DNA of 54,886 bases from a virus: the IMG/VR virus record IMGVR_UViG_3300019776_000172, positions 1-54,886 of that record; one strand, written 5' to 3'. Every line of letters begins with the position of its first letter. Within the stretch, counting starts at the first letter, position 1. Position numbers and translations under genes: made by a program. The notes under the pieces were generated by a model. That model was not told the DNA's origin. It saw only the letters and a list, made by a program, of their open reading frames with translations, and did no database searches. This document shows positions 1 through 54,886 of this stretch, piece by piece.

Positions 1-26
1 ACCGACAACAGCGGCCGACGTAATGA
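1..26. repeat. Terminal direct repeat, left copy (assembly overlap)
   Basis: These 26 bases are identical to 54861-54886. Together with the fibre reading frame that continues across the junction, they show that the window is a circular or circularly permuted molecule opened inside a gene. It is an overlap of the linear representation and not a biological end. Confidence 0.95.
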
Positions 27-294
27 TGTCGTGCCAGCCGTCCTGCATCTTGAGCATTGTCGTGCCAAGAGAGCCGCCTGAATATGCCCCGAGGTCTAAG
101 CGGCCGGTTGGTGTCGTCGTCCCTACACCGACAGCGCCACTCTTATCCACATTGAACAGAGACGTGCCAGCAAGCTGAAGGTCGATCAGCTTCGATCCCG
201 AGGCCGACGCGCTGTTCGTCACGTTCATCTTGATCGCGGTGAAGACCGTGCCAGCCGCGTTCCAAGTGTCGGTCAGATCGTAAATATAAGACAT
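1..294 (-). CDS. Tail fibre 1, N-terminal part (continues at 54860)
   Basis: This is the first 98 codons of a fibre whose remainder lies at 53913-54860. Position 1 is the last base of codon 98, and base 54860 begins codon 99 in the same frame, giving 413 residues in all. The N-terminus (MSYIYDLTDTWNAAGTVFTA) is followed by a G-V-G-x-T-T-x-P element, the start of the fibre repeats. The ATG at 294 is the first in frame after the preceding gene; the purine run before it (GGGCTTGAGATC) is a modest ribosome site. The start is probable. Confidence 0.85.
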   Translation of the reverse strand, partial: MSYIYDLTDTWNAAGTVFTAIKMNVTNSASASGSKLIDLQLAGTSLFNVDKSGAVGVGTTTPTGRLDLGAYSGGSLGTTMLKMQDGWHDIITSAAVVG

Positions 295-350
295 GATCTC
301 AAGCCCTCATTCTTCCTGCGCGGCGCGTATAGCATGTTTCACAACAGAAA

Positions 351-554
351 TCATGCAGCAGCTGCCTCGATAATATCATTTGCCCGGTCACGAATGAGAT
401 CGTTGAACCGGTCCAGAAGCGGCGTGAATTGCGGTCGACCCGAGGCAAACCCGTCGATCAGGCCCGCCGCGCCGCCCCAGAGGCCCGAGACGTTGCGGTA
501 CAGGCCAGTACCAAGGGCCAAGCCTGAAACGCCACTGTAGAGCCCTTGAGACAT
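351..554 (-). CDS. Small virion-region protein, unknown
   Basis: This 67-residue protein begins three bases after the stop of the 558-893 gene, in the same orientation as the head and fibre genes. It is rich in Gly, Ala and Leu at the N-terminus (residues 1-35) and ends in a helical stretch with an alanine-rich tail (IIEAAAA). No family is recognised. Its place between small head or tail proteins and fibre 1 suggests a minor structural or assembly role, which is inference only. Confidence 0.65.
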   Translation of the reverse strand: MSQGLYSGVSGLALGTGLYRNVSGLWGGAAGLIDGFASGRPQFTPLLDRFNDLIRDRANDIIEAAAA

Positions 555-557
555 ATT

Positions 558-893
558 TTATGCCCTGTTGTCGCCGGACTGGATAATCGTGAGCTTGGCA
601 GATCCAGAGCCGCTGTTCAGCACAAGGCGAACGGCCGCTGGGATGTACGCATAGTTACCCTGACGATTGACCGTCTGGGCGACAAGGTTCGCGTCGGGGT
701 GTGCAAGCCAAACAATCGACCCAGAGGCCGTCGTGAAGGGGTTGTCGAGCGTCTGCTGGATCGTCCAGTTGGCAGTACCCGTCACCGCGACTTGCAGAGA
801 GACGTCAGGGCGTCCGTGAATATCGAGCGGGATCGGGTCAGAACTTTTGGCACCCAAGCTGGCATCGGTCAGTGTAACAACAATTTGCCGCAT
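558..893 (-). CDS. Small beta-rich structural protein, unknown family
   Basis: This 111-residue protein is made largely of alternating hydrophobic and polar residues typical of a beta-sandwich, opening with MRQIVVTLTDASLG. It follows the hairpin at 912-963 and precedes a 67-residue gene. Its ATG at 893 follows AAGGATAACGCAC, a usable ribosome site. Small beta proteins in this position are often head decoration, completion or tail proteins, but no specific family is recognised. Confidence 0.7.
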   Translation of the reverse strand: MRQIVVTLTDASLGAKSSDPIPLDIHGRPDVSLQVAVTGTANWTIQQTLDNPFTTASGSIVWLAHPDANLVAQTVNRQGNYAYIPAAVRLVLNSGSGSAKLTIIQSGDNRA

Positions 894-911
894 GTGCGTT
901 ATCCTTGAAAA

Positions 912-963
912 CTAGAGACCACCTTCCGACCGGGTAACTCCCAATCCAGCCAGTGGCCTCTAG
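912..963 (-). terminator. Long hairpin between structural genes
   Basis: In minus-strand RNA, 11 bases (CTAGAGGCCAC) pair fully, with one G-U, with GTGGTCTCTAG across a 30-base interior, and TTTTC follows. It lies in the 76-base gap between the 970-1671 and 558-893 genes. It resembles a leaky intrinsic terminator or an RNA processing site that would step down expression after the capsid genes. Confidence 0.5.
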
Positions 964-969
964 CTTATA

Positions 970-1671
970 TCAGCGTTCCTTCGCGACGTAAACGTAGTCA
1001 ACCGTCATCGTCTTAGCCGCAGCCTCACCGTTCTGGAGAGCAAAGCTCACCGTGCAGGTGGTGTCGGGCAGGAAAGCCGACGAGCCGTCGAGCGAACCGA
1101 GGACGCTGTTGTTGACTTCGTAGTACACCCGAGACTGGCCGTCATAGTAGAAACCCAGCTCGACAAACGTGTCGTCGGTCAGGGTCGTTACAGCGGCAGC
1201 CGAGGTCGAGCCAGTCGTCGCGTTCTTCCGGCAGATAACGTCGACAGTGCGAGCGCCATCAGCCTTGAGGAAGTACACACCGTCCGTCACGTCCAGCGGG
1301 GTGACGTCAACGACCTGAAGGCCGAAGACCATGTCCGACTGGGTCGCGTCCGAGATCTTGAAGCGGCAGCGGAAGAACAGCTTCTTGCCGGACGTGAACG
1401 TCCAAGCAGCAGGCGTCTTCTGGAGCGCAACGAGATCGTCGTCAGCGGCAGAGTTGGTCAGCAGCAGGAGGCCACCGTCGCCAGCCGTGAGAGCCTGAGT
1501 GGCCCCGGCCTGCGTTTCAGTGACGACCCAGTCACCAGCCGTGTAGGTGTCGAAGTCGTTGAAGTACTCGTGGAACAGCGTCGGATCGGGCTGAACCATG
1601 TCCGAAAACAGGTCAGTCTCACTGACGTTGGTCACACCGAACTGGAAGCGAGTGTTCGAAATGTTACCCAT
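970..1671 (-). CDS. ConA-like lectin-fold structural protein
   Basis: This 233-residue protein lies directly downstream of the major capsid protein. The middle and C-terminal parts (about 75-230) read like a concanavalin/laminin-G type jelly roll: FRCRFKISDATQSDMVFGLQ, then VELGFYYDGQSRVYYEVNNS, then a final DYVYVAKER strand. Such domains decorate phage heads or bind host glycans. The ATG at 1671 follows AAGGAGGAAACCC, a strong ribosome site, which suggests abundant translation in line with a virion protein. The exact role, head decoration or fibre, cannot be decided from sequence. Confidence 0.7.
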   Translation of the reverse strand: MGNISNTRFQFGVTNVSETDLFSDMVQPDPTLFHEYFNDFDTYTAGDWVVTETQAGATQALTAGDGGLLLLTNSAADDDLVALQKTPAAWTFTSGKKLFFRCRFKISDATQSDMVFGLQVVDVTPLDVTDGVYFLKADGARTVDVICRKNATTGSTSAAAVTTLTDDTFVELGFYYDGQSRVYYEVNNSVLGSLDGSSAFLPDTTCTVSFALQNGEAAAKTMTVDYVYVAKER

Positions 1672-1695
1672 GGGTTTCCTCCTTTAAGGAAGACG

Positions 1696-1719
1696 GGGGA
1701 GGAGCGCGAACCCCTCCCC
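1696..1719 (-). terminator. Attenuator-like hairpin after the capsid gene
   Basis: In minus-strand RNA, GGGGAGG pairs with CCTCCCC across a 10-base loop, seven bases past the major capsid stop codon, and CGTCTTCCTT follows. The U-run is poor, so partial termination or mRNA 3'-end protection of the capsid message is more likely than full termination. Confidence 0.5.
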
Positions 1720-1726
1720 AGCCTGA

Positions 1727-2641
1727 TTAGATGCCCGGGGTGCCGTACACGCCACGCGGGTCAGTCCAGCCGAACGCATAACGCTCGGTGGCCTTGTACC
1801 GCATGCTGTCGGTTTCGAAGTCACCTTCCATCGACTTTTCAAGGCCGCGACGCATCGCGAGCTTGAGACCTTCCGGAGCGTCCGTCTGGACCCACCATGC
1901 GGTCGTCGAGGTGATACGAGACAGGTTGGCCTGACCGTCATCCAGAAGGCCCATCGACTTCACTGGATTGATGTCATTGTTCGCCGTGCCTGCACGCAGA
2001 GCCGACTTGAGCAGAACCTCAGCTTGGAAGACGTTCGACGGACCCGTCACGATCTTCTTCGGCGTCAGACGGATGCGCTTGCCGTTGTTGTCAACAGCGT
2101 TGCGGATCTGAATGAGGAGCTGCTCGAGCGAGGTCTGCGACAGGTTCGCTGCCGTGGACAGCTTGTTCGAGAAGGTGCCGGTGGCAATCGGGTGATCCGT
2201 TGCAACCAGTTCCTTGCCGTCACCACCCGCATACGATGCGTTAAACGCACGGTTGAGGATGTTGGCACCAAGGGTTTCCTTGGTCTCGATCAGAGACTGA
2301 GCGAGGTGACGCGCATAGGTCTGACCGATGCGGATGTGATCACCATCTTCAACAAGAACCTTGGTCAGGGCGAATGCCAGACCGTAGACCTTGTAGACGT
2401 AGCGCTGAATGAACAGCACGCCGCCCGACTGATAGGTGACCGGCATGCCATCGGGCAGTTCCGGTGCAGCACCGAAGCCGTACAGGACAGGCTCTTCATG
2501 GTAGTTCCGGGGAATACCCTTGAACTCCTTGAAAACCTGCGCCCATTCGTCTGCGCGCTGGTCATAAATGCCGTTGAACTCTTCGTTCAGGATCGGCTCA
2601 ACGATGGACCGAAAGTCGGTAGAACGCATTGGCGTAGCCAT
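1727..2641 (-). CDS. Major capsid protein (HK97 fold expected)
   Basis: This 304-residue protein sits after portal, scaffold and a small head protein, the normal place of the major head subunit. The family resemblance is to Mu gpT-like/HK97-fold head proteins. The sequence opens MRSTDFRSIVEPILNEEFNG. A long helix follows (HLAQSLIETKETLGANILNR, about 121-140), then the substrate-like loop and SMRYKATERYAFGWTDPRGV near the end, resembling the terminal P-domain strand. It starts at the ATG at 2641 after AAGGAGGGCTTGAACA. No separate protease is seen, so head maturation probably works through scaffold exit without a dedicated protease (inference). Confidence 0.88.
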   Translation of the reverse strand: MATPMRSTDFRSIVEPILNEEFNGIYDQRADEWAQVFKEFKGIPRNYHEEPVLYGFGAAPELPDGMPVTYQSGGVLFIQRYVYKVYGLAFALTKVLVEDGDHIRIGQTYARHLAQSLIETKETLGANILNRAFNASYAGGDGKELVATDHPIATGTFSNKLSTAANLSQTSLEQLLIQIRNAVDNNGKRIRLTPKKIVTGPSNVFQAEVLLKSALRAGTANNDINPVKSMGLLDDGQANLSRITSTTAWWVQTDAPEGLKLAMRRGLEKSMEGDFETDSMRYKATERYAFGWTDPRGVYGTPGI

Positions 2642-2655
2642 TGTTCAAGCCCTCC

Positions 2656-3225
2656 TTAGTAAGCAGCCACATCAGCGACGTTCTGATGTTCGCTGATCTG
2701 GACTTGGCAAATCACATAGGTGTCACCGAACGCATTGTCCGGGCCCGGCGTGATGCCGATGAGACGAAGACCAGCGTTGCTGGCGGCGGTTGAGACACCC
2801 AACATCTGCGTCGAGAGACCCGTGACGGTCGAACCCGAAGCAGCGGTGAAGTCGTACTGCTTGCCGATGTCGGTTACGGCAATCGCAGCATCGCTCTGGA
2901 TTTCGTAAACGATAGTCGGGTCAAGCGTGACGTAAGCCACAATGTCAGTAGCCGAAGTGGAAGCGGTCCACTTGTTGCTGACACGACGGCGGCCGTCACT
3001 GTCGGTGAACTCGACGCCCATGAAGGTGCCGATGAAGCGTTCACCAACGGCAGCAGCAGCGATTGTCCCTTCGCCCGTCGAAGACGGAACGATACGGACA
3101 GGCTGGAACTGAAGGATGTTGGAGCCATAGCCCGAGTTAATCGAGTAGGCGGTGGGACGGATCACACCACTTGGCGAATAAGCCGGGCGAAGTCCAAACG
3201 GCTGTGAAACAGAAGACATAGCCAT
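2656..3225 (-). CDS. Head-associated structural protein
   Basis: This 189-residue protein lies between the scaffold-side genes and the major capsid protein. It has a Ser/Thr/Gly-rich, mostly beta composition with no signal peptide. Its N-terminus (MAMSSVSQPFGLRPAYSPSG) and C-terminus (QVQISEHQNVADVAAY) resemble small proteins encoded just before the major capsid gene in marine and freshwater podophages. A decoration or cement protein is the most likely role. The ATG at 3225 follows GAGGTAA. Confidence 0.65.
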   Translation of the reverse strand: MAMSSVSQPFGLRPAYSPSGVIRPTAYSINSGYGSNILQFQPVRIVPSSTGEGTIAAAAVGERFIGTFMGVEFTDSDGRRRVSNKWTASTSATDIVAYVTLDPTIVYEIQSDAAIAVTDIGKQYDFTAASGSTVTGLSTQMLGVSTAASNAGLRLIGITPGPDNAFGDTYVICQVQISEHQNVADVAAY

Positions 3226-3254
3226 TTACCTCGTTAAGAGTTGCGGTATCCCGC

Positions 3255-3806
3255 TCACCACATCTGTGGAGCGCGGGGGTTATATTCACGCATCTCTGAT
3301 AAACCGTCACCCTCGTACATAGTGCTTCCGGCTCGCTCTGCCTGTTCACGGATACTATCCGCAACCTCGGCAAGCTTGTCTTCCTCGCGAAGAGGTGCAT
3401 CATGGTGAGCTTCCTGCATGAACTTCCGATAGAGGCTCATGGGCAGCTTAAACGCAAGCATCTCGTTCACCCCAATAAAACCAGCCCATTCGCCAGTCTT
3501 GATTGAGGCATATTCCATCCCCGGGATCTCTTCCGGCCGCACAGGCTCGTAACCGAGCTGCATGCGACGATGGATAGGATCACGCGGATTTTGCGTGGTC
3601 AGCCAGCACATATGATAGCCCGGGACTTCCGGCAAATCAGGTAGTGCGTCGTTAAAGAGTTGGTTCCGGAACATCTCAAGCCGGTCGTCTTCGCTCACTT
3701 CACGGTTCTCAGTGACCTGCCGATCCTGAGACCGGCGGGTTTCGCGCCGACCTACAATGTCAAGTTCCGTCTTCTTCAGGCGTTCATCATCAGTGCTATT
3801 CGTCAT
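3255..3806 (-). CDS. Conserved head-region protein, function unknown
   Basis: This 183-residue protein has a charged, probably helical N-terminus (residues 1-50, rich in Arg, Glu and Asp). A folded part follows, with the stretches PEVPGYHMCWLTTQNPRDPI and GWEPV-like LGYEPVRPEEIPGMEYASIK, then a helix (PMSLYRKFMQEAHHDAPLRE). It sits between scaffold and head protein genes. The proline/tryptophan-rich centre recalls small conserved head genes of podophages that follow the scaffold gene, but no functional name can be supported. Confidence 0.65.
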   Translation of the reverse strand: MTNSTDDERLKKTELDIVGRRETRRSQDRQVTENREVSEDDRLEMFRNQLFNDALPDLPEVPGYHMCWLTTQNPRDPIHRRMQLGYEPVRPEEIPGMEYASIKTGEWAGFIGVNEMLAFKLPMSLYRKFMQEAHHDAPLREEDKLAEVADSIREQAERAGSTMYEGDGLSEMREYNPRAPQMW

Positions 3807-3823
3807 GTTGTCTCACTCCTTAA

Positions 3824-4756
3824 TCAGCGAGCCGAACCGGTGTCATAAGCCTGATACGCCTTCAGATAGCGTTGGCGGAGCACAGGGTCATCCCATACTC
3901 CAGCCTCAATCATAGCTTGTTTCCGCTCGGGTGTCACGAAGATTTCTTTTTTGGTGCTTGGCGGCGCATGTTCGCGTGTTGCCCCAGTGGGCGGCGACTT
4001 GCGACGCGGCTTTGGCTTAGGTTCGCCTCCGCCTCCGATTGCCTCAGAGACACGCTCCGTCAGCTCTTCCCAATACTCGCGAGATGTGGGGTCATACCCC
4101 TCACGCGCAAGCTCGTTGTCAATTGCCTTAGTCAGGGCGCTGTCACGGTCGCGACCTTGTGGGTCGTACCATGGGTTCGCATCCATCCACTGCTTGGCAT
4201 AATTGACGACAGTCGGGTCAACCTGCGGCTGCGATGCCTGCTGACGCGCCTGCTCAAACTGCTGCTTGGCAGCTTGAAGCTGTTGCGCCTGTGCAATTGC
4301 AGCATCGCGGATGCGCATGGCCGCGACCACGTCATCCCCGTTGCCTGCCTCAGTGGCCTTGGCAATCACATGCTCTGCCTGCTGCACCTCGTTCACAGCC
4401 TGCGCCAGACGCTGTTCGAGCGTTTGGGCATTGCTGTTGGCGGTGTGCGTTTCGATGGCAGAGACGCGGCGCATCAAGTCAGCGTTTAGCTTCCGGAGCA
4501 TTTCCAGCTCACGCTGGGCATTCTCCTTGGCACGCTTCTGCACCTCACGCCGCTTTTGACGGCGCTTCTGGTTCTTCGACACCTCTTCGTCGTGGTCGTC
4601 GTCGCTTTCGGCAAGACGCTCGTCCTCACCGTCATCGTCATCGTCGTCCTCGGGCTCGTCAGCCTGCGGCTCTTCAGCAGCGGGCTCCTCCTCCGGTGGC
4701 GTCTCGACGGGGATCAGCTCGTCGTCGTCTTCAGTCAGTTGGTTCTGGTCACTCAT
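3824..4756 (-). CDS. Scaffolding protein
   Basis: This 310-residue protein has the composition of a phage scaffold. The first 55 residues are an extreme Asp/Glu run, followed by a basic patch (KNQKRRQKRREVQKR, about 60-75). A long Gln/Ala/Glu coiled coil runs from about 75 to 170, and the C-terminal part is Pro/Lys-rich, a typical capsid-binding tail. It is encoded between portal-side genes and head proteins, the canonical scaffold position. It would direct capsid assembly and leave the procapsid before packaging. Assignment is by composition and synteny, not by a signature motif. Confidence 0.75.
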   Translation of the reverse strand: MSDQNQLTEDDDELIPVETPPEEEPAAEEPQADEPEDDDDDDGEDERLAESDDDHDEEVSKNQKRRQKRREVQKRAKENAQRELEMLRKLNADLMRRVSAIETHTANSNAQTLEQRLAQAVNEVQQAEHVIAKATEAGNGDDVVAAMRIRDAAIAQAQQLQAAKQQFEQARQQASQPQVDPTVVNYAKQWMDANPWYDPQGRDRDSALTKAIDNELAREGYDPTSREYWEELTERVSEAIGGGGEPKPKPRRKSPPTGATREHAPPSTKKEIFVTPERKQAMIEAGVWDDPVLRQRYLKAYQAYDTGSAR

Positions 4757-4784
4757 AACCGGCTCCGTTTCCTAGCCTTATCGA

Positions 4785-5213
4785 TCAGATGAACGCCTTG
4801 ATGGCGAGCGGGTCGCCCGTCACCTTGCCGATCAGATCGAGGTCGTTGAAAATGACGACAAGAGCTTCGTCTTGGCCGTCAGCGGTTTTGACAGTCCAGC
4901 GATCCCCACCGTACTTGGGCACCCGGACATAGTCGCCCGGCTGGCACCATGAGCCCTCAGGCCATGGATCTCCCGTTGTACGGTTGCGGAAAGCAAGTTC
5001 GCCCACCCCGATCACCTTGGCGATCTGAGTGTTCCACGCATCTGTCTCGCGTGTCTCCGAGGTCAGGATGATCCCGCCCTTGGTCTTCTGCTTTGGTGTC
5101 CTGATTTGACACAGGACACGGCTGCCGAATGGCACGATACCCGGATCGCAAGGCGGAAATGCCTCGTCCGTGTTGGCGTACCCAAACTCAACCTTGTTTC
5201 CAAGTTCCTGCAT
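4785..5213 (-). CDS. GroES-like co-chaperonin (Cpn10 domain)
   Basis: This 142-residue protein holds a Cpn10-like core. IVPFGSRVLCQI is the first strand. It is followed by KTKGGIILTSETRE (the mobile-loop region that binds GroEL), then a glycine turn (AKVIGVGE) and GDYVRVPKYGG, matching the Cpn10 pattern of V-x-V-G-D-x-V-x-x-x-Y-G-G. It would pair with host GroEL to fold a phage protein, most likely the capsid subunit. The gene lies between scaffold and portal. The start at 5213 (MQELGN) follows GAAAGGAGCACAC; the longer frame upstream lacks such a site. Confidence 0.8.
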   Translation of the reverse strand: MQELGNKVEFGYANTDEAFPPCDPGIVPFGSRVLCQIRTPKQKTKGGIILTSETRETDAWNTQIAKVIGVGELAFRNRTTGDPWPEGSWCQPGDYVRVPKYGGDRWTVKTADGQDEALVVIFNDLDLIGKVTGDPLAIKAFI

Positions 5214-5232
5214 GTGTGCTCCTTTCGCAGGG

Positions 5233-5427
5233 TTAGAGGTTGAAGTCTTTGCGCTCCCTTTCGGCCACAAGGTCGATCAGGGTTCGCTTGGCATGTTCGA
5301 GGCCCGCGTACATGCCGACGGCCTTCCCATAGGCGAATGCATCGCCCGAGGAGGGCTGCGCCAACGCTTCATGAGCAATACGGGCTTGCTCTGTCTCCAA
5401 GCGCTGGAGCAGGGTCTCTATCCTCAT
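5233..5427 (-). CDS. Small helical protein, unknown
   Basis: This 64-residue protein is mostly helical (MRIETLLQRLETEQARIAHE, later KRTLIDLVAERERKDF). Its ATG overlaps the stop of the 46-residue gene upstream by four bases (ATGA), indicating translational coupling. It belongs to a set of four very small genes between portal and co-chaperonin. Minor head or assembly factor is a guess from position only. Confidence 0.65.
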   Translation of the reverse strand: MRIETLLQRLETEQARIAHEALAQPSSGDAFAYGKAVGMYAGLEHAKRTLIDLVAERERKDFNL

Positions 5428-5564
5428 GCCGGGGTCTTTTTACCGCCCGACACTTCGACTTTCGGATGCATACCCATCTTCATGAGCTTGTGCATGTTTG
5501 TGTTCTCGGCGTTGATCGGGCCAGTTGCCTTACCCTTCAGCGCGGCGTCGTTCTTCTTCGCCAT
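5424..5564 (-). CDS. Small basic protein, unknown
   Basis: This 46-residue, Lys/Met-rich protein starts MAKKNDAALKGKATGPINAE and ends with VSGGKKTPA. The start at 5564 follows AGAAGAAGGACTGACCAC; the longer upstream frame has no support. Basic and soluble, it lies just downstream of a second Lys/Ala-rich mini-protein. It may be a DNA- or RNA-binding virion component, but no family is recognised. Confidence 0.6.
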   Translation of the reverse strand: MAKKNDAALKGKATGPINAENTNMHKLMKMGMHPKVEVSGGKKTPA

Positions 5565-5568
5565 GTGG

Positions 5569-5682
5569 TCAGTCCTTCTTCTGGCCCATAGCCAGCAGGC
5601 GCGCACGCTCGCTGGTGTCAGGGGCGGCTTTCGCCTTTGCAGCGACCGGCTGCTCGGTCTTGGTGGCAGGCTTCTTTGCCAT
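5569..5682 (-). CDS. Mini-protein, Lys/Ala-rich
   Basis: This 37-residue frame encodes MAKKPATKTEQPVAAKAKAA followed by a short helix ending MGQKKD. It has a strong ribosome site (AAGGAGGACAGC) five bases after the portal stop region, and a stop just before the next gene. Its composition is like the disordered basic tails of nucleic-acid binding proteins. It is real by spacing and ribosome site; the function is unknown. Confidence 0.6.
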   Translation of the reverse strand: MAKKPATKTEQPVAAKAKAAPDTSERARLLAMGQKKD

Positions 5683-5692
5683 GCTGTCCTCC

Positions 5693-8239
5693 TTACGGGT
5701 TGGGGTTTATCCCGGTGCCCGTGGACACCGCGATCTTCTCGCCCGACGCAATCTCAGCCGCAGCGAGCTGCATGGCGGTCATGTTGTCATCGGTGTTCAT
5801 CGTCATGCGCGCCTGAAGCTCGGCAGCCTTGCGAGCGTCTTCGGCCTGCTGGCGTTGCTGCTCGATCTGGATGCGGGCCTGAAGCTCCGCCATGTCGATC
5901 TGGTTATTCTGCTGCTCCTGCATGGCATCGACCTGCATGCGCTGGTTCTCGATTTGCATCTGAGCCTGAGCCTTCTGCGCCTCCATCGCCATTTCCTGCT
6001 GGGCACGCTGCATGTCAGCCTGCATCTTCTGCTGCTCAAGAGCGACGCGCGGATCTTGAACGGGCTGAGGTGCAAACTGCTGCATGACCTGCTGCGCCTG
6101 CTGGACAACCTGAGGCAGCTCGGAGAAGATCTCGCCACCGCGCATAACAACAGCCGAGGCGGCCTCTGCCAACATCTGGTCGAGCGCCTTGCGGCCCTCA
6201 ACGTCCTTGCCCATTTCCTTCATGATGTCGCCCAGATCCTCGCCGCCCATGGCCTCGTTGGACATGTCGAACACGGAGGACGCATACCACAGGGTGACGT
6301 GCTCCTTGATGTGGTTCAGCATGACAGGGAGGTACGCAGGCGCGATCATCGGGTTCATGCCGAAGGTCGGGCTCATCATGTACGCAAGGTGCGTCTTGAG
6401 GTGCGCGATGTGGTCCTGCTCAGGGAAGGCAGTAACCGGCCGACCGAGCGTCGCGGCCACGTTCTCGTTGACGGCGTTCTGCTCCTTGGGCTCCATCGGA
6501 GGAAGCAGTAGCTCCTTCGGGTTCGGAACCTTCAACGTCTCAAGGATGCGCTCCTCGACCTTGCGCACGTCATAGAGCTGCGGCAGCGCCTGTGCCCTCT
6601 GGGCGACGGCCTGAACCTGAGCGAAGCGTTGCGCCTCGGAGAAGATGTTCGGATCAGAGACCGGGACAACGTCAAGCGGGCCCTCGAAGTCACGGCGCGT
6701 TGCCAGCTCTTCGCCAGCCTCAAACTCAAGGCGCTCGTCGTCGAGGTACATGCCGTTGAGGCGGTGCAAGATCCGGAGCATGCGGCCCATGGCATCATGC
6801 AGGCGGGCGTGGATGGAGGAGAAGACCACCATACCCTGCTCGATCTTGGCGAGCGTCGTGCCAACGGGTGCGTTCGGGTTGCCGTCGGCGATGTCTTCCA
6901 TGGCCGTGCGGACAACACCCTTGCCTGCCTCGACCAAGAAGCCAAGCAGGCTGAAGAGGACGGGGCTCGGCGGGTTGTACGGAAGCGGCATCGCCAGCTT
7001 GCGCACGTCATCGACGTTGAGGCCACCCTCGATCTCGATGGTCTGCGTCGGCTGGATGGACAGGGACTGACCACCGGCCGTGCCGCCCTTGAGCTTCAGC
7101 ATGGTCTGGCTGTTGTTGATGTGTGCGCTGTCGAGCAGGGCGCGCAGTGCGCCTGTGGCTGCACCGGACAGGCCACCGATCATGTGCGGCAGGCCAATGG
7201 GATACGCACCGCGCCACGGGATGAAGGGAAACTCTACGAACCACTGGAGTTCTTCCTTGTGCTCGTCTTCCTCATCCCAGTTGCGATAGATCGAGAGCAC
7301 CTTGCCCGAGGGCTTGTCGATGCTGATGATGTACGGCGCTGCGCCATCGCCTTCCACGTCAGCAATTGCATAGATCTCATAGACAATGCGCAGGCCGTCT
7401 TCATTAAAGCTTGTCTGTTCGCGCCCTTCGATGCGGTCATTCGACTTGGCGGCGACCGACATCTCCGGCTCCATCCCGGCCGGGGCCAGATCGATGTCGC
7501 GATACATGCCGTTCTTGACGCGGTTCTCGTAATCGAGCTGCGTCAGGTACTGCACATGCGTCTTGCGCTGCGACGTGTAGAAGTTCGTCGCGGCAAAGGG
7601 CAGGTACATGTCGTCAATGGCGGTGAACAGGAAGTTCGGCCGGTTCTTGGCTTCATCCCAGCCAAGCTTCAGATACTGCGCACCACCCAAGGGCACCTGC
7701 GTCATGAGCTGTTCAAGCTCTGCGCGGACCTCAGGGCACTGCACCGTCATCTGCCAGTTGAGCAGCTCGGTCTTGCGCCGCGCCTTCTCCAGCTTCTTCT
7801 CGGTCGGCTTGCCGGGCACAAAGTCCTTGGCCGGGCCGTTGGGCGGGAAGATCTCTTTCATGGCGCGGGCAGCAAAGTCCACGCAGGCCTCGGTCAGAAG
7901 GGGATGGACAACCTTAGACGCGCCTTCGAAGTCAGCGCCACCGGGAGCGTCATCGCCCAGACCAGTGCGGCGCAGACCTTCGTCATACTGCTCGTCGCGT
8001 TTCTTGCGGGCGTCCTTGTCCTTCGAGATCAGGTCGAGGAAGCGTGACGACAGGCGATTAAGCTCGGGCTCGGAGATCACACCATCGGCGAGGTTCTCAT
8101 AGAAGTCGCTCTCGCCAGCCTTGGGATCATCCTCATCGATGCGGACAATCGCGCCACCATCCTCGGTGTCTTCGACATCCGGATCTTCACCGGGCAGCTC
8201 GATCAGCTCGCCGTATTCCTGCTGGTCGTCGTCTTCCAT
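5693..8239 (-). CDS. Portal protein
   Basis: At 848 residues this is the largest virion gene. It sits one mini-gene after the terminase block, where the portal vertex protein belongs. The first 40 residues are acidic. The core includes FEGASKVVHPLLTEACVDFA, VPLGGAQYLKLGWDEAKN and DDMYLPFAATNFYTSQRKTH, resembling the large portals of P22-type and marine podophages. The last 150 residues are a Gln/Met/Ala-rich coiled coil (for example QQKMQADMQRAQQEMAMEAQ), like the P22 portal barrel. It forms the dodecameric ring for terminase docking and DNA passage. Its ATG overlaps the stop of the 58-residue gene upstream by one base. Confidence 0.88.
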   Translation of the reverse strand: MEDDDQQEYGELIELPGEDPDVEDTEDGGAIVRIDEDDPKAGESDFYENLADGVISEPELNRLSSRFLDLISKDKDARKKRDEQYDEGLRRTGLGDDAPGGADFEGASKVVHPLLTEACVDFAARAMKEIFPPNGPAKDFVPGKPTEKKLEKARRKTELLNWQMTVQCPEVRAELEQLMTQVPLGGAQYLKLGWDEAKNRPNFLFTAIDDMYLPFAATNFYTSQRKTHVQYLTQLDYENRVKNGMYRDIDLAPAGMEPEMSVAAKSNDRIEGREQTSFNEDGLRIVYEIYAIADVEGDGAAPYIISIDKPSGKVLSIYRNWDEEDEHKEELQWFVEFPFIPWRGAYPIGLPHMIGGLSGAATGALRALLDSAHINNSQTMLKLKGGTAGGQSLSIQPTQTIEIEGGLNVDDVRKLAMPLPYNPPSPVLFSLLGFLVEAGKGVVRTAMEDIADGNPNAPVGTTLAKIEQGMVVFSSIHARLHDAMGRMLRILHRLNGMYLDDERLEFEAGEELATRRDFEGPLDVVPVSDPNIFSEAQRFAQVQAVAQRAQALPQLYDVRKVEERILETLKVPNPKELLLPPMEPKEQNAVNENVAATLGRPVTAFPEQDHIAHLKTHLAYMMSPTFGMNPMIAPAYLPVMLNHIKEHVTLWYASSVFDMSNEAMGGEDLGDIMKEMGKDVEGRKALDQMLAEAASAVVMRGGEIFSELPQVVQQAQQVMQQFAPQPVQDPRVALEQQKMQADMQRAQQEMAMEAQKAQAQMQIENQRMQVDAMQEQQNNQIDMAELQARIQIEQQRQQAEDARKAAELQARMTMNTDDNMTAMQLAAAEIASGEKIAVSTGTGINPNP

Positions 8240-8415
8240 CAGAAGTTTTCCTTGTAGAACTGGGCGATGACCGCCTCGAAATCTGCGCGGGAGAAGTCGC
8301 CGCCTTCACCATCCTCTACGATGTAGATGCCGATCTTGTCCGGCTCGTCCGCGTATGACGGGCCGATCTCAAACCGCCCGATGCGGATCGTATTTGGCTG
8401 GTCTTCATCTTCCAT
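8239..8415 (-). CDS. Small acidic protein upstream of portal
   Basis: This 58-residue protein starts MEDEDQPNTIRIGRFEIGPS and ends AVIAQFYKENF. It is coupled to the portal gene by a one-base stop/start overlap. Its N-terminus (MEDEDQ) is like that of the portal (MEDDDQ). The ribosome site AAGAGGACATCCTG overlaps the stop of the HNH gene, so the HNH gene seems to have been inserted directly before it. No family is recognised. Confidence 0.7.
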   Translation of the reverse strand: MEDEDQPNTIRIGRFEIGPSYADEPDKIGIYIVEDGEGGDFSRADFEAVIAQFYKENF

Positions 8416-8427
8416 CAGGATGTCCTC

Positions 8428-8970
8428 TTATGCCGCGTATTTTCCATCTACACCATGATTGGTGTGAAAGCCATACTTGGCCTCTGCTGCCTTGCGGCAA
8501 CGAACCGCATCTTCGAACTCAGAAAACCTTCCAAGATTTATGAGTTTTCGATTGATGCGGATTTTTGCGTTCCATTTACCAAAGGCCTTACACCAGTATA
8601 CTCCCGTAATTCCGCTCGAATTGTTTTTCATTTTTGACATGTTTCGCGCGTTTTCTGCGGAAGAAACTTCGCGTAAATTTTCAATGCGATTATTCGAAGG
8701 ATCATGGTCGATGTGGTCAATGTGAGAAGAGGGCCACATCCCATAATGCAAAGCCCACGCCACTCGATGCGCAAACACATGTTTGCCATCTATCCGTCCT
8801 TGCAGATACCCCTGCCGATGCTTTCCAGTGAGTGCTGGACGCCCAGCCCATCGAGAGTTTCTTGTACCGCACATAGTCTCAGACGCGCGCCACTTGAACT
8901 TTCCTGTGTCTGGATCGTATGCAAGAAGTTGACGCAATCTTTCAATCGAAGGTATCGCGGCGGTAGCCAT
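8428..8970 (-). CDS. HNH homing endonuclease with AP2-like domain
   Basis: This 180-residue protein has an HNH motif in the middle (HRVAWALHYG, then HIDHIDHDPSNNRIENLREV) followed by an AP2-like DNA-binding domain (NNSSGITGVYWCKAFGKWNA). This is the usual arrangement of free-standing phage homing endonucleases. It lies between large terminase and portal, in a visibly more AT-rich stretch than its neighbours. It has its own promoter-like sequence at 9037-9065 and a leader hairpin at 9004-9030. The start at 8970 (MATAAIPSIERLR) follows AAAGGACTGCTATAC; longer frames lack support. Confidence 0.88.
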   Translation of the reverse strand: MATAAIPSIERLRQLLAYDPDTGKFKWRASETMCGTRNSRWAGRPALTGKHRQGYLQGRIDGKHVFAHRVAWALHYGMWPSSHIDHIDHDPSNNRIENLREVSSAENARNMSKMKNNSSGITGVYWCKAFGKWNAKIRINRKLINLGRFSEFEDAVRCRKAAEAKYGFHTNHGVDGKYAA

Positions 8971-9003
8971 GTATAGCAGTCCTTTTGCTTGCATGTTTAG
9001 AGC

Positions 9004-9030
9004 AGGCGTAGCGTTGGTAGCGTTACGCCT
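9004..9030 (-). promoter_or_regulatory. Leader hairpin of the HNH gene
   Basis: AGGCGTA pairs with TACGCCT across 13 bases containing a second short repeat (ACGC..GC). It lies seven bases past the -10-like hexamer at 9037-9042 and about 34 bases before the HNH start, so it would form the very 5' end of a transcript from that promoter. Confidence 0.4.
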
Positions 9031-9036
9031 GTTCGC

Positions 9037-9065
9037 GTTATACCGCATGCGAGAGGCGGTCACAA
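9037..9065 (-). promoter_or_regulatory. Promoter candidate for the HNH gene
   Basis: On the minus strand, TTGTGA and TATAAC are separated by 17 bases, starting one base past the stop codon of the large terminase. It matches the sigma-70 consensus in 4/6 and 5/6 positions. It would express the homing endonuclease separately from the late operon. Confidence 0.45.
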
Positions 9066-10544
9066 TCACTGACTGTACGGATTACTGACCACGGCAGGGG
9101 GTGGTCTGTCACCCTTCCAGTCGTCTTGCTTCTTGCGTGTCAGGTCGATCAGGCGCTTGTCCATCATCAGGCGGATAGCCTGCGTGGTCTGGTCAACGTG
9201 ATCGTCGTGCTTGATGGAGCCCTCACCTGTGAACGCGCAGAGCTGTGCGATGAGGGGCTCGCACCATGTGCGCGGTCGCCCCGGGTGCTTCTCGCTCTCT
9301 GGCACCCAGACGCGGCGCTGGGCGAAGATCGGGGAGGCGATGTGCAGGCGAGACAGCTTGTCTGCCCGGCCGGGGTTGTATGCATAAGCTTGGATGCCCT
9401 CACGATCCAGCATCTGACGCAGGGAGATCCCTGAGCCCTTGTCTTCAATCAGGAGGATGTCGGGCTTGCGGCCGGACGTGATGGGCTTGCTGCCGCCGAA
9501 CATGGGCTTGATCAGGGCTTGGTCGTCGTCCTCACCATAGCGCACGTTGAGCTCTTTCTTCACGCGCTTCATGAGATCCGGCAGGCCAAGGTGATCCTCC
9601 CAGCAGTCGAGCAGCATGACATGGCTCATGCTCTTGTAGTGGAAGACACCCCAGACGCCGCACGCTGTGGGATCTGGGTCGCCCTTCTTGTCGATGCTCT
9701 TCTCGGTGTATGCCGTGTCCAGCGACATGACGATCCAGTCGAGCTTGGGCAGCGGCTTCTTGGCGGGCCAGAGGTTCAGCCAGCTCCTGCGGATGACACC
9801 CTGCTCTTCGGGGTCGATCAGCTCGCCGTATAGCTCCTGACGGCCGAGGGTCGTGCCCTCATACTGCTCCACCTGCTTGAAGAAGCTGTCTGGAAGGTTG
9901 GCCTTGTTGTCATAGGTTGAGCCAGTGACCAAGATCCGGCCCTCTTTGGGGGCGCTCAGTTTGCGGATGATGTCCTTGGGCTTGGGCGTTGTCGTCCATA
10001 GCACCTGAGGGTTGGTGCCCAGACGCAGACCAAACATGAACATGTCCCATGTGTCTTGGTCGTACTGCCATGCCGCAAGCTCGTCGAGCCAGCCACGACA
10101 ATGCTGTGGGCCGCGCAGTCGCTCAGGCTTCTCAGCGGTGAAGCCACGGATGGTTGTCACGCCGCCCGCGATGTTCTTCATGTTGATGATCAGGTCAGAC
10201 TTGTTGTAATCGACCAGCAGCTCAGGGGGCAGCACGGACATGATACCGCTCTCACCCTCAAAGCATGTGAACTTCACGTCCTGATAGGTTGGCGCGATGA
10301 CGGCGCTGTCGAAGCCCGTCGGATCTTCATAGGCCGCGCGGCAGATCCACTCAGCGCCGACACGGGTCTTGCCGAAGCCACGCCCTGCCAGATAGCCGCA
10401 CTCACTCCAGCCACCCTCAGGCACGATCTGGTTGGGCCGAGCGGTCTCTGCCCACTTGCTCTGCCAGCTCAAATAGATCTGCTGCTCAAGAGTGAGCAAC
10501 GCAGCAATTTGCTCAGGGCTCGCGGTGGTGAGGAGATCGGTCAT
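9066..10544 (-). CDS. terL: Terminase large subunit
   Basis: This 492-residue packaging motor has a Walker A at residues 54-60 (GRGFGKT) and a Walker B with catalytic Glu at about 151-155 (GWLDE). The coupling segment follows (PQVLWTTTPKPKDIIRKL). The RNase H-like nuclease has acidic residues in DWIVMSLDTAY, ILLIEDKGSG and KHDDHVDQTTQAIRLMM. It translocates and cuts concatemeric DNA at the portal. The ATG at 10544 overlaps the stop of the upstream 77-residue gene. The length is normal for the family and the gene is intact; the next gene downstream is the inserted HNH gene. Confidence 0.96.
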   Translation of the reverse strand: MTDLLTTASPEQIAALLTLEQQIYLSWQSKWAETARPNQIVPEGGWSECGYLAGRGFGKTRVGAEWICRAAYEDPTGFDSAVIAPTYQDVKFTCFEGESGIMSVLPPELLVDYNKSDLIINMKNIAGGVTTIRGFTAEKPERLRGPQHCRGWLDELAAWQYDQDTWDMFMFGLRLGTNPQVLWTTTPKPKDIIRKLSAPKEGRILVTGSTYDNKANLPDSFFKQVEQYEGTTLGRQELYGELIDPEEQGVIRRSWLNLWPAKKPLPKLDWIVMSLDTAYTEKSIDKKGDPDPTACGVWGVFHYKSMSHVMLLDCWEDHLGLPDLMKRVKKELNVRYGEDDDQALIKPMFGGSKPITSGRKPDILLIEDKGSGISLRQMLDREGIQAYAYNPGRADKLSRLHIASPIFAQRRVWVPESEKHPGRPRTWCEPLIAQLCAFTGEGSIKHDDHVDQTTQAIRLMMDKRLIDLTRKKQDDWKGDRPPPAVVSNPYSQ

Positions 10545-10777
10545 CAGTCTATGATCGTCGTCTTGGCGTATTCGAGAGCGCCAAACAAACGCCAGCGGTC
10601 ATCGAAGGTTGCGTATCGCTCGAAGACTTTCTCCTCGGCGTCATGCACGACAATCACAATCTCGGTAATATGCCCCTTCTCGCAGCGGTCGGCGATCTCA
10701 CGCAGGCGTTGCGCTGTCTCCTCCATGTCCTGAGCGCGCTGCGTCTTCAGGTTAATGACGTTCATGAAGCTAGGCAT
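10544..10777 (-). CDS. Small protein between terminase genes
   Basis: This 77-residue protein has a helical N-terminus (AQDMEETAQRLREIADRCEK) and a beta segment, EIVIVVHDAEEKVFERYATF. It sits between the terminase subunits with coding overlaps on both sides. Starts at 10777 or 10765 (MNVINLK) are both possible; the first overlaps the upstream stop by eight bases. A terminase accessory role is possible from position alone. Confidence 0.65.
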   Translation of the reverse strand: MPSFMNVINLKTQRAQDMEETAQRLREIADRCEKGHITEIVIVVHDAEEKVFERYATFDDRWRLFGALEYAKTTIID

Positions 10778-10943
10778 TCCGGTATAACGTCAACGCATCG
10801 CGCAGTTGCAGGTTCATCTCGCGGATCTTGTCGTAGCGGTCGTTGGCCTGATCCAGTGCTTGGTTCAGCGCGGCGCACTCGCATGCGACCTGACCGAGCC
10901 GGGTCTCCAGCTCCCTGATGCGACGCCATGGGTTCCAGATCAT
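10770..10943 (-). CDS. Short coiled-coil protein
   Basis: This 57-residue frame starts MIWNPWRRIRELETRLGQVA and continues as one amphipathic heptad-like helix to RDALTLYRNA. Its ATG overlaps the stop of the small terminase (ATGA), which supports expression by coupling. It resembles small coiled-coil proteins of phage packaging modules; the function is unknown. Confidence 0.65.
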   Translation of the reverse strand: MIWNPWRRIRELETRLGQVACECAALNQALDQANDRYDKIREMNLQLRDALTLYRNA

Positions 10944-11386
10944 TGGGAGGCCTTCTTCTCGCGCACCATAGCAGCGGCCGTCTTGAGGGCATCTTGCACC
11001 TCAGGCGGGCTGACTATACCCACCTGACCGCTGTGATCGACGTTCTTGCTCTCACGCCAATCCTTGGGGAAGCGGGCGGCCATGGATCTGGCCCAAAGAG
11101 CGTTCTGGAACTTGTCTGCGAAGAGGGCGATGCGGCCCTGTTTCTCCCACCAAGACTGGGAAAGTTGCATTGCTTGGGTAAAGGCTTCCAAAAACTCGGG
11201 ATGCTTGTCGGGCCAATTGGTCTCAAGCGTGTCTCTCTTCACGCCGATCTCTGCTGCCATTTCGACGACTGAATAGCCTTGGGCCCCCATGCGTAGGACT
11301 TCCTCACAATACTTGGGATCGTACTTTGTGGGTCGACCGAAGGCATTCTTGTATGGGAGGGGCTTGCCGTATTCGTCTTCATTCAT
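10940..11386 (-). CDS. terS: Terminase small subunit
   Basis: This 148-residue protein immediately precedes the packaging genes. Its N-terminal DNA-binding part is a helix-turn-helix of the GRPTKYDPKYCEEVLRMGAQ type continuing YSVVEMAAEIGVKRDTLETN, typical of small terminase subunits that recognise the packaging site. Trp- and Gln-rich helices follow (SQSWWEKQGRIALFADKFQN). The start at 11386 follows GGAG with a seven-base spacer. The frame stays open to 11575 but that extension covers the 11455-11491 hairpin and has no ribosome site, so it is not used here. Confidence 0.82.
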   Translation of the reverse strand: MNEDEYGKPLPYKNAFGRPTKYDPKYCEEVLRMGAQGYSVVEMAAEIGVKRDTLETNWPDKHPEFLEAFTQAMQLSQSWWEKQGRIALFADKFQNALWARSMAARFPKDWRESKNVDHSGQVGIVSPPEVQDALKTAAAMVREKKASQ

Positions 11387-11454
11387 CGCGTGCTCCGTAT
11401 CGGGACAGTGCTTCCGACTGGAGCCTATGTAACTCTTGGGGTACTGCGATGCAA

Positions 11455-11491
11455 TGGGGCGATGATGTAGAGCCCAATTACACCACCGCCC
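11455..11491 (-). ncRNA. Structured element D: 14-bp RNA hairpin
   Basis: In minus-strand RNA, GGGGCGGTGGTGTA pairs completely with TACATCATCGCCCC (two G-U pairs) around a nine-base loop. On the plus strand the same positions give A-C mismatches, so the fold is specific to minus-strand RNA. It ends in CCCCATT like elements A and C, about 70 bases before terS. Confidence 0.5.
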
Positions 11492-11582
11492 CGGCACGTT
11501 GGATGGCGGAACCCCCGAAACGCTCATCCTACTGACATATACCATAAAGCCATTTGTGTTGTCGGGATGGGACATGGAATAA

Positions 11583-11618
11583 ATGGGGTGGCGGGATTAG
11601 TGCCCAACTCCACCCCAT
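11583..11618 (-). ncRNA. Structured element C: 9-bp hairpin with inner stem
   Basis: ATGGGGTGG pairs perfectly with CCACCCCAT. The 18-base interior contains a second GGG/CCC pairing. It is one of four consecutive hairpins in the leader before terS. Confidence 0.5.
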
Positions 11619-11625
11619 CCAAGAA

Positions 11626-11651
11626 CGAGGGAGTGCCACGGTTGTCCCTCG
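11626..11651 (-). ncRNA. Structured element B: 7-bp hairpin
   Basis: CGAGGGA pairs perfectly with TCCCTCG around a 12-base loop. It lies 11 bases from element A and seven bases from element C. Confidence 0.45.
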
Positions 11652-11662
11652 CCTCTTTCAAT

Positions 11663-11716
11663 GGGGTGAGTGCTGATCAGCTAAGTCACCGGGATCTCCC
11701 AGCGACATCTCACCCC
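11663..11716 (-). ncRNA. Structured element A: three-way junction
   Basis: In minus-strand RNA the outer stem GGGGTGAG/CTCACCCC encloses two arms. The first is nine base pairs (GTCGCTGGG with CCCGGTGAC, two G-U pairs, AGAT loop). The second is GCT-GATC-AGC. The pairing covers nearly all bases of the 54-base segment, which suggests a selected RNA fold. Confidence 0.5.
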
Positions 11717-11735
11717 GCCTTGGACCGGCAATTGA

Positions 11736-11764
11736 TGTTTACGATGCCATTTTGTGCGCGTCAA
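11736..11764 (-). promoter_or_regulatory. Promoter candidate for the structured leader and terS
   Basis: On the minus strand, TTGACG is followed after 17 bases by TAAACA. The -35 matches 5/6 and the -10 matches 3/6 of the sigma-70 consensus. It lies just past the tRNA-Thr 3' end and would drive the structured leader and packaging genes. Confidence 0.35.
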
Positions 11765-11769
11765 TTATC

Positions 11770-11843
11770 TGGTGCCAGATGTAGGGATCGAACCTACGTC
11801 ACCGGGTTACAAAGCCGGGGTAATTCCATTATACTAATCTGGC
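11770..11843 (-). tRNA. tRNA-Thr (anticodon TGT)
   Basis: This is 74 bases with encoded CCA. The acceptor GCCAGAT/ATCTGGC pairs perfectly, as does the T-arm GTAGG/CCTAC around TTCGATC. The anticodon loop is TTTGTAA (anticodon TGT, reads ACA). The D-arm is short (GTA/TAC), and the last anticodon-stem pair is a C-C mismatch, so it may be slightly degenerate. Its first base directly follows the last base of tRNA-Pro. Confidence 0.88.
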
Positions 11844-11919
11844 TGGTCTGGGTGACAGGACTTGAACCTACAACCTCGTGCGCCCAAAGCACGCGCTCTA
11901 CCACTTGAGCTACACCCAG
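11844..11919 (-). tRNA. tRNA-Pro (anticodon TGG)
   Basis: This is 76 bases with encoded CCA. The acceptor is CTGGGTG/CACCCAG, the D-arm GCTC/GAGC, the anticodon arm CGTGC-TTTGGGC-GCACG (anticodon TGG, reads CCA), and the T-loop TTCAAGT. All four arms are present. The CCA end abuts tRNA-Thr with no spacer, so one endonucleolytic cut would produce both ends. Confidence 0.9.
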
Positions 11920-11989
11920 ATGCGGGCGCAGCAATGCCACGCCCTTAGAGTGTCGGTCGGGGGAGATGCGTTCGGTTGGTCATGCGGTC

Positions 11990-12018
11990 TCTATAGCGGC
12001 ATGGGCCATTCAAGTAAA
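11990..12018 (-). promoter_or_regulatory. Promoter candidate for the tRNA genes
   Basis: On the minus strand, TTTACT and TATAGA are separated by 17 bases, about 70 bases upstream of tRNA-Pro. Both hexamers match sigma-70 in 4/6 positions. Following directly after the 12023-12046 hairpin, it would start a new transcript for tRNAs and possibly the packaging operon. Confidence 0.4.
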
Positions 12019-12022
12019 GGTT

Positions 12023-12046
12023 GGCATACGTTTGACCCGGTATGCC
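12023..12046 (-). terminator. Hairpin at the end of the leftward early operon
   Basis: GGCATAC pairs perfectly with GTATGCC around a 10-base loop, and on the minus strand AACCTTTACTT follows. It lies 25 bases past the stop of the last early gene (12071) and directly before the tRNA promoter candidate, so it plausibly ends early transcription. Confidence 0.45.
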
Positions 12047-12070
12047 AGCGAGCGGGACTTCCACGCTTGC

Positions 12071-12427
12071 CTATAAGGCGGGGCTGAGGGGGGTGGAAGT
12101 CTTTTCCTTAATCTCGTTGAGCAGTTGCAGGCGGTCCTCATAGTAATCGGGCCACTTCTCGTGCAGCGTGAGGATGCGGTCCCTGATGCGGATCATGCGA
12201 GCGGCGGCATCGTTCGTCTGGCGCTCGATGTCCCTCCCCTCCTCTCCTCCCATGAATGCAGTTGCTGACAGATCATAATGCTCAATGAGGGCGCTGGCAA
12301 ATGCCATGAGCAGGCTGTTGAGGTCGAGCTTATATTGCCGCGCGGCCTCCTCTGTGTCTTGGTTCACCTTGTCGGCGATGTCGTCGAGGCTCTTGAGCCA
12401 CTGCTCGCGGGTTAGTGGTGTCGCCAT
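12071..12427 (-). CDS. Hypothetical helical protein
   Basis: This is the last gene of the leftward early operon: 118 residues, mainly charged helices (EQWLKSLDDIADKVNQDTEE and MIRIRDRILTLHEKWPDYYE). The start follows GGGGAGATAACC, a strong ribosome site. No family is recognised, and it has no signal peptide or membrane segment. Confidence 0.7.
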   Translation of the reverse strand: MATPLTREQWLKSLDDIADKVNQDTEEAARQYKLDLNSLLMAFASALIEHYDLSATAFMGGEEGRDIERQTNDAAARMIRIRDRILTLHEKWPDYYEDRLQLLNEIKEKTSTPLSPAL

Positions 12428-12429
12428 GG

Positions 12430-12753
12430 TTATCTCCCCTTGATGGCGTCGTAGATGTCGAGCTTGTACTGCGCCACCAAGCCGTAGTGATAGCCGTTGC
12501 GCAACTCATGCTCGATGGCCTCTGCGGTTGTTTCCTCTGGCTCCCAAGAATGCTCAAGGCCGTAGCAAGAGCAGTGAGATCCCTGCACCCGATAAAGCTT
12601 GTCATCCTGTTTGTAGATCACCAGACCTTCACCCTCATAGCCGTCCACGTCATAGCAGGCGAAGAGGACATCGGGCTCGGGCATTTCAATTGAGAAGTTG
12701 AACTGGACACTGGCCCAGCCCTCCTCTGCGAAACCACCAAAATACTTGGTCAT
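12430..12753 (-). CDS. Conserved small phage protein
   Basis: This 107-residue protein starts MTKYFGGFAEEGWASVQFNF and carries a CSCYG motif followed by LEHSWEPEETTAEAIEHEL. This layout is common in small accessory proteins of phages of many hosts, of unknown role. The ATG at 12753 is preceded by GAGGACGATTGACC and overlaps the upstream stop; a TTG six bases earlier is less likely. Confidence 0.7.
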   Translation of the reverse strand: MTKYFGGFAEEGWASVQFNFSIEMPEPDVLFACYDVDGYEGEGLVIYKQDDKLYRVQGSHCSCYGLEHSWEPEETTAEAIEHELRNGYHYGLVAQYKLDIYDAIKGR

Positions 12754-12755
12754 GG

Positions 12756-13022
12756 TCAATCGTCCTCGTTGTCAAAGTCAACAATCACCTTGATGCCCGC
12801 CTTGCGCAGATCCGTGACAGACATGACGCTGGTGAGCTTTTCGACAAGCACCTCAAGCTTTAAGATCTGATCACGGTCATTTTGCCTGTTTACATATGCG
12901 ATGTCGCAGTGCTGGCGGTACTCATGGTTTAATTTCTCATACTCGGCCGTGAGGCGATCAAGCTTCCACTTGAGAAGCTCGATGCTGTCGTCCGGCGTGT
13001 CTTCGGTCATGGGCTCGGTCAT
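12756..13022 (-). CDS. Hypothetical coiled-coil protein
   Basis: This 88-residue protein has one long helix (LLKWKLDRLTAEYEKLNHEY) and an acidic C-terminus (VDFDNEDD). The ATG at 13022 overlaps the stop of the upstream gene; an in-frame ATG at 13010 is an alternative. Function unknown. Confidence 0.6.
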   Translation of the reverse strand: MTEPMTEDTPDDSIELLKWKLDRLTAEYEKLNHEYRQHCDIAYVNRQNDRDQILKLEVLVEKLTSVMSVTDLRKAGIKVIVDFDNEDD

Positions 13023-13273
13023 TGTCCCTGCCCCTTAATGGCGATGGCTTCTTCGTACAGGTGATTGTACAAGGTCCGAAGCGTGTTGATGCGGTCATAG
13101 TGGATCTGGCGGTCTGACATGCAACGCTCAGTGTCACCGGGATAGTCTCTACCGTTGGGCGTCACTTGCTTGAGGGCCTCGATCACGTCGTTGATGTGGT
13201 CCAAAGCCTCAAGTCGCGGGTTGACCAAATCGTCCTTGCTGCTGCCATTGATGTTGATGACGGGCTTGATCAT
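13019..13273 (-). CDS. Hypothetical protein
   Basis: This 84-residue protein starts MIKPVININGSSKDDLVNPR, with an alpha-helical middle (LDHINDVIEALKQV) and C-terminal helix (LRTLYNHLYEEAIAIKG). It is linked by four-base overlaps to both neighbours. It resembles short phage proteins that begin with an MI-x-I-N-G-T type strand. Function unknown. Confidence 0.65.
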   Translation of the reverse strand: MIKPVININGSSKDDLVNPRLEALDHINDVIEALKQVTPNGRDYPGDTERCMSDRQIHYDRINTLRTLYNHLYEEAIAIKGQGQ

Positions 13274-13542
13274 TCTGCTGCTCCCGGCTGGCCTGAGAGC
13301 CAGTCCTGATAGTCTTCGTTGGCGTATTCGAAGACGGTGCTGTCAACCAGTGCGTTGAAGGTGTCTTCGGTCAGACCGTGGGGCACTTCGACGTACTCTT
13401 CGGTGTCGAGGATCTCCTGCCAGAGGACAGCGAAGTGACGGTCGCCATCATATTCGTAGATGGTCTTCACGTCGCACTGGCGCTCGGCCTTGGCGTCTTC
13501 CCAAGTGACGGTCACTGTGCGCTCTAAGGTTGCCGTGCTCAT
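13270..13542 (-). CDS. Hypothetical protein
   Basis: This 90-residue acidic protein has an N-terminal beta stretch (TLERTVTVTWEDAKAERQCD) and a C-terminal half rich in Asp/Glu and aromatics (NEDYQDWLSGQPGAAE). The ATG at 13542 follows GGGAGACAGAGAA. It overlaps the stop of the upstream gene. No family is recognised. Confidence 0.65.
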   Translation of the reverse strand: MSTATLERTVTVTWEDAKAERQCDVKTIYEYDGDRHFAVLWQEILDTEEYVEVPHGLTEDTFNALVDSTVFEYANEDYQDWLSGQPGAAE

Positions 13543-13766
13543 TTCTCTGTCTCCCAGCTATTGATGTTTGAGATTGGTACTCGGATGCCGTAATGTTCGG
13601 CGTCGTGGCGCTCGATGCTCCCAGCCGGGAAGGTGGCCGGATCAACCCAGCGGTTCTTGTCGTCACCGAGGATGCGTTGGGTGCGGGCCCCTGCGGGAAC
13701 GGTGACAGTGCCACGGTGCCCGTAGGTGTGGACGAAGCCCTCCTTGACGGTTGTGTAAACGATCAT
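13539..13766 (-). CDS. Hypothetical small beta protein
   Basis: This 75-residue protein begins MIVYTTVKEGFVHTYGHRGT. The start at 13766 follows GGAGGCTGCACG; the longer upstream frame overlaps the previous gene and lacks such a site. It looks like a compact, mainly beta fold. Function unknown. Confidence 0.65.
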   Translation of the reverse strand: MIVYTTVKEGFVHTYGHRGTVTVPAGARTQRILGDDKNRWVDPATFPAGSIERHDAEHYGIRVPISNINSWETEK

Positions 13767-14074
13767 CGTGCAGCCTCCAGCTTGGCGTTGATCTCGGCCC
13801 ACTGAGCCTTTTCGTATGCGTCCCACTTGGCGAGCTGCTTGTTCCAGCTATACTCGGTCAATCCACGGGGAGACAGCTCCTCCTGATAGTTGCGGCTGGT
13901 GACCGGCTTGCCTGCGAGGCGCTTGGCGTAGCGGATCTTGGCGAGGGCATCCAAGCGGGCCTTGTGCGTGTCGTAGCCAGCGATCCCGTCACGGGACTTA
14001 ACCGCGTAGTAATGAATAATCCAAACACGGGCGATGTCGCGGTGTCTGATGATGTCTGCCTGTTCAATTGCCAT
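13763..14074 (-). CDS. Hypothetical basic helical protein
   Basis: This 103-residue protein has a basic middle (HKARLDALAKIRYAKRLAGK) and a helical C-terminus rich in Trp and Lys. It starts at the ATG at 14074 after AGGAGACACAAA. It is preceded by a GC hairpin (14090-14105) of the kind repeated before several early genes. No family is recognised. Confidence 0.65.
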   Translation of the reverse strand: MAIEQADIIRHRDIARVWIIHYYAVKSRDGIAGYDTHKARLDALAKIRYAKRLAGKPVTSRNYQEELSPRGLTEYSWNKQLAKWDAYEKAQWAEINAKLEAAR

Positions 14075-14089
14075 TTTGTGTCTCCTGTG

Positions 14090-14105
14090 GGGGCCCGAAG
14101 GCCCC
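14090..14105 (-). promoter_or_regulatory. Start-associated hairpin, copy 1
   Basis: GGGGCC-TTCG-GGCCCC stem-loop in minus-strand RNA, followed by CCACAGGAGACACAAA and the start codon at 14074. It belongs to a set of seven such hairpin plus ribosome-site modules (14090, 14525, 17775, 20104, 20562, 27447, 27699). Confidence 0.6.
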
Positions 14106-14110
14106 GCTCC

Positions 14111-14506
14111 TTACTTAAAACGAAGTTGGCTGTAGCTGGCAGCGCGGGGTTCGTGCAGCGCAGCAAGGCTTTTGCGGATGGAGTTCTTGTAGCCTTCGCC
14201 TGCGGTGTCGTTCTGGAGGCAACGCTCGAAGTGAGCGGTCTCGCTGACGAGGATGTTATCGGCGAGGGCGAGGGCGGCGGCAGCGGCCTCAGCGTCCGTC
14301 ATGCGAGCGAAGGTGCCAGCGTTACCGATCTCGGCGCGGGCCGGGATGAAGTGGCGACCCATTTCTTCGCCCGTTTCAGCGTCGGTCAAAACCATCTGCT
14401 TCTTGCCGCACGAATACACAATGGCGTGACGGAAGAATACGGTGCCCTTGCGATCCCAGTCGCTGATGTAGGTTACTTCGTCGCCCTTGTTGAATGCCTT
14501 GGTCAT
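14111..14506 (-). CDS. Hypothetical protein with SH3-like N-terminus
   Basis: This 131-residue protein starts MTKAFNKGDEVTYISDWDRK, the kind of beginning seen in small SH3-like barrels, and continues with helices to the C-terminus (SIRKSLAALHEPRAASYSQL). The ATG at 14506 lies nine bases after GGAG and is preferred over the ATG at 14512, which is too close. It is first in a sub-operon controlled by the 14525 hairpin cassette and palindrome 14570-14583. Confidence 0.65.
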   Translation of the reverse strand: MTKAFNKGDEVTYISDWDRKGTVFFRHAIVYSCGKKQMVLTDAETGEEMGRHFIPARAEIGNAGTFARMTDAEAAAAALALADNILVSETAHFERCLQNDTAGEGYKNSIRKSLAALHEPRAASYSQLRFK

Positions 14507-14524
14507 GTTCATTCTCCGAGTTGT

Positions 14525-14538
14525 GGGGCCGAAGCCCC
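14525..14538 (-). promoter_or_regulatory. Start-associated hairpin, copy 2
   Basis: GGGGC-TTCG-GCCCC stem-loop followed by ACAACTCGGAGA and the starts at 14512/14506. Upstream GTCAAC is shared with the 17775 copy. It is part of a longer homologous cassette that includes the palindrome 14570-14583. Confidence 0.65.
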
Positions 14539-14569
14539 GTTGACCCACCCTCTTTGAACGAGATTTACT

Positions 14570-14583
14570 CCCATTGCAATGGG
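14570..14583. promoter_or_regulatory. 14-bp perfect palindrome, operator candidate
   Basis: CCCATTGCAATGGG, centred on TTGCAA, is followed on the minus strand by AGTAAATC and, 33 bases on, by the GTCAACGGGGC hairpin. The same order occurs at 17819-17832 before another gene, which suggests an operator overlapping a promoter -35 region. Confidence 0.5.
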
Positions 14584-14592
14584 AAAAATGCA

Positions 14593-14772
14593 TCAAGCAT
14601 CATTTTTTTCGATCAGGGCTTCGAGCTCCCTGATGGCCCAGTTCAGGTCTTGGATCTCCACCCCCATGTCATGCAGGCCGTGCGCGTCTTTGGCTTGCAG
14701 GAAGACCCCTGCCATCTCCCAGCATATGCGTACCCGGTCTTGCAGGGCCGAGATCCGATCCTGCGCTGTCAC
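14593..14772 (-). CDS. Small helical protein (GTG start)
   Basis: This 59-residue frame, too short to be obvious, starts MTAQDRISALQDRVRICWEM and ends IRELEALIEKNDA. It is helical throughout. The GTG at 14772 overlaps the stop of the upstream gene (AAGTGACA), indicating coupling. Function unknown. Confidence 0.6.
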   Translation of the reverse strand: MTAQDRISALQDRVRICWEMAGVFLQAKDAHGLHDMGVEIQDLNWAIRELEALIEKNDA

Positions 14773-14888
14773 TTCAGTCTGTCCAGAAACACGCGCAGAT
14801 CGTAGGGGGTCTCTTCGTGCTTGCCCTGCGACGGCAGGAACCGCTTGAGATAGCTTGCGGGGATCTTGTTGCCACCCTTACCGCTCAC
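14769..14888 (-). CDS. Mini-protein (GTG start)
   Basis: This 39-residue frame starts MSGKGGNKIPASYLKRFLPS and ends VFLDRLK. Its GTG lies inside the end of the 32-residue gene upstream and its stop overlaps the next GTG start, forming a chain of overlapping small genes. Function unknown. Confidence 0.5.
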   Translation of the reverse strand: MSGKGGNKIPASYLKRFLPSQGKHEETPYDLRVFLDRLK

Positions 14889-14976
14889 GACGCTTCATCC
14901 CTTCATCAAGACCGACCATGTAGCCGATGAAGGCCCAGATCCCGCACACGGCGATGCCGATCAGATGTTCAGTCAT
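14878..14976 (-). CDS. Single-span membrane mini-protein
   Basis: This 32-residue frame starts MTEHLIGIAVCGIWAFIGYM and ends DEGMKRRER: one hydrophobic segment (about residues 5-22) followed by a charged tail, as in small inner-membrane phage peptides. The ATG overlaps the stop of the upstream gene. A membrane role is inferred from hydrophobicity only. Confidence 0.5.
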   Translation of the reverse strand: MTEHLIGIAVCGIWAFIGYMVGLDEGMKRRER

Positions 14977-15304
14977 CGAACACGATCCTTCCACCACGCT
15001 TGGCGAGTGCGGCGCGGAGGGCGTCAGCATCCGTTGGTGCATTATACCATCCAAGTTCTTCCATCGCCTCCACCAGCGGGTCAGGCTTTGGCGAAAGGAT
15101 GGAGCCGTTCAAATGCTCCCCTGCCTCAATGGCGTCTGCTAAATACGCCCCAACATTCGCGGGGTTACACCCAGCAAACTGTTCATCATTCGCCCGCAGC
15201 CACGCGACAATCGCTGCGAGTTCTTTTTCAGCGCCATCATCGTAGCCTACGCAGTAGATGGCGGTCAGTTTTTCGTCCAAATCGGCCTGTGTGATCTCAG
15301 TCAT
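14969..15304 (-). CDS. Accessory protein, paralogue of 15301-15537
   Basis: This 111-residue protein starts MTEITQADLDEKLTAIYCVG, with AAIVAWLR in the middle and AIEAGEHL near residue 63. The neighbour 15301-15537 shares the same N-terminal MTEITQAD, the AIVAWL segment and the AGEHL segment, so the two arose by tandem duplication. Such proteins are frequent in accessory regions of alphaproteobacterial phages. Function unknown. Confidence 0.7.
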   Translation of the reverse strand: MTEITQADLDEKLTAIYCVGYDDGAEKELAAIVAWLRANDEQFAGCNPANVGAYLADAIEAGEHLNGSILSPKPDPLVEAMEELGWYNAPTDADALRAALAKRGGRIVFDD

Positions 15305-15537
15305 TTCAAATGCTCCCCTGCCTTAATCCCGTCGATCATATCGAACACATCAATGTTGTCTGTGGCATCGCCCACCCATTGCTCATGCAGCCACGCGACA
15401 ATCGCAGCACGTTCTTGCATGCGGTGACGGGCGAAGGTTTCAGCGGTGAACACATGACACCTGTCGCAGGTGCATAGGTCAACCTCATTCCACAGCTCTT
15501 CCGTTGCATCATAGTCAGCCTGTGTGATCTCCGTCAT
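15301..15537 (-). CDS. Accessory protein with CxxC motif, paralogue of 14969-15304
   Basis: This 78-residue protein starts MTEITQADYDATEELWNEVD and carries CTCDRC at about 23-28, then AAIVAWLHEQW and a closing IKAGEHLK. It is a shortened relative of the next gene with a Cys-rich insertion that could bind zinc. Its stop overlaps the paralogue's start by four bases. Confidence 0.7.
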   Translation of the reverse strand: MTEITQADYDATEELWNEVDLCTCDRCHVFTAETFARHRMQERAAIVAWLHEQWVGDATDNIDVFDMIDGIKAGEHLK

Positions 15538-15854
15538 TTCGTTTCCCCCAAGGCTGCGATTGCATCACGCTGACGATTGCCACAGCCGCCATTAAGCCAA
15601 TCCCGTGCAGCGTCTTCCGATTGCGCAGATATGGCAGCGTATTGCTTTGCGCCGTTGTAATAAGCCAAGTCCTGTAATGCTTCGCTTTTAGTCAGCAACT
15701 CACGTAGCCGCTCGTTCTCTGCGCTTAGGGCTTCGATGCGGTCGGCGGCATCTTTACATACCGGATGGTTAACTTTTGGCTTCGCAAGGTGCCATTCACC
15801 ATCGCAACAAATGTGGCGTAGTTCTTCGACCAGCGCTTTGTCGTGGTCAGTCAT
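15534..15854 (-). CDS. Ead/Ea22-like accessory protein
   Basis: This 106-residue protein starts MTDHDKALVEELRHICCDGE. Residues about 34-53 are a heptad-rich helix (AADRIEALSAENERLRELLT) typical of the Ea22-like accessory proteins of lambdoid and other phages; it ends RQRDAIAALGETK. The start at 15854 follows GAGGAAGATAGCG. It shares the ADRIEAL..ERLRE helix with the 16065-16364 protein. Biochemical role unknown. Confidence 0.65.
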   Translation of the reverse strand: MTDHDKALVEELRHICCDGEWHLAKPKVNHPVCKDAADRIEALSAENERLRELLTKSEALQDLAYYNGAKQYAAISAQSEDAARDWLNGGCGNRQRDAIAALGETK

Positions 15855-16068
15855 CGCTATCTTCCTCTTCGCTATCGGTGAAGTCCTTGATGACTTCCGC
15901 CACGCGCTTCTGGGCAAACAAAAAGCCAGACAGCCAGCCAGTAGATTCACCATCGTTGTTCGCCAGTTCGCACATGGCCAACTCCACTGTGAGGGCACGA
16001 GACAGTTCTTCGATGGCATCGTGGTAGCCAGCCTCATAAGCGGCAGATGCTAATGGCTTGTCAGTCAT
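15847..16068 (-). CDS. Hypothetical acidic protein
   Basis: This 73-residue protein starts MTDKPLASAAYEAGYHDAIE and ends with a run of acidic residues (FTDSEEEDSDD). The start at 16068 follows GGGAGAGACGGA. It is overlapped by its neighbours by a few bases on both sides. Function unknown. Confidence 0.65.
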   Translation of the reverse strand: MTDKPLASAAYEAGYHDAIEELSRALTVELAMCELANNDGESTGWLSGFLFAQKRVAEVIKDFTDSEEEDSDD

Positions 16069-16364
16069 TCCGTCTCTCCCAGTGCTGCGCGGGCAACTTC
16101 GCGACACGCCATCAACTCTCGTGCGAATGTTTCGTTTATCCCTTCGTCAATGCCGGGAAAGCCGCTGGTGTTGCCGTTTGCGATCTTCTGCAACGCCTCA
16201 CGCAGCCGCTCAATCTCTGCCAATAGCGCTTCGATGCGGTCGGCGGCTTGCCGAATATCTACGTTCATCTGGCGGGAAGTGCGGTCTTTGCAGTAGATGG
16301 TCAAACCATCTTCTGGAGCCATGATCTTCAACCGCGCCACCAACGCACTGTCCTCATCAATCAT
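16065..16364 (-). CDS. Ead/Ea22-like accessory protein, second copy
   Basis: This 99-residue protein starts MIDEDSALVARLKIMAPEDG. It has a helix, QAADRIEALLAEIERLREAL, closely like that of 15534-15854, and ends with REVARAALGETE, which also matches the other copy's ALGETK end. The two genes look like a duplication separated by one gene. Role unknown. Confidence 0.65.
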   Translation of the reverse strand: MIDEDSALVARLKIMAPEDGLTIYCKDRTSRQMNVDIRQAADRIEALLAEIERLREALQKIANGNTSGFPGIDEGINETFARELMACREVARAALGETE

Positions 16365-16479
16365 TGCCTTGCGCCTTCTGTCCTGAGCATGGGATTTCAA
16401 AGTCAACCTCGCCGTATCTTGGGCATACGCATTTAACGCACCTTTCCGTTGTCATGTCGAAGTCATGTTCTTCAGTCAT
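16357..16479 (-). CDS. Cys-rich mini-protein
   Basis: This 40-residue frame starts MTEEHDFDMTTERCVKCVCP and has a further Cys (FEIPCSGQK), so C-x2-C-x-C...C could hold one zinc ion. The ATG at 16479 and stop at 16357 overlap both neighbours by a few bases. It is similar in plan to tiny zinc-ribbon proteins in phage accessory operons. Confidence 0.55.
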   Translation of the reverse strand: MTEEHDFDMTTERCVKCVCPRYGEVDFEIPCSGQKAQGND

Positions 16480-16721
16480 TGGAAACGCTCCTTGAGTTGG
16501 CGGATGTTATCCGCAGCCTCGTGATCTTCTGCCCATATGCTGCTCATCACTTCCTCCGCTGCCATATCCAAGATCATCGGCGCGGCTGCACGGATGGCTG
16601 CGCGGGCATCATCCCGATACAATTCTCTCAGCCACTCGCTACATTCCTTCCACGGAACTTCGTTGATATTTTCTTGGCCAGCTAGTGCCATTGCCACGGC
16701 TTCGATCAGGTCGTCAGTCAC
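16476..16721 (-). CDS. Hypothetical helical protein (GTG start)
   Basis: This 81-residue protein is read from the GTG at 16721 (MTDDLIEAVAMALAGQENIN), which follows AGAGGGG with a seven-base spacer and overlaps the upstream stop. The middle (AARAAIRAAAPMILDMAAEE-like) is of a type seen in many accessory phage proteins. Function unknown. Confidence 0.6.
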   Translation of the reverse strand: MTDDLIEAVAMALAGQENINEVPWKECSEWLRELYRDDARAAIRAAAPMILDMAAEEVMSSIWAEDHEAADNIRQLKERFQ

Positions 16722-16992
16722 GGCCAAACCCCTCTTCCCAAAGTTCGATGGCGCGGACAGAAATGGTCACGCTATCAAGTTCTTCGTCATGCAATCGCCA
16801 CGCCTCACGCGCACACAACAGCTTGCGATCCACGGGCGGCTGCTCGTATTTCTGGATCATGTCGCAAAGGGCCGTGAAACCGGGGTCATCCACATCGTGA
16901 TAAAGGGAGCGCAGAGTTAGCTCATCCTCTCCATTCCACTGAAACCGCTTCGCAGCTTCGATCAGAACCCAATCTGGTGGTGTGTCAGTCAT
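16714..16992 (-). CDS. Hypothetical protein
   Basis: This 92-residue protein starts MTDTPPDWVLIEAAKRFQWN, with a C-terminal ISVRAIELWEEGFGRD. The layout 'P-D-W-V/A-x-x-A...' is widespread in short phage proteins of unknown role. It is linked by small overlaps to both neighbours. Confidence 0.6.
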   Translation of the reverse strand: MTDTPPDWVLIEAAKRFQWNGEDELTLRSLYHDVDDPGFTALCDMIQKYEQPPVDRKLLCAREAWRLHDEELDSVTISVRAIELWEEGFGRD

Positions 16993-17167
16993 CGCCCTGC
17001 TCCTTCTGCTGACGCTTCAGCTTGTGATAGCGCCCCTCGGCGGCGGATGCCGTGATACCTAACTGCTCGCCTATGTCAGCGAACCGCAGTCCGTAGTTTT
17101 TCAGCTCCATAAGACGGCGCTCCATCTCAGGCGTCCAAACGACACGCCCCTTGTAAACATGGTTCAT
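16985..17167 (-). CDS. Myb/GcrA-like DNA-binding protein
   Basis: This 60-residue protein is almost entirely one helix-turn-helix domain: VVWTPEMERRLMELKNYGLR, then FADIGEQLGITASAAEGRYHKLKR. It fits the Myb/SANT pattern with a leading Trp and the GcrA-type layout known in alphaproteobacterial regulators. It probably binds DNA as a small transcription factor; the target is unknown. The start at 17167 follows GAGG. Confidence 0.65.
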   Translation of the reverse strand: MNHVYKGRVVWTPEMERRLMELKNYGLRFADIGEQLGITASAAEGRYHKLKRQQKEQGDD

Positions 17168-17177
17168 TTCCAAAACC

Positions 17178-17540
17178 TCAACGCCCACTGCACATATCTT
17201 TTATCGTGCCGTCCATGATGGTGTCAGGCACAGCGATGTCCCACTTCTTGTCGAGCGAATCGTCATACGTCACTGGCTTGCGGTCACGGCCATAGTACGT
17301 TGATTTCAGGTACATGAACGAATTGGAATCGCACTTAACTGCGATCAGTGACGTTGAGTACGTCCCGTCAGTGTTGTCCATGCGCATCCAGCCCCATGTG
17401 TAATCTTTGTTCTGCGCCCGGCTGTCGTCATCGACCCAGACCTTCGTGCCCCGGTCACTCTCTGCGACCATCCTCCAAGATGCGGCCGTTGCCGCAGAGG
17501 GGATTGTGAGCGCCACCAGCGCCAATGCAATGCGCACCAT
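17178..17540 (-). CDS. Secreted surface-adhesin E-like protein
   Basis: This 120-residue protein has a clear signal peptide (MVRIALALVALTIPSAATAA, cleavage after AATAA). The mature part follows the Adhesin_E plan: W-R-M-V, then VWVDDDSRA, a Trp-rich strand TWGWMRM, AVKCDS and a final DMC. The two cysteines probably form a disulphide in the periplasm. Exported accessory proteins of phages often alter the host surface or block superinfection, but the function here is not shown. It is flanked by regulatory and unknown genes. Confidence 0.7.
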   Translation of the reverse strand: MVRIALALVALTIPSAATAASWRMVAESDRGTKVWVDDDSRAQNKDYTWGWMRMDNTDGTYSTSLIAVKCDSNSFMYLKSTYYGRDRKPVTYDDSLDKKWDIAVPDTIMDGTIKDMCSGR

Positions 17541-17551
17541 AACGTGTCTCC

Positions 17552-17761
17552 TTATTTGCTAAGTTTTGACCAAAGGCGGTCGAGGACAACCGAGTAGCTC
17601 TCCTGCTCGGCGTCCCATTCGTTTTCGATCTCATCCATCAGGTCGAAGAAGTCGCCCGTGGGATCTCCCGGCGCAAACCGCAGCACGTCGTTAGTCTTGT
17701 GATTGACGAACGTCGTGCCAGACGGCGTGCTGTCGATGGTGTAGTTTTCAAAGCGGATCAT
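17552..17761 (-). CDS. Hypothetical protein, first gene of a cassette
   Basis: This 69-residue protein starts MIRFENYTIDSTPSGTTFVN and has an acidic C-terminal half (DFFDLMDEIENEWDAEQE). The ATG at 17761 follows ACAGGAGGAACAT, directly behind the 17775 hairpin and the palindrome 17819-17832. The following gene encodes the secreted protein, so both may be co-regulated. Confidence 0.65.
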   Translation of the reverse strand: MIRFENYTIDSTPSGTTFVNHKTNDVLRFAPGDPTGDFFDLMDEIENEWDAEQESYSVVLDRLWSKLSK

Positions 17762-17774
17762 ATGTTCCTCCTGT

Positions 17775-17787
17775 GGGCCACCGGCCC
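17775..17787 (-). promoter_or_regulatory. Start-associated hairpin, copy 3
   Basis: GGGCC-GGT-GGCCC stem-loop followed by ACAGGAGGAACAT and the start at 17761, preceded by GTCAACG exactly as at 14525. It is one of the seven hairpin plus ribosome-site modules. Confidence 0.6.
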
Positions 17788-17800
17788 CGTTGACATGATC

Positions 17801-17828
17801 AATCTACAGATATTTATTCCCCTTGCAA
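17801..17828 (-). promoter_or_regulatory. Promoter candidate inside the palindrome cassette
   Basis: On the minus strand, TTGCAA (from the palindrome) and TAGATT are separated by 16 bases, about 35 bases before the start codon at 17761. If correct, a protein bound to the palindrome would cover the -35 element. Confidence 0.3.
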
Positions 17829-17984
17829 GGGGTCTTTGTTATTTTTTATTTGGTTCCTAATCAGATCCCCGCCGTCCCACTGGCCTGAGCGGATGCCGCG
17901 CACGACAACCTCGCTGTAAGGGTGCCCCTCCGCCTCGCGCTGGGCGATGAGATCTTCGCGCGCCTTGATGATTGGGTCGCTCAT
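17814..17984 (-). CDS. Small hypothetical protein, ends in the palindrome
   Basis: This 56-residue frame starts MSDPIIKAREDLIAQREAEG and ends NKDPLQGE. Its last codons cover the palindrome CCCCTTGCAAGGGG, so the operator candidate overlaps coding sequence. The ATG overlaps the stop of the upstream gene. It is similar in plan to short helical accessory proteins. Function unknown. Confidence 0.6.
   Translation of the reverse strand: MSDPIIKAREDLIAQREAEGHPYSEVVVRGIRSGQWDGGDLIRNQIKNNKDPLQGE
17819..17832. promoter_or_regulatory. 14-bp perfect palindrome, operator candidate
   Basis: CCCCTTGCAAGGGG, the sister of 14570-14583. Both share the centre TTGCAA, a following (A/G)TAAAT, then about 25 bases to GTCAACGGGGC and the start-associated hairpin. 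Confidence 0.5.
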
Positions 17985-18163
17985 TGGATTGTGTCCGTCT
18001 CACTTGGTCTTGTTACGATGATTGCCCACTTCCCATCGGTGAAGGGAATTGTCAGGTGCAGGTGGCCTTCAAAATAGCCCATCTCATCCCAGTCGTCTGC
18101 CTCAGCCTCCTCCAGCCGGGATATAAAATCGAAGATGATCTCACCCAGTTGCGTAGGCGTCAT
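17981..18163 (-). CDS. Hypothetical protein
   Basis: This 60-residue protein starts MTPTQLGEIIFDFISRLEEA and has a C-terminal beta part (LTIPFTDGKWAIIVTRP). The ATG at 18163 follows AGAGGTACGCCA; longer frames upstream overlap the preceding gene. Function unknown. Confidence 0.65.
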   Translation of the reverse strand: MTPTQLGEIIFDFISRLEEAEADDWDEMGYFEGHLHLTIPFTDGKWAIIVTRPSETDTIQ

Positions 18164-18383
18164 TGGCGTACCTCTCCTCGATATAGTCCGCCACGGTTTC
18201 AATGACTTGGCAATTAGCCTCTGTGGCCGCCAGATCGACACTGGGTCTGTCCATCGCCATGCAGACAGCTAGATGAGCCTCGTCACGCAGATCCTTGACG
18301 ATCCTTGAGATTAAATCAGCTTGAATTTGCCCACGTCGATCATGACGACTGGTTCCACATCCTTTGGGTCGTTCCTGTCCCAT
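18141..18383 (-). CDS. Hypothetical protein, start uncertain
   Basis: The C-terminal part (IVKDLRDEAHLAVCMAMDRP to IEERYANDAYATG) looks like a real small helical protein. The only ATG near its beginning (18383, after AAAGGGGGGAAG) would overlap the preceding gene by 73 bases and gives an atypical Arg/Gly-rich N-terminus. Internal ATGs at 18260 and 18254 lack ribosome sites. A non-standard start near 18310 is possible. Confidence 0.45.
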   Translation of the reverse strand: MGQERPKGCGTSRHDRRGQIQADLISRIVKDLRDEAHLAVCMAMDRPSVDLAATEANCQVIETVADYIEERYANDAYATG

Positions 18384-18721
18384 CTTCCCCCCTTTGAAAT
18401 CTCATGATCAACCGGGATACTGACATAGCCAATATCATCCTCCCAATGGACCAGCAGCGCAACATAAAATCCCATGCTGGCCCAATTAGACAGAGCGTCG
18501 TATTTGCCCTTACTAAGCATGTAGGTTGGATAGGCGGTGCGAGGGTTCTTCCTGCACTTTACCTCGACCACCGCCTTACCATCTCGCCCACGGCAGAGCA
18601 TATAATCTGCCCGGGCCCCGACGGGCAGCTTCACGGGAAAGGTGTTGGTGTGCGTAGAAAACTCCTGCACGGCCATCCACTCCCGATCCAGATCCTCCTC
18701 GGTTTCGTACATCGGCCGCAT
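18311..18721 (-). CDS. PD-(D/E)XK nuclease-like protein
   Basis: This 136-residue protein has the restriction-endonuclease-like core. An N-terminal helical part is followed by ADYMLCRGRDGKAVVEVKCR (about 40-59), containing the metal-binding Asp and the E-x-K pair on adjacent strands, then a helix with Lys (SKGKYDALSNWAS) and YVALLVHWEDDIGYVSI. This is the arrangement of small PD-(D/E)XK nucleases and Holliday-junction resolvase relatives. Substrate unknown. The ATG at 18721 is at the end of the preceding gene's region. Confidence 0.6.
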   Translation of the reverse strand: MRPMYETEEDLDREWMAVQEFSTHTNTFPVKLPVGARADYMLCRGRDGKAVVEVKCRKNPRTAYPTYMLSKGKYDALSNWASMGFYVALLVHWEDDIGYVSIPVDHEISKGGRWDRNDPKDVEPVVMIDVGKFKLI

Positions 18722-18725
18722 GTTA

Positions 18726-18938
18726 TCAGCGCCTGATAACTGCTTCGATGTCGTATGCGTACTTCACAGCCTCAATTTGCTGGTCGACCGTCATGGGGCC
18801 GAAGAGCTTCTTGGTGCTGATGATGGCCTGCGCGAGAGCCCGAGATCCTTCGATGATCTTTCTGCGCTCCCACTCGATAGCCTGATCGCGTATTTCCAGC
18901 TCTCTGGACGATAGAGCCATCCTTTTGAGCTTACTCAT
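18726..18938 (-). CDS. Hypothetical helical protein
   Basis: This 70-residue protein starts MSKLKRMALSSRELEIRDQA with two long helices (IEWERRKIIEGSRALAQAI and QQIEAVKYAYDIEAVIRR). The start at 18938 follows GGGAGGCGCGTTGC and overlaps the upstream stop by four bases. Function unknown. Confidence 0.65.
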   Translation of the reverse strand: MSKLKRMALSSRELEIRDQAIEWERRKIIEGSRALAQAIISTKKLFGPMTVDQQIEAVKYAYDIEAVIRR

Positions 18939-19126
18939 GCAACGCGCCTCCCTGTGCGCTCCTGAGCCCTCTGGCGCAGGCTTTCGACCCGTGTACCCCG
19001 ACACCCTCCTGCCATGTCGTATTCACGGCACAGGCGGGTCAGCTCTTGATCCAGAGCCCGAAGCTCCGCCTTGAGCTTGTCGTGCTTTGCAAACGCCTTA
19101 GAGGCTCTCTTCAAAATCTCGTCCAT
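18935..19126 (-). CDS. Hypothetical coiled-coil protein
   Basis: This 63-residue protein starts MDEILKRASKAFAKHDKLKA, with a helix rich in Leu, Lys and Glu and a basic C-terminus (ESLRQRAQERTGRRVA). The ATG at 19126 follows GAGG; one at 19132 is an alternative. It overlaps the end of the HTH gene upstream by 29 bases. Function unknown. Confidence 0.6.
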   Translation of the reverse strand: MDEILKRASKAFAKHDKLKAELRALDQELTRLCREYDMAGGCRGTRVESLRQRAQERTGRRVA

Positions 19127-19328
19127 CACCATCCTCATCAATCCAGACATAACCTGAAAGCATCGCCTCAACAGCGACTGAGATCGGTCCAGAGACCTCT
19201 ATCTCGCCGCTCTCCATGCGACGCACAGTGCGATACCCATTTGCTTCCGAGAGGCGCAGCGCGGCCGCCATGTCACGCACGGTCAGGCCGAGCTGCTTTC
19301 GGGCAGCCTTGAACTCCTCTGGGCTCAC
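19098..19328 (-). CDS. XRE-family HTH transcriptional regulator (GTG start)
   Basis: This 76-residue protein has a helix-turn-helix of the antitoxin/Cro type: EEFKAARKQLGLTVRDMAAA, then SEANGYRTVRRMESGEIEVS. The remainder (VAVEAMLSGYVWIDEDGDGR) is an acidic C-terminal tail. It starts at the GTG at 19328, which overlaps the preceding stop (AAGTGAGC). It is the second repressor-like protein of the phage and may regulate one of the early sub-operons. Confidence 0.75.
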   Translation of the reverse strand: MSPEEFKAARKQLGLTVRDMAAALRLSEANGYRTVRRMESGEIEVSGPISVAVEAMLSGYVWIDEDGDGRDFEESL

Positions 19329-19687
19329 TTTGTCACCTCAAGCAGCAGCCCGATGAACGAGGCCAGCGAAAGCCCAAATGACACAAAGAGGATGATCTGG
19401 AACGAGATCGGGAACTCTGCACCCGAGCTCTGGACCTCAACATATTCAGTGGGCTTTGAGAGGAACAAGGGGATGCTATGTGCGTCCTTCAGCGCGTCCT
19501 GAAGAATGACGTTGCGGATCTTGTTGGCGCGGTGGACGCCTATACGGTGGGTGACAGCCGCAATCTCTTCGGCCGTCATGTCGATCACGTCACCCGCCGT
19601 CCTGAAGCCAGCGGCCTTGAGATGCGGGACGCACTTCATACCCTTGAGAGCGTGTTCAATCGGCTTGTTTTTCCATTCGGTGCTCAT
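19325..19687 (-). CDS. Protein with helix-hairpin-helix-like domain and C-terminal membrane span
   Basis: In this 120-residue protein, residues 1-60 (LKGMKCVPHLKAAGFRTAGD, then MTAEEIAAVTHRIGVHRANK) resemble the small helical HhH/SAM-like domains that bind nucleic acids or proteins. Residues about 97-117 (QIILFVSFGLSLASFIGLLL) form a membrane span. It is therefore probably a membrane-anchored protein with its helical domain in the cytoplasm. The start at 19687 follows AACAGGAGACTATC. No known family is recognised. Confidence 0.6.
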   Translation of the reverse strand: MSTEWKNKPIEHALKGMKCVPHLKAAGFRTAGDVIDMTAEEIAAVTHRIGVHRANKIRNVILQDALKDAHSIPLFLSKPTEYVEVQSSGAEFPISFQIILFVSFGLSLASFIGLLLEVTK

Positions 19688-19700
19688 GATAGTCTCCTGT

Positions 19701-19892
19701 TTAGCTAATGGTGAGGCCGTCTTCGATGATGCCATCGTAGATCGGTGGGAAGTATCGCCGCTCAATGACGGTGCCGTTTGCCCAGTTAAGGGCGTCTTCT
19801 GGGAAGTGCTCGTCTGCCCAGTCCTTTGCTGCGGTGTTTTGTGGCAGCAAAATCACGATTGACCCGTGGTCTAGAACAATGAAATCGGTCAT
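19701..19892 (-). CDS. Conserved small phage protein
   Basis: This 63-residue protein follows a pattern met in many phages and prophages: a first strand with D-H-G-S-I-V..L (FIVLDHGSIVILLPQNTAAK), then W-A/V-D-E-H-(F/L)-P-E-D-A..W, and a closing IIEDGLTIS. The biochemical role of this family is unknown. It overlaps no neighbour and is transcribed with them. Confidence 0.75.
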   Translation of the reverse strand: MTDFIVLDHGSIVILLPQNTAAKDWADEHFPEDALNWANGTVIERRYFPPIYDGIIEDGLTIS

Positions 19893-19893
19893 C

Positions 19894-20085
19894 TCAGTTC
19901 CCCAATGAAATTACGTCGTATTGAATGGCGCGGCCATTGTGCAGCTTGCCGCGATCAGCAGCCTCCAGCTCCATCGCGAGGCAGACGGCGGACGACCAGC
20001 TCTCAGAGTGAGCAACGGTGGCAATCCACTCGGTGCGGCCGTTGATGTCTTGGGCTGTGTGCTTGATGATTTCGAACTTAATCAT
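19894..20085 (-). CDS. Hypothetical small protein
   Basis: This 63-residue protein starts MIKFEIIKHTAQDINGRTEW. The ATG at 20085 follows GGAGGGTAGT and the start-associated hairpin at 20104. It is a beta-then-helix small protein without known family. Confidence 0.65.
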   Translation of the reverse strand: MIKFEIIKHTAQDINGRTEWIATVAHSESWSSAVCLAMELEAADRGKLHNGRAIQYDVISLGN

Positions 20086-20103
20086 ACTACCCTCCGAGGG
20101 TTG

Positions 20104-20119
20104 GGGGGCCGAAGCCCCC
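20104..20119 (-). promoter_or_regulatory. Start-associated hairpin, copy 4
   Basis: GGGGGC-TTCG-GCCCCC stem-loop followed by CAACCCTCGGAGGGTAGT and the start at 20085. It lies five bases after the stop of the preceding small gene. The absence of a U-run argues against a simple terminator. Confidence 0.6.
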
Positions 20120-20124
20120 GGTTG

Positions 20125-20295
20125 TTAAGCGTTTGGCTGTCGCACCCGCTCAATGGTGTATTTGCCCGGACCAAAGGTCTTGTCAGCTTGGCGCTTGCAA
20201 TCCTCAAAAGTCTTGCAGGGCGTGTCGGCGATAACAAACATCCCAATTGATGGGTCCGGAAGACTGGTGGCTTGCCAGTAATGCGTGCTCTTCAT
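20125..20295 (-). CDS. Small hypothetical protein
   Basis: This 56-residue frame starts MKSTHYWQATSLPDPSIGMF and ends YTIERVRQPNA. The ATG at 20295 follows CAGGAGGCCTGAGCC, a strong ribosome site. It is followed by hairpin copy 4. It is intact and codon use resembles the neighbours. Function unknown. Confidence 0.65.
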   Translation of the reverse strand: MKSTHYWQATSLPDPSIGMFVIADTPCKTFEDCKRQADKTFGPGKYTIERVRQPNA

Positions 20296-20298
20296 GGC

Positions 20299-20544
20299 TC
20301 AGGCCTCCTGACGCGCCAAACGCTTGGACACGATGTCGTAGATCTCGACCAAGGCGATACCGGCCTGATTAACCCACTCAGCAGGCGACCATGTGTTGGT
20401 GTACGGAACATACACGCTCACGGTCTCATAGATGTTGGCCTCAGGCTTGTAGTAGATGAAGTAGTGATACCCCTCGCCACGAACGATTTCGAGCGGGATG
20501 CCAGCCTTGTCGATTGCTGCCTGTGCTTGGCGGATCGTCGTCAT
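20299..20544 (-). CDS. Hypothetical small protein
   Basis: This 81-residue protein starts MTTIRQAQAAIDKAGIPLEI, continues with GEGYHYFIYYKPEANIYETV and ends ISKRLARQEA. This alpha-beta arrangement with a Gly-Tyr-rich beta hairpin is seen in small phage accessory proteins. The ATG at 20544 follows AACAAGGAGACTGAC and hairpin copy 5. Confidence 0.7.
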   Translation of the reverse strand: MTTIRQAQAAIDKAGIPLEIVRGEGYHYFIYYKPEANIYETVSVYVPYTNTWSPAEWVNQAGIALVEIYDIVSKRLARQEA

Positions 20545-20561
20545 GTCAGTCTCCTTGTTGT

Positions 20562-20575
20562 GGGCACCAATGCCC
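20562..20575 (-). promoter_or_regulatory. Start-associated hairpin, copy 5
   Basis: GGGCA-TTGG-TGCCC stem-loop followed by ACAACAAGGAGACTGAC and the start at 20544. Upstream, TTGACC (20611-20616) and TGCATTTTATTC lie on the minus strand, a candidate promoter region shared in part with the 27390-27408 area. Confidence 0.55.
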
Positions 20576-20626
20576 TCTGACAAACCCCCCTTAGGTGAAT
20601 AAAATGCAGGGGTCAATATCTTTTTT

Positions 20627-20806
20627 TCATTTTAATGGGACGCGGGCGGACAAGGACGGTTGATAACGGACAATGTCCCAGTCGCTCTCGAAGTTCCAAG
20701 GCTTCCAGCGCCACTTGGCTGGGCTCTGGTTGCGGCGGACCTGACCGTTGCGAAACAGCAGGTCCACCAGCTCATGATCAGGCTGCCTTCCCCTATTGGC
20801 TGGCAA
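20627..20806 (-). CDS. Hypothetical small basic protein (TTG start proposed)
   Basis: This 59-residue protein is read from a TTG at 20806 (MPANRGRQPDHELVDLLFRN) after AAAAGGAAGCGGATC, a good ribosome site. The frame continues RNQSPAKWRWKPWNFESDWD and ends LSARVPLK. No ATG is available without a long overlap with the MazG-like gene. Function unknown. Confidence 0.5.
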   Translation of the reverse strand: MPANRGRQPDHELVDLLFRNGQVRRNQSPAKWRWKPWNFESDWDIVRYQPSLSARVPLK

Positions 20807-21104
20807 GATCCGCTTCCTTTTCAAAAATGCCGTTGACCATGCGCCCCTTGCGGTCCTTGATCTCTTCATAGGCCCCGGCGATGCAGTCCTCGATGAAGAA
20901 GTCTTTCTGGGCGGCCATGATCGTCAGGACGACGAAGCAGCCCCCAATAGCGTCCTGAAACTCATCGTCGTCACCATTGGCGATGGCGTCGGCCAGCTCG
21001 TTCACCTCTTCGCGAAGCTTAATCATCTGGGCGGCCGGGTTGCTGCCGTCGATCAGGTTCCGGTCAATCGCCCACTGGCGGATGAGGTCTGCGCGCTCCA
21101 TCAT
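20793..21104 (-). CDS. MazG-like nucleotide pyrophosphohydrolase
   Basis: This 103-residue protein of the MazG/all-alpha NTP pyrophosphatase superfamily contains KLREEVNELADAIANGDDDE (the E-E-x-x-E metal motif), then EFQDAIGGCFVVLTIMAAQK (second helix with E/D) and AYEEIKDRKGRMVNGIFEKE. Phage MazG-like enzymes hydrolyse non-canonical or excess nucleotides, or affect alarmone levels. It starts at 21104 or 21101; both follow AAAGGGATC. Confidence 0.85.
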   Translation of the reverse strand: MMERADLIRQWAIDRNLIDGSNPAAQMIKLREEVNELADAIANGDDDEFQDAIGGCFVVLTIMAAQKDFFIEDCIAGAYEEIKDRKGRMVNGIFEKEADLASQ

Positions 21105-21268
21105 GATCCCTTTCGATCTAGGTAATGCGTGACGACGCCGTTTGCGTCAGCCTTGCTTGAGATAAAATACGGGCGGCCGCTCTGACGCACCCAGCTCATG
21201 GCGTTCAGCTCCTCACAGTGAAGCTTGAGACGGTCGACGCCATAAGCGACCTTTTGCGTGTTATTCAT
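21101..21268 (-). CDS. Hypothetical small protein
   Basis: This 55-residue protein starts MNNTQKVAYGVDRLKLHCEE and ends GVVTHYLDRKGS. The ATG at 21268 follows AAAGGACAATCCG, and its stop overlaps the MazG-like start. It is probably a helical-then-beta fold. Function unknown. Confidence 0.65.
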   Translation of the reverse strand: MNNTQKVAYGVDRLKLHCEELNAMSWVRQSGRPYFISSKADANGVVTHYLDRKGS

Positions 21269-21746
21269 CGGATTGTCCTTTCCACTTGGCCCGCAGGCCA
21301 ACTTCTTGGAGGATCTTCGCAGCCTCCTCTGCTGTGCAATACTCGCGCTTGGGCTCGGGCAGCGCCGTGACCAGAGACACAGAGCTTTGCGGTGCCGCCA
21401 TGCGGCGTCGCCACTCCATGTCGCCCTCCACCTCCTTCAGGATGATCGGCACGATCTTCGACGGGTGGTCTGCGGTCTCCCGAGCCTTCTTGCAGCCACG
21501 CTCAAGCAGGTCGCTGGGCAGGTGGCTCACGGTCATCCACGCGACGCGCAGCCAGTCAGAACGAGCCTCCTCGGTCATCCCAGTCGGGGCCGTCAAAACG
21601 AGACACGCGGTCAGCTGGTTCCGAAACTCCGTTTTCGAAGCCGGGGTCGTATTCGTCACCCGATCCATCATGCCCAAAGACTGAGATCGCAGCGCGGGCT
21701 GTGCTGCTGAGACCGTCTGAGTTACCAGCGAATTTTCTGTGCCCAT
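21261..21746 (-). CDS. Replication-region protein, overlaps the O-like gene
   Basis: This 161-residue protein (from the ATG at 21746) has a core, EFRNQLTACLVLTAPTGMTE to HLPSDLLERGCKKARETADH then PSKIVPIILKEVEGDMEWRR, that recurs in alphaproteobacterial phage and prophage replication modules, possibly a helicase-loader or partner of the O-like protein (inference). The start is doubtful. 21746 has an AAAGGA site but lies 190 bases inside the preceding gene; 21671, 21668 and 21578 are other in-frame ATGs. Its stop overlaps the next gene by eight bases. Confidence 0.6.
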   Translation of the reverse strand: MGTENSLVTQTVSAAQPALRSQSLGMMDRVTNTTPASKTEFRNQLTACLVLTAPTGMTEEARSDWLRVAWMTVSHLPSDLLERGCKKARETADHPSKIVPIILKEVEGDMEWRRRMAAPQSSVSLVTALPEPKREYCTAEEAAKILQEVGLRAKWKGQSDE

Positions 21747-22389
21747 TGAATGATCCTTTCTTCATTTCGTCCGTTTCGAAGACCGTCGTCCAGCCACGCT
21801 CAACAGCGTTCGCGACAATCGGTCCCGGAGGCCACCCCTCAGCCTCCCACTTCTCAAGCTTCTTCAGGATGGCCCGGTATGCGCCGGGTGTCATCTTCGC
21901 TCGCTTCTGCTGGCGAACCTTGAGCAGGCTATCCCAGTCAATCGGATCAACACCGTCAGGACAGGGGAAGCCCCCCTTGGGGGGATTTAGGGGGGTAATA
22001 ACTTCTGTTTCTGTTTCTGTATCTGTATCTGTCTCTGGGGGCGTTACTGAAACGTTTCTGGAACGCTCCCTGTAACGTTTCACCCGTTCAGTAGAAACGT
22101 CAGATTTGTACTGCCTTGCGGCCCATCCATGCGGAGCGATGCGGCTACCGTTGGGGCCACCCTTCAGTATATCGATAAGGCCAGCGATCAGCAGGCGATC
22201 AAGCAGCGATTGGCAGGCGATTTCGTCAATGCGAAGCGCAAATGCGATGTCATCCTGAGACGGCAAAACACCATCGTTCTTCGCCGCGAGGCAAAGCAGG
22301 TTGACCCAATGCTTGAATGTTGAAGGATCGAGCTTTTGGACTTTGGGATCGTCCAGCGCCTCAGCGTAGAAGCGAAACCAGCGGCTCAT
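21556..22389 (-). CDS. Replication initiation protein, O/DnaT-like
   Basis: This 277-residue protein starts MSRWFRFYAEALDDPKVQKL. Its N-terminal 100 residues form a winged-helix-like domain (DDIAFALRIDEIACQSLLDR, IDILKGGPNGSRIAPHGW), as in phage O-type initiators. A flexible Glu/Thr-rich linker made by a six-base repeat and an NPPKGG turn follow. The C-terminal helices begin with DWDSLLKVRQQKRAKMTPGA. Such proteins bind the phage origin and recruit host helicase. The start at 22389 follows AAGGGGGTGCATC; its ATG overlaps the stop of a 16-codon frame. Confidence 0.8.
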   Translation of the reverse strand: MSRWFRFYAEALDDPKVQKLDPSTFKHWVNLLCLAAKNDGVLPSQDDIAFALRIDEIACQSLLDRLLIAGLIDILKGGPNGSRIAPHGWAARQYKSDVSTERVKRYRERSRNVSVTPPETDTDTETETEVITPLNPPKGGFPCPDGVDPIDWDSLLKVRQQKRAKMTPGAYRAILKKLEKWEAEGWPPGPIVANAVERGWTTVFETDEMKKGSFNGHRKFAGNSDGLSSTARAAISVFGHDGSGDEYDPGFENGVSEPADRVSRFDGPDWDDRGGSF

Positions 22390-22436
22390 GATGCACCCCC
22401 TTGCGCAGGGCACAATATGGCTGTAAAAATACTCAT
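22386..22436 (-). CDS. Possible 16-residue leader peptide
   Basis: A short frame, MSIFTAILCPAQGGAS, is preceded by GGGAGGCAACGTTTG. Its stop overlaps the start of the O-like gene (ATGA). The ribosome site and coupling are suggestive of a leader peptide controlling the initiator, but a frame this short can occur by chance. Confidence 0.3.
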   Translation of the reverse strand: MSIFTAILCPAQGGAS

Positions 22437-22466
22437 CAAACGTTGCCTCCCTATTAGGCGATGTCG

Positions 22467-22494
22467 GGTGAGGGCGTTAGCGCGTCCTCACCCC
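22467..22494 (-). terminator. Hairpin upstream of the O-like gene
   Basis: In minus-strand RNA, GGGTGAGG pairs with CCTCACCC, with further pairing inside (GCG/CGC). It lies nine bases past the stop of the DnaA-like gene and lacks a U-run, so attenuation or mRNA processing is more likely than full termination. Confidence 0.4.
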
Positions 22495-22503
22495 CTCCAT
22501 ATA

Positions 22504-22857
22504 TTACAGAAACATCGACTTCAAGCGGTCATATTTGACCTTTGATGTCTTGCGCAGGCCGAGGTGATACTTGACCGTGGACACGTCCATTTTCATGATC
22601 TCCGCGATCTCAGTCGGGTAAAACCTCAGCTTGAAGTGCATGATCCCCATCAGGTCACGGCGAGCTTTCACGATGTGATCATCGCGCGCTTTTCCCATGA
22701 CTTCATAAGGCCTTACACGATGAAGCTTGCAAACCCTGTCAAGGTGTTCGCCAAGCTCCCCGGGCAGCTGCGGATCTTGCGGAGCCTCAATTCTGATACT
22801 GAGAAACTCCTCGACCGTCAGGCGGCGCTTGGGGCGATATGATGTAATTCTAATCAT
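22504..22857 (-). CDS. DnaA domain IV-like protein
   Basis: This 117-residue protein has a C-terminal half like the DNA-binding domain of DnaA: VCKLHRVRPYEVMGKARDDH, then VKARRDLMGIMHFKLRFYPT and EIAEIMKMDVSTVKYHLGLR. These are the helices that read DnaA boxes. It lacks the ATPase, so it is a truncated relative that may bind DnaA-box-like sites at the phage origin or compete with host DnaA. It directly precedes the O-like gene in transcription. The ATG is at 22857. Confidence 0.75.
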   Translation of the reverse strand: MIRITSYRPKRRLTVEEFLSIRIEAPQDPQLPGELGEHLDRVCKLHRVRPYEVMGKARDDHIVKARRDLMGIMHFKLRFYPTEIAEIMKMDVSTVKYHLGLRKTSKVKYDRLKSMFL

Positions 22858-23204
22858 CAGCTCTCCACGAAATTTATCTCTGGGAACAGGGCTTTGAAGA
22901 TGGCCTTGCGCAGCGTGTAATCGGTTGTCTTGAAGCCCTTCACGTCCTCGACCGTGTCGCGAAGCAGGCCCTCCTTGTAGCGGAAGTCTGGCCTCATTCC
23001 GACGCGGCGGCCGTTGTCGTGCTTGATCTGGCGACCGTCGATCACAAACCAGAACTGCGGCTGCACCTCCAGATCCGAGATCTCCCCGGCTCGTTGAAGA
23101 AGGTGCAGCTCATTGCAGCGCTTGGCCTCCTTGATGCTGTCATGGGTGTGACCATGCAGGCACTCAGACTTCTTGGCCCCGTATTTATGCACCCGTCTTC
23201 TCAT
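22857..23204 (-). CDS. DUF1064-type nuclease
   Basis: This 115-residue protein matches the DUF1064 pattern. KYGAKKSECLHGHTHDSIKE is followed by AKRCNELHLLQRAGEISDLE and VQPQFWFVID. MRPDFRYKE and then VEDVKGFKT give the D...E-x-K catalytic signature, followed by YTLRKAIFKALFPE. Members are small phage PD-(D/E)XK nucleases, proposed to act on recombination or replication junctions. Its start overlaps the end of the repressor gene by 20 bases. Confidence 0.85.
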   Translation of the reverse strand: MRRRVHKYGAKKSECLHGHTHDSIKEAKRCNELHLLQRAGEISDLEVQPQFWFVIDGRQIKHDNGRRVGMRPDFRYKEGLLRDTVEDVKGFKTTDYTLRKAIFKALFPEINFVES

Positions 23205-23394
23205 CGATCATGTCATCGAGACACATGCGAACCTTGATATAGTTCTCAAGCGTCGGCGATGCCTTTCCGTTCCGCCATAAACTAAGAACATTCTTCCCGA
23301 TCTTGGCCCGGTCGGCAAGCTCCCAAGCCTTGATATTGTGCATGGCCGCGTCGGCATAAATCTTGCTGATCAGGCGCTTTACGTCTTCGTTCAT
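23185..23394 (-). CDS. XRE-family repressor-like protein
   Basis: This 69-residue protein is essentially one Cro/C1-type helix-turn-helix: AMHNIKAWELADRAKIGKNV, then LSLWRNGKASPTLENYIKVR. It is the first gene leftward of the divergent region 23395-23513 and faces the recombination operon, the classic position of an early switch repressor. The start at 23394 follows AAGGAGGAAATT. With only one HTH domain and no protease-cleavage domain, it resembles Cro more than CI. Confidence 0.8.
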   Translation of the reverse strand: MNEDVKRLISKIYADAAMHNIKAWELADRAKIGKNVLSLWRNGKASPTLENYIKVRMCLDDMIDEKTGA

Positions 23395-23452
23395 AATTTC
23401 CTCCTTGTCACAGGGCCATGTAAACCCGTTTCAGGGGAATGCAACTTTTTTG

Positions 23453-23481
23453 TTGACTGTGGTGATGGGCTGATTATTTAT
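23453..23481 (+). promoter_or_regulatory. Rightward early promoter candidate
   Basis: TTGACT (5/6 match to the -35 consensus) is followed after 17 bases by ATTTAT (3/6). It is in the 119-base gap between the repressor and the ERF gene. The start codon at 23514 follows AACTGGAGACGTT. Nothing else recognisable is in this gap. Confidence 0.45.
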
Positions 23482-23513
23482 GGCCTCCCAAGACAAATAA
23501 AACTGGAGACGTT

Positions 23514-24077
23514 ATGAGTGTGTACAAGAAGCTGAATGATGCGCGCACCATGCTGCATTCACAGCCCCTCAAGAAGAGCGGGCGCAACACCTTCGCAGGT
23601 TACGATTATTTCGAACTGAGCGACTTCCTGATCCCGTCCCTGACCGCCTTCGAGGCTGTCGGCCTGTGCGCCGTGATTTCGTTCACAAGCGATATTGCGA
23701 CGATGCGGATCGTTGATGTCGAAACCGGTGAGCACATCGAGATCACATCCCCCATGGGATCGGCTGCATTGAAGGGCTGCCATGAGGTCCAGAACATTGG
23801 CGCAGTGGAAACCTATCAGCGTCGATACCTCTGGACGACGGCGATGGAGATTGTGGAGCGTGACGCTCTGGAAGCCACCACCGGCCGCGATGCCCCAGCT
23901 CCCAAGAAGGTCATGGCAAGCGATGCGCAAATCGCTGAATTGATCACCATGATTGAAGTTACCAACACCGACGTCGCAACCCTCTGCCGCTTCTACAAGG
24001 TCGATGCTGTCAGCGGCCTGACCCAAGAACAGGCCGACCACGCGATTGCATCCATTAAGAAGAAGGTGTCGAAATGA
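23514..24077 (+). CDS. erf: ERF-family single-strand annealing protein
   Basis: This 187-residue protein of the ERF recombinase family begins MSVYKKLNDARTMLHSQPLK. It has the family landmarks GRNTFAGYDYFELSDFLIPS, the beta-rich core with DVETGEHIEITSPMG, and GAVETYQRRYLWTTAMEIVE. The C-terminal 60 residues are a helical domain after a Pro/Lys linker. It anneals complementary single strands and works with the exonuclease encoded next, replacing the Red beta function. Confidence 0.92.
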   Translation: MSVYKKLNDARTMLHSQPLKKSGRNTFAGYDYFELSDFLIPSLTAFEAVGLCAVISFTSDIATMRIVDVETGEHIEITSPMGSAALKGCHEVQNIGAVETYQRRYLWTTAMEIVERDALEATTGRDAPAPKKVMASDAQIAELITMIEVTNTDVATLCRFYKVDAVSGLTQEQADHAIASIKKKVSK

Positions 24078-24688
24078 TTGAGCAGAACACGCCTGAGTGG
24101 CTCCAAGCCCGTTGCGGCTCTCTGGGAGCGTCCGCCGTCTCTGAAGCCCTGTCCCGGACCAAGTCGGGATGGGGTGCGGGCCGAGCCAATGTGAAGGCTC
24201 GCCTTGTGATCGAGCGCCTGACCAACACGCCGCAGGACAGCTATAAGAGTTCTGCCATGCAGTGGGGCCATGATCAGGAGGATGCGGCTGCGAATGCCTA
24301 CTCCTTCCTGACCGGCAACGTGGTTGAGGTGTGCGGCATCTACAAGCACCCAACGATTGAGGGCACGCACGCCTCTCCTGACCGCCTTGTGGGCGAAGAG
24401 GGGCTCGTCGAGATCAAGTGCCCAAACAGCGCCACGCATCTGGACACGCTGTTGAGCAAGAAGATCCCGGGCAATTACGTCACGCAGATGCAGTGGCAGA
24501 TGGCCGTCACCGGCCGGAAGTGGTGCGATTTCGTGTCGTTCGATCCTCGCTTCCCTGAGAGCAAGCAGGTGTTCATCCAGCGGGTCGAGCGGGATGACAA
24601 GGTCATCGCCAACCTTGAGAAGGAAGTTGCGGCTTTCCTCGAAGAGGTCGCGGCCGATCTGAAGGCGCTCGATGAAGATCAATCATAA
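24074..24688 (+). CDS. YqaJ/lambda-type 5'-3' exonuclease
   Basis: This 204-residue protein of the YqaJ viral recombinase family starts TPEWLQARCGSLGASAVSEA. It has the metal-site residues in GHDQEDAAANAY and in PDRLVGEEGLVEIKCPNS (D and E-x-K), followed by YVTQMQWQMAVTGRKWCDFV. It trims duplex ends to give 3' tails for the ERF protein. Its start overlaps the ERF stop by four bases, so the pair is translationally coupled. Confidence 0.92.
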   Translation: MIEQNTPEWLQARCGSLGASAVSEALSRTKSGWGAGRANVKARLVIERLTNTPQDSYKSSAMQWGHDQEDAAANAYSFLTGNVVEVCGIYKHPTIEGTHASPDRLVGEEGLVEIKCPNSATHLDTLLSKKIPGNYVTQMQWQMAVTGRKWCDFVSFDPRFPESKQVFIQRVERDDKVIANLEKEVAAFLEEVAADLKALDEDQS

Positions 24689-25025
24689 GCGAATGAAGCC
24701 CAAGGTGGGGGCACCACCAACGGCGGAGGAGCGACAGTTCATGGGCTGGGTGGCGGAGTGTTCCTGCCTTGCCTGTGGACGCCGCCCTGTGACGATCCAC
24801 CATGTGACCAGCGATGGTTTCAAGCGGATCTCTCGCAGCCACAAGCGCGTGGTCCCCCTGTGTGCCATGCACCACCTGATCCAGCACGGGCCGACGATCT
24901 CGGTTGAGGCGCTGGGCCATGCGGGGTTCAAAGACCGCTGGGGCGTGGATCTTCTGGCGGAGGCTGAAAGCCTCTGGGAGAAATGGAATGAAGAGCGTCA
25001 TTCTGAAAACCAAGGCGCAGCGTGA
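24672..25025 (+). CDS. Ref-like RecA-dependent nuclease
   Basis: This 117-residue protein has the HNH-type core of the P1 Ref (recombination enhancement) family: CLACGRRPVTIHHVTSDGFK, then KRVVPLCAMHHLIQHGPTIS and DRWGVDLLAEAESLWEKW. Ref cuts DNA at RecA-made D-loops. The gene lies within the recombination operon between exonuclease and NinB. The start at 24672 overlaps the exonuclease end by 17 bases; an in-frame ATG at 24693 is an alternative. Confidence 0.85.
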   Translation: MKINHKRMKPKVGAPPTAEERQFMGWVAECSCLACGRRPVTIHHVTSDGFKRISRSHKRVVPLCAMHHLIQHGPTISVEALGHAGFKDRWGVDLLAEAESLWEKWNEERHSENQGAA

Positions 25026-25374
25026 TTATGCCAAGCAGCTCATCGACGAGGCTCCCGACAATTACGTCGTGTCCTTCAAGGAGCGCACGCGCAGTCTCGA
25101 TCAGAACGCCCTTATGTGGGCACTTCTGGAGGATATTGCGGATGCGAAGCCCGATGGGCGTGATCTGGACAAGGAAGTCTGGAAGGGTGTCTTCCTGTAC
25201 GAGATCGGCATCAAGTCACGCTTCGAACCAAATCTGAGCGGGGATGGGATGGTTGTCCTGCCTCCCCGATCATCGAAACTCTCGGTCAGTCAGTTTAATG
25301 ATCTTATTGAATGTATAATGGCATATGGGGCGCAGCATGATGTTAAATGGAGCGACTACTATGAGAGACCATAA
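24988..25374 (+). CDS. ninB: NinB recombination protein
   Basis: This 128-residue protein starts MKSVILKTKAQRDYAKQLID and has the NinB landmarks VSFKERTRSLDQNALMWALL, WKGVFLYEIGIKSRFEPNLS and LPPRSSKLSVSQFNDLIECI, ending WSDYYERP. In lambda, NinB (Orf) binds single-stranded DNA and SSB and helps RecF-pathway recombination. The start at 24988 follows GGGAGAAATGGA. The last codons overlap the start of the HNH gene by 14 bases, so the C-terminus may have been changed by its insertion. Confidence 0.9.
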   Translation: MKSVILKTKAQRDYAKQLIDEAPDNYVVSFKERTRSLDQNALMWALLEDIADAKPDGRDLDKEVWKGVFLYEIGIKSRFEPNLSGDGMVVLPPRSSKLSVSQFNDLIECIMAYGAQHDVKWSDYYERP

Positions 25375-25831
25375 GGGAAGGTTTGTGAATGGCTCTGGGC
25401 ACCTCGTAACGCATGGACAGTCTAAAACAAAAATTTACAACGTCTGGAGGGCTATGAGATCAAGATGTGAAAACCCCAACACGGCGGCCTTTAAAAGGTA
25501 TGGCGCGAGGGGGATTTCAGTTTGCGAAAGATGGAAGTCTTTTCAAAACTTTATTGACGACATGGGTGAATGCCCACCGAATATGACCCTTGAAAGGGTT
25601 GATAATGATGGCCCCTACTCCCCTGAAAATTGTGTCTGGGCAAGCAGGGCGCAACAGTCTCGAAACAATTCAAGAAACAGAATTTTGGAGATTGATGGAG
25701 TAAAAAAATCAATGACTGAATGGTCTGAGGAGAGCGGCATCAAGGCCGGTACCATCTGGCTCAGGCTTAATAAGGGCATCAATCCAAGAGATGCAGTTTT
25801 CAACCCTACTAGAAACCAAATGGAGAAGTAA
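25361..25831 (+). CDS. Homing-type (HNH/His-Me finger-like) endonuclease
   Basis: This 156-residue protein begins MRDHKGRFVNGSGHLVTHGQ. Its core follows a widespread phage-borne pattern: YNVWRAMRSRCENPN, YGARGISVCERWKSFQNFID, then DMGECPPNMTLERVDNDGPY and SPENCVWASRAQQSRNNSRN. A C-terminal NUMOD-like part follows (KKSMTEWSEESGIKAGTIWL). The stretch is clearly AT-richer than the neighbours and sits between ninB and the gapR-like gene, overlapping both ends closely. It probably entered by homing. Catalytic residues are not fully certain. Confidence 0.75.
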   Translation: MRDHKGRFVNGSGHLVTHGQSKTKIYNVWRAMRSRCENPNTAAFKRYGARGISVCERWKSFQNFIDDMGECPPNMTLERVDNDGPYSPENCVWASRAQQSRNNSRNRILEIDGVKKSMTEWSEESGIKAGTIWLRLNKGINPRDAVFNPTRNQMEK

Positions 25832-25832
25832 A

Positions 25833-26069
25833 ATGAGCGAACAAGTCAGCGCAGATGAACTCCGCCTCTTGATCGAGCGGATCGAGCGCCTTGAAGAGGA
25901 AAAGCAGGGCATCGCCGATGACGTGAAGGATACCTACAGCGAAGCCAAGGCGCGCGGGTACGACACCAAGATCATGCGCCAGATCGTCCGCCTGCGGAAG
26001 ATGGAGGCACACGCACGTCAGGAAGCAGACATGCTTCTCGATACCTATCGGGCAGCACTGGGGATCTGA
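25833..26069 (+). CDS. GapR-like (DUF2312) nucleoid-associated protein
   Basis: This 78-residue protein matches the DUF2312/GapR family along its whole length: LRLLIERIERLEEEKQGIAD, DVKDTYSEAKARGYDTKIMR and IVRLRKMEAHARQEADMLLD. GapR of alphaproteobacteria clamps overtwisted DNA and supports topoisomerases in front of replication forks. A phage copy fits the replication and recombination context and points to an alphaproteobacterial host. The start at 25833 follows GGAGAAGTAAA. Confidence 0.9.
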   Translation: MSEQVSADELRLLIERIERLEEEKQGIADDVKDTYSEAKARGYDTKIMRQIVRLRKMEAHARQEADMLLDTYRAALGI

Positions 26070-26071
26070 GC

Positions 26072-26440
26072 ATGCAGTACATCACAATCAAGGGCAACGT
26101 CGGGAAGGACGGCGAGGTCCGTGCAGTGCGCGACCGGGACGTTCTCTCGTTCTCAGTCGGCGTGAAGCAGGGGTATGGCGACAATACCAGCACCAATTGG
26201 TATCGTGTACAGATCTGGGGCAAGCTCGCCCAGACGCTGCTGCCCCGGGCCACAAAGGGCACAGGCGTGGTCGTAATCGGCGAGCTGAAGATCGGCGAAT
26301 ACAATGGTAAACCAAGCTTTGACATTGATGCCAAAAACGTGGAATTTATTGGAGCTGCACGCGCGCCCCAAGAGGCTCCACGCGAGGCACCGAGGCCAGC
26401 GTACCAAGATGACCTGAACGACGAAGTCCCTTTTGATTGA
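26072..26440 (+). CDS. ssb: Single-stranded DNA-binding protein
   Basis: This 122-residue OB-fold protein starts MQYITIKGNVGKDGEVRAVR, with DVLSFSVGVKQGYGDNTSTN and WYRVQIWGKLAQTLLPRATK, GTGVVVIGELKIGEYNGKPS. A Pro-rich linker leads to the acidic tail DDLNDEVPFD, the partner-binding tip of bacterial SSBs. It protects single strands during replication and works with ERF and NinB. Confidence 0.92.
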   Translation: MQYITIKGNVGKDGEVRAVRDRDVLSFSVGVKQGYGDNTSTNWYRVQIWGKLAQTLLPRATKGTGVVVIGELKIGEYNGKPSFDIDAKNVEFIGAARAPQEAPREAPRPAYQDDLNDEVPFD

Positions 26441-26478
26441 GGCTGTCAGGCCATGACAGGGGAAACCCGTCTGGCAGC
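26440..26478 (+). terminator. Hairpin after ssb
   Basis: GGCTGTCAG pairs with CTGGCAGCC (one G-U), and the interior can add GAC..GGG/CCC..GTC pairs. It starts at the ssb stop codon and is followed by TTTACCCC. It may reduce read-through into the HNH gene. Confidence 0.45.
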
Positions 26479-26485
26479 CTTTACC

Positions 26486-26522
26486 CCTGTTTAGATTTGA
26501 TATAGTGTCAAGTCTAAACAGG
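26486..26522 (+). promoter_or_regulatory. RBS-sequestering inverted repeat with internal -10
   Basis: CCTGTTTAGATTTGA and TCAAGTCTAAACAGG pair in 14 of 15 positions (the fifteenth is G-U in RNA) around TATAGTG. The right arm ends inside the ribosome site AGGAGG (26520-26525) of the HNH gene at 26530. The loop contains TATAGT, a good -10 hexamer. Read-through RNA would hide the ribosome site; RNA started from within the loop would not. Confidence 0.65.
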
Positions 26523-26529
26523 AGGTCAT

Positions 26530-26961
26530 ATGGAAGAGATATGGAAGCCGGTTCCAAGTAAACCCGGCATTATGGTAAGTAGTTTTGGGCGTGTTTTGCT
26601 CCCAGAAAGGCAAGCTCAAATGCCTCATGGTGGGTGGCGCACTTACAAGCCTAAGCCGACGTTTGGCAATAAAACCAAGGCATCAAAAAATGCACGTCAC
26701 TCATACATGGGATTATACAATAAGTTTTACGGGAACTTGAAGGTGCATCGCCTTGTTTGCGAAGCATTTCATGGCCCATCCCCCTCTGAGAAAGCTGTTG
26801 TCATACATCTTGATGAAGATGCTACCAACAACAAGGCAGAGAACCTCAAGTGGGGAACTCAAAAAGAAAATCTCAACATGCCGGGATTTATAGAGTATTG
26901 TAAATCAAGAACTGGGGATCAAAGCCCCACAGCCAAGGGGCGACTGAAAAAGGGAGGTTGA
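26530..26961 (+). CDS. NUMOD4-HNH homing endonuclease
   Basis: In this 143-residue protein, the N-terminal NUMOD4-like motif (EEIWKPVPSKPGIMVSSFGR) is followed by the HNH part with VHRLVCEAFHGPSPSEKAVV, IHLDEDATNNKAENLKWGTQ and KENL. It is a free-standing homing endonuclease with AT-rich sequence, lying behind the ssb hairpin. The ribosome site AGGAGG at 26520 is embedded in the inverted repeat 26486-26522. The first His of the usual 'H-I-D/H' core is in place. Confidence 0.88.
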   Translation: MEEIWKPVPSKPGIMVSSFGRVLLPERQAQMPHGGWRTYKPKPTFGNKTKASKNARHSYMGLYNKFYGNLKVHRLVCEAFHGPSPSEKAVVIHLDEDATNNKAENLKWGTQKENLNMPGFIEYCKSRTGDQSPTAKGRLKKGG

Positions 26962-26963
26962 TC

Positions 26964-27200
26964 ATGGGGTGGTGGAATATCTTTGAAAACCCAAAGCGCA
27001 TCAAAGAGCTGAACGCCGAGCTGAACCTGTGCACGGAAAACCGGAAGCGGGGGACGCATGAGATCCAGAAGCAGCAAATCCTGATTGCGACCTTGCGCAA
27101 GGAGAATGAAATGCTGCGCCGGGACATCCGCCACCTCATGGAAAATTCGCAACCCCGAGACCCCAAGACGGGTCGCATGATCCCGAAGGTGAAGAAATGA
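26964..27200 (+). CDS. Coiled-coil protein, unknown
   Basis: This 78-residue protein starts MGWWNIFENPKRIKELNAEL, then a continuous coiled coil (TLRKENEMLRRDIRHLMENS) and basic C-terminus (MIPKVKK). The ATG at 26964 follows AGGGAGG with six bases; a TTG at 26958 overlaps the HNH stop and is less likely. The N-terminal 'WWN-x-F' could be a short membrane-associated helix. Function unknown. Confidence 0.7.
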   Translation: MGWWNIFENPKRIKELNAELNLCTENRKRGTHEIQKQQILIATLRKENEMLRRDIRHLMENSQPRDPKTGRMIPKVKK

Positions 27201-27391
27201 ACACAGACGCTGATAACAAGCTTTTGGCCGATCTGAAGGCCTCATCGCTTGGCGCATCGTATGATTTGGTCATGGCAGCTCACGACCGCCTGAAAGAGGT
27301 TCTGGAGCAGAAGAACGACCTGTTCATGCAATTGATCGAGCAACTCGACCACATCGAAGATCTCGAAGAGCGGATCAAAAATAATTCATAG
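27197..27391 (+). CDS. Hypothetical helical protein
   Basis: This 64-residue protein is helical throughout (VMAAHDRLKEVLEQKNDLFM, LIEQLDHIEDLEERIKNNS). It overlaps the stop of the coiled-coil gene by four bases. Its stop codon lies at the left foot of the hairpin 27390-27408. Confidence 0.6.
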   Translation: MNTDADNKLLADLKASSLGASYDLVMAAHDRLKEVLEQKNDLFMQLIEQLDHIEDLEERIKNNS

Positions 27392-27408
27392 GGATGCATT
27401 TTATCCCT
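27390..27408 (+). terminator. Short hairpin at the end of the coiled-coil gene pair
   Basis: AGGGAT-GCATTTT-ATCCCT stem-loop, followed by TTACATTGTG. It is a weak terminator candidate. The motif TGCATTTTATCC recurs on the minus strand near 20600 (TGCATTTTATTC) and 14590 (TGCATTTTTCCC), so it may be a regulatory site. Confidence 0.35.
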
Positions 27409-27436
27409 TTACATTGTGATCCTTTGGGCCCATATG
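27408..27436 (+). promoter_or_regulatory. Promoter candidate before 27476
   Basis: TTTACA and CATATG are separated by 17 bases, 39 bases before the ATG at 27476. They match sigma-70 in 5/6 and 3/6 positions. The start-associated hairpin 27447-27459 would then lie in the 5' leader. Confidence 0.35.
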
Positions 27437-27446
27437 GGGGTTATCA

Positions 27447-27459
27447 GGGCCGATGGCCC
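27447..27459 (+). promoter_or_regulatory. Start-associated hairpin, copy 6
   Basis: GGGCC-GAT-GGCCC stem-loop followed by ACAACGGAGACGCGAG and the start at 27476. It has the same plan as the minus-strand copies, so the module is used in both early operons. Confidence 0.6.
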
Positions 27460-27475
27460 ACAACGGAGACGCGAG

Positions 27476-27691
27476 ATGACCACGTTTGCTAATGTCCGCC
27501 GTCAAATTAGTTATGACCCATGCGACCGCAGATGCCGAAAGGCTAGTAGTGAGCAGCTTGATTATCTCGCCCGGCTTATAGTTGAGTGCGAGGGGAAAGA
27601 GGGTTTCAGGTGGGACTATAGCCACCCAGAGGCATTCACCGCACACAGGGCTTCTGTTTTGATCGAAAGCCTTAAACGTAGTTTTCTCTAA
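27476..27691 (+). CDS. Hypothetical protein
   Basis: This 71-residue protein starts MTTFANVRRQISYDPCDRRC and continues SSEQLDYLARLIVECEGKEG, with a C-terminal helix (RASVLIESLKRSFL). 'S-x-x-Q-L-x-Y-L' is a motif of small single-domain proteins that resemble the DUF3072/SAP-like helices of primases and topoisomerases, but this is weak. The start follows GGAGACGCGAG. Confidence 0.6.
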   Translation: MTTFANVRRQISYDPCDRRCRKASSEQLDYLARLIVECEGKEGFRWDYSHPEAFTAHRASVLIESLKRSFL

Positions 27692-27698
27692 TCAATCA

Positions 27699-27712
27699 GG
27701 GGCTTCGGCCCC
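27699..27712 (+). promoter_or_regulatory. Start-associated hairpin, copy 7
   Basis: GGGGC-TTCG-GCCCC stem-loop followed by ACCCTTTTGGAGGCGGAC and the start at 27731. It has the same stem and tetraloop as copy 2 on the other strand. Confidence 0.6.
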
Positions 27713-27730
27713 ACCCTTTTGGAGGCGGAC

Positions 27731-27940
27731 ATGCAGATCACTATCGAAACAGCATATGACTTCACCCCGGTCGGCAAGCGTGTCGCCCGGTACGTCCAGA
27801 CCCAGCGCGGCGTTCAGTTGCGCTGGTACGTCGGCGGCCGCCTCTTCGTGAAGGGTGCCAATCCGGCCCTGACACAGGAATGGCTCAACAACGCAGGCGC
27901 GGACAATCACTTGCCCCAGCCTTGGTCAGTTTTCGCATAA
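27731..27940 (+). CDS. Hypothetical small beta protein
   Basis: This 69-residue protein starts MQITIETAYDFTPVGKRVAR and has VQLRWYVGGRLFVKG in the middle. The ATG at 27731 follows TGGAGGCGGAC. It looks like a compact beta-rich fold with a C-terminal helix (LTQEWLNNAG). Function unknown. Confidence 0.65.
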   Translation: MQITIETAYDFTPVGKRVARYVQTQRGVQLRWYVGGRLFVKGANPALTQEWLNNAGADNHLPQPWSVFA

Positions 27941-27951
27941 GGAGAATGCAC

Positions 27952-28122
27952 ATGGTTATCGCAGCAGAATACACCAACGGCACCAACCGTTACCCGCCAA
28001 CCCTCTACATCAACCGCATCGACAATGGTCGTCGCAGCAACATCGCCGCGATCACCGTCAGCGGCAAGCGTGAGGCGCGCAAGGTCGCTGAAGAGTACAA
28101 CGCAACCCCGTGGAACTTCTAA
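27952..28122 (+). CDS. Hypothetical small basic protein
   Basis: This 56-residue protein starts MVIAAEYTNGTNRYPPTLYI, with a basic strand-rich middle (NRIDNGRRSNIAAITVSG) and a closing helix. The ATG at 27952 is seven bases after AAGGAGA; the ATG at 27946 is too near. Function unknown. Confidence 0.6.
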   Translation: MVIAAEYTNGTNRYPPTLYINRIDNGRRSNIAAITVSGKREARKVAEEYNATPWNF

Positions 28123-28283
28123 TGGGGCTGTGGACGATCTGGGGCCGCAAGAAGAACGGCAACGTGCTCAAGTGCTTCACATGGCGCGGAGAGCCCTCAC
28201 AGGGGCTCCAGCGAGCCTACAGGGAGGCAAGGGACTGGGATTATGATCTGGCCTATTGCTGGGCAGAGGAGGTGGTGGAATGA
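28122..28283 (+). CDS. Small Trp-rich protein
   Basis: This 53-residue frame starts MGLWTIWGRKKNGNVLKCFT and ends LAYCWAEEVVE. The ATG overlaps the preceding stop (TAATG) and its own stop overlaps the next start (ATGA), so it is part of a coupled chain. It has five Trp and two Cys. Function unknown. Confidence 0.6.
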   Translation: MGLWTIWGRKKNGNVLKCFTWRGEPSQGLQRAYREARDWDYDLAYCWAEEVVE

Positions 28284-28453
28284 ACCCCGAACTCTTGCAG
28301 CGCGCCGAAGGTCAGATTGTCCAGCTCCGACGTCGCGCAGATGATCTGTACGACGAGGAGAACTGGACCGATGGCGATCTGCTGGTCATGACCGCCGAGC
28401 TGATCGAGGATCTTATTCTACCAACCCGCCTTGAGCATACACAGGACGAATAG
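28280..28453 (+). CDS. Hypothetical acidic protein, end of rightward operon
   Basis: This 57-residue protein starts MNPELLQRAEGQIVQLRRRA and ends LPTRLEHTQDE. It is helical and acidic. The ribosome site AGAGGAGG lies inside the upstream gene. The last 41 bases overlap the end of the convergent virion gene 28413-29648, leaving no room for a terminator between the two operons. Confidence 0.65.
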   Translation: MNPELLQRAEGQIVQLRRRADDLYDEENWTDGDLLVMTAELIEDLILPTRLEHTQDE

Positions 28454-29648
28454 CTCCAAGCAGGCCCTCAGCGACCACCTCATCCGGGTCGAGCCCTGTG
28501 ACGCGCGCCGTGCGCTCGATAGCCTCATTGACCGTCTGGATCATTGGCTGCGGCATGTAGTTTGGCGTTTTGGCAAGCTTGCCGCCCGCCCATGCAACAT
28601 CTTGGAACTCAGCAGGCGCAACGCCATACTTTCTAGCAATATCGCCAAGGGCCTTCTCGTACACGCCATAGCTGCCTGTCGGCGGCATCATCATGGTCGG
28701 GTCGAAGAGCTTAGACATCTGCTCGTCGATGGTCGCGCGGTTGATGTCGCCAAGGAAGTTGGCGGAGAAGTTGAAGCGCTTGGGGTTCGCCGTCGTCAGA
28801 CCGCGACCGCCCTCACCAAGGACTTTATCGTACATGGAGAGGTTGCCCGCAGCGTAACGGCCGCCAATCGGGAAGGGCAGATTGTACGTCTCAGGAAGCG
28901 GCTGCCCTGCCTCTTTCATGTAGTTTGCGTATTTTGCCATCAGCAGGTTGGCAGTGGGATCTGCGCCGCCTGTGGTGGCCGCCATCGCATCAGCAAAGCG
29001 AGCCTTGAACAGATCGCGGCCGAGCTCGTCGCCGTACTGCTGCCGGAAAGCATCCTCAAGCTGGCCCATGGCATACCATTGCGCCGCGCCCGGATACTCT
29101 TGCCCGCGCTGATACGCTTCTTCGAGACGCGCCAGCGCACCCGGCTCATTCGCCAGTGCAGCATATTTTTCGACTGTCTCCGCCTTCTTTGGCACCACGT
29201 CCACAAGCGTGTTGCCTTGCAGATTGTAAGGCGTCGGGTCAGCGTAGAAACGCTCTTCTGGGTTGAAGTAGGGCGTGTAATTACCAGCCTCGATGTCAGC
29301 CTGCGCGGCCTTGCGCGCCTTACCAACAGCCATCGCTTCAGCGGATTGGACCTTCTCAAGGAACTCTTTACCCGTCTTCGGGTCAACAGCCAGATTTGGC
29401 GGTGCCGTCTTTGGGTATCTTTTGCCAACAGCCTCCACATCATACTTGGCGGACGCCGCCGCACGCTTGTTCGCGCCAGACACCTTCTTAACGACAGCGG
29501 GTGCCTTCACCTCACGCTGCACTGCTTTGCGGACGGTCGCGGGGTCAGGATCAGCGCCAAGGGCATCCATGACACGATCAACGACAGGCTTGCCGTACTC
29601 TTTGATGAGATCAGATACGGTCTTCTTGAGACCTTCAGCTTTAGCCAT
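28413..29648 (-). CDS. Large internal virion-type protein (shared N-terminal segment)
   Basis: This 411-residue protein is the last gene of the late block. The first 48 residues (MAKAEGLKKTVSDLIKEYGK ... VMDALGADPDPATVRKA) are clearly related to those of 29913-31592. The centre has RDLFKARFADAMAATTGGAD, then PLPETYNLPFPIGGRYAAGN and ANPKRFNFSANFLGDINRAT. These patterns are common in large phage proteins of polyvalent type, possibly enzymatic, injected with DNA (inference). The ribosome site (GGTGGGTTGCT) is weak. Confidence 0.7.
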   Translation of the reverse strand: MAKAEGLKKTVSDLIKEYGKPVVDRVMDALGADPDPATVRKAVQREVKAPAVVKKVSGANKRAAASAKYDVEAVGKRYPKTAPPNLAVDPKTGKEFLEKVQSAEAMAVGKARKAAQADIEAGNYTPYFNPEERFYADPTPYNLQGNTLVDVVPKKAETVEKYAALANEPGALARLEEAYQRGQEYPGAAQWYAMGQLEDAFRQQYGDELGRDLFKARFADAMAATTGGADPTANLLMAKYANYMKEAGQPLPETYNLPFPIGGRYAAGNLSMYDKVLGEGGRGLTTANPKRFNFSANFLGDINRATIDEQMSKLFDPTMMMPPTGSYGVYEKALGDIARKYGVAPAEFQDVAWAGGKLAKTPNYMPQPMIQTVNEAIERTARVTGLDPDEVVAEGLLGAIRPVYAQGGLVE

Positions 29649-29686
29649 AGCAACCCACCGTTGATTTCAGTTTGTTATGAAAAAGA

Positions 29687-29692
29687 TATAAT
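29687..29692 (+). promoter_or_regulatory. -10 element of a plus-strand promoter
   Basis: A perfect TATAAT stands 66 bases before the ATG at 29758. Possible -35 elements are weak (TTTCAG with a 16-base spacer, or TTGATT with 20). It lies in the 264-base gap between two minus-strand virion genes and would express the plus-strand gene. Confidence 0.45.
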
Positions 29693-29711
29693 TTATTGCA
29701 CTTCTCGAAAA

Positions 29712-29734
29712 TGCGTTTAATTGGCTCAAACGCA
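29712..29734 (+). promoter_or_regulatory. Inverted repeat in the leader of 29758
   Basis: TGCGTTT pairs with AAACGCA around a nine-base loop. It lies about 20 bases past the -10 element and before the start at 29758. It may be an operator or a leader hairpin. Confidence 0.4.
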
Positions 29735-29757
29735 ATTTGCAGAAAAGAGACCATCAG

Positions 29758-29970
29758 ATGAATACCATAGATCCGCCGGGCTTCAAAGCCTGCGCACCGG
29801 CCGATGACAGAAGCATCGACCCCATTGAGTGGGCCGTTGCCTTTGTCGAAGCGAATGAAACCGACCCCTACCGCATCGCGCTTTGGTTCAGAAACGCCAT
29901 GCGCGCCGCCCATCAGGCAGCGCCTTCTAACATCGACGGGTTCGAGGAGACGCTGCCGCCTTCCGAATAA
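29758..29970 (+). CDS. Plus-strand small protein inside the late block (moron-like)
   Basis: This 70-residue protein starts MNTIDPPGFKACAPADDRSI and continues EWAVAFVEANETDPYRIALW and FRNAMRAAHQAAP. It is the only plausible plus-strand gene within the minus-strand virion region. It has its own -10 element and leader repeat, and its 3' end overlaps the end of 29913-31592 by 58 bases. Isolated, independently promoted genes of this kind (morons) often serve the host or the prophage state. Function unknown. Confidence 0.6.
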   Translation: MNTIDPPGFKACAPADDRSIDPIEWAVAFVEANETDPYRIALWFRNAMRAAHQAAPSNIDGFEETLPPSE

Positions 29971-31592
29971 CCGCGCTCACCGCGCTCGATCCGGCGCAGA
30001 AGCTCAACCGGGTCAAACGAAACAGCCGCTGCCTGTCCCGGCGTGGCTTCAAAGTCAGGCGTGCGATACCCGCTGTACCCGTACTCGCGGACCAAGCGCG
30101 CAAAGTCAGGAATGGCCGTCCGGCCTTGCGCTTCGTTGTACGCGCGAGCCAAGGCGACGATACCCTCTGGATCTTCGGCGATGTCATAGAGGCCAGAAAT
30201 ATTGGCCTCATAGGCGAACGGGTTGACCTCAGCGACCACAGCCTCGGGCCGCACCGTGCCCTCAGGGCCAAGGTAGAAGCTGGTCTGCTCCGAAGGGCTG
30301 CCACGCTGGCCGCGAAGGGCCCAGTCAACGCCACGGTGGCCGGTGCCGTAAAAGGCTGGGTCGGTCTGCGTAAGATCTTCCATGCGGCTCAAGTGAACCG
30401 CCCGCTCGGGCCCTGTGGGAGCACGCGGCACAATAACCGGGCGCATGTATTCAGGGATGCCACCGGCCGTTTCTGCGGGCAGATATTCCGGCGGGAGAAG
30501 CAGGGTCTTTTGAGGCGCGTATTCAAACATGCCGCCCAGTTCACGCAGGCGCGCATTCTCTTCAGCAAAAGCCGACGGATCGAATTTCTCGCCGCGCATC
30601 CGGGCCAGCGTCTTGGCCTCCTCGATGCCTGCGCGGATCTTGTTCATCTCGCCAATGATCGTCGCGTTGAGGGGCGAATAATTGACCAGACTGTTCTGGC
30701 CGCGCGTTTCGCTCAAGAGAGCCATCTGGGCCAGCGGGGACATCATTTGCGCGTGAGATGCATAGGCCAGCTCTTCGCCGCCCGGCCGGAAGGTCGATCC
30801 CATCGTGCCGTGCCCATACAAATCATGCACCGCGCGGAACATCTCATTGAGGTTTAGGCCCGTATCAGGGTCGACCTCACTAAGGAACTCATGGGGTTCT
30901 CCACCGCGAAAGACGTTCAGGTTGCCCTCGCCAAGAACATCGCGCAGCATTGCGCTTGGCGTTGGATATTCCCCCGCGCCGTAATGATAGGCTGTGCGCA
31001 CCGGCATTGACGCAAACTGCTGCTGCGTTTCCTTGCCAAGCTGCCGATAGGCGGCCTCAAGGAGCTGGTCATAGTTCTGGGCCCGTGCGCCTTCGACAAC
31101 TTCCGGCATCTGCGCGCCATAAGCCTCGAACAGCGTCTGCTTGTATTCGGGGGAACCTTCGACACCAGCCTGAAAGACCCGAGCAATCCCGCTCTGCTTT
31201 TGGAGAGACGTGCCCGGCGCAGGAATATTTGGGTCATAGCGACGGCCGAGAGCTGCCTGCGTATATTCGTCAGCGGCCCGCGCAGCAGGGTTTGTCTCTG
31301 GGTTCTTTAAGATCTTGCGGATCTCGTTGATGCTCTTGGCTTCTTTGACCTCTGGGACGATCTGGGGCTTCACACCCTTGCGCTCAACGCGGAGGAAGTC
31401 CTTGTCTTCCTTGCGGGCGTATTTTGCCTTGGGGACGGCAAAAGAGGGCGGGGCCGCCTGCTTCGCGGCACGGCGCACCTGCTGCGGCGTAGCATCTGCG
31501 CCCAGCTCGTCCATGATGCGATTTACAAGAGGCCGACCGAACTCATTGTAGAGATCGGTGAAAGCTTTCTTGAGGCCCTCACCCTTTGCCAT
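29913..31592 (-). CDS. Large internal protein with ADP-ribosyltransferase-like C-terminus
   Basis: This 559-residue protein has three parts. Residues 1-48 match the N-terminus of 28413-29648. Around 250-300 is a conserved block, MFRAVHDLYGHGTMGSTFRP (His256, His261), GGEELAYASH (Glu273/274, His280) and ETRGQN (295-300), which looks like a metal or active site. Residues about 399-530 (VHLSRMEDLTQTDPAFYGTG, TSFYLGPEG, FAYEANISGLYDIAEDPEG) resemble the ART domains found in polyvalent phage proteins. It is probably carried in the virion and may modify host targets on entry (inference). Confidence 0.65.
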   Translation of the reverse strand: MAKGEGLKKAFTDLYNEFGRPLVNRIMDELGADATPQQVRRAAKQAAPPSFAVPKAKYARKEDKDFLRVERKGVKPQIVPEVKEAKSINEIRKILKNPETNPAARAADEYTQAALGRRYDPNIPAPGTSLQKQSGIARVFQAGVEGSPEYKQTLFEAYGAQMPEVVEGARAQNYDQLLEAAYRQLGKETQQQFASMPVRTAYHYGAGEYPTPSAMLRDVLGEGNLNVFRGGEPHEFLSEVDPDTGLNLNEMFRAVHDLYGHGTMGSTFRPGGEELAYASHAQMMSPLAQMALLSETRGQNSLVNYSPLNATIIGEMNKIRAGIEEAKTLARMRGEKFDPSAFAEENARLRELGGMFEYAPQKTLLLPPEYLPAETAGGIPEYMRPVIVPRAPTGPERAVHLSRMEDLTQTDPAFYGTGHRGVDWALRGQRGSPSEQTSFYLGPEGTVRPEAVVAEVNPFAYEANISGLYDIAEDPEGIVALARAYNEAQGRTAIPDFARLVREYGYSGYRTPDFEATPGQAAAVSFDPVELLRRIERGERGYSEGGSVSSNPSMLEGAA

Positions 31593-32146
31593 CAGCGCGC
31601 CTTTCGTTGACGATACTTTTTAACGCCGAAGCCCACACCCTCAGTGCCTCCGCGCACACCAAGAGACATGAGAGCGTTCCACAAAGCATCTTCCTCAACC
31701 TGCTTGGGCACATCGCCCATCGTTTCAGCCTGCCCAGCACTATACGCAGCGCCAGTGAGAAGCTCGTCCCCCAAGCCAACCGCCATGCGACCTCTGCGGT
31801 TGCTCTGCATGGCCGCCAAAGCCTTCGGGCCATAACGCGCCAGCAGACGCTCAAGAGGCGCATCAAGCGTCCGCGCCACGCGCCCCACTGTCGAAGCAGT
31901 CGCACCCTGACCGCCCGGCACAAAGGCACCAACGACGCCCGGGACCAGAGAGCCCCCGATCTCGGCAACAGTGGACGCTACAGGGTTCTTTTCAGCCCAA
32001 CCCTTGCGTTGACGCTCCAGCTCGGCCTTGATCCGCTGATACTGTTTCATGTCACCAGAGGCGGCCGCACGGATTGCAGCCTCCAGCTCGTCGGAAGTGC
32101 CGAACGTCAGGCCTTGACCAAACTGCCGAACAGCATTCGCGCTCAT
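31592..32146 (-). CDS. Internal virion protein, glycine-zipper type
   Basis: In this 184-residue protein, residues 10-70 (FGTSDELEAAIRAAASGDMK, WAEKNPVASTVAEIGGSLVP, GVVGAFVPGG) resemble residues 85-160 of the following 785-residue protein (FADEAEAAVRAAASGETYED and SEAYPKTALGLNVAGGIGSA). The GG-rich helices could insert into membranes during DNA ejection. It lies in the internal-protein block. Confidence 0.65.
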   Translation of the reverse strand: MSANAVRQFGQGLTFGTSDELEAAIRAAASGDMKQYQRIKAELERQRKGWAEKNPVASTVAEIGGSLVPGVVGAFVPGGQGATASTVGRVARTLDAPLERLLARYGPKALAAMQSNRRGRMAVGLGDELLTGAAYSAGQAETMGDVPKQVEEDALWNALMSLGVRGGTEGVGFGVKKYRQRKAR

Positions 32147-34503
32147 TACTGCGGCTCCCCTGTGTCAGTGATCGATCCACCGCCAAGGCCGCCCTTGCTG
32201 GCGATATAATCCTTGAACGCCTGCTGATCCTCGGGTGACATCTTTTCGAAGTCAGCCCAGAATTGGCGCATGGCTGCGTCAGGATCTTGGCCGGGAGCCT
32301 GCATAACGGTCGGCATGGTAGAGAGCCCATCGAGCGCAATCCCGCTATCATCTTCAAGCGAAGGCATCTTGAACTCGACCGGAGGCAATTCCGGCTGCTC
32401 TTCCTCTGGTGAGGGCGCGGAGATGCGAGCGGCACCCGTCGCGGTCTTGGACGCCTTGCGCTCAAATGCCTCACTGGCGGCCTTCTGAACCGGGGCGGCC
32501 TGCTCAATCGCGGTCAGAACCTCATCGATCTCGTCAGGTGAACCGGCACGCAGCATTTTGGCGAGCTGATTAAAAGTCGCCTTCGAGACGTTGGCATTGC
32601 GCATGTCCGACAAGGCGCGCAGCGTGCGCATGGCGATTGTCATCTTCGGGCTTGTCAGGAGATCGACGGCATTGGCGACGTTGCCCATGCCAATCTCTTC
32701 CTCAAGCGCCTGCTTCTCTGCCGCGCGGCCGAAAGTCTGGCTGCCCTTAGTAACCCGGCTGATGCTGTCGAACAGCTCGCTCTCGCGCTTCAGCGCGGCC
32801 TCAAACACCTTGAACTCGGCAGGGTCCATCAGCGCCCGCAGCGAGTTGCGGGTGTTGTCGTTTTCAACGATGCCCTTCGCCCAGTTCTTGCGGTTGGCTG
32901 TGTTCTCAAAGCCCTGCATGATGTGCTGGATGTACCCAGTCTTGAAGGCCTGAAGCTCACCCGGCGAGAAGTCTTTGGCGAACTTGTTGACTTCCTGCCA
33001 ACGCATTTTGCCAGCCTCACGGCCGAGGCGGAGAGCGTCGCGAACCTCGATGTCGCCCTTATACTGCTGGCGTGCGGCCTTGTATTCATCCGGGCCGATC
33101 TGGTCGAGGCGCTTCACGAAAGCATCTCGGACCTGCTTCAGGGCAGTGGCGTTGCCGCCTTGGCCGCTGGCATAAAGCTCGTTTACCCGGCGATCCAAGG
33201 ACTGCTTGATCTGATCAAGCGTGCGCATGTCAGGGACTTCGCGTCCAGTCGCCTTCAGGCCAACCAGCGCGCCCTCCTCGTTCAGGACGGGCTCAAAGAT
33301 CTCACGCAGCTTGTATTGCGACGGATCTTCTCCACGCAGCAGGGCGGCGGACTGCTCACGGCGCGTGTTTTCGAGCGCGCTTTGATACGCGCCGCGAATG
33401 TCCGGATCGTTCAGGATGTTCATGATGCGGGGGTCTTTGACCTCAACATCTTTCCAGCCAGAACCATAATTCGCTTCTGCATTGTCGCGCAGCGTCTTGA
33501 GGATTTGATCTTCAGACGAGAAATAATCAGGCGTGGGGATCGCCGTGCGGATCTTGCCCGTCACGCGCTCCTTGGCGTTTGCCTGCTGGCTCACCAGACG
33601 ACGCAGCAGCTCAGTCCGCTCCTCGGTCGGGATATTGACCATCGTCTCTGTCAGGCGTTCCATCTCAGGCGTGGCAGTGCCCAAAACAGAGGGGATGCCG
33701 TACTGGCGCTCAAGCTCCAGAAGCTGGCGGAACTCGTCAGGCGAAAGCTCACTGCGCGACATACGCTCTGCAAGGATGCGGGCTGCATTCTGCGCCGCCT
33801 CAGCCTCGTCCATCTCAGCCCCGCGCGCCCTCATGACATCGCGCGCAAAGCCAGCACCCTTACCGAGACCATAGAAGCCAGCGCCAAACGTGCCACCAAA
33901 GGCAGCGTTCAACGCGGCATTGCTCAGACGGCTGCCTGCGTCCTCACCGGAGCCAAGGCCAGATATAGCACCCTGAGCCGAACCCCGGGCCACTGTGCGC
34001 GCCAATGGAGAGGCAAGCTTGCTGATGCCGGTGACAGTCTCAAGGCCACGGCCAAGGACATTAACACCGGGCACGAATGCCGAACCAATACCGCCAGCGA
34101 CGTTCAGACCCAACGCTGTCTTGGGATAGGCCTCAGAAAACTTTGCGCGGTTCTGGCGGATGCTGCGCAGGGCATCTTCATACGTCTCACCGCTCGCGGC
34201 TGCACGCACGGCGGCCTCCGCCTCATCGGCGAACTCAAACATAGCGCCACCGGCAAGCTCGCGCGCACCCCCCGCAAGCGTCTCACCAACGCTCAGTTCA
34301 GGCGGTTCTTTTTCGAAAACCGGCGGCTTGTTGACATCCATGTTGCCACCCGGCGCACGAAACGTGGACAACATCTTGTCCAGATCTTCGTCGCTCAGTT
34401 GTGACAAGTCGGCCGGTGGTGCCGTCTGCGTCAGCAGCGCGTCCAGCTCTTCGTCGGAAAGCTCCGACAAAGGCTTGCTCCAAGCACCCATAGCATCTGC
34501 CAT
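32146..34503 (-). CDS. Large internal (ejection-type) virion protein
   Basis: This 785-residue protein is mainly helical. The N-terminus is acidic with a repeat (LSDEELDALL, LSDEDLDKML). A Gly-rich segment at about 130-220 is hydrophobic enough to enter membranes (VAGGIGSAFVPGVNVLGRGL). Long helices with coiled-coil character follow to about 650, then a Pro/Glu-rich tail. Position after tail nozzle and other internal genes, and size, fit the DNA ejection proteins of podophages. No enzymatic motif is seen. Confidence 0.7.
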   Translation of the reverse strand: MADAMGAWSKPLSELSDEELDALLTQTAPPADLSQLSDEDLDKMLSTFRAPGGNMDVNKPPVFEKEPPELSVGETLAGGARELAGGAMFEFADEAEAAVRAAASGETYEDALRSIRQNRAKFSEAYPKTALGLNVAGGIGSAFVPGVNVLGRGLETVTGISKLASPLARTVARGSAQGAISGLGSGEDAGSRLSNAALNAAFGGTFGAGFYGLGKGAGFARDVMRARGAEMDEAEAAQNAARILAERMSRSELSPDEFRQLLELERQYGIPSVLGTATPEMERLTETMVNIPTEERTELLRRLVSQQANAKERVTGKIRTAIPTPDYFSSEDQILKTLRDNAEANYGSGWKDVEVKDPRIMNILNDPDIRGAYQSALENTRREQSAALLRGEDPSQYKLREIFEPVLNEEGALVGLKATGREVPDMRTLDQIKQSLDRRVNELYASGQGGNATALKQVRDAFVKRLDQIGPDEYKAARQQYKGDIEVRDALRLGREAGKMRWQEVNKFAKDFSPGELQAFKTGYIQHIMQGFENTANRKNWAKGIVENDNTRNSLRALMDPAEFKVFEAALKRESELFDSISRVTKGSQTFGRAAEKQALEEEIGMGNVANAVDLLTSPKMTIAMRTLRALSDMRNANVSKATFNQLAKMLRAGSPDEIDEVLTAIEQAAPVQKAASEAFERKASKTATGAARISAPSPEEEQPELPPVEFKMPSLEDDSGIALDGLSTMPTVMQAPGQDPDAAMRQFWADFEKMSPEDQQAFKDYIASKGGLGGGSITDTGEPQ

Positions 34504-35195
34504 TACTTGCCTCCGCGACGGGCCTTTTCCGCCATAAGCTGGTCATAGGAATACGGGATGACACCCATGCGTGCCTGCTGCCGGGCGACTTTAAGCCCCT
34601 GAGAGACCTTGTTAGCATAGGTCTGCGCAGCCTGCCGGAAACGATCTTCGGAAGTGCTTGTCTTCATGACCTGAAGCGCCTTCATAGCGCCCTCAGCTTC
34701 TTTCTCAGACATGGCACCCAGACCCTTCAGGGCCTCAATCGCTTGCGGGAAAGCTTCGCCCCGAGCCTGTTCCAAAAGGTTCGAAAAGTCAGCAGCCTCT
34801 GTAAATGGCACTTCTGTAAAACCGAGGCCGCCCTTGAAGGGGTTGGGCATGCCGACCGTCGCGCTGAAGCCCGGATGGCTCATAAGCTGGCCGAGCGTCG
34901 CCAATGCGTTTTTGGACGTGCTTTCAACCTTTGGAAGGCTGAACTCTGCCTTTGCCGCCTGCTGACCAATGATGTTGCCACGGGCGACTTGCCGCTGCGT
35001 ATCAGCCTTTTCCATAGCAGACTGAGGCTTCTGCGGCGGATTGGCGAGAGACCGCTGATAGTTCAGGCGCGCGTTCTCAATGTCCAAATACTTCTTCTGA
35101 AGATCAGCGAGATTAGCCTGCTCGGGCACGGTCGGTTGGCTGGCGCTTGCTGCGGGGCCGCGAAATTTTGGCAAGGGCTTAGGTGTGGTAGCCAT
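34503..35195 (-). CDS. Internal virion protein, unknown
   Basis: This 230-residue protein is mostly helical, Ala/Gln/Lys-rich, starting MATTPKPLPKFRGPAASASQ. It contains DFSNLLEQARGEAFPQAIEA and LKGLGAMSEKEAEGAMKALQ. It resembles the P22-type ejection-protein class in composition and neighbourhood. Start and stop touch the neighbouring genes closely. No catalytic motif. Confidence 0.6.
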   Translation of the reverse strand: MATTPKPLPKFRGPAASASQPTVPEQANLADLQKKYLDIENARLNYQRSLANPPQKPQSAMEKADTQRQVARGNIIGQQAAKAEFSLPKVESTSKNALATLGQLMSHPGFSATVGMPNPFKGGLGFTEVPFTEAADFSNLLEQARGEAFPQAIEALKGLGAMSEKEAEGAMKALQVMKTSTSEDRFRQAAQTYANKVSQGLKVARQQARMGVIPYSYDQLMAEKARRGGK

Positions 35196-35197
35196 TG

Positions 35198-36040
35198 TTA
35201 TCCTCCGTAAATTTCAGAAGCGCCGTAGCCATAAAGACCGTCAAATGTCCTCCGAGCCTCCGCCTTCAGGTCTTCAGAAACTTCAGGGTCGCTCAAATAT
35301 GCCTGCAACTCATCAACGTCCTCGGGGACCGGCTGCTTGATAACACTTCCGTACTTGCTGTGACGGAGGCGCATATCAGGGCCAACGCGAGCGGATGGCG
35401 CTGTGCCCGTCTTTTTGCCTGCCGCCGCACGGGCGCGCATCAGGGCCAGCTCATTCTTCAGGACATCACCCTGTGCCTCGACCTCACCCGTCTGGTACTG
35501 CTGCTGAAGCTTCATCAAAGCCTCTGCGCGCTCCTGACCGGCTGTGCGCTGCGCCTTGGCAATGTTCGAGAAAACCGGCGAGAGATTGGCAAGCGTACCC
35601 TTGAAGCCGGGCATGCTGGTCGGGCTCAGAAACGCCTGAGACATGGCAAAAAGCTGCTCAGAGAGGCTCGGGCCGCGATAGTTCTGCTCGATGTATACCT
35701 TAGCGTCTTCAAACTGCTTGCGACGCATTTCTTGGGCCTGCTTGATGAAAGCAGCGTTGCGGGTCTCCCAATTGGCGTACTCGTCCGCCTTCGGGCCAAC
35801 GGCGAGGTTTTTACCCTCATCAGCAGTGTCATCTGCTGCATCTTCAGTCGCGACGGCCAGATCGTTCTCGTCTTCCATATCTTCACCCCCGCCCATCCCG
35901 TCGGCTTTAATGGCCTTAAATTCGACCGGATCAGGTTCTATCTCAATACCGTGCTGGCGCAAATATGCATTCGCAGCGTCAAGGCCACGGCTGCGCACTA
36001 ATTCATCAAAGTTTGTTTGCGTGATGAAATTACGGTCCAC
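35198..36040 (-). CDS. Internal virion protein, unknown (GTG start)
   Basis: This 280-residue protein starts at the GTG at 36040 (MDRNFITQTNFDELVRSRGL), overlapping the preceding stop. An acidic stretch (about 48-75) precedes helices such as EMRRKQFEDAKVYIEQNYRG and RAEALMKLQQQYQTGEVEAQ. It is in the internal-protein block after the nozzle gene. Function inferred from position only. Confidence 0.6.
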   Translation of the reverse strand: MDRNFITQTNFDELVRSRGLDAANAYLRQHGIEIEPDPVEFKAIKADGMGGGEDMEDENDLAVATEDAADDTADEGKNLAVGPKADEYANWETRNAAFIKQAQEMRRKQFEDAKVYIEQNYRGPSLSEQLFAMSQAFLSPTSMPGFKGTLANLSPVFSNIAKAQRTAGQERAEALMKLQQQYQTGEVEAQGDVLKNELALMRARAAAGKKTGTAPSARVGPDMRLRHSKYGSVIKQPVPEDVDELQAYLSDPEVSEDLKAEARRTFDGLYGYGASEIYGG

Positions 36041-37079
36041 GTTTCAGAGCCTCGTCAAGAATGCCACCAAGCCCAGTAAGAGCACCCAGAACCGTCGCAG
36101 CGGTGCCCGGGGCCCCCTTATAGTCAACGCCGCTCGGAACAATACCCTCTTCAATCGTCGCGGCAGGCGCGGCCGCTGCAACACCCTTAAAGGTCGCGAG
36201 AGCCTTATCGATCTGCTCTTGCGGATAACCCTGCTGACGGAGGAAGTCGGCGTAGGCAACGTCAAGGTTCTTCTGGTTCAAGGCCTGCTGCTGCGCGCCA
36301 ACGCCCGTGACAGCTTCAGCGCCCTTGAGACCCAGAGCCTGCTCAGATGCTGCAAGGCCACCAAGCTGTTCAGCGGCCGAAAGTGTGCGGTTCAGGTCAG
36401 TTCCAGCAAGGGTGCCTGCCGTGGTTGCCAGAGTGCCCATGCGGGACAGATCAGCCGCAGAAAGACCCGCAGCCTCAGAGTAACCAGCCCGCAGCGCCTC
36501 AGCCTGCTTGCCGAGGATGTCGCTGCTGGTGTCGCGGATGGCACGAGCCGTGTCCGTCATCATGCCGCTGGGCGTCAATGCACCACCTCGACCCCCGAGA
36601 CCAAGCTGACCCGCTTGAATGTAGCGGCCCTCAATGCCGGGCATGATGTTTTCAAGAAGGTTTCGCGAGCCAAGTTCGGCGATCCGGTTCACAACCTGCT
36701 CGGTGTACGGGTTCATGTACTGGCCGATATTGGCGACCGTGCTCTGACCCGCTTGCGTCATGTAGGGCTGGGCGGCAGACATTGCGCCCGGTGCGTTGAT
36801 TACACCCTTTGTCGCCTCAGAGGCTGCCGTGAGACCGGGCTGATACGCGGTCGCAGCAGTGCCCGTCATCCCAAAGCCCCGCGTCTGTTCCGGCGTAAAG
36901 CCAGCAACGCGCGGCATTGGAGCAGGCTCATACGGGCGGTTCATCAACGCGCCCTGATTTGACAAAAGGTCCATGGCGTAATTGGAGTACCAATCCGGAA
37001 GAACCGTCTGTGTCGTCATCGACTTGACGGCGGACCCGGCTGGGATCTGGCCGTTGTTCATGAAGTCACTGAGCGCCAT
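36030..37079 (-). CDS. Internal virion protein, Ala/Gly-rich
   Basis: This 349-residue protein is Ala/Gly/Thr-rich and helical, with segments such as MNPYTEQVVNRIAELGSRNL and GYPQEQIDKALATFKGVAAA. The N-terminal half reads LPDWYSNYAMDLLSNQGALM and FTPEQTRGFG, a pattern seen in proteins encoded beside ejection genes of marine podophages. It probably forms part of the DNA ejection machinery. The start overlaps the previous stop by one base. Confidence 0.65.
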   Translation of the reverse strand: MALSDFMNNGQIPAGSAVKSMTTQTVLPDWYSNYAMDLLSNQGALMNRPYEPAPMPRVAGFTPEQTRGFGMTGTAATAYQPGLTAASEATKGVINAPGAMSAAQPYMTQAGQSTVANIGQYMNPYTEQVVNRIAELGSRNLLENIMPGIEGRYIQAGQLGLGGRGGALTPSGMMTDTARAIRDTSSDILGKQAEALRAGYSEAAGLSAADLSRMGTLATTAGTLAGTDLNRTLSAAEQLGGLAASEQALGLKGAEAVTGVGAQQQALNQKNLDVAYADFLRQQGYPQEQIDKALATFKGVAAAAPAATIEEGIVPSGVDYKGAPGTAATVLGALTGLGGILDEALKRGP

Positions 37080-38800
37080 TAGATACGTCCTCCTGCCAGA
37101 TACCGTTCCGGCTTCTTTGCATTCACGCTAAACTCGCCCTTGGCAAGCTTTTGACCCTTGTGCTTGCGCACGTTAACACGAAATTCGTCCAACACCTGAG
37201 CGCCCGCCTTCGGAGATCCGTTGCCAAGCAGGGCGACAGTTTCTGCATCCATGACGTATTCGCCGTCGGACAGCATCGCCGGGATCTCGTCACTGCGTCC
37301 GTCGCCGGGGCCTTGCACGGCGAAGGACCGGTCAGGCCCATCGCCGTGCGCCTCACCCCCGTGAGCGTAGCCACGCTGGGGGACGTAGCTGAAGAAACTC
37401 GCCTCGGGGCCGAAGCCATATTTTGTCCAGTCGCGGGGTTCACCGTTGACGGTGCCGATCTCTGCTGCCGGACGAACAGCAAAATTGGACGACGCCCCCG
37501 GCATAGTCGGTGCAGGGAGCTTTGCAGAGAACCTCGGATTGAGGGCTGTGCCAGCGCCAGTGTATGTTGCGCCGGAACCACCACCACCGCCAAGCAACCC
37601 ACCAATCGTGGAAACCCCAAGGCTGGCAAGCTTCAGATAGTCGCTTGGACGCAGGGCGCTCGTAACCTTATCAAGGAAGCCCGGCTCTTTGACGGTATCG
37701 ATAGGACCGACTTCAGACGTTGGAGGGGGCGCTTCGGGAGTGATCGGGGGAACCGTGTTCGCAAGGCTCTGCAAAAGCTCAGGGAGTTGAGTGACGGGCG
37801 TTAGCGGGCCAATAGTTCCGAGGCTGAGAGGCTTCTGCGCGGTGACAACAATCTCCTCAGGGGTTGCACCAGCCGCAGTTTCAGATCCGGTGGCGGACGG
37901 CGCTGTAGACCCAGCACCTGCGCTACCTGCTGAGGAGAGCGCTCCAGCGGCGGTTCCTGTGCCAATAGCAAGAGGTGCAATCGCCTCAAGTCCGGTGGCA
38001 GCAGCAGCAGGGGCGGTTACAAGGATTGTGCCAGCCTCGGGCACTACGGGCAGCAGAGAGGACGCAGCAGCGGCTGGGGCAAGTGCGGCAGTGCCAAGAC
38101 CGGCACCTGCCAGTGCAGTATTTGCGCCCGCCTGAATTGCGGCAAGGTTCGCAGGAAGAGACGCAAGGCCCTGACTTGCCAGCGATGTTCCCGCGCCCAA
38201 TCCAGCACTACCCCCGCTCCCGCCAAGGCCAGCACCAGCCGCACCAGCGCCGCCTCCACCCTGCGCGCCAAGCAAGGCGTTACCACCAAAGTACGCCCCA
38301 GCCGTTGCCGCAATCGGCGTAAGCATCGGGATCAGCATGTCTTTGATGAAGCTGTTCGGTCGATCACCCGCAATCGGAATGCCGTACTGGTCGCCAACCT
38401 TCACCGCTTCGCCAAATCCAGACGGCAGCATAGTGTGCATATCCAGCGTTGCACCAGTCGGTGCTCCACCCATGTCAAGCAATCGCCAGTCCGCCTTGCC
38501 GCCTTGCGGGACAAGTTCATTGTTGATTATGCTCAGGATGTTCTGAATTTCTTCTGCACTGCTGCCAGCGGCAAGTTGCTGCCCAGTCCGGTTATCAATA
38601 AGGACATATTGCTTGCCGGGATAAAGCCCAACCTCACCATTTTGACCAAAACTTACGGCATTCCCATAAGTGAGAAAGTTTGGCGTCATATACTCAGTCG
38701 GTAGTAGGTTTCGGCTGGCAAGAACCTGCTCGCGCTGAGACGGATCGCGGCCACGGGCGTCCAAAATAGCCTGCAATTCTTCTTGAGTTAGAGCGGCCAT
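37079..38800 (-). CDS. Internal virion protein with conserved C-terminal domain
   Basis: In this 573-residue protein, the middle (about 155-350) is very rich in Gly, Ala and Pro with hydrophobic stretches (MLIPMLTPIAATAGAYFGGN). The last 100 residues hold a conserved region: GGEAHGDGPDRSFAVQGPGD, GRSDEIPAMLSDGEYVMDAE, TVALLGNGSPKAGAQVLDEF. This region recurs in virion proteins of podophages and is often found at their C-termini. The role is probably DNA ejection or internal core structure. Confidence 0.7.
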   Translation of the reverse strand: MAALTQEELQAILDARGRDPSQREQVLASRNLLPTEYMTPNFLTYGNAVSFGQNGEVGLYPGKQYVLIDNRTGQQLAAGSSAEEIQNILSIINNELVPQGGKADWRLLDMGGAPTGATLDMHTMLPSGFGEAVKVGDQYGIPIAGDRPNSFIKDMLIPMLTPIAATAGAYFGGNALLGAQGGGGAGAAGAGLGGSGGSAGLGAGTSLASQGLASLPANLAAIQAGANTALAGAGLGTAALAPAAAASSLLPVVPEAGTILVTAPAAAATGLEAIAPLAIGTGTAAGALSSAGSAGAGSTAPSATGSETAAGATPEEIVVTAQKPLSLGTIGPLTPVTQLPELLQSLANTVPPITPEAPPPTSEVGPIDTVKEPGFLDKVTSALRPSDYLKLASLGVSTIGGLLGGGGGSGATYTGAGTALNPRFSAKLPAPTMPGASSNFAVRPAAEIGTVNGEPRDWTKYGFGPEASFFSYVPQRGYAHGGEAHGDGPDRSFAVQGPGDGRSDEIPAMLSDGEYVMDAETVALLGNGSPKAGAQVLDEFRVNVRKHKGQKLAKGEFSVNAKKPERYLAGGRI

Positions 38801-39036
38801 CAGTTGTCCTTCTCAAGCATTGGATAAACCCGCATCGCCCATTCCCGCCAATCATCAAATTGATATGGATCAGGGAGGACGCGCTGCGTAAATGGAGACG
38901 CGCGTACAAATCCTACCGCCCAGCCTTGCCACTCAGTCTCGTCGATAAGCTTACCGAAAGCCCAAGCGTCACTTACGTTCAATATAACAGCATCCGCCCA
39001 TTCGAGCAATGTCATACCAATAGGGTTGACGGACAT
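38800..39036 (-). CDS. Small protein between nozzle and internal genes
   Basis: This 78-residue protein starts MSVNPIGMTLLEWADAVILN and continues YQFDDWREWAMRVYPMLEKD. Small proteins of this shape follow the gp10-like gene in related podophages. It overlaps both neighbours by one base. Role unknown, perhaps a tail accessory. Confidence 0.7.
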   Translation of the reverse strand: MSVNPIGMTLLEWADAVILNVSDAWAFGKLIDETEWQGWAVGFVRASPFTQRVLPDPYQFDDWREWAMRVYPMLEKDN

Positions 39037-40811
39037 CAGCCGATCACCGTGCCGTCACCCGGCTGGAGGTGAGCGAGCACAAGGCCCATCTGGTAATCCC
39101 CGCCAATGGTGTTGCTCTGGAAACGGAAGCGAAGCTCGCGCCTTTGCTCCTTAAAGTACACGACCTGCTCCTGCGGCGTCTGCGGACTTTCGTGGATTGT
39201 CTTGAGCTCCCCATTGACCTCGGGAGCCCTTGCATTCGCCCGGCCCATGGCCTGCACAGTCATGTCACCAGACTGCACAAAGTCAGGCTCCATCATCAGC
39301 ACCTGAAGCGCCTTGCTCGTCTGAGACTGCACAGGAAGCGACAAATCGGCCGTTTCAAAGAAGCTCAGGATCGGGTTCGTGCTCGTGCCATCGATCTCGT
39401 CTGTACCGATCTCGTGGACCCAGAACTTATACGGCTGGACAAAGGTGAGGTTGAACGTGGCAGACGTACCCGTTCCCCCAGTTACAGCAACCGGGTTGGT
39501 CGGCTTCGTCGTATAATTGCCCGCGTTCGTGATCGTGATGCCGGTGATGCCGCCACTGCCGTTCACCGTTGAGACTGTCAGCTCGACCGGGATCGAGCCA
39601 ATGCCACCAGTCACGAGGAGGGTGTCACCGGCCGTGTAACCAGATCCGGCAGCATTGATCGCGGCAGCACTTGCCTGATAGTTCTGCTCTTCAACGCCAG
39701 ACATCAGCGGCTTGCGGAACACCGCCGGAGAGACGCCCGCGCCACGGCCGCCATTGGGGAGCGGGGTGTCGTACCAAGTGTTCTCGCGCACGTTGTAGAT
39801 GATGGCGTGGTTTGGCTCCTCGCTCGTCCCGAACGGGAAGCACCACCAGATTTCACCAAAGCGCGGAACCTTGATCGCGAAAACCTTCTGCCGCATGGCA
39901 TAGTTCAGGTTGTCGAAGAAGAAGTTGAGATTGAGAGGGTTCGGCACTTCGCGCACGACGCCGTTGAACATCAGAAAGCGGTCGCTGCCGATCCAGTAGA
40001 AGACGCCATCATACTCGATGACCGACTGGGCGGACAGGATCGAGGATTGCGTGCTGATCGTGTCAAACTGGAAGATGGCCGTGCTGCCGACATAGGTCAT
40101 GCGGACTAAGCTGTCAGCCGACCAGAAGAGACCCGAGGGGCTGTTTCCGGGACCACCACGCAGAGGCATGCCGCGCACGATCTTCTGGCCTGTCACATAG
40201 GCAAACCCAGCCCCTGAGCCTGTAAAGTCATCAGGAGAGTTGGGAACCGACCACGCAACGTACCCGTCGTTCCCAAAGGCCACCGTGTAGGGCGGTAAGG
40301 AAACCACCCCACCAGTGACGCTGAAATTAGCAGGCACCGTTGTGACTTGTGTCAGGGCCGACGTGCCCAGAAGATCCCCGACAAACAGGGCACCGCCATC
40401 GCTGTTGCAAATGCAGTTCAGGTTCGGTGCGACCTGAGCCACGATCTGGCTGCCATTGGTCGTGTCATAGGCGACATCAAACTGCCAGAGGTTGGCATCG
40501 CTTGCCGTGAAACCACTTGAGGGTGTCCGGTTGGTGATGACGCTCGTGTTGTAGCTGCCGTCAATATAGAACCGCTCGACATAGTTCCCAGATCCGGCAT
40601 GGATGTAGGTGAGCTGGTCCTGCGTGTATTCGTGAAGCGTGCGGGGCAGGCCGATCAAAAACTTGTTGATCGAGCGATAGCCAGCGATCTTACGCGGCAG
40701 CCCGCGCTGAAACCTGACCCATTGGCCGTCAACGTAATTGTCGCCTTCAAACTTTGTGCCATCGCGCTTGATGCCGGGCTTGGAGACGATCTGGACGATG
40801 TTCTCAGGCAT
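39036..40811 (-). CDS. P22 gp10-like tail nozzle/stabilisation protein
   Basis: This 591-residue protein has the gp10-like plan. The N-terminus is KRDGTKFEGDNYVDGQWVRF followed by RGLPRKIAGYRS. A beta-propeller part follows (FWSADSLVRMTYVGSTAIFQ, FYWIGSDRFLMFNG and FGEIWWCFPFGTSEEPNHAI). The C-terminus, ELRFRFQSNTIGGDYQMGLV, is the family's hallmark. It closes the tail tube below the portal adaptor and helps hold packaged DNA. An inserted Gly-rich beta segment lies at about 382-450 (for example AAGSGYTAGDTLLVTGG), resembling fibre repeats. Confidence 0.85.
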   Translation of the reverse strand: MPENIVQIVSKPGIKRDGTKFEGDNYVDGQWVRFQRGLPRKIAGYRSINKFLIGLPRTLHEYTQDQLTYIHAGSGNYVERFYIDGSYNTSVITNRTPSSGFTASDANLWQFDVAYDTTNGSQIVAQVAPNLNCICNSDGGALFVGDLLGTSALTQVTTVPANFSVTGGVVSLPPYTVAFGNDGYVAWSVPNSPDDFTGSGAGFAYVTGQKIVRGMPLRGGPGNSPSGLFWSADSLVRMTYVGSTAIFQFDTISTQSSILSAQSVIEYDGVFYWIGSDRFLMFNGVVREVPNPLNLNFFFDNLNYAMRQKVFAIKVPRFGEIWWCFPFGTSEEPNHAIIYNVRENTWYDTPLPNGGRGAGVSPAVFRKPLMSGVEEQNYQASAAAINAAGSGYTAGDTLLVTGGIGSIPVELTVSTVNGSGGITGITITNAGNYTTKPTNPVAVTGGTGTSATFNLTFVQPYKFWVHEIGTDEIDGTSTNPILSFFETADLSLPVQSQTSKALQVLMMEPDFVQSGDMTVQAMGRANARAPEVNGELKTIHESPQTPQEQVVYFKEQRRELRFRFQSNTIGGDYQMGLVLAHLQPGDGTVIG

Positions 40812-40814
40812 AAC

Positions 40815-41336
40815 TTAAGTCGTCTCCGTGAGGGTCGCTTCAACGGTGCAATTCGGTCCATAAATAACCTGAGAATTGGCATCCGTTATGCGGCAGCGAT
40901 ACACGCCAGTTGCGGTAACGGTCTGACCAACAGCAACAGTAATGTTTCTCGAAAACGTCGTGCTTGAGGACGTGCTGGTATTCGGCGTGAACGTGTCACC
41001 GCTGACATATTGCCAAAGATACGAATACGGCGCTGTCCCTCCAACGACAGTCCCAGCAGAAGCTGAAGACGTGGTCACGGTGGAGGTGCCAGCACCAAGT
41101 CGCGTTGCACTTCCGGTAACAAGCGTAGATCCGCCACTGACTGAGAATTTGCTGGTCCCGTAAAAGTTTCTAAGGCTGATTGCGCCAGAGGAAGGAACGG
41201 CCCCGTAGGTTCCCGTTGTCCCGGCTGGAACATTTGCACCGCCAGCATAGTATTCATTCAAGCCAATGGGGTTCGACCCGCCAAACTCTGTTTGGACGGT
41301 AGAAAGGGAAATAGCTCCACTGGCCGGGATCGCCAT
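40815..41336 (-). CDS. Small tail protein with Ig-like domain
   Basis: In this 173-residue protein, the N-terminal stretch ISLSTVQTEFGGSNPIGLNE followed by YYAGGANVP is a recurring fibre or tail appendage motif. The C-terminal 100 residues form a bacterial Ig-like fold (VVGGTAPYSYLWQYVSGDTF, VTATGVYRCRITDANSQV). It lies between the S74 fibre and the nozzle gene, so it is probably a tail appendage or receptor-binding accessory. Confidence 0.75.
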   Translation of the reverse strand: MAIPASGAISLSTVQTEFGGSNPIGLNEYYAGGANVPAGTTGTYGAVPSSGAISLRNFYGTSKFSVSGGSTLVTGSATRLGAGTSTVTTSSASAGTVVGGTAPYSYLWQYVSGDTFTPNTSTSSSTTFSRNITVAVGQTVTATGVYRCRITDANSQVIYGPNCTVEATLTETT

Positions 41337-43762
41337 TACTCAGCATCCTTTCCAACCTGAGCACGCAGCATTTCAACCTCAGCGCGCAGCTCGTTGATCG
41401 CGCGGAAGGCAACAGCCACCAGCTTTTCATAGTCAACAGCCAGCGAGCCGTCTTGGCGCTCGCGAACAGCCAACGGGAATGCCTGCTGGACATCCTGAGC
41501 GATGACGCCAAAGTCGCTCTTGCGGACAAAATACCCGTCCTCGCCGCCATGCTCTGCGATATAGGCATCCGTCCAGTCAAAGGTCTTTCCACCGACCTGC
41601 TGCACGACACCGAGGGCATCTTGAATGTCAGCGATGTTTTCCTTGAAGCGGATATCAGACGAGTAATACGCCGTGATATTGTTCGTCGCGCGGATTTCGC
41701 CAGCGGTGCCAGACCCTGCTGTACCAACACCAAGGCTGTTCACCTGATAGTTGTTGCCGGTATTCAAGGCGTTCGCGGTCGTCGCAGTGGTTGCAGTGGT
41801 TGCCGATGTTGCGCTGGTCGCAGTGGCGGCATTCCCGCTAATACCGATGCCCCAAGTACCGGTTGCACCTGAGCCACTTGTTGAGGGCACGTCCAAGGCA
41901 AGACGTGCACCAGACGAAGTTGCAGCGCCCGTGCCACCGTTGGCGATAGCAAGCGTGCCACCAAGCGTGATTGTGCCAGCCCCGGTGATAGGTCCACCGG
42001 ACGTCGTGAGGCCTGTTGTGCCGCCGCTGACTGCAACGGACGTAACCGTACCACCACCAGACGTTGAGGCGATTGTGATCGATCCACTGCCATTGGTGAT
42101 GCTGATGCCGGAGCCAGCCGTCAGCGTCGCCTTGGTGAGCGTATTGCCGGTGCTGTTACCGATCAGCAACTGACCATCGGTATAGGACGTCTGCCCTGTG
42201 CCGCCGTTGGCGACCGGAAGCGCGGTGCCGGAAAGGGATACAGCAAGCGTTCCGGACGTGGTGATGGGGCTGCCCGTCACAGAGAGGAACGACGGTACAG
42301 TCATGCCCACACTGGTTACAGATCCCGAGCCAGTGCCAACGGCGACCCCGTTGATGAACAGGCCCGTCGCATTCAGAGTTCCATTGCCCTGCGCGCCGCC
42401 AGATGGTGCGCCGATCTGAATGCCAGCCGTGTTCGTCAGGCTTGTAATGTCAGCGTTCGTGCCAGAGGCCGCCGCGCCAAGGTTCGTGCGAGCGCCGGAT
42501 GCGTTCGCGCTCCCAGTGCCACCCTGAGCCACAGAGAGAGGCGTGGTGAGGCCAGTGAGCGACGTGATGTCACTATTCGCCCCAGAGGCAGCAGCGGTAA
42601 TCGCAGAGCGTGCAGCGGCCGTCGTGGCAGCCGTAAAGACCGAAGTGCCGATCCCAGTGCCGCCGAGGTTGGTCAAAGCAGAGGGCGCGTTGTTGGCCCC
42701 CGTGCCGCCCTGCGCAATCGAAACGATCCCCGCAAACGCAGCGGCCGTCGTCGCCTGCACAATGTCGGTGCCGTCCGAGTAATAGATACCCGTCGTGCCC
42801 TGCGGGATCGAGACCGGAGATGCACTCCCAGCGACGCGAATAGAGAGCGTATACGCGCCCGTCGTGCCATTGTTGATCCAGTATTGCTGGACCGTGGCGG
42901 GCACCACAACGGTGACGTTTCCACTCAGCGAGCCGGTAAACTTGTACGCAATGCGATTAAGCTCGGAGCCGGACAGCGTGTAGGTGCCGGTCGTCACCGC
43001 GATAGACGTATAGTCGAAGGCAAAGACAGCCTGCTGGCCCAAGCCAATCGTATACCACTCGATACCGTCCGTGACGACGCTCGCGCTATCGCCCGGCTGC
43101 AAGGTCAGGGTGCTGGCGTTGTTGATCTGCTCAGAGCCCGATGGGTCAATGACAAGGTCGCCAGAGCCTGCGTTGCACAGATTGATGAACCAGCCATTCG
43201 TCGCGGAGACAGCGGTCGGCAGGACCACAGTGCCGAGGCCACCCGTCCAGACAAACGTCTTCGCGCGGTCGGCTGTCGTCACGCTCGTCGGCGTAGAAGA
43301 GAAGTCGACAACCGGCGAGGTCTGGGCAAGCGTCGAGCCAAGAGCGACGATGCCGGGGCCAGCCAGCGTGGAGGCCTGAGCCTGCGCCGTGGAGGCACCA
43401 TAGCGGAAGGTGCGCCAAGTACCCGCGACCGTCGAGTTGTTGGTCAGATAGATCTGCCACTGCTCACCGGCACCCATGCTCAAGATGGCGTTGCCGCCCG
43501 CCGTGTTGACGGTGACGATGTTCGGGCCGAGGTTGTTGAACAGGATCGTCTGGCCGACACCGACCTTCGTCGCGTCCGGCATGGTGATCGTGTAGATGCC
43601 CGTCGGCGTCACGTCGATGATGCGAGCCACGACGTTATTGCCGGTGGTCGCCTCAAGCGGCCACTCCAGCGTGGTGTTGCCGGACAGGGTCAGCGCAAGG
43701 TAGGAAACATCAGAGGGGTAAATGACGTTGCCGCCAAAGACCTGAGTAAACGACGTGGACAT
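41336..43762 (-). CDS. Tail fibre with peptidase S74 chaperone domain
   Basis: This 808-residue fibre has a beta-rich N-terminal half. It is followed by multiple short repeats of the LAVANGGTGAT type (GGTLAIANGGTGAATSSGAR, PLSVAQGGTGSANASGARTN). A C-terminal S74 intramolecular chaperone begins SSDIRFKENIADIQDALGVV and continues FGVIAQDVQQAFPLAVRERQ and YEKLVAVAFRAINELRAEVE. The Ser at SSDIR and the Lys in RFKENI form the autocleavage pair of the family. The chaperone trimerises and folds the fibre, then is removed. Confidence 0.9.
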   Translation of the reverse strand: MSTSFTQVFGGNVIYPSDVSYLALTLSGNTTLEWPLEATTGNNVVARIIDVTPTGIYTITMPDATKVGVGQTILFNNLGPNIVTVNTAGGNAILSMGAGEQWQIYLTNNSTVAGTWRTFRYGASTAQAQASTLAGPGIVALGSTLAQTSPVVDFSSTPTSVTTADRAKTFVWTGGLGTVVLPTAVSATNGWFINLCNAGSGDLVIDPSGSEQINNASTLTLQPGDSASVVTDGIEWYTIGLGQQAVFAFDYTSIAVTTGTYTLSGSELNRIAYKFTGSLSGNVTVVVPATVQQYWINNGTTGAYTLSIRVAGSASPVSIPQGTTGIYYSDGTDIVQATTAAAFAGIVSIAQGGTGANNAPSALTNLGGTGIGTSVFTAATTAAARSAITAAASGANSDITSLTGLTTPLSVAQGGTGSANASGARTNLGAAASGTNADITSLTNTAGIQIGAPSGGAQGNGTLNATGLFINGVAVGTGSGSVTSVGMTVPSFLSVTGSPITTSGTLAVSLSGTALPVANGGTGQTSYTDGQLLIGNSTGNTLTKATLTAGSGISITNGSGSITIASTSGGGTVTSVAVSGGTTGLTTSGGPITGAGTITLGGTLAIANGGTGAATSSGARLALDVPSTSGSGATGTWGIGISGNAATATSATSATTATTATTANALNTGNNYQVNSLGVGTAGSGTAGEIRATNNITAYYSSDIRFKENIADIQDALGVVQQVGGKTFDWTDAYIAEHGGEDGYFVRKSDFGVIAQDVQQAFPLAVRERQDGSLAVDYEKLVAVAFRAINELRAEVEMLRAQVGKDAE

Positions 43763-43764
43763 TA

Positions 43765-44418
43765 TTATGCCTCCTTGCGCACAGCGGAGCGGTCGAGGAT
43801 CTTGGCAAGGTCTTCGCCGTTGAGCATCGCCGCCGAGCGGTCATACATAGTTTGCCAAACAGGAATGCGGTCGTCGTTCTTCAGGAACGGCGTCGCCTCA
43901 AGAAGCGAACCGTACAGCAGAAGCTGCGGCGCATATTCGGTGATCCAGTTGCTCTGCACCGCGTCATCAAGGAGCGGCGGCAGCTCGTAATACAGGATCT
44001 CAAAAGGATAATCAGCGTTCGGTGTCGGCGCGATCAGCCAGTGATTATAGTCGTAATCGCTGTAGAAGACCGGCTCATCCGTATCGAGAGCATTGGGCCA
44101 ATAGGTCCGCAGATACTCATAGTCGCGGGTGAACAGGAACTTGCGCTGGTTGTTCGTCGCGCCAACACCGATGTTGATCGAAATTGTGTCGCGCCAGCGG
44201 TCGGGCTTCGGGAGCACTGAGCTGCCTGCATCGAGCGTGCCAGTCACCACATTGATGAAGCCTTGGATCTTCAGCTCGCGGGCGATCCGACGCTCCGCCA
44301 AATTGATCAGGCGGGGGATCTGCTCATAAACAACCGCGTCCGACGCAAGTGTGGCCCCGCGCTCAAGATAGCGCCTGACATCTTCCTTTAGAGATGTGAA
44401 CGTCATGGTTGTGGACAT
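43765..44418 (-). CDS. SU10-type tail adaptor protein
   Basis: This 217-residue protein starts MTFTSLKEDVRRYLERGATL and has YEQIPRLINLAERRIARELK, a beta middle (PDRWRDTISINIGVG, FLFTRDYEYLRTYWPNALDT) and ILYYELPPLLDDAVQSNWIT. This is the layout of the phage adaptor family (SU10 adaptor) that joins portal and tail. It sits next to the fibre and nozzle genes. The ATG at 44418 follows AGGATAAGCC. Confidence 0.75.
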   Translation of the reverse strand: MSTTMTFTSLKEDVRRYLERGATLASDAVVYEQIPRLINLAERRIARELKIQGFINVVTGTLDAGSSVLPKPDRWRDTISINIGVGATNNQRKFLFTRDYEYLRTYWPNALDTDEPVFYSDYDYNHWLIAPTPNADYPFEILYYELPPLLDDAVQSNWITEYAPQLLLYGSLLEATPFLKNDDRIPVWQTMYDRSAAMLNGEDLAKILDRSAVRKEA

Positions 44419-44452
44419 GGCTTATCCTATATCACTGCCCGCAAGATTGTAA

Positions 44453-44474
44453 CAGCCCCGCCGAAGCGGGGCTG
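44453..44474 (-). terminator. Intrinsic terminator after the lysis cassette
   Basis: A nine-base-pair stem (CAGCCCCGC/GCGGGGCTG) with a TTCG loop in minus-strand RNA, followed by TTACAATCTTG. It lies five bases after the stop of the holin-like gene. It is the strongest terminator seen in the late block. Confidence 0.7.
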
Positions 44475-44479
44475 AGTAC

Positions 44480-44635
44480 TTAGCGACTGATTGCGCTGCG
44501 CATACCGTACAGACCCAATGCCGCCAGAAGCGTCAGCACATAGTCTGGGACGGTATAGCCAAGAACCTGAGCACCGGCCACGGCCGCAGTGATTGCAGCA
44601 GCCAGATAGGTCTTCTTACCTTCGAGGATTTTCAT
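44480..44635 (-). CDS. Holin-like small membrane protein
   Basis: This 51-residue frame starts MKILEGKKTYLAAAITAAVA and has two hydrophobic stretches (about 10-25 and 33-45, VPDYVLTLLAALGLYGMRS). The ATG at 44635 follows AAGGAGTATCGTT, a strong ribosome site. It follows the endolysin gene and ends at the terminator 44453-44474. It fits a small holin in the lysis cassette, though no holin family is recognised. Confidence 0.65.
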   Translation of the reverse strand: MKILEGKKTYLAAAITAAVAGAQVLGYTVPDYVLTLLAALGLYGMRSAISR

Positions 44636-44646
44636 AACGATACTCC

Positions 44647-45126
44647 TTATGCTTCGTTGGTGGACACCTTGCCACCTACCATACGCACTGGTTTCCCATA
44701 CACCGGGACGTCCTTGGGCCAGCGGCTTGCAACCAGCCGCGTCTTGCCCAGTTTCATGACATTGACGGCATTACCTTGATTGCCGCCAAGGACGTAATAA
44801 AAACCCGCATCTTCACCGACATAGAAGCCGACGTGCCCACCACCTGCGCGGTCAAACACGAGGATCGCGCCGGGCGACAGGCGATCCGGGCGAAGCAGCG
44901 AGCCGTAATCAGACCAAGCTTTGGCGCGGAACCACAGCTTCGGGATCGGCAAGTCCACCTCTTTCAAGCAGTGCGCAACAAACGTGCCGCACCACGGGGT
45001 CTCGTCATCTGACCACCACGCCTTCAGATCGCGAAGCCACTTGATGATGACCGGGTTGTGTTTCGGGCCCGGTATCTCGCGCATGCCCTTGAGGGCTTCA
45101 GCGACCTTCAGCCATGGAGGGCTCAT
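44647..45126 (-). CDS. Endolysin (TIGR02594/CHAP-like cysteine peptidase)
   Basis: This 159-residue protein of the TIGR02594/NlpC-like class begins KVAEALKGMREIPGPKHNPV, with the catalytic Cys in ETPWCGTFVAHCLKEVDLPI, His in GAILVFDRAGGGHVGFYVGE and the third residue region in LGGNQGNAVNVMKL. It would cut peptidoglycan cross-links. There is no signal peptide, so it depends on a holin. Its start overlaps the stop of the coiled-coil gene upstream. Confidence 0.85.
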   Translation of the reverse strand: MSPPWLKVAEALKGMREIPGPKHNPVIIKWLRDLKAWWSDDETPWCGTFVAHCLKEVDLPIPKLWFRAKAWSDYGSLLRPDRLSPGAILVFDRAGGGHVGFYVGEDAGFYYVLGGNQGNAVNVMKLGKTRLVASRWPKDVPVYGKPVRMVGGKVSTNEA

Positions 45127-45401
45127 TTGTTTTTGTCCTCTTTGTTCTCAAGGCGCTTGAATATTGTGCCGAGCGTGGTGTCGATCTTGTCGAAGCCTGA
45201 TCTCATTTCGTCACGGACCTCGCGCATCGCGTCCTTCCAATCATCCCGGGACACATAGGTGTGCGGCATTTCGCGCACATCCTTGTCGAGACGGTCAATC
45301 GTTTTGGTCAGGTTATTCAAAACCCAGCCGCCAAGGAAGCCCGCCATGGAAAACGCGATGTTGAAGAGAACTTGATAGTCTTGCACGTTGGCCCCCGTCA
45401 C
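45123..45401 (-). CDS. Membrane-anchored coiled-coil protein of the lysis cassette
   Basis: This 92-residue protein starts at the GTG at 45401 (MTGANVQDYQVLFNIAFSMA). One membrane span lies at about 11-29 (VLFNIAFSMAGFLGGWVLNN). It is followed by a coiled coil (MREVRDEMRSGFDKIDTTLG) and charged tail. The arrangement is typical of antiholin/spanin-like or DUF2730-like phage proteins. It is placed between the Dps-like gene and the endolysin, so a lysis role is likely. Confidence 0.65.
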   Translation of the reverse strand: MTGANVQDYQVLFNIAFSMAGFLGGWVLNNLTKTIDRLDKDVREMPHTYVSRDDWKDAMREVRDEMRSGFDKIDTTLGTIFKRLENKEDKNK

Positions 45402-45754
45402 TTGAGATTTTCGAGTTTGTAGATTGTGGTGAGGTACACGCCCGTCACCGTATCGATCAGGTTGGCGACGGCGCGGTTACCCTGACAGATTTCTTCATGA
45501 TGCTCTTCGATCCACTTTGCGTCAGCCTTCAGGCAGGCGACACAATTGGCTTCAATCTTCTGCGGCGCGGGGATGTTGCCGATCAAGCCAAAGGCACCCT
45601 GATACGCTTCGACAAGGCCGTCGATGGCGTCGATGATGTCGTCATAAAACGAGCCCAGCGCCTTGTGCTGGCTGTAAGATTTCGTGCGCCAGTGCTCAAA
45701 ATGCGCGAGGTTGCGCGCGTAAAACACTCTGCCGATAAGTTCCTCGATCATCAT
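45398..45754 (-). CDS. DUF5856/Dps-like protein
   Basis: In this 118-residue protein, residues about 5-45, LIGRVFYARNLAHFEHWRTK then SYSQHKALGSFYDDIIDAID and GLVEAYQG, show the spacing of the Dps/ferritin four-helix proteins: H-x2-H-W, H-x8-D and a following E. DUF5856-type proteins occur in many marine phages. It could bind iron or DNA, but several Dps ferroxidase residues cannot be confirmed. The start at 45754 follows AAAGGGTT. It is the first gene of the lysis cassette. Confidence 0.65.
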   Translation of the reverse strand: MMIEELIGRVFYARNLAHFEHWRTKSYSQHKALGSFYDDIIDAIDGLVEAYQGAFGLIGNIPAPQKIEANCVACLKADAKWIEEHHEEICQGNRAVANLIDTVTGVYLTTIYKLENLK

Positions 45755-45832
45755 AACCCTTTCAGCCTTACGGCTTTCTGCGCGGCATTCGGGAGACAGC
45801 ATACCCGAAAAGTGGAAAACCGACAATCTGCA

Positions 45833-47869
45833 TCAGAATAACATCAGGAACTTGGCGGCGGTGCCCGTGGCCGGGGACGCAGTGAAGATCACATTCACGT
45901 TGTTGCCGTTGTTTGTTGAGTTCGCGCCGACGTAAAACCGGTTTGCTTGGTTGACGCCAATGTCCATCACAAAGAGGTAATCAATACCGCTGGTGACAGC
46001 CGTGAGATTGAAGGTGCGGCGCGTTCCTGTCACCGAGCTTATCACATAAAGAAGGTTGCCAGCGGACCCTGTCGCCGACCAAGTGTCAATCGTGCCGATA
46101 TTGTTCGCCAGAACTATTCGGTGAGATCCCACCCGCGTGGCCGCCACCTCCGTAAAGGAAACGATGCCAGACAGAATAACACGGCCGGGCGTAGAAGTTC
46201 CGCCAATCGTCAACTTGTTGTACGAGAGGGCCCCACCGGCAAAGGTCCGGTCAGTAATGCCTGACGTCGACAGGAGGATGTTTGCCGAGCCTTTGTTGAA
46301 CGTCAGGTTGGTGATGTCGGTCGTGGTCCAGACAGTCCCTGTTGCGGCGCTGACAGTCCACAACCCGGAGCCCATGCTGAGGGTTCTCACGTTCGTGTTG
46401 CTGGAGGTGAAGGTCGTGCAGGTCAGATTGTAACTGACAGCGTCAAGCGTGCCTTGAGTAAGATTGACCGTGTTGGAGGCAAGATACGCATCCCCCAGAG
46501 CAAAAGTCCCACTCGGCGCATTTACGACCAATGGAAAGGTCGTCGTTCGCCCCGCGCTGACATATGTCATTGTGCTGCGGCCGGAGAAGGTCTGCGTCTG
46601 TGTCCCGGAAACGGTGACAGCAGAACTAAGCCTGAAGGAACCGTAACGGGTTGTGGGCGTGTTAAAAGCAAGTGTGATGCCAGCAGTTCTGCTCGAAGCG
46701 TCAAGCGTGCCGTGATTGTAATTCGCAGTTGAAAGAGTGCCGGTGAGAGACGTGTTGTCGTCAATGACGGCCGTGTCTTGCGGCAGCGGGAAGTTAGCGT
46801 CGGACCCCGCGCCACCGGACGTGGTCGCCCAAGAGCCAGATCCGACCCATGTCGTATTGTTCCCAACGCGATACACGGTCTTTGGTGCCGGGAAGTTGAT
46901 ACCGGAATTGCCGCCGCAGTTACCAGCCCGGGAGGGTGAGGCACCGGCCGCCGCGCCAGAGATGACAATATCTCTGAAGTCGCAATCTGCCGCCGATAGA
47001 GAGGCCACAGTCAGCGTGCGCTGCGTGCCGAGAGTGTCGGAGTATACAAACCCTCGCTGGGTGGCAGATCCGCCTGCGCAGGTAAATGTGCCGTTGATGG
47101 TCGCGTTGGCAGCAAATGAAAGGGTGGTCATCCCGGCCGCCGTTGCGACAAGGGTCAGGTTATTGAACACCGTACCCGTCCCCGTGATGGACCTGTTGCC
47201 GACGGACGTGGACGTGAAGGACACATTGTAGAAGGTGTTACTCACGCCAGCTCTGAGCTGGGCAGTGTCATTCGACATGTTTATCTGGGACGTGCCAGCG
47301 GTGAAGGTCAAGCCGGTGCCACTTATGTCAAAGCCCGCCAAGGCAGAGACCGTTACGGTGCTTGACCCTAGCGACATAGCTCGCGTGTTGGATGTGTTTG
47401 ATGTGATTGCAGTGGCAGTGACACTATAATTGGCGGTATTAAATGTTCCTTGGTTGACACTTAAAGTGCCTATATTCAATGCGTCGCCAAGGGTGACCGT
47501 AATACCTGCGCCGTCGACAATAATTAGACCGAACTGCTTGCCCGCCGACGTGATAGTACCCGTCCCTGTGATCGTAAAATTGATGTTGGTCCCCGTAAAG
47601 GTCATGCCAGAGGCCAGCGTTACGCTGCCAGCGACCGTGATATTCGCAATCCCGGTAATCGTGCCGGTGAAGCCAGTGCAATTGATGGACTTCGCGCCCG
47701 TGTTCAGGTCCGTGATCGTTACCGTGCCAGTGGATGCGCTGTCGAAGAAGACGTCGTCAGCGGTCGTGGGCACAGATGCGCCGCCCGCGCCACCAGACGT
47801 AGCGGACCACTTCGTGCCAGCCGTGCCATCCCAGTCAGCTGTGCCACCTACCCAGTAACGATTTGCCAT
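45833..47869 (-). CDS. Large beta-structured adhesin/fibre
   Basis: This 678-residue protein is almost wholly Ser/Thr/Gly/Asn-rich beta strand. It starts MANRYWVGGTADWDGTAGTK and has tandem strand repeats such as SAINCTGFTGTITGIANITV-like units and VNLTQGTLDAVSYNLTCTTF, suggesting a beta-helix or beta-solenoid. A second copy of the opening motif (VYRVGNNTTWVGSGSWATTS) occurs near 330. It has no enzymatic motif and no S74 domain. It is probably a receptor-binding adhesin of the tail. Confidence 0.75.
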   Translation of the reverse strand: MANRYWVGGTADWDGTAGTKWSATSGGAGGASVPTTADDVFFDSASTGTVTITDLNTGAKSINCTGFTGTITGIANITVAGSVTLASGMTFTGTNINFTITGTGTITSAGKQFGLIIVDGAGITVTLGDALNIGTLSVNQGTFNTANYSVTATAITSNTSNTRAMSLGSSTVTVSALAGFDISGTGLTFTAGTSQINMSNDTAQLRAGVSNTFYNVSFTSTSVGNRSITGTGTVFNNLTLVATAAGMTTLSFAANATINGTFTCAGGSATQRGFVYSDTLGTQRTLTVASLSAADCDFRDIVISGAAAGASPSRAGNCGGNSGINFPAPKTVYRVGNNTTWVGSGSWATTSGGAGSDANFPLPQDTAVIDDNTSLTGTLSTANYNHGTLDASSRTAGITLAFNTPTTRYGSFRLSSAVTVSGTQTQTFSGRSTMTYVSAGRTTTFPLVVNAPSGTFALGDAYLASNTVNLTQGTLDAVSYNLTCTTFTSSNTNVRTLSMGSGLWTVSAATGTVWTTTDITNLTFNKGSANILLSTSGITDRTFAGGALSYNKLTIGGTSTPGRVILSGIVSFTEVAATRVGSHRIVLANNIGTIDTWSATGSAGNLLYVISSVTGTRRTFNLTAVTSGIDYLFVMDIGVNQANRFYVGANSTNNGNNVNVIFTASPATGTAAKFLMLF

Positions 47870-47872
47870 ACC

Positions 47873-48052
47873 TTACTCCTCAGTCTCTGGAGGAGGCGGG
47901 TTCCCGACCACAAGAAGCCAATTGTCCAGACGCTCCTGCTTCATCGCAGCGATCTTCTCGTCTGAAAACGAATGATCGGCAGGCAGGTACAGCGCGTCGC
48001 GAAAGAGACCGTAGTGCGTGGTGAACTCAAAATCGATCTTGATAGGGTCCAT
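47873..48052 (-). CDS. Small protein between fibre genes
   Basis: This 59-residue frame starts MDPIKIDFEFTTHYGLFRDA and ends PPPPETEE. The ATG at 48052 overlaps the fibre 2 stop and its own stop is followed by the adhesin start. This 'K-I-D-F-E-F-T-T' mini-protein type often accompanies podophage tail genes and may be a fibre chaperone (inference). Confidence 0.65.
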   Translation of the reverse strand: MDPIKIDFEFTTHYGLFRDALYLPADHSFSDEKIAAMKQERLDNWLLVVGNPPPPETEE

Positions 48053-49987
48053 TTACACCTCCTGCGCTACCGCAACCACGTCCCAGCGGGCGTCAGCGGA
48101 ATTGTAAATGCAGCCAACATATGTCGTCTTGTTGGCGACCGTTGTCGTGGGAAGCGTTGTCCCAATGACACGGAATGAACCAGAGGTGCCAGTTGTCCAC
48201 GCCAGCGTCTGAGATGAGCCATTGTCCTTGATGCGAATATTCAGCTTCTGCCCATCCACAGGCGTCCCGCTGGGCGCGGCAAATGTAGCCCCTACAGCAA
48301 GAGCCGTGACGTTGTACTGGTTTGTCGTGTCTGACGTCGGCGTGATCGTAGCCCCCGAGGCGACAGAACCCGAGGTGCCACGCAGAGCTCCGCCAACGCG
48401 AGCTGAGCCATTGATATCAACCACATAGGCAGGAGTTGCCGTGCCAACCCCAAGACGGTTATTTGTGTCGTCCCAGAAGAAGTTTGCATTATCCTGCGCG
48501 TACACCCCAGAGGCACCGGCAAAGACGACTGAGCCCGTCGTGAATGCGGTAGCTGTGCCCGTGCCGCCCTTGGCAACACCCAGCGTCGTGCTGATTGTCG
48601 TCGCCTCGCCAACCGTAATTAAGCTTGGCGCTTTATGCTGCCAGTAGCCGCCCGCACCGTTATACTGGAGCAGGTCGAGGTTTGAAGCGGCGGACGTCTC
48701 AACATCATTAAGCTGCCCCAATGAGAAACGAGAAATTGGCCTGACGAACAGCGAGCCGGAGCCGCCAGAAGCGGCGTTGACCACCGCAGCCACTTCAATT
48801 TTGGCCGCTGGGGCGGACGGCACATTCTTCGTCAAACCACCTGCAACGGCAGGATTGTAATAAAGGATCTGGCCGTCAACCCAAGCCTCAGCGCCGCCCG
48901 TCGTATTGATGCCGCGCACAAGGCCAAACTGCGTAATGTAGCCCCAGCCATTTAGAGGAATGTCCTCAGTGGCAACGCCCATAAAATACGAGGCCGTATC
49001 TTTGGTGAGGCCAGTCGCGGGGGCTGCTGTAATAGCGCCAGAGCCACCAACTGTGCCGGTGAACATCACCCCCTGACCCTCTGTAATCGCGGATGACGCC
49101 TTGACGCGGAAATACATTTCCTCGCCAATCTGAAGCGTCGCATTGCCGCCAGCCATGCCCAAGTTGAGCGTCTGCACACTGTCAGAGTTGTCCCACCAGA
49201 GACGGCCCGAGGCACGGGTCGGTGTCGCGGCTATGTCGAAATCGATATAGTCAGGCGTCGCAATCCCACCAGTGAGGCCCGACATTGATGTAATGTCAGA
49301 GTTCGCGCCCAAGATGGCCGCGCTGAGATTGGCCCGCGCAACCGACGCTGTCGTCGCGCCAGTGCCGCCATTCGCCACAGCAAGGGTGCCAGACATCGTT
49401 ATAGTGCCCGATGATGTGATAGGGCCGCCAGTGAACGAGAGGCCTGTAGAGCCGCCAGAGACGTTTACAGAGGTCACTACGCTTTGCCAGTAAGGCGCAC
49501 CGGCACCTGAAGAGGTCAAGACTTGACCGGCAGACCCGGCAATCGTTTGAGTGAGCCCTGCACCGCTCGTGTAAATGATGGCACCGGCAACGGGAGACAG
49601 CGCGTTACCGGTGCCGCCACGGGTCAAGGGGAGCACTCCTTGAGTTTCCGTGGTGTCAGACAGGTCGACTGCGGGATGGATATGATCATCCCGGGCAGCC
49701 TGAGACCCTGTCCCAGCAGAGGCAACGCCCAGCGGTTGCGGCGTCGCGCTTGAGAAATTGATTGCGAAAGTTCTGTTCTCGGACAGATCACCACCGCCAA
49801 CAAGGCCAGCACCTGCGCTGATCGTGCGGGAGGAGGGCACCGAACCGGTGGACGCGATCTGCGAAAACTGGACCTTGTAGGTGCGGCCGTCGATCACATA
49901 CGGGAAATAACCCGCTTGGCTCACGCCTGCATACTCAGGGAGCTCGGTGGTTCGCGTCGGGATCAGATTTGTAGGGACGTTACTCAC
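48053..49987 (-). CDS. Tail fibre 2 (GTG start)
   Basis: This 644-residue fibre starts MSNVPTNLIPTRTTELPEYA, read from the GTG at 49987 after GGGGAG. It has the repeats TLAVANGGTGATTASVARAN and VSGGSTGLSFTGGPITSSGT, which match stretches of the S74 fibre 41336-43762, and a late G-V-G-T-A-T-P element like fibre 1. No S74 chaperone is present; it ends with a compact C-terminal domain (NKTTYVGCIYNSADARWDVV), common as a fibre tip. Confidence 0.8.
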   Translation of the reverse strand: MSNVPTNLIPTRTTELPEYAGVSQAGYFPYVIDGRTYKVQFSQIASTGSVPSSRTISAGAGLVGGGDLSENRTFAINFSSATPQPLGVASAGTGSQAARDDHIHPAVDLSDTTETQGVLPLTRGGTGNALSPVAGAIIYTSGAGLTQTIAGSAGQVLTSSGAGAPYWQSVVTSVNVSGGSTGLSFTGGPITSSGTITMSGTLAVANGGTGATTASVARANLSAAILGANSDITSMSGLTGGIATPDYIDFDIAATPTRASGRLWWDNSDSVQTLNLGMAGGNATLQIGEEMYFRVKASSAITEGQGVMFTGTVGGSGAITAAPATGLTKDTASYFMGVATEDIPLNGWGYITQFGLVRGINTTGGAEAWVDGQILYYNPAVAGGLTKNVPSAPAAKIEVAAVVNAASGGSGSLFVRPISRFSLGQLNDVETSAASNLDLLQYNGAGGYWQHKAPSLITVGEATTISTTLGVAKGGTGTATAFTTGSVVFAGASGVYAQDNANFFWDDTNNRLGVGTATPAYVVDINGSARVGGALRGTSGSVASGATITPTSDTTNQYNVTALAVGATFAAPSGTPVDGQKLNIRIKDNGSSQTLAWTTGTSGSFRVIGTTLPTTTVANKTTYVGCIYNSADARWDVVAVAQEV

Positions 49988-49992
49988 AGTGG

Positions 49993-50304
49993 CTACTCCC
50001 CGAAAAATACAATAAAATCATCGCCATCCTCAGTGATCAAAAACTGATCGCCATTTTCCATAATGAACCCAGCCGGGTTGGTCGGGATCGGCGTGTCTGG
50101 CCGCGTAAAGGGCAGCGCGATCTTCTCTGGCTGACGCGCGGGCAGGCGATACGGATCATAATGATCCTTATCCTGCGCGCACACACGCAGACCCGGGTAG
50201 TTCGGGTCAGAGTGAAGCATGTCGAGCGGGAACTTGCGGCTGCACCGAGAGCAGATCCCGATACCGAGTGTCGAGCGACCGCGCGTGTCAAGGTATAGAG
50301 GCAT
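49993..50304 (-). CDS. Small virion-region protein with CxxC
   Basis: This 103-residue protein starts MPLYLDTRGRSTLGIGICSR with C-S-R-C and a later Cys, then DHYDPYRLPARQPEKIALPF. Proteins with this plan accompany fibre genes of podophages. The short C-terminal beta hairpins (ENGDQFLITEDGDDFIVFFG) are frequent in fibre-associated proteins. The start at 50304 follows GAGGTGACCCACTG; the longer frame has no support. Confidence 0.7.
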   Translation of the reverse strand: MPLYLDTRGRSTLGIGICSRCSRKFPLDMLHSDPNYPGLRVCAQDKDHYDPYRLPARQPEKIALPFTRPDTPIPTNPAGFIMENGDQFLITEDGDDFIVFFGE

Positions 50305-50335
50305 CAGTGGGTCACCTCGTATATCCCAAAATTCG

Positions 50336-51322
50336 TCATTTTGTGTACATCCCAATATTTGGCGCAATCATCATCGGAGAGTTGTCACGCTCCTCCTGCT
50401 GCGCGAAATACAGGGCCTGCTGCGCCTTGGCGTCAAGGATCGGCACCATCTGCGGGTCGACCTCGACATACTCAAGGGCAAGCTTGGCGGCCAGCATCGA
50501 CACGATAGCCTCGTACCAACGCTGCGGCACCTCGACCTCCTGCGTCATGTTGCCGACGTCCATGATGTACCGCTGACGCCACAGGACGATCTGATAGGTC
50601 TCAGCCTGCGCATTGGGCACGGGCCACATGTGCATGACGGGCTGGCTGACCTGACGATCAAACCAGAACTGAAGCGGCCGGTTAGACTGGAAGCTCTTGT
50701 TCGGCAGGTTGGTGTAATCGTCCCGGTTCATGCGCGCCAAGGGGATCTCGGTCGGGGTGTTGCCGAGATAGATCTCGCTGAAGCCGAGGTTGCCGGTGGT
50801 TGCCCGGACGCGGAAATAGACGGAGGCGACGCTGCTGTTGAGATCGTACCAAGTCCACTCACCTGCACTTGCTGATGGGGTTTCAGTCTGGACCGTCGTC
50901 CATGTCAGGCCGTTGTCGCTGCGCTCAAAGGCAACCGACACCGAAGAGGCGGACCACTTGATGCCAACCGTTGTGACGAAGGTCGTGCTTGAGAAGACCA
51001 CCTCGCGCGCAGTGGCCGTGTCGTAATTCGTGCCCGTCACCGGCTGGAGCCAGCGCAGGTTGCTGTTCAGGACATCGACCGTGCCCGTGTCGAGAGTGAC
51101 CTCACCGACGCCATTGTACAGCGGGTAGATCTGCTTCTCGATGCACCAGAGCTGGATGCCCCGGTTTGCAAGATCCGAGAGCAAGAGGAAAAGCTGGTCG
51201 TTGGCAATGTCGATATGTTCTGAGCTGATCTGCTGCGCAGTGAGCTTGCAGCGACGGGTGGCGTTGTCGATAACGCGCCGCGTATTGAAAACAGTCTGAG
51301 AAACAGTACCGGAATATGCCAT
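50336..51322 (-). CDS. Tail adaptor-like structural protein
   Basis: This 328-residue protein starts MAYSGTVSQTVFNTRRVIDN. The beginning and end are helical and adaptor-like (LAKLALEYVEVDPQMVPILD-like end; PQRWYEAIVSMLAAKLALEY). The middle is a beta-sandwich insertion (KWSASSVSVAFERSDNGLTW). Then ARMNRDDYTNLPNKSFQSNR and PLQFWFDRQVSQPVMHMWPV are typical of a family of podophage head-tail connector proteins. It probably lies below the portal. A promoter candidate is at 51387-51415. Confidence 0.7.
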   Translation of the reverse strand: MAYSGTVSQTVFNTRRVIDNATRRCKLTAQQISSEHIDIANDQLFLLLSDLANRGIQLWCIEKQIYPLYNGVGEVTLDTGTVDVLNSNLRWLQPVTGTNYDTATAREVVFSSTTFVTTVGIKWSASSVSVAFERSDNGLTWTTVQTETPSASAGEWTWYDLNSSVASVYFRVRATTGNLGFSEIYLGNTPTEIPLARMNRDDYTNLPNKSFQSNRPLQFWFDRQVSQPVMHMWPVPNAQAETYQIVLWRQRYIMDVGNMTQEVEVPQRWYEAIVSMLAAKLALEYVEVDPQMVPILDAKAQQALYFAQQEERDNSPMMIAPNIGMYTK

Positions 51323-51386
51323 AAGATTTTGCTCGCTTGGTTATCGCAGCAGCTCACCATCACAGGCAAGCATCTCTGGCCCTCTG

Positions 51387-51415
51387 CTTATACAAGATTG
51401 GGCGGCCAGCAGCAA
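51387..51415 (-). promoter_or_regulatory. Promoter candidate before the adaptor-like gene
   Basis: On the minus strand, TTGCTG is followed after 17 bases by TATAAG (5/6 match to the -10). It is 65 bases before the ATG at 51322. Its -35 overlaps the hairpin 51400-51426. This would give the tail genes an extra start of transcription. Confidence 0.45.
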
Positions 51416-51426
51416 GCCAGCCGCCC
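51400..51426 (-). terminator. Hairpin after the DUF6496 gene
   Basis: GGGCGGC pairs with GCCGCCC across 13 bases in minus-strand RNA, followed by AATCTTGT. It lies ten bases past the stop of 51436-52059. It is probably a partial terminator that isolates the next transcript. Confidence 0.5.
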
Positions 51427-51435
51427 GCCCCCCGT

Positions 51436-52059
51436 TTAGCACTTCTTGCCCTTGGGCATGACAGCAAGGCCGCCCTTCTTGAGGCCTGAGCGTGAGCCGG
51501 GCTTGTATGAGGGCACGCCGGGCTTCGGCGGCATCGTCGCGGCCGAGCCACGCGGCAAGCGCGCCATGTATGCGTCACCAGCTTCAGGACCGCCGATCAG
51601 AGCCTTGCGGCTGTCGACCGGGACACCCTTGCGGGCAGGCTTCACCGTCTCACGCTGAGACATACGGCTCTCTCTTTCGGTGAGAGCGCCCATGCCCCGG
51701 TTGCGGTCGCGCGCCATGCGCTCACGGGCCATCTTCAAGCCCTTCTCGCCCATAGCAATCTCGTCCTTGCTCATGCGAGCCATCAAGACATCGTCACCCT
51801 CAACCGAGCCGCCCTTATTCTTCTTCATCGGGATCTTGGCACCGGCCTTGCGCGCTTCGCTCAGAGCGATGGCAACGGCCTGCTTGGGGTTGGTGACCTC
51901 AGGGCCCTTCTTCGAGCCGCTATGCAGCTCACCGCGCTTGAACTCGCCCATGACCTTGTTGATCTTGGCCGCGCCCTTGACCTTGCCGCCCTTGGCGTAA
52001 CCTTCGCACGCGCCGCCCTTCATGTACTGAACGCGAGTGCTGTTCTTGAAACCGTCCAT
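51436..52059 (-). CDS. DUF6496-type basic virion-region protein
   Basis: This 207-residue protein is very rich in Lys, Gly and Arg. The conserved core GELHSGSKKGPEVTNPKQAV followed by AIALSEARKAGAKIP is the DUF6496 signature common in marine and freshwater podophages. Two Gly-Lys rich regions flank it. The C-terminal part is strongly basic (GLKKGGLAVMPKGKKC). It could bind DNA or the virion interior. The start at 52059 follows AAAGG. Confidence 0.7.
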   Translation of the reverse strand: MDGFKNSTRVQYMKGGACEGYAKGGKVKGAAKINKVMGEFKRGELHSGSKKGPEVTNPKQAVAIALSEARKAGAKIPMKKNKGGSVEGDDVLMARMSKDEIAMGEKGLKMARERMARDRNRGMGALTERESRMSQRETVKPARKGVPVDSRKALIGGPEAGDAYMARLPRGSAATMPPKPGVPSYKPGSRSGLKKGGLAVMPKGKKC

Positions 52060-52060
52060 G

Positions 52061-52237
52061 TCACTTACCTTTCTTGCGGGCAACTGCGAGATTATAGACA
52101 GCGTTTGGATAAGGTCGACCTGCCGCCGCTGCTCTCGCCTTAGCAGATTTCTTCTTTTTGGCCGAGAGGCTTTTTGGCTTGCCGAGATCCTTGGGACGTT
52201 TCTTCTCCCAGATGGGCTTTACAGAAAAATCACTCAT
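52061..52237 (-). CDS. Small basic protein
   Basis: This 58-residue frame starts MSDFSVKPIWEKKRPKDLGK, has a Lys/Ala-rich middle (SLSAKKKKSAKARAAAAGRP) and ends VARKKGK. The ATG at 52237 follows GGAGGCAGC, and its stop precedes the DUF6496 start by one base. Composition suggests nucleic-acid binding. It is part of the same basic protein cluster as 51436 and 52662. Confidence 0.65.
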   Translation of the reverse strand: MSDFSVKPIWEKKRPKDLGKPKSLSAKKKKSAKARAAAAGRPYPNAVYNLAVARKKGK

Positions 52238-52674
52238 GCTGCCTCCTTCACATAGTCAGGTTCATCGGGACGGCCTCCCCATGAGACATCGCATTCGCCG
52301 CAAGCGCATTCACCGCGCACATACATGGCGGCCAATTCAAGGAGTTCTGGGTCATCTCTGAAATGACCAAGGCCCATATTACATCTCTGGCATAGCGCCC
52401 CGCGCACACGACCAGTTCGGTGATCATGGTCTACGACAAGATTGCCTTGATCACCGCAAATAACGCACTCTTCTATGGCGCGAACGATTGAAACCATGGG
52501 CCCTTGGTCAGGTCGAATGCCATCAATCTTGCGATAAATCTTACGATAAGCTCGGCGACATGGGCGACACCAGCTATCAAATCCTGAAGTTGTTTTTTTG
52601 TGAGGCGGGAAATACTCCAGCGTTTGGGGTTTTTCCTCGCCACACTTGCGGCAAACAAAACTTAGCAGTCCCAT
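52234..52674 (-). CDS. Endonuclease VII-like recombination nuclease
   Basis: This 146-residue protein belongs to the T4 endonuclease VII family. A zinc site consists of CRKCGEEK and CRPCRRAYRK, and the His-Me core is CVICGDQGNLVVDHDHRTGR followed by VRGALCQRCNMGLGHFRDD. T4 endonuclease VII resolves Holliday junctions and branches before packaging. The gene overlaps the upstream gene by 13 bases and is AT-richer than it. It could either serve packaging or be a mobile nuclease. Confidence 0.85.
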   Translation of the reverse strand: MGLLSFVCRKCGEEKPQTLEYFPPHKKTTSGFDSWCRPCRRAYRKIYRKIDGIRPDQGPMVSIVRAIEECVICGDQGNLVVDHDHRTGRVRGALCQRCNMGLGHFRDDPELLELAAMYVRGECACGECDVSWGGRPDEPDYVKEAA

Positions 52675-53303
52675 TTGCGCCTCGCTTTGTTCAAGCGGCT
52701 GTTCGGATCTCGCGCCGCGTCAGGAAACATTTTGGCCTGCCCGGCGGAGCGAGCACAGAAGCTCTTGCGACGAGCGGCCGCCTTGGGAGACTTTTTGGCC
52801 TGCTTGGCCGAAACCGGTGGCTTGATGTCGTGGCCCTGAGCACGCAGTGAGGCACGCCCCTTGGCATTCAGGCCGCCCTCGGGGTTCTTGCCCTCCTTGC
52901 GGGTCCATGCGCCGCCCTCAGCCATGGCGAGGCCGCCCTTGGCGAAGGCTTGGGTAGGTTTCACTGCAAGGCCACCCTCGTTGAAGCGACGGCCATAGTT
53001 AACCATCAGGCCGTTGTTCTGCGGCCGGTAGTTGACGCCGAAGCTCTGGTTGGGCGTGGCGTAGCGGGCCATCAGATCCTGAGGCTGCATGCCCTGCGTC
53101 TGCATGCCCATCTGGAGCTGGTTCTGGCCCATGGGAACCTGTCCGGTCACCTGCATGCCCTGAGGCATCATCTGCGCCTGTACGCGGGGCTGCTGGGGCA
53201 TCTGCGGCATTGGCGCGCGGTTGAGGCCCAGAGCGTCTTGGATCTCGCGCTTCGCTCTTTGTGTTGCTTCATCAAAAGCGAGGGGGCCAATCAGTCCGGG
53301 CAT
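52662..53303 (-). CDS. Virion-region protein with DUF6321-like C-terminus
   Basis: In this 213-residue protein, the first 100 residues are Gln/Met/Pro-rich repeats (QVPMGQNQLQMGMQTQGMQP). The C-terminal 70 residues, GGLNAKGRASLRAQGHDIKP then KKSPKAAARRKSFCARSAG and ARDPNSRLNKARRKWDC, match the conserved domain found in many marine podophages (DUF6321-like). It is basic, with conserved Cys. Function unknown. Confidence 0.7.
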   Translation of the reverse strand: MPGLIGPLAFDEATQRAKREIQDALGLNRAPMPQMPQQPRVQAQMMPQGMQVTGQVPMGQNQLQMGMQTQGMQPQDLMARYATPNQSFGVNYRPQNNGLMVNYGRRFNEGGLAVKPTQAFAKGGLAMAEGGAWTRKEGKNPEGGLNAKGRASLRAQGHDIKPPVSAKQAKKSPKAAARRKSFCARSAGQAKMFPDAARDPNSRLNKARRKWDC

Positions 53304-53343
53304 TGCAGAGACACCATATGTTAAAGTTTACCAAGGATGTTGT

Positions 53344-53377
53344 GATTGCGGGCGACGTTTTATAGCCTCCCGCAATC
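53344..53377 (-). promoter_or_regulatory. Intergenic hairpin upstream of 52662-53303
   Basis: GATTGCGGG pairs perfectly with CCCGCAATC around a 16-base loop that contains TATAAA. It lies between the 52-residue gene and the DUF6321-like gene. It could be a terminator for the former or regulate the latter, which has no clear ribosome site. Confidence 0.45.
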
Positions 53378-53382
53378 ATCAT

Positions 53383-53399
53383 CCTCTCATGCAGAGAGG
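53383..53399 (-). terminator. Short hairpin after 53401
   Basis: CCTCTC-TGCAT-GAGAGG stem-loop in minus-strand RNA, two bases past the TGA of the 53401-53559 gene. It stacks with the next hairpin at 53344-53377. Confidence 0.4.
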
Positions 53400-53400
53400 G

Positions 53401-53559
53401 TCACTCCGCTTCGCTGGGCTGGGGCGGCACTTGCGCCTCGGCCTGCTCTTTGATCTTGACCATCAGCGGGAAAGCGCCCGACGATGTCGGAAGCTGACCA
53501 AGGACGTTGAAGATCGACTGAACTTCTTCAGCGGTGAGCGTGAGAGTGATTTCCTGCAT
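53401..53559 (-). CDS. Small protein next to fibre 1
   Basis: This 52-residue protein starts MQEITLTLTAEEVQSIFNVL and ends QVPPQPSEAE. The pattern 'L-T-L-T-x-E-E-x-Q-x-I-x-x-x-L' is common among short phage proteins encoded near fibre genes. The ATG at 53559 follows GGAGACAGAATA and overlaps the previous stop. Function unknown. Confidence 0.7.
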   Translation of the reverse strand: MQEITLTLTAEEVQSIFNVLGQLPTSSGAFPLMVKIKEQAEAQVPPQPSEAE

Positions 53560-53900
53560 TATTCTGTCTCCGGTGTAGCCCACGGAAGGGGCGGTGTGAC
53601 GACAGGCGGATTTACCTGCGCGTCGATCTGAGCCGCCACATTGGCTTCATAGGCCGCTACTTGCTCCGGGCCCATTGCATCCTGCACCCAGCCAATGACC
53701 TGCGCCTCAGTCAGGTCATTATATGGAGTGAAGGGCACGTCTGGGTCAAGAGATACGCTCTGCGAGCCGTAGACGTAGCCGTTGTAGGTTCCGTCGGTCG
53801 CAGAAAGGGTCCAGTGAGCGACGAAGACCACATCGGTTTCGCCGTCATATTCGGGATAGCATTCGAGCTGTACGATGCCCCATGTGTTGGTGATGGTCAT
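53559..53900 (-). CDS. DUF7936-like small tail protein
   Basis: This 113-residue protein begins MTITNTWGIVQLECYPEYDG, then TDVVFVAHWTLSATDGTYNG, DPDVPFTPYNDLTEAQVIGW and VQDAMGPEQVAAYEANVAAQ. This is the well-spread phage protein pattern with W-x-V in the first strand and 'T-E-x-x-V-x-x-W-V' near the end. It follows fibre 1 directly and is probably a tail or assembly accessory. The start follows GGAGGACGACCA. Confidence 0.75.
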   Translation of the reverse strand: MTITNTWGIVQLECYPEYDGETDVVFVAHWTLSATDGTYNGYVYGSQSVSLDPDVPFTPYNDLTEAQVIGWVQDAMGPEQVAAYEANVAAQIDAQVNPPVVTPPLPWATPETE

Positions 53901-53912
53901 TGGTCGTCCTCC

Positions 53913-54886
53913 TTAGTTCATTGCCTGCCAAGCGCCGCCGACATAGACGTACAGCTTGTTGTTCGTGCTATCGACCACCATTGGCGCATAGCCCGTGATA
54001 GCCGTGGGTGTACCCGTCGGCACCCCTGCGCAGGTCGGGATGTACGGGAAGCCGTTGGTCGCGGTGGTGGCGAGTGATGCTGTACCAAGCTGAAGGTTGC
54101 CGGTGCTAGTAATCCTCATGCGCTCGGTTGATGCTGTGCGAATAACAAGAGTGTTGTCACTTCCACCTATGCGGGTAATTCCAAGATCTTGATCTCGATC
54201 TCCGACTATGACGCCATCAACGCGAAGCCCTAACCCACCTCCGGCGACATTCACATATCCGCCAGAGAAGAGGCCATTGCCAACAACAGAAAGTTTTTGA
54301 GTAGGCGAAGTCGTCCCAATACCCACGTCGCCACCGCTGGTGATGCGGAGGCGCTCGGAGTTGTTAGTGGCGATAACTACGAAGTCAGTCAGCTCATTGC
54401 CGTAGATGAAGTTATTACCACCGCCCCACTCAATGCCTTGGTTATTGTCCAGCCGGATATTCCCGCCAACAACTTGAAGCTTCGCCGCAGGCGAGGTCGT
54501 CCCAATGCCGACGCGGCCAAAGGCGCTGACGCGAAGAACTTCAGCATTATTTGCGCCAAGAGACATGTCGCCATCAGAGTCGAGCCGCATCAAAGATGTT
54601 GACTCTGTGTAATCGATGTACGCGCGCTCGCTGGAGCTTATTAGAAAATTAAGCTTTGAGGCGGCAGCGTCCGAAATGCTTAGCTTTGCACTGGGCGACG
54701 TCGTCCCAATGCCGACATTCCCCGCAGCAGTGATGCGCAGGCGTTCCGCATTGTTAGTGCCGAAGACCAAAGGAACAGCAGCAGTGTCGGTGTCGATATT
54801 AAATCCGGTCGCATTCGAGAACGCACGACCATAGATCGACGCGCCATAATAGTACCGGCTACCGACAACAGCGGCCGACGTAATGA
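53913..54886 (-). CDS. Tail fibre 1, C-terminal part (starts at 294)
   Basis: This is the continuation of the frame that begins at 294; bases 54861-54886 repeat 1-26. It has at least five repeats of the type GNVGIGTTSPSAKLS (G-x-V-G-I-G-T-T-S-P), separated by NAERLRIT and NSERLRIT strands, as in trimeric fibres. It ends with a tip domain (GYAPMVVDSTNNKLYVYVGG) but no S74 chaperone. Full length is 413 residues. Confidence 0.85.
   Translation of the reverse strand, partial: ITSAAVVGSRYYYGASIYGRAFSNATGFNIDTDTAAVPLVFGTNNAERLRITAAGNVGIGTTSPSAKLSISDAAASKLNFLISSSERAYIDYTESTSLMRLDSDGDMSLGANNAEVLRVSAFGRVGIGTTSPAAKLQVVGGNIRLDNNQGIEWGGGNNFIYGNELTDFVVIATNNSERLRITSGGDVGIGTTSPTQKLSVVGNGLFSGGYVNVAGGGLGLRVDGVIVGDRDQDLGITRIGGSDNTLVIRTASTERMRITSTGNLQLGTASLATTATNGFPYIPTCAGVPTGTPTAITGYAPMVVDSTNNKLYVYVGGAWQAMN
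54861..54886. repeat. Terminal direct repeat, right copy
   Basis: This is identical to 1-26 and marks the closing point of the circular molecule. Removing one copy leaves about 54,860 bp and restores the fibre frame. Confidence 0.95.

Follow-up and report, generated by a model that had tools for sequence, protein, structure and literature searches.

What are the strong RNA folds that lie between two tRNA genes and the terminase small subunit gene (terS) of this virus, and do they belong to a wider class of phage RNA? The window, meaning the whole stretch of DNA that was analyzed, is a single viral record from IMG/VR, 54,886 bases long and classified as linear, with its late genes on the minus strand (Table 1). 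Of the named phages, Caulobacter phages RW, KcrB, RLK, and GB2A come nearest, with a TerL identity of 61%, and the TerL of the window is common to 80 IMG/VR loci at 46 to 83% identity. Between terS and the next gene upstream (11387-12070), we found no convincing gene besides the two tRNAs. A search of IMG/VR gave no relative of the 118-amino-acid gene that precedes the tRNAs. Another tRNA near terminase genes, a tRNA-Val, is annotated in Caulobacter phage RW at 5328-5401, directly downstream of terL. Elsewhere in the window, an HNH endonuclease gene (PHROG 99; 8428-9069, minus strand) between terL and the portal gene is a possible homing gene, and a 12-bp inverted repeat at 26484-26524, CTCCTGTTTAGA/TCTAAACAGGGG with TTGACA within its loop, is a possible operator-promoter.

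Table 1. Features of the tRNA-terS junction in the window, in the order in which minus-strand transcription would meet them
Feature	Coordinates	Strand	Sequence or structure	Evidence
Hairpin A	12056..12101	-	9-bp stem GACTTCCAC/GTGGAAGTC around the upstream gene's stop codon	-16.6 kcal/mol, z -4.2
E0	12022..12052	-	H-type pseudoknot; S1 CUCG/CGGG, S2 UGGCAUAC/GUAUGCCA	Covariance model R1, relatives, covariation
Putative tRNA promoter	11990..12018	-	TTTACT-N17-TATAGA, upstream of tRNAs	Sequence; inferred, under scan threshold
tRNA-Pro (TGG)	11844..11919	-		ARAGORN; Rfam 63.5 bits
tRNA-Thr (TGT)	11770..11843	-	CCA encoded	ARAGORN; Rfam 59.4 bits
Weak promoter-like site	11736..11764	-	TTGACG-N17-TAAACA, directly upstream of E1	Sequence; under scan threshold
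E1	11663..11716	-	Three-way junction closed by GGGGTGAG/CTCACCCC, then ATT	-32.1 kcal/mol, z -4.0
E2'	11625..11652	-	7-8 bp hairpin GCGAGGGA/TCCCTCGT, tail TTCTT	-11.5 kcal/mol, z -0.9
E2	11580..11621	-	Hairpin GGGGTGG...CCACCCC, inner TGGG/CCCG stem, tail ATTTATT	-22.6 kcal/mol, z -3.5
E3	11456..11492	-	14-bp hairpin GGGGCGGTGGTGTA/TACATCATCGCCCC, two G-U pairs	-26.2 kcal/mol, z -3.5
terS promoter	11426..11454	-	TTGCAT-N17-TACATA	Position kept in relatives
terS leader motif	11392..11415	-	GGAAGCMCTGTC...CGGAGC, including ribosome-binding site	26 IMG/VR stretches
terS	10940..11386	-	Terminase small subunit	PHROG 309, E 6.7e-19
terL	9066..10544	-	Terminase large subunit	PHROG 38, E 1.4e-22

In the 5'-to-3' direction of the minus strand, from 11716 to 11456, the array consists of E1, E2', E2, and E3. 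The original prediction of four strong folds at about these places holds in that all four are present on this strand, but E2' taken alone is unexceptional (z -0.9). E2 is a hairpin as predicted, with a stem of 7 G-C-rich pairs, extendable to 11-12 bp, rather than the proposed 9 bp. E3 likewise has its 14 bp and two G-U pairs, but the claim that it exists only in minus-strand RNA is too strong: the plus strand also folds (-19.0 kcal/mol, z -3.2), albeit with two A.C mismatches, and the stem is continuous only on the minus strand. The entire array interval has a z of -3.1 as minus-strand RNA versus -1.6 as plus-strand RNA.

The recurrence of GGGG...CCCCATT in E1, E2, and E3, also pointed out in the original prediction, is borne out by simulation. 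Three such hairpins stand within ~260 nt, whereas 100 order-2 Markov simulations of the 54.9-kb genome, both strands included, yielded 0.02 on average and 1 at most. The hairpin array is real and not a product of chance. E2 and E3 share the loop letters TTGGGC[A/T]CTA and align locally at p=0.001 (dinucleotide shuffles), and by sequence they look like copies of one another; E1 resembles the other elements weakly (p=0.02-0.07). Tandem structured repeats in a phage recall the RNA decoy of phage PhiTE, a mimic of the antitoxin of a type III toxin-antitoxin defense (PMC3475682), which likewise consists of phage-borne repeated RNA elements. The units of the window array, however, are unequal in length and fold and are not near-identical repeats, so that its architecture is a different one, and we give barely any credence to an antitoxin mimic here.

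A search of the window against Rfam recovers only the two tRNAs, with nothing else below E 1.4 in 11380-12110, in line with the proposal of a structured noncoding RNA outside known families. Degenerate tRNA-like sequences had been offered as one identity for the folds, which would make them remnants of a larger tRNA cluster. The array does adjoin the tRNAs, and E2 is shaped like an acceptor plus T-arm minihelix (7 bp and 4 bp, with a 7-nt loop). However, the tRNA covariance model finds no match in E1-E3 even at E <= 5, the E2 loop has no TTCRA motif, the stems are intact rather than decayed, and the 18 related viral records have no tRNAs anywhere. This reading is already disfavored and we regard it as very improbable.

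We found no homologues of E1-E3 in 50,697 phage records (apart from one chance match) or in the TerL and TerS relatives. No relative in the collections searched carries E1 or E2. A lack of conserved pairing in related phages had been named as grounds for refuting the original reading, and half of this is the case: E1 and E2 have no counterpart there, but the position of E3 does carry a paired element, of a different sort (see below). E3 was also considered as a second pseudoknot, formed between an upstream CCAA and the loop TTGG; we rejected this on the reasoning that 7 nt of loop would probably be too short to bridge a stem of 14 bp.

From which promoter would these folds be transcribed? The terS promoter lies downstream of E3, so E1-E3 are not in the terS leader and would be transcribed only from upstream. 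They may be part of the tRNA transcript, or of a short RNA driven by the weak promoter-like site at 11764. A promoter-like element directly upstream of E1 was part of the original prediction; the sequence is there, but it is weak and misses the scan threshold, and this site at 11764-11736 has less support than the promoter between E3 and terS, whose position is kept in relatives. Transcription from 11764 could give a separate trans-acting small RNA of about 150 nt, comprising E1-E2'-E2 and ending in the U-rich tail of E2 (ATTTATT). Consistent with such an RNA, 11729-11572 folds compactly (-73 kcal/mol), and the setting is comparable to the T4 tRNA cluster, which has stable non-tRNA RNAs. The weakness of the promoter, the lack of any homologue found, and the fact that E3 is left unexplained all count against it, and we consider a separate small RNA unlikely.

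We scanned 10900-12500 for intrinsic terminators (G+C-rich hairpin, loop of 3-8, direct U-run of 5 in 8) and found none. The tails of E2 and E2' are T-rich, that of E2 with 5 T in 8, but the array loops are long and the U-runs short, and the loop of E2 exceeds the length that the scan allows. Intrinsic termination at the array is therefore a candidate only, since no hairpin passes the scan despite the T-rich tails.

The same junction in relatives of the window has a different content. In five of them (L019, L021, L025, L038, and L045; the same holds in L039), the terS leader follows a promoter (TTGCAT, 17 nt, TA...), and a pseudoknot hairpin, TGGCATAT CGGGTTCAAC ATATGCCA, stands 3-5 nt upstream of the -35 box of that promoter. 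No tRNAs are found at the junction in these five. The relatives read gene - hairpin A - pseudoknot - terS promoter - terS, and the window reads gene - hairpin A - E0 - tRNA promoter - tRNA-Pro - tRNA-Thr - E1 - E2' - E2 - E3 - terS promoter - terS. The window thus has its own pseudoknot, E0 (TGGCATAC CGGGTCAAAC GTATGCCA, 12047-12022), upstream of the tRNAs and their promoter, and at the terS promoter E3 takes the pseudoknot's place, with the -35 box TTGCAT beginning one base past the E3 stem. Hairpin A was noted directly before the pseudoknot in the window, L038, and L021; in L038 its stem is CTTCCAT/ATGGAAG, a C-G to T-A change.

These comparisons also bear on packaging, another suggested role, in which the array would be a pac- or cos-type region of DNA inverted repeats near terS, bound by the small terminase. 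The array does adjoin terS, consists of repeated inverted repeats, and includes GATC palindromes inside E1. However, no inspected relative that shares the terminase has the array, the folding signal favors one RNA strand, with the E3 mismatches being G-U on the transcribed strand, and what is conserved on the terS side is the promoter and a short leader rather than the array. A packaging region is thus quite improbable. The leader motif itself stands before terS wherever inspected and may be a translational control or packaging-related signal. As GGAAGC[A/C]CTGTC...CGGAGC (window, L004, L005, L007, L019, and L085-L109), it is retained while its surroundings change completely.

To which family does E0 belong? 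A hairpin pattern scan identified clearly different phages (L110-L115) in which CCCG immediately precedes the stem and the loop contains CGGG; as these two can pair, the element is predicted to form an H-type pseudoknot. Its consensus is NNCG-C-UGGCANAC-CGNN-AAA-GUNUGCC, a 27-nt element with an A-rich linker. The covariance model R1, built from 20 sequences of which E0 is not one, scores E0 at 46.2 bits (E 3.9e-9), with S2 (TGGCANAC/GTNTGCCA) intact. S1 of E0 fits NNCG/CGNN either as CUCG/CGGG with one U-G pair or as CCCG/CGGG with a longer loop. Since the first pattern partly fixed CCCG/CGGG, a second scan left the outer S1 letters free (CGCTGGCANACCGN{4,20}GTNTGCC). Together, after removal of re-fetched duplicates, the searches gave at least 139 copies on at least 126 loci, with two to four copies in several phages. 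The record of L144 (G027) has three within 1.7 kb (2050, 3405, and 3693).

Among the 139 copies listed, the first S1 pair beyond the fixed CG/CG is formed in every one, by six pair types (C-G 115, G-C 13, T-A 4, T-G 3, A-T 2, and G-T 2), and the second outer pair is formed in 115. Both extra pairs are present in 119 of 143 listed copies (before duplicate removal) versus a mean of 47 and a maximum of 64 with permuted partners, a count inflated for those copies whose search pattern prescribed CCCG/CGGG. With the outer letters left free, searches also return G-C, T-A, and A-T changes, as in AAGCG/CGCTT (the isolate Xanthomonas phage XAJ2), ATCG/CGAT (L233), and CCAACG/CGTTGG, the wholly different S1 of one L144 copy. 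Of the 119 pattern matches listed, 115 have G-C, T-A, or C-G at the free S2 column. The first 20-sequence alignment has 14 two-sided changes versus 4.6 in shuffles; as the sequences are partly related, such covariation counts exceed the number of independent events and serve as support, not as probabilities. On this comparative evidence, both stems of the predicted pseudoknot covary. The core CGCUGGCANACCG is invariant among the copies, with part of this fixity due to the search patterns.

The covariance model finds no pseudoknot in 11380-11720, and E3 has no pseudoknot core. Aligned with the relatives' pseudoknot (TGGTGTAATTGGGCTCTACATCATCGCCCCATT versus TGGCATATCGGGTTCAACATATGCCACCATT), E3 gives p=0.014 for L019 and p=0.41, no better than chance, for the L038 version; local alignment with E0 gives p=0.38 for E2 and p=0.996 for E3. 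Because of this last value, a descent of E3 from the pseudoknot would have to be argued from the relatives' version only. By sequence, E1, E2, and E3 thus fall outside the pseudoknot family, with E3 at best a divergent descendant. In the simplest history, a cassette of the tRNA promoter, two tRNAs, and E1-E2 would have come to lie between the ancestral pseudoknot and the promoter of terS, with E3 either a diverged pseudoknot copy or part of that cassette. L102 has an unrelated insert of roughly 75-85 nt (11248-11330) that separates the pseudoknot from the terS promoter, where the window has its cassette, and therefore the junction appears to have been disturbed at least twice.

Copies of the pseudoknot elsewhere occupy a consistent position. 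Of the 115 listed copies whose S1 has 4 bp or more, 98 are preceded within 120 nt by the stop codon closing a long open frame (median, 14 nt), 92 have such a frame starting within 120 nt downstream, and 46 are followed by a U-run within 14 nt, versus none of 115 in the upstream control. A stop lies within 60 nt upstream of 92 of 139 listed copies on the sense strand versus 25 of 139 on the antisense strand. Many copies have no U-run and end 10-30 nt short of the next start codon. The 92 upstream proteins, among the copies listed, fall into 37 unrelated groups, the largest being a Thr-rich protein of unknown function (16), the major head protein (12; PHROG 3437), and single-strand-binding protein (SSB; 12; PHROG 1192), with a further SSB group (PHROG 9002). 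The pseudoknot stands directly before a tRNA in L114, L233, L263, L290, L372, and the window and directly after one in L340.

The family is absent or rare in the other collections that we searched. Rfam has no match to the pseudoknot in sixteen loci, relaxed thresholds included, or in the window. The exact CCCG form is not found in 257 Gb of bacterial and archaeal genomes, where a looser form has 5 matches, about chance by estimate; the general pattern has 4 matches in 398 bacterial genomes of one phylum versus 0 for a reversed-pattern control, with a full S2 in one of the four by eye. It is rare in the cultured phage records searched. A literature search for the core sequence returned one unrelated paper, and we found no description in the open-access literature. 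Within the bounds of that literature and Rfam, then, the pseudoknot looks like an undescribed phage mRNA 3'-end element.

Several known systems invite comparison. REP/BIME elements and intrinsic terminators are intercistronic 3'-end hairpins, and the window elements are like them in being sense-strand G+C-rich stem-loops in gaps after a stop codon or tRNA, some with U-runs. They differ in that the E0 family is an H-type pseudoknot with an invariant core and many copies without a U-run, while E1-E3 miss the terminator scan. T4 gene 32, the phage SSB gene, carries a small H-type pseudoknot in its mRNA 5' leader. Members of the E0 family are small H-type pseudoknots too and can accompany a phage SSB gene, but they lie just after the SSB stop and follow capsid and other genes as well. 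The STAXI motif (RF01728) is a pseudoknot near single-stranded-DNA-binding protein genes (PMC2864571) and shares this neighborhood with the E0 family; unlike that family, it has 2-3 tandem copies and UUCG loops, and its model scores over the cut-off in 0 of 16 records. Theta ribozymes cleave within 5 nt of a tRNA 3' end (PMC10879173) and are likewise structured, pseudoknotted RNAs adjoining phage tRNAs. A theta ribozyme was rejected for E1, which starts 53 nt away (tRNA-Thr ends at 11770, E1 starts at 11716) and is not an HDV-like double pseudoknot; E0 differs in lying upstream of the tRNAs and having two short stems only.

The original observation is confirmed, and its interpretation is partly supported. 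As the best explanation, held tentatively and at slightly less than an even chance, we propose that the array serves a small tRNA transcription unit as its structured, phage-specific 3' trailer, the unit lying between the ancestral intercistronic pseudoknot E0 and the terS promoter. Both the transcript boundaries and the termination or protection function are what we infer from the sequence. The stem-loops would stop or thin out transcription ahead of terS, insulating it, and may preserve the tRNA precursor by blocking 3'-to-5' exonucleases. Such a trailer is favored by the minus-strand folding excess together with the recurrence of GGGG...CCCCATT; by the promoter position in relatives, according to which transcription of terS begins downstream of E3 and of the pseudoknot in relatives; by the pseudoknot in relatives standing directly at the terS promoter, with no tRNAs, and by the L102 insert at this junction; by the alignments of E2 with E3 and of E3 with the L019 pseudoknot; by the T-rich tails of E2 and E2'; and by E0 belonging to a pseudoknot family with covarying stems whose copies elsewhere follow stop codons on the sense strand, some adjoining tRNA genes. 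On the other side, the array fails the terminator scan, E3 is without the pseudoknot core, and E1 is only weakly like the other elements.

For the pseudoknot, a broader role can be proposed. Its position after stop codons on the sense strand, behind genes for bulk products, often with a U-run though often without, and short of the next start, is as expected for an element between cistrons that generates mRNA 3' ends or shields them. The fixed stem letters of the core exceed the needs of a plain terminator or barrier and so hint at a specific partner, itself a candidate only, as the search patterns themselves account for some of the fixity. We give an even chance to the pseudoknot being a widespread, undescribed class of cis-acting phage RNA that sits after the stops of heavily expressed genes (SSB and major capsid protein) and between genes and tRNAs and that sets mRNA 3' ends or stability, its invariant core suggesting a protein or ligand partner. 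By itself, the array is a local curiosity, probably the structured tRNA trailer of one phage, and the pseudoknot, the firmer of the two results, is of wider use. If the proposal is true, many unrelated uncultured phages would carry an RNA control device that phage annotation leaves unmarked, and because it marks intercistronic junctions, the pseudoknot may aid phage gene calling.
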